Below, piece after piece: positions 1 to 7,009 of a DNA stretch of 7,009 nt. The DNA comes from an uncultured Bacilli bacterium (GTDB lineage Bacteria > Bacillota_I > Bacilli_A > RF39 > UBA660): positions 1 to 7,009 of the forward strand of contig CALVKC010000059.1 in assembly GCA_944332505.1 (NCBI GenBank), in the 5' to 3' direction. The notes beneath the pieces were generated by a model, which was not told the DNA's origin, did no database searches, and saw nothing but the letters and a program-made list of their open reading frames with translations. The first letter of the stretch is position 1. Each line of letters starts with the position of its first letter. The translations under genes and the position numbers were made by a program.

Positions 1-1565
1 CCTAAAGCTAAGCCACCATGTGGTGGAGTTCCATATTTTAAAGCATTAACAAAGAAACCAAATTTTTCATTTATATCTTCTTTTGTAAGTTCTAATGCTT
101 CAAACATTTTTTCTTGTATATCTTCTTGGTGAATACGTATTGAACCTCCACCAACTTCATAACCATTAATAACTATATCATATGCTTTAGAATAGCAATG
201 TTCTTTATCATTTAATAATTTATCTACATCTTCATCTTTTGGTGCTGTAAATGGATGATGCATTGCCATAAATCTATTTTCTTCATCACTCCATTCAAAA
301 GAAGGAAAATCAGTCACCCATAATAATTGATAATCATTAGTATTTATTAAATCTAAATCATGACCTAATTTTAAACGAAGAGCTCCAAGTGAGACTTTAA
401 CAATATTTTTCTTACCACTAATAATAAATATGATATCATTATTTTCAAGATTTAAGTCTTTAACTAAACTATTTTTTTCTTCTTCACTTAATAACTTAGC
501 AATTGAACCATTTAATTCATCTTCCATTTTTAAATATGCTAAACCACTTGCTTTATAAGTTTTTACATAATCAGTTAATTTATCAATATCTTTTCTTGAA
601 AACTGACTAGCTTTATTTTTTACAACAATTGTATTTATTAAAACATTTTGTAAAAATTCAATATTAGTATTACTAAAAATATTAGTTATATCAATAATAG
701 GCATATCAAATCTTAAATCAGGTTTATCAGATCCATATTTATTCATTGCATCATCCCACTTCATTTTTAAAAGTGGTAATTTAATATCTATACCTTTTAT
801 ATCTTTAAAAATTTTAGCTATTAATTTTTCAGTAACATCCATTATCTCAAATTCATCAGCAAAACTCATTTCCATATCAATTTGAGTAAATTCCGGCTGG
901 CGATCAGCTCTTAAATCTTCATCACGAAAACACTTTGTTATTTGAAAATACTTTTCAATTCCCCCGACCATTAATAATTGTTTAAATAATTGTGGTGATT
1001 GAGGAAGTGCATAAAATTTACCTTTATTTACCCTAGATGGAACTAAATAATCTCTTGCTCCTTCTGGAGTGCTTTTACAAAGCATTGGCGTTTCTACTTC
1101 TATAAAGCCTAAAGAATCAAAATAATTTCTAGTAGCCATCATTATTTTATGCCTTAAAATTAAATTTTTATTTAAAGCATTTCTTCTTAAATCTAAATAT
1201 CTATATTTTAATCTAGTATCTTCTAAAGCTGTTGTATCATCAGTTAAAGAAAATGGTACATCTAAAGATTTATTTAATATCTCTAAATTTTGTACTTCTA
1301 CTTCAATTTCTCCAGTTTCTAAATTTTTATTTATACTTTCTCTTTTAACAATTATTCCTTCTACTTTAATTACATATTCATTATGAAGTGTACTTGCTAA
1401 ACCATAAAAAGCATTATCGGGCTTTACAACAAGTTGAATTATACCGGATCTATCTCTTAAATCAATAAATAATACTCCACCTAGATTTCTTATTTTAGCA
1501 ACCCAACCATTTAATATTACTTCTTCACCTACATTATTAATATCATAATCAGTATTAAATTTCAT
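1..1565 (-). CDS. aspS: Aspartyl-tRNA synthetase (class IIb), C-terminus cut off by window edge
   Basis: This cytoplasmic enzyme charges tRNA-Asp with aspartate using ATP. My translation gives 521 codons from ATG at 1565, against roughly 590 residues usual for bacterial AspRS, and the frame is still open at base 1. In order I see an N-terminal OB-fold anticodon-binding domain (about 1-105, with WVAKIRNLGG at 21-30 and FIDLRDRSG nearby), class II motif 1 (about 141-161, ending VETPML), the AspRS signature QSPQLFKQ (189-196), motif 2 (FRDEDLRADRQPEFTQID, 213-230), the bacterial GAD insertion (about 280-415), and the start of motif 3 (HGGLAL, 516-521). The window ends just before its LDR arginine. 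The start is preceded by AAAGGGTGA with a suitable spacer. Expression is governed by the Asp-type T-box directly upstream. Leu28 in the RNLGG segment resembles discriminating, tRNA-Asp-only enzymes; that is inference from a recalled residue. Identification is secure. Confidence 0.97.
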   Translation of the reverse strand, partial: MKFNTDYDINNVGEEVILNGWVAKIRNLGGVLFIDLRDRSGIIQLVVKPDNAFYGLASTLHNEYVIKVEGIIVKRESINKNLETGEIEVEVQNLEILNKSLDVPFSLTDDTTALEDTRLKYRYLDLRRNALNKNLILRHKIMMATRNYFDSLGFIEVETPMLCKSTPEGARDYLVPSRVNKGKFYALPQSPQLFKQLLMVGGIEKYFQITKCFRDEDLRADRQPEFTQIDMEMSFADEFEIMDVTEKLIAKIFKDIKGIDIKLPLLKMKWDDAMNKYGSDKPDLRFDMPIIDITNIFSNTNIEFLQNVLINTIVVKNKASQFSRKDIDKLTDYVKTYKASGLAYLKMEDELNGSIAKLLSEEEKNSLVKDLNLENNDIIFIISGKKNIVKVSLGALRLKLGHDLDLINTNDYQLLWVTDFPSFEWSDEENRFMAMHHPFTAPKDEDVDKLLNDKEHCYSKAYDIVINGYEVGGGSIRIHQEDIQEKMFEALELTKEDINEKFGFFVNALKYGTPPHGGLAL

Positions 1566-1788
1566 AAAATTCACCCTTTCAAAAAACAAAAAGACTCTAT
1601 TAACTTAAGGACGGATTATCCGCGGTGCCACCTTAATTCATAGAATCTATGCTCTTTTAAATGATAACGCTATATAGCGAATTATTTATATGTTTATTTA
1701 TCTTCAATAGCCATAATTACAAGTTTTCACCAGCCACTTGTTCTCTATAAATTATTTAACTAAATACTAGGATAAACAAATAATTTAC
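1566..1788 (-). promoter_or_regulatory. T-box riboswitch leader, tRNA-Asp specific, upstream of aspS
   Basis: This untranslated leader senses the charging state of tRNA-Asp and opens aspS transcription when the tRNA is uncharged. On the minus strand the hallmark T-box AAGGTGGCACCGCGG lies at 1634-1620. Its UGGC would pair with a tRNA end carrying discriminator G73, as tRNA-Asp has. Stem I is compact. A 7-bp base (ATTTATA at 1752-1746 with TATAAAT at 1690-1684) abuts the AGAGA K-turn element (1746-1742). A distal hairpin, ACAAGT/ACTTGT (1741-1736 with 1724-1719), has the loop GGCTGGTGAAA. The specifier region TTGAAGATAAA puts codon GAU (Asp) at 1702-1700. A small hairpin, CGCTATATAGCG (1679-1668), is probably stem III. 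The terminator alternative follows. The 5' end is inferred from the nearest good promoter and could be near 1754 instead. tRNA-Asn also has G73, but the GAU specifier excludes it. Confidence 0.95.
1581..1648 (-). terminator. Rho-independent terminator arm of the aspS T-box
   Basis: On the minus strand AGATTCTAT (from 1648) pairs over 9 bp, with one G-U, with ATAGAGTCT (1600-1592). TTAAGG pairs with CCTTAA further in, and an inner hairpin CGGA-UAA-UCCG caps the structure. A U-rich run follows at 1592-1581 (five T, one G, six T). The inner stem uses bases of the T-box itself, so tRNA-stabilised antiterminator and terminator are mutually exclusive, as expected for transcriptional attenuation. 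It is the only clear intrinsic terminator I find in the window. Confidence 0.9.
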
Positions 1789-1794
1789 AATATA

Positions 1795-1823
1795 AATATA
1801 TAATAGTTTTTAATTATTGTCAA
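1795..1823 (-). promoter_or_regulatory. aspS: Promoter for the aspS T-box leader
   Basis: A perfect -35 TTGACA (1823-1818) is separated by exactly 17 nt from -10 TATATT (1800-1795, five of six matches), predicting a start near 1788. The -35 lies inside the last codons of the preceding gene, whose stop is at 1812-1810. A second, weaker candidate is TTGTAA (1790-1785), an 18-nt spacer and TATTTA (1766-1761). It would start transcription near 1754, right at the base of stem I. Either or both may be used. AT-rich DNA produces such boxes by chance, but the exact -35 and ideal spacing favour the first. Confidence 0.7.
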
Positions 1824-3282
1824 TATTTTCCCTTGTTCTATTTAAAGCACCAGGTAAAACAAATGTTGCATGATCATGTAATAATTTCATTCTATATTCT
1901 TCATCTTTAATCATTAATATAAGATCATCAATATATTTTTTATTATTAGGATTACTTATTCTATTTAATATATCTGTATTTTTTCTTCCCATAATACATA
2001 CTCCAATTACCAAATATATACCAGGATATAGTTCTAAAAATAATATTTGAACTTCTTTATTAAATACTTGAAATACATTATAATTATCTATAGGTATTTT
2101 ATTAAATGTTTTTGCATTTTCAACTTTTATTCTATTTAATAAATTATATGACCTTTTTCTAATACCTTTATCCAATGACATTACATCTTCAGAAAAATAA
2201 CAAACTCCATTTTTATCAGTTAAAAAGACTAAATTATTATCATTAATTTTTTCTTCTTTTTCTTCTAATAATTCTGCTAATTTATCAAATAAAGTTGCTA
2301 ATTCTTCTCGCAAATATAATTTATCTTCATTATCATTTGTTTCTAAATATAATGTTTTAATTGATTTTATTTCTTTTAAAATTTCTAATAGTTGCATTCT
2401 AATCGTATCATAATGTCTTAATTCTTGAACTTTTAAATAAGCTTTTTGCCATAGTTCTAAATCAAATCCTTCAATCAATTCTTTTATAGTTTTATTATCA
2501 ATTTCAGTTGTTTCTTCTGTACCTGATAAACAAAAACTTTCATTTATTGGAATGTCTTTTATACTCTCTATTGGTTTAGCAATATAGTTGGCACAATATT
2601 CTTGATACAAATTATCTAATTTTTGTGAAGCTTCTAAAACTTTTTCAAAATGTTCTAAATTTATTACAAAAGCAGTATTTTCAAACATAGCTCTAAATAA
2701 ATTATTAAAAGCATCTAAATAACTATCATCAGCCCCAAAAAGGAATTCACCTTTAATATTATAAAATTTAGCTAATCTTACAGCTGCTTCTTCTAAAGCA
2801 ACAGGGTTTTCATTTCTCTTTTTACTTGCTAAATGAATAGATGAACCTAAAACAATATTAAAATCTTCTAAAGTTAATAAATTTGTACTATAAAAAGTAA
2901 ACAAAGCATTTAAAATATCATACAATTTGTCATTTACATTAATGGCTTTTTCGTTATCAAAAGAACTAACTAAACACTTAAGTCTATAAAGTATAAATTT
3001 AGTTTTTTCAACATTTTCCATTATACAATCATATTCACCAAGCAATTTATCACATGCCTTCAATACTTTTTGCTCTATTTTTTTTCTTTTTCCATGAATA
3101 ATAATTTCAAGACTATCACCATTTAATTTTACCCCTATTACGTATGGCTCATTTTCAACAGATTTTGTAATTTTTTGATAAATATCTTGTCTTTTTACTA
3201 ATAATTCATTTAAGAATTCTTCTTCAATACTTATCCGTCTTCTTATAATATCTTTGAACTTTTCAAAAGAACTTTTTTCCAT
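1810..3282 (-). CDS. Hypothetical 490-residue protein, no recognised family
   Basis: I do not recognise this protein and assign no function. ATG at 3282 is chosen because AGGAG (3296-3292) lies 9 nt upstream; a TTG three codons earlier (3291) would touch the Shine-Dalgarno sequence. The protein is highly charged, lacks a signal peptide or membrane segments, and is therefore probably cytoplasmic. The first 100 residues mix helices with a short beta segment (SLEIIIHGKRKKIEQK, about 57-72). The middle (100-350) is mainly helical, with a coiled-coil-like Glu/Lys/Leu stretch near 295-345. The last 130 residues read as strand, helix, three hydrophobic strands (NVFQVF, VQILFLEL, GIYLVIGVCIMG, about 402-431), then helix. 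That tail faintly recalls RelE/HigB-type folds, which is a guess. It sits between dtd and aspS, where hisS is common in Bacillus-type loci. It has its own strong promoter and matches its neighbours' base composition. Confidence 0.85.
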   Translation of the reverse strand: MEKSSFEKFKDIIRRRISIEEEFLNELLVKRQDIYQKITKSVENEPYVIGVKLNGDSLEIIIHGKRKKIEQKVLKACDKLLGEYDCIMENVEKTKFILYRLKCLVSSFDNEKAINVNDKLYDILNALFTFYSTNLLTLEDFNIVLGSSIHLASKKRNENPVALEEAAVRLAKFYNIKGEFLFGADDSYLDAFNNLFRAMFENTAFVINLEHFEKVLEASQKLDNLYQEYCANYIAKPIESIKDIPINESFCLSGTEETTEIDNKTIKELIEGFDLELWQKAYLKVQELRHYDTIRMQLLEILKEIKSIKTLYLETNDNEDKLYLREELATLFDKLAELLEEKEEKINDNNLVFLTDKNGVCYFSEDVMSLDKGIRKRSYNLLNRIKVENAKTFNKIPIDNYNVFQVFNKEVQILFLELYPGIYLVIGVCIMGRKNTDILNRISNPNNKKYIDDLILMIKDEEYRMKLLHDHATFVLPGALNRTRENIDNN

Positions 3283-3310
3283 ATAAAACAACTCCTTTTA
3301 ATAAAAAGTT

Positions 3311-3339
3311 ATTTTAAAACAAAAAATATCTTATGTCAA
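3311..3339 (-). promoter_or_regulatory. Strong promoter for the 490-residue hypothetical gene
   Basis: A perfect -35 TTGACA (3339-3334) begins one base after the dtd stop codon (TAG, 3342-3340). It is followed by exactly 17 nt and -10 TAAAAT (3316-3311, five of six matches). The predicted start is near 3304, leaving a leader of about 20 nt that contains the AAAAGGAG ribosome binding site. There is no terminator between dtd and this promoter, so readthrough from the rel operon is also possible. Confidence 0.7.
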
Positions 3340-3774
3340 CTATAATTCAAGTATTATTGTAACAGGACCTGAATTAGTAATATTTACTTGCATATCAGCA
3401 CCAAAAATCCCAGGATATGTTTTAATATATTTATTTAACTCTTCATTAAATTTATCATATAAAATTATTGCTTTATCACCACTTAATGCATTAATATAAG
3501 AAGGTCTATTACCTTTTTTAGTATCAGCATATAAAGTAAATTGAGATATGGATAAAATCTCTCCACCAACATCTAAAATGGATTTATTCATTACTCCATT
3601 CTCATCATCAAAAATTCGGAGATTGACTATTTTTTTAGCCATAGTTACTAATTTACTTTCATCATCACCTTCAGTAAATCCCACTAATAAAACTAAACCA
3701 CTATCGATTTTATTTATAAGTTTATTATTTACTGAAACACTACTTTCTTTACTTCTTTGTACTATTACTTTCAT
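3340..3774 (-). CDS. dtd: D-aminoacyl-tRNA deacylase
   Basis: DTD hydrolyses the ester bond of D-aminoacyl-tRNAs (and mischarged Gly-tRNA-Ala), recycling the tRNA and keeping D-residues out of proteins; it acts as a cytoplasmic dimer. The 144-residue length is normal for the family (about 145-150). The N-terminus MKVIVQRSKESSVSV matches the usual M-R-x-V-x-Q-R-V start. The active-site SQFTL is at 77-81, GNRPSY at 88-93, and the Gly-cis-Pro chirality-gate motif NSGPVT at 134-139, so all key elements are intact. The ATG at 3774 is preceded by AAAGGAAT about 7 nt upstream and lies inside the 3' end of the upstream HAD gene (26-nt overlap), implying translational coupling. Neighbouring rel and dtd genes are typical of Firmicutes. 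Confidence 0.96.
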   Translation of the reverse strand: MKVIVQRSKESSVSVNNKLINKIDSGLVLLVGFTEGDDESKLVTMAKKIVNLRIFDDENGVMNKSILDVGGEILSISQFTLYADTKKGNRPSYINALSGDKAIILYDKFNEELNKYIKTYPGIFGADMQVNITNSGPVTIILEL

Positions 3775-4336
3775 TATCTAATTCCTTTAATAAAATATTT
3801 TTTACTTCTAACCAATTATTAGCCCTAATAATCCCATTTTCTTTTAAAAATTCACCATCTAAATCTTTATTATGATATGATGTAAATAATATTTTGATAT
3901 CAGCATTTACTAAATTATCAATTTTATCATCAATTTTAATATCACAATTTATTATAGATTTATTATTTACAAATGCATAATTATTTACTGGAATAAATGG
4001 TAATTTTTCACATAAATAATTATGTTTGTATAACAAAAGAATACCACATTCTTTAGGAATTTCTTTAATAATATAAGATGAACAAATGTATATATCATAA
4101 TAATCTTTTAAAATATTTAATACTTCTACTACATCAGGTATTAATATACCATAATCATATTGATTTTTTGTTATATAATACTTAAAAAAAGCATCTTTAT
4201 CAGAAATTAAATCCTGCATATAGTATCCTTTAACATCATCTTTTGTATAATTTGTTCCTGCAAATTCATTTATTAGATGAAGAAATCCTCCTTCAGTAAT
4301 TACTTCATCCATATCTACCATTACTGTTTTTTTCAT
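3749..4336 (-). CDS. HAD-superfamily protein, 5'-deoxyribonucleotidase (NT5C)-like
   Basis: This is a 195-residue cytoplasmic HAD phosphatase-like protein that probably removes the 5' phosphate from (deoxy)nucleoside monophosphates. HAD motif I is VDMDEVIT (7-14), with nucleophile Asp8 and acid/base Asp10. The motif II serines are in ICSSY (84-88), a likely motif III lysine is near 126, and motif IV is KIDDKIDNL (134-142). The C-terminal RANNWLEV resembles the NT5C family ending (R-x-N-N-W-x-E-V). Length fits the family. The start has AAGGAG (4346-4341) 5 nt upstream, and this site includes the last base of the rel TAA stop, so the gap is only 9 nt and the two genes are surely cotranscribed. 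Its end overlaps dtd. The exact substrate cannot be read from sequence; HAD members range widely, so the specific name is less sure than the superfamily. Confidence 0.85.
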   Translation of the reverse strand: MKKTVMVDMDEVITEGGFLHLINEFAGTNYTKDDVKGYYMQDLISDKDAFFKYYITKNQYDYGILIPDVVEVLNILKDYYDIYICSSYIIKEIPKECGILLLYKHNYLCEKLPFIPVNNYAFVNNKSIINCDIKIDDKIDNLVNADIKILFTSYHNKDLDGEFLKENGIIRANNWLEVKNILLKELDNESNSTKK

Positions 4337-4345
4337 AAATACTCC

Positions 4346-6475
4346 TTAATGTAAAACATTACTTACATCTACTACACCATTAAGTTTCAATATAGCATTT
4401 TTTATTTTTTCTAATTCATTTGTATCTTTTATTCTAATATTTAATTCATAAATTAATTTATCATCATTATCTATTGTCTTACATGACCTTACTAAAGAAT
4501 CCTTTTTACCTATTTCAGTTATTACTTCTGCTAAAATATCTTTCGTATCTTTTATAGATACATAAATATTTGTATAATAATAATTTACACTATCCATATT
4601 CCAAGATACATTAATTAATCTATTAGAATTATTAGCAACATTTGGACAATCTTTTTTATGAACACTTATACCTTGTCCTTTAGTAATAAAACCAATTATT
4701 TCATCACCTTTAACAGGCATACAACATTTAGCAATATTAACCATTATATTACCTATACCTTCAACTAATATATCACTCTTATAATTAATCTTAGGCATTA
4801 CTCTTTTCTTTTCAATTAATATATCATCAACTTGCTTTTCTTCATCACTACATAAATTAATAATATATCCTGCCGTATATCTTAAAGAACCAACTCCTAA
4901 ATATAATTCTTCTAAATCTTTTAGTTTTAATTCTTTTAAAATCTTTTCTATATTTTCATTATTTAAAACGTCATTAAATGCTAATTTTCTCTTTCTTAAT
5001 TCTTTTTCTAATATTTCTTTACCCTTACTAATGTATAATTCCTTATCTTGTTTACTAAAATATGCCTTAATTTTATTTTTAGCTTGATTAGTTTTAGCAA
5101 TATTTAACCAATCTTTATTTGGAGTAGCATTAGGATTAGTTTTTATACTTACTACATCTTCATTTTGTAAAGTATATGAAAGAGGTACTATTTGATCATT
5201 TACTATGGCTCCAACTGTTGTATCTCCCACTTGAGAATGAATTCGATAAGCAAAATCTATCGGAGTTGAGCCCATAGGAAGTTCTACTACATCACCTTTT
5301 GGTGTATATGTATATATTAAATCTGTAAATAAATCTGTATTTATAGATTGTTCAAAATCAATGTCATTTTCTTCTTGACTAGATTCAATAATATTACGAA
5401 ACATTTCTAATTTTTGTTCCATAATATTTTGAATTTTTTTAGTTCCTTTTTCTTTATATGACCAATGACTTGCTAAACCTTTTTCAGCAATTTCATCCAT
5501 TTCATAAGTTCTAACTTGAATTTCAAATACTTGACCTTCTACCCCAAAAACAGTTGTATGTAAAGATTGATACATGTTTTCTTTAGGGCTAGCAATATAA
5601 TCTTTAAATCTCTTAGGCATTGGTCTAAAACGGGAATGAATTAAACCTATAACTTGATAACATTCTGCTTCTGTATTTACAAATACTCTTAAAGCTAAAA
5701 TATCATAGATATTATCCCATTTCTTACCATTTTGTAATTTATTATAGATACTATATACACTTTTAACTCGTCCTTTTATTTCAAACTTTAATCCTGCATC
5801 AGTAAGTAACTCTATAATACTTTCTTTCATTTCTTCTAAATAGTCATTTAATTCAGATACAGTATTATTTAATTTTTCTAATATATCATTATAAACTTCT
5901 GGTTTTAAATAATAAAGTGATAAATTTTCTAATTCACTTTTTATCGAATTAATACCAAGACGATGGGCAATTGGCACTAAAACAGTCATTGTTTCATTTG
6001 CCTTTTGCTTTTGTTTTAAAGGATTAATCGCCCAATTGGTACGCATGTTATGTAATCTATCTGCAAGTTTTATGTATAAAACACGTACATCTTCTGCAAG
6101 TCCTACTAATATTTTACGAAGATATATAACTGAAGATTCATTATTATCAGGTAGTTCTAATTTATTTATCTTAGATACTGAATTAACAATCATTGCTACT
6201 TCTTCTCCAAAATCTTCTTTTAAATCTTCATATGTTTTATTACCATTATTAATTACTTCATGTAATAATGAAGCAATAATAGTTGTATCATCAACATTTA
6301 AATCAAGTAGTATCTTGGTAACTTCTAAAGGATGTGTAATAAAATCATCACCAGTAAGTCTTTTCATACCACTATGTTCTTTTAAAGCATATTCATATGC
6401 TCTTTTTATTTCATCATAGTTTTCTCTTTTTTTTAGTCTACTTTCTAACTGTTCAAATGTTATTGCTTTTTCCAA
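4346..6475 (-). CDS. relA: Rel/RelA-SpoT (p)ppGpp synthetase with degenerate hydrolase motif
   Basis: Long RSH proteins bind ribosomes and make (p)ppGpp from GTP/GDP and ATP during amino-acid starvation; many also hydrolyse it. Residues are numbered from the possible GTG at 6484 (712 residues). The HD domain (about 25-150) keeps His51 (THP) and Asp142 (LADRLHN), but HDxxED reads HEVINN (75-80). The synthetase domain (about 235-345) looks active: YD at 260-261, RFKD at 292-295 (the basic form of bifunctional enzymes) and EIQVRT at 321-326; NGY is changed to NMY (303-305). TGS (about 388-450), helical, conserved-cysteine (CC at 587-588, C613) and ACT (about 636-712) regions follow, so length is full. 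I prefer TTG at 6475 as the start, because GAGGTG (6487-6482) is spaced 6 nt from it; the GTG lies within that site. Likely a synthetase, with hydrolysis doubtful. Confidence 0.95.
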   Translation of the reverse strand: MEKAITFEQLESRLKKRENYDEIKRAYEYALKEHSGMKRLTGDDFITHPLEVTKILLDLNVDDTTIIASLLHEVINNGNKTYEDLKEDFGEEVAMIVNSVSKINKLELPDNNESSVIYLRKILVGLAEDVRVLYIKLADRLHNMRTNWAINPLKQKQKANETMTVLVPIAHRLGINSIKSELENLSLYYLKPEVYNDILEKLNNTVSELNDYLEEMKESIIELLTDAGLKFEIKGRVKSVYSIYNKLQNGKKWDNIYDILALRVFVNTEAECYQVIGLIHSRFRPMPKRFKDYIASPKENMYQSLHTTVFGVEGQVFEIQVRTYEMDEIAEKGLASHWSYKEKGTKKIQNIMEQKLEMFRNIIESSQEENDIDFEQSINTDLFTDLIYTYTPKGDVVELPMGSTPIDFAYRIHSQVGDTTVGAIVNDQIVPLSYTLQNEDVVSIKTNPNATPNKDWLNIAKTNQAKNKIKAYFSKQDKELYISKGKEILEKELRKRKLAFNDVLNNENIEKILKELKLKDLEELYLGVGSLRYTAGYIINLCSDEEKQVDDILIEKKRVMPKINYKSDILVEGIGNIMVNIAKCCMPVKGDEIIGFITKGQGISVHKKDCPNVANNSNRLINVSWNMDSVNYYYTNIYVSIKDTKDILAEVITEIGKKDSLVRSCKTIDNDDKLIYELNIRIKDTNELEKIKNAILKLNGVVDVSNVLH

Positions 6476-6484
6476 TGTATTCAC

Positions 6485-6569
6485 CTCTTATAAATTTTAT
6501 TTAAAGTAATTATAAATAAACTCATATACTTATTATATAACAAAATAATTAATAATTAAAGGAGATTAG
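6485..6569. promoter_or_regulatory. Divergent intergenic region with probable promoters for rel and the flippase
   Basis: This extremely AT-rich gap separates two genes pointing away from each other, so both promoters must lie here or inside the gene starts. For the minus-strand rel operon the best candidate is TATAAT at 6537-6532 with a poor -35 TTTAAT (6560-6555) and a 17-nt spacer; a second TATAAT is at 6514-6509. For the plus-strand gene a possible -10 TATACT lies at 6525-6530 with only a weak TTTAAA 19 nt upstream. The location is well supported by gene orientation, the individual boxes are not. No terminator or convincing operator is visible. Confidence 0.4.
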
Positions 6570-7009
6570 ATGAAAAACAATTTATTTGTAAAATCAACGT
6601 TAATACTTATTATAAGTGGTTTTCTAACTAAAATATTAGGTTTTATTATAAGAATTGTTTTTACTAGAATTATTGGGCCTTATGGTATTAGTCTATATAC
6701 TATTGCTACACCCACATATTCCCTACTTTTAACCATATCAACATTAGCTATACCTATTTCAATATCAAAATTAGTTGCTGAAAATAAAGGACGTAGTATT
6801 CGCATTCTAACTAGTGCCGCAGCTTTAATATTAATTATTAATTTTATATTAATTTTTATAATTTTATTAACTCATGACTTTATTGCTATAAATTTATTAA
6901 AAGAACCAAAAGCAGGACCTATACTTGTTGCTATGGCTTTAACTTTACCATTTGTTTCAATATCAAGTGTTTTAAAAGGATATTTCGCCGGCAAGCAAAA
7001 TATGATACC
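6570..7009 (+). CDS. MOP-superfamily flippase, SpoVB/polysaccharide-export type, N-terminal part
   Basis: This is the first 146 codons of an integral membrane lipid-linked-saccharide transporter (MOP/MATE-like fold). It is open at the right window edge, where full-length relatives have about 450-550 residues and 12-14 helices. ATG at 6570 is preceded by AAAGGAG (6558-6564) with a 5-nt spacer. The N-terminus reads FVKSTLILIISGFLTKILGFIIRIVFTRIIG in two overlapping pieces, the family pattern of an amphipathic start, first helix and R-I-x-G-x-x-G loop. LAIPISISKLVAEN follows, then a very hydrophobic helix rich in Ile/Leu/Phe (about 91-107), and GYFAGKQNM at the end (compare GYFQGxxNM in SpoVB-like proteins). 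Family members flip undecaprenyl-linked peptidoglycan, teichoic or polysaccharide precursors. The fragment cannot decide between SpoVB, YtgP/MurJ-like and capsule flippases, so I give no symbol. Confidence 0.88.
   Translation, partial: MKNNLFVKSTLILIISGFLTKILGFIIRIVFTRIIGPYGISLYTIATPTYSLLLTISTLAIPISISKLVAENKGRSIRILTSAAALILIINFILIFIILLTHDFIAINLLKEPKAGPILVAMALTLPFVSISSVLKGYFAGKQNMI

Follow-up and report, generated by a model that had tools for sequence, protein, structure and literature searches.

A Rel with an altered hydrolase motif and a second RSH with the opposite lesion in an order of uncultured Bacilli

The window, a 7,009-nucleotide stretch of DNA from an uncultured Bacilli bacterium, encodes a long RSH protein (Rel1; Table 1) whose hydrolase (HD) domain carries HEVINN at the position of HDxxED. 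Does such a protein still hydrolyze ppGpp, and if it does not, what removes the ppGpp that its synthetase (SYN) domain may make? The initial annotation of the locus called the motif ruined and reasoned that, were Rel1 the only long RSH in the cell, another enzyme would have to remove ppGpp or the Asn form would work in some undescribed way.

Table 1. Features of the window (residue numbers are those of Rel1)
Feature	Position	Strand	Remark
rel (Rel1)	4346..6484	-	long RSH, 712 aa, predicted synthetase-only [hS]
HEVINN (H75 E76 V77 I78 N79 N80), HDxxED position	6245..6262	-	codon reading
HD (hydrolase) domain, residues 25-178 (Pfam 29-178)	5951..6412	-	predicted catalytically dead, pocket conserved
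F48 (SpoT_Ab Y51 position) to H51 (metal-ligand position)	6332..6343	-	
D142, metal-ligand position	6059..6061	-	
Synthetase domain, residues 190-345	5450..5917	-	D261, RFKD 292-295, E321 intact
TGS domain, residues 390-449	5138..5317	-	H416 in 79/79 clade rows
RIS (461-612) and ACT (636-707)	4364..5104	-	C587, C588, H609, C613 in 79/79 clade rows
NT5C-like nucleotidase	3749..4336	-	between rel and dtd
dtd	3340..3774	-	downstream of rel

The minus-strand codons CAT GAA GTA ATT AAT AAT encode HEVINN at residues 75-80 of Rel1, as first annotated; the span originally given for the motif (6239..6262) covers it plus the next two codons (G81, N82). In 6yxa (B. subtilis Rel), the top PDB match, the corresponding columns carry HDVVED. 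Rel1 has the full architecture of a long RSH (HD_4, RelA_SpoT, TGS, RIS and ACT by domain profile search) and scores 685 bits against TIGR00691 (cut-off 499). It retains H51, H75 and D142 as well as RFKD 292-295, D261 and E321, all of which the initial annotation had listed as present, and the checked synthetase residues are invariant in the 79 aligned rows of the clade described below. With HEVINN, Rel1 lacks the intact HDxxED of a bifunctional Rel[HS] and shows the RelA-type pattern of lost hydrolase and kept synthetase residues. Its score against the RelA equivalog NF008124 is 423 bits (cut-off 728), so it is not a member of that family, and in a tree built without proteobacterial RelA it groups with the Rels of its own order. 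The start of the gene is uncertain; AGAGGTG, which overlaps the listed GTG, would fit initiation at the TTG of codon 4.

Published substitutions bear on what these changes do. The available part of one study reports that substitution of Y51, E82, D83 or N147 leaves A. baumannii SpoT (SpoT_Ab) dead for hydrolysis (PMC9974481). For Rel_Seq, an excerpt of PMC13299517 cites earlier work in which hydrolysis was abolished by R44Q and D78A and synthesis by D264G and E323Q; it also gives Arg44 and Asn148 as guanine contacts, and these two map to R42 and N146 of Rel1, both invariant in the clade. F48 of Rel1, a change absent from the initial annotation, falls at the SpoT_Ab Y51 position when its spacing from the metal His in the alignment is used for mapping. 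Because SpoT_Ab loses hydrolysis when either the E or the D of the motif is substituted, the best-supported prediction is that ppGpp hydrolysis by Rel1 is lost or very weak; ppGpp synthesis is plausible. Both predictions had been made at the outset and are supported here.

A contig scan found 115 relatives, of which the best 80 were kept. They are labelled uncultured Bacilli, Bacillota, Tenericutes, Mycoplasma, Mycoplasmatota, Erysipelotrichaceae, Candidatus Caccenecus or only bacterium, and their order is probably GTDB's RF39. HE occupies positions 75-76 in 78 of these 80; the other two, L067 (HDVLDY) and L074 (HDTLDH), have HD and a D at 79. Since 78 of 80 relatives share HE, a sequencing error at HEVINN is excluded, and the comparison of close relatives proposed in the initial annotation rules out an assembly error and finds the HEVINN-type motif fixed in the lineage. 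Position 76 of the clade Rels is E in 79/79, position 79 is N in 78 (D in 1), and position 80 is N in 66, H in 10, S in 2 and D in 1. Position 48, that of SpoT Y51, is F in 55, Y in 23 and L in 1, compared with Y in 49 and F in 2 of 51 HDxxED Rels.

HDxxED is intact in other genomes of the same order. Among 138 long Rels, including that of the window, 81 are HE-type, 52 HDxxED and 5 other. In the tree, an HE clade of 79 HE rows and the 2 HD..D rows (local support 100%) is nested among HDxxED Rels. Separate motif damage occurs in G123 and G141 (HEVLKC, included in the 81), G148 (HDVINI), G174 (HDTMKE) and G084 (HDVTRT), the last of which adjoins the HE clade with 80% support. A tree of 118 requires at least five changes of motif state. 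One further HE-type Rel, L328 3-1913 (G062), appears to lack ~20 residues, in frame, between HD and SYN and is cut by the contig end.

The possibility that the cell has Rel1 as its only long RSH is not borne out. An HD_4 search detected a second ORF of 480-541 aa in 9 of 12 clade genomes, and both nearest MAGs encode such a protein, here called Rel2: L083 in G001 (the MAG of L001, with a Rel 99% identical to that of the window) and L082 in G002 (97% identical). Each is ~490 aa, with an intact hydrolase motif (HDTIED and HDTLED, respectively) and with QMQIRT at the synthetase motif vs EIQVRT in the window Rel1. Among 71 Rel2 proteins, R42, H51, H75, D76, E79, D80, D142, R143 and N146 (window numbering) are present in all 71, and position 321 is Q in 65, L in 2, and K, R, D and H in 1 each, with Glu in none. 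These counts cover only proteins >440 aa, a limit that excludes two Rel2 truncated by contig ends (315 and 370 aa), and follow removal by hand of 8 HD_4 proteins without RSH synthetase similarity (one only 235 aa). Two database searches, in each of which the best 120 of about 8000 scored were taken, gave 236 homologues: the synthetase Glu position is Gln in 235, with no pattern match in 1, and HDxxED was recognized by pattern in 231, the other 5 showing it in their motif strings. The Glu-to-Gln change corresponds in nature to the laboratory mutant E323Q, a synthetase null according to the excerpt cited above.

Rel2 ends soon after TGS, at a median of 9 residues beyond window position 470. The two Rel2 proteins scanned had no RIS or ACT match, and Rel2 lacks the cysteines that Rel1 keeps in 79/79 rows. 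All 71 thus combine an intact HD catalytic set with loss of the synthetase carboxylate, as in SpoT[Hs]; the full C-terminal regulatory region of SpoT is missing, and scores of 335 and 424 bits vs 947 for the SpoT equivalog NF008303 (two proteins) place Rel2 outside that family. Truncation after TGS is a trait that Rel2 shares with RshC. Matches to RelA_SpoT and TGS set Rel2 apart from small alarmone hydrolases, which consist of HD only. Because the RelA_SpoT profile matches only Rel1 and Rel2 in G001 and G002, no synthetase other than Rel1 is predicted in these two genomes. G001 has two smaller HD_4 matches besides, one of them below cut-off.

An unrooted tree, in which the Rel2 branches are long, puts Rel1, Rel2 and the outside Bacilli each on one side of a branch. 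Gene conversion, suggested by the 60% identity between the HD domains of Rel1 and Rel2 in G174, was rejected because Rel1 and Rel2 stay apart in the HD tree and in the SYN tree alike. The alpha6-alpha7 region shows no length difference between the classes. In G174 (L199), Rel2 and the Rel1 with the damaged motif share a strand and fall within 9.2 kb, separated by dtd-like, probable hisS and Asx-tRNA synthetase ORFs (named by reading). The Rel2 of G128 (G128:C1:119648-120086, L226) is split over two frames; Rel1 of G128 keeps HDxxED. Over 20 regions the surroundings of Rel2 vary and indicate no function.

We checked 118 genomes for the presence of Rel1 and Rel2. The sample is non-random: the 62 genomes from the HE clade were included as relatives of the window and account for 62 of the 80 loci, and the 56 others were hand-picked from high-scoring long hits, which favours HDxxED. 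HD_4 alone detected Rel2 in 47/62 clade genomes. A search with a Rel2 profile, which covered the 18 genomes that had a damaged motif and no Rel2 by HD_4 as well as 8 others, added contig-end fragments in G253 and G265, giving 49/62, or 49/60 with HE and 0/2 with HD..D. Rel2 was not detected by HD_4 or the Rel2 profile in the remaining 13 clade genomes (11 HE, 2 HD..D) or in the damaged-motif genomes G084, G123 and G141, and the profile, applied to 4 of the 35 HDxxED genomes without Rel2, found none there. Strict dependence of a damaged Rel1 on Rel2 is not supported in view of the 13 clade genomes and of G084, G123 and G141. By HD_4 alone, 49/67 damaged-motif genomes (47 of the clade, G148 and G174) have Rel2 vs 16/51 HDxxED genomes (including G128), with a Fisher p of 7e-6 that ignores kinship; after correction for kinship, with only 4-5 independent motif losses pairable, the association is not significant.

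The AlaRS marker is absent in 4/62 clade genomes, and translation-GTPase marker counts range from 4 to 12 per genome. Some genomes without Rel2 have low counts (4 in G277; 5 in G253, G265 and G266, counted when Rel2-less by HD_4), and in others they are unremarkable (10 in G204, G268, G009, G084 and G141; 9 in G123). Because the counts are not low in several Rel2-less genomes, some Rel2 absences look real. In a class sample of 149 genomes, 18 are shared with the order sample, and at least 8 of these 18 have a second RSH of 478-509 aa; among the matches listed (down to E 2.6e-13), none of that size occurs in the other 131 genomes, 120 of which have an HD_4 match.

Two lineages without detected Rel2 are observations in their own right. 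L067 and L074 (G010 and G011) are nested in the HE clade and have Y at 48 along with D at 79; regain of hydrolysis after Rel2 loss is a possible history. G011 also encodes a 229-aa HD_4 protein (L096) with HDVMED. In a sister lineage, L181 and L190 (G123 and G141) show a convergent change of HD to HE, together with ED to KC.

We consider it probable, at roughly 0.75, that Rel1 and Rel2 divide the two activities as Rel[hS] and Rel2[Hs], with Rel1 synthetase-only and Rel2 the hydrolase, and that this division arose separately from RelA/SpoT. Rel1 would have descended vertically as the Rel of an order of uncultured Bacilli and turned into a synthetase-only and presumably ribosome-responsive alarmone synthase. 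With N-N in place of the acidic pair and Phe at the position of the catalytic Tyr, its HD domain would be unable to activate water. Rel2, with a complete HD site, and with its synthetase carboxylate and post-TGS part lost, would hydrolyze ppGpp, probably independently of the ribosome. The arrangement resembles an independent RelA/SpoT-style split.

The HD domain of Rel1 is conserved in ways that bear on what it may still do. Eight residues (R42, H51, H75, E76, K139, D142, R143 and N146) are invariant in 79/79 clade rows, and 9/11 pocket sites are at least 98% fixed in the HE clade vs 60/154 in the HD domain (p 3.6e-3); sister HDxxED Rels fix 10/11, so the HE clade is not more constrained at the pocket than its sisters. 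Just three HD switches, D76E, E79N and I168V, reach 90% fixation or more in the clade where HDxxED Rels and 29 outside Bacilli (selected by best HD_4 score) have another residue fixed. Identity to these outside Bacilli is 42.6% for the HD domain of the HE clade vs 50.2% for that of HDxxED Rels, and 49.4% and 53.0%, respectively, for SYN (15 and 17 rows vs 29). The HD/SYN divergence ratio is 1.08 in the HE clade, 1.38 in sister HDxxED Rels and 0.70 in Rel2. Rough dN/dS values, from pairs with dS up to 1.5, are 0.185 (HD) and 0.178 (SYN) in the HE clade, 0.224 and 0.156 in HDxxED Rels, and 0.294 and 0.577 in Rel2, whose synthetase domain is relaxed. The HD domain of the HE clade seems not to have decayed; its distance from outside Bacilli fits early change followed by constraint. 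The term "ruined" is too strong for the site, which looks changed and then held because D76E and E79N are fixed and the surrounding pocket is kept.

The fixed metal-ligand and guanine-contact positions suggest a non-cleaving sensor, a tentative extension of the Rel1/Rel2 division in which the altered HD domain would bind Mn2+ and (p)ppGpp and its occupancy would set the synthetase. The eight invariant residues, among them the homologues of the Rel_Seq guanine contacts, N79 in 78/79, the three fixed switches and the similar dN/dS of HD and SYN are consistent with it; against it, such conservation could serve folding or HD-SYN contacts, and the sister HDxxED Rels hold the pocket as well. The fuller version, in which the hydrolase site became a held, non-cutting alarmone or metal sensor with a swapped, fixed set at the water-activating positions (E, N, N or H, often F), ppGpp occupancy, which hydrolysis would no longer end, sets the synthetase, and destruction passed to a Rel2 devoid of the ribosome-binding end, is somewhat unlikely.

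That the HD domain is instead a plain relic, serving only as scaffold or for domain contacts, we also regard as rather unlikely. The pseudo-HD of E. coli RelA lacks HDxxED and is nevertheless kept and regulatory, according to the available sections of PMC8012599, and the greater distance of the HE-clade HD domain from outside Bacilli fits such a fate. In E. coli RelA, however, the ligand positions too are lost (alignment with 5iqr), whereas in the HE clade they are invariant, the HD domain is constrained about as much as SYN, and a kept pocket is unexpected in a plain dead domain.

It is improbable that the HE..N(N/H) site still hydrolyzes ppGpp, slowly or with another metal, and leaves Rel1 bifunctional. 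The metal-ligand positions are kept with D to E as the sole change, and some genomes have an HE-type Rel and no detected Rel2; on the other side, both acidic residues and usually the Tyr, reported as essential in the part of the SpoT_Ab study cited above, are replaced, and 49/62 clade genomes have an intact-looking second hydrolase.

The genes around rel offer a further candidate. The common neighbourhood in the order is a divergent MurJ-like gene, rel and dtd, with dtd downstream of rel in most loci with long enough flank. The NT5C gene is a local insertion, found between rel and dtd in 12/80 loci, all close relatives (some contigs are short), and beside rel in 0/20 regions that surround Rels outside the HE clade; given these counts, we reject it as a hydrolase that replaces that of Rel1 in general. 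Between dtd and aspS the window has a 493-aa ORF (1810-3291, minus strand) with no Pfam or NCBIfam match, which has a counterpart at this position in L001 and L002 only and weaker similarity (23-31%) elsewhere in four loci. HD_4 with an intact HDVVED is fused to a P-loop domain in L170 1483-2844, L171 669-2021 and L227 1-1815; the P-loop part is AAA_28 by Pfam in L170 and was read by eye in L171 and L227. G127 and G252, which carry such fusions, are HE genomes without detected Rel2. HD_4 matches of similar size, by size alone, occur in G054, G078, G102, G234 and G260, and L172 430-1989 (G260) has an HD_4-like domain followed by ~300 further residues.

That unrelated enzymes (Nudix, NT5C or other HD_4 proteins) remove ppGpp and Rel2 has another role is very improbable: other HDxxED HD_4 proteins do occur in some genomes, among them G011, G127 and G252, these three all without detected Rel2, but NT5C adjoins rel in close relatives only and the hydrolase set of Rel2 is complete and conserved. 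The early suggestion that a Nudix enzyme or other phosphatase might have to act, if Rel1 were the only long RSH, is narrowed: neither is needed where Rel2 is present, and either is possible in the genomes without detected Rel2.

If the Rel1/Rel2 division is correct, ppGpp making and breaking would have split independently and nearly completely outside Proteobacteria. The order offers a natural series, with HDxxED, five damaged forms and one genome pair with HD..D again, that would allow tests of two questions: is a dead hydrolase domain a relic or a sensor, and how does a two-way enzyme become two one-way enzymes? Domain hits alone do not justify calling such RSHs bifunctional. In the open-licence PMC literature we found nothing linking RF39 with ppGpp and no title on a pair of this type; the Mollicutes entry in the portion available of Atkinson 2011 is "Rel; 0 (Mycoplasma)" (PMC3153485).

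Among known systems, canonical bifunctional Rel shares with Rel1 the full domain set and the rel-dtd neighbourhood, and Rel1 clusters with HDxxED Rels from its own order; the canonical protein has HDxxED where Rel1 has HEVINN. RshC of Bacillus, known here by description, is like Rel2 a second RSH that ends soon after TGS; in the passages available it is truncated in the helical domain after TGS, termed [HS] and restricted to six Bacillus strains (PMC3153485). E. coli RelA[hS], as partly described above, is like Rel1 in its intact synthetase and C-terminal part and its lost HDxxED, and differs at the ligand positions. A further parallel is that of the Moraxellaceae, for which complete subfunctionalization of RSHs into RelA[hS] and SpoT[Hs] is described in the available parts of two reports (PMC3153485, PMC9974481). 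There, as predicted here for Rel1 and Rel2, one long RSH is without hydrolysis and the other without synthesis, and the dead domains are kept. The Moraxellaceae pair belongs to a different phylum, and against it Rel2 lacks the C-terminal part after TGS, the HD domain of Rel1 keeps its metal-ligand positions, and Rel1 and Rel2 fall below the RelA and SpoT equivalog cut-offs.
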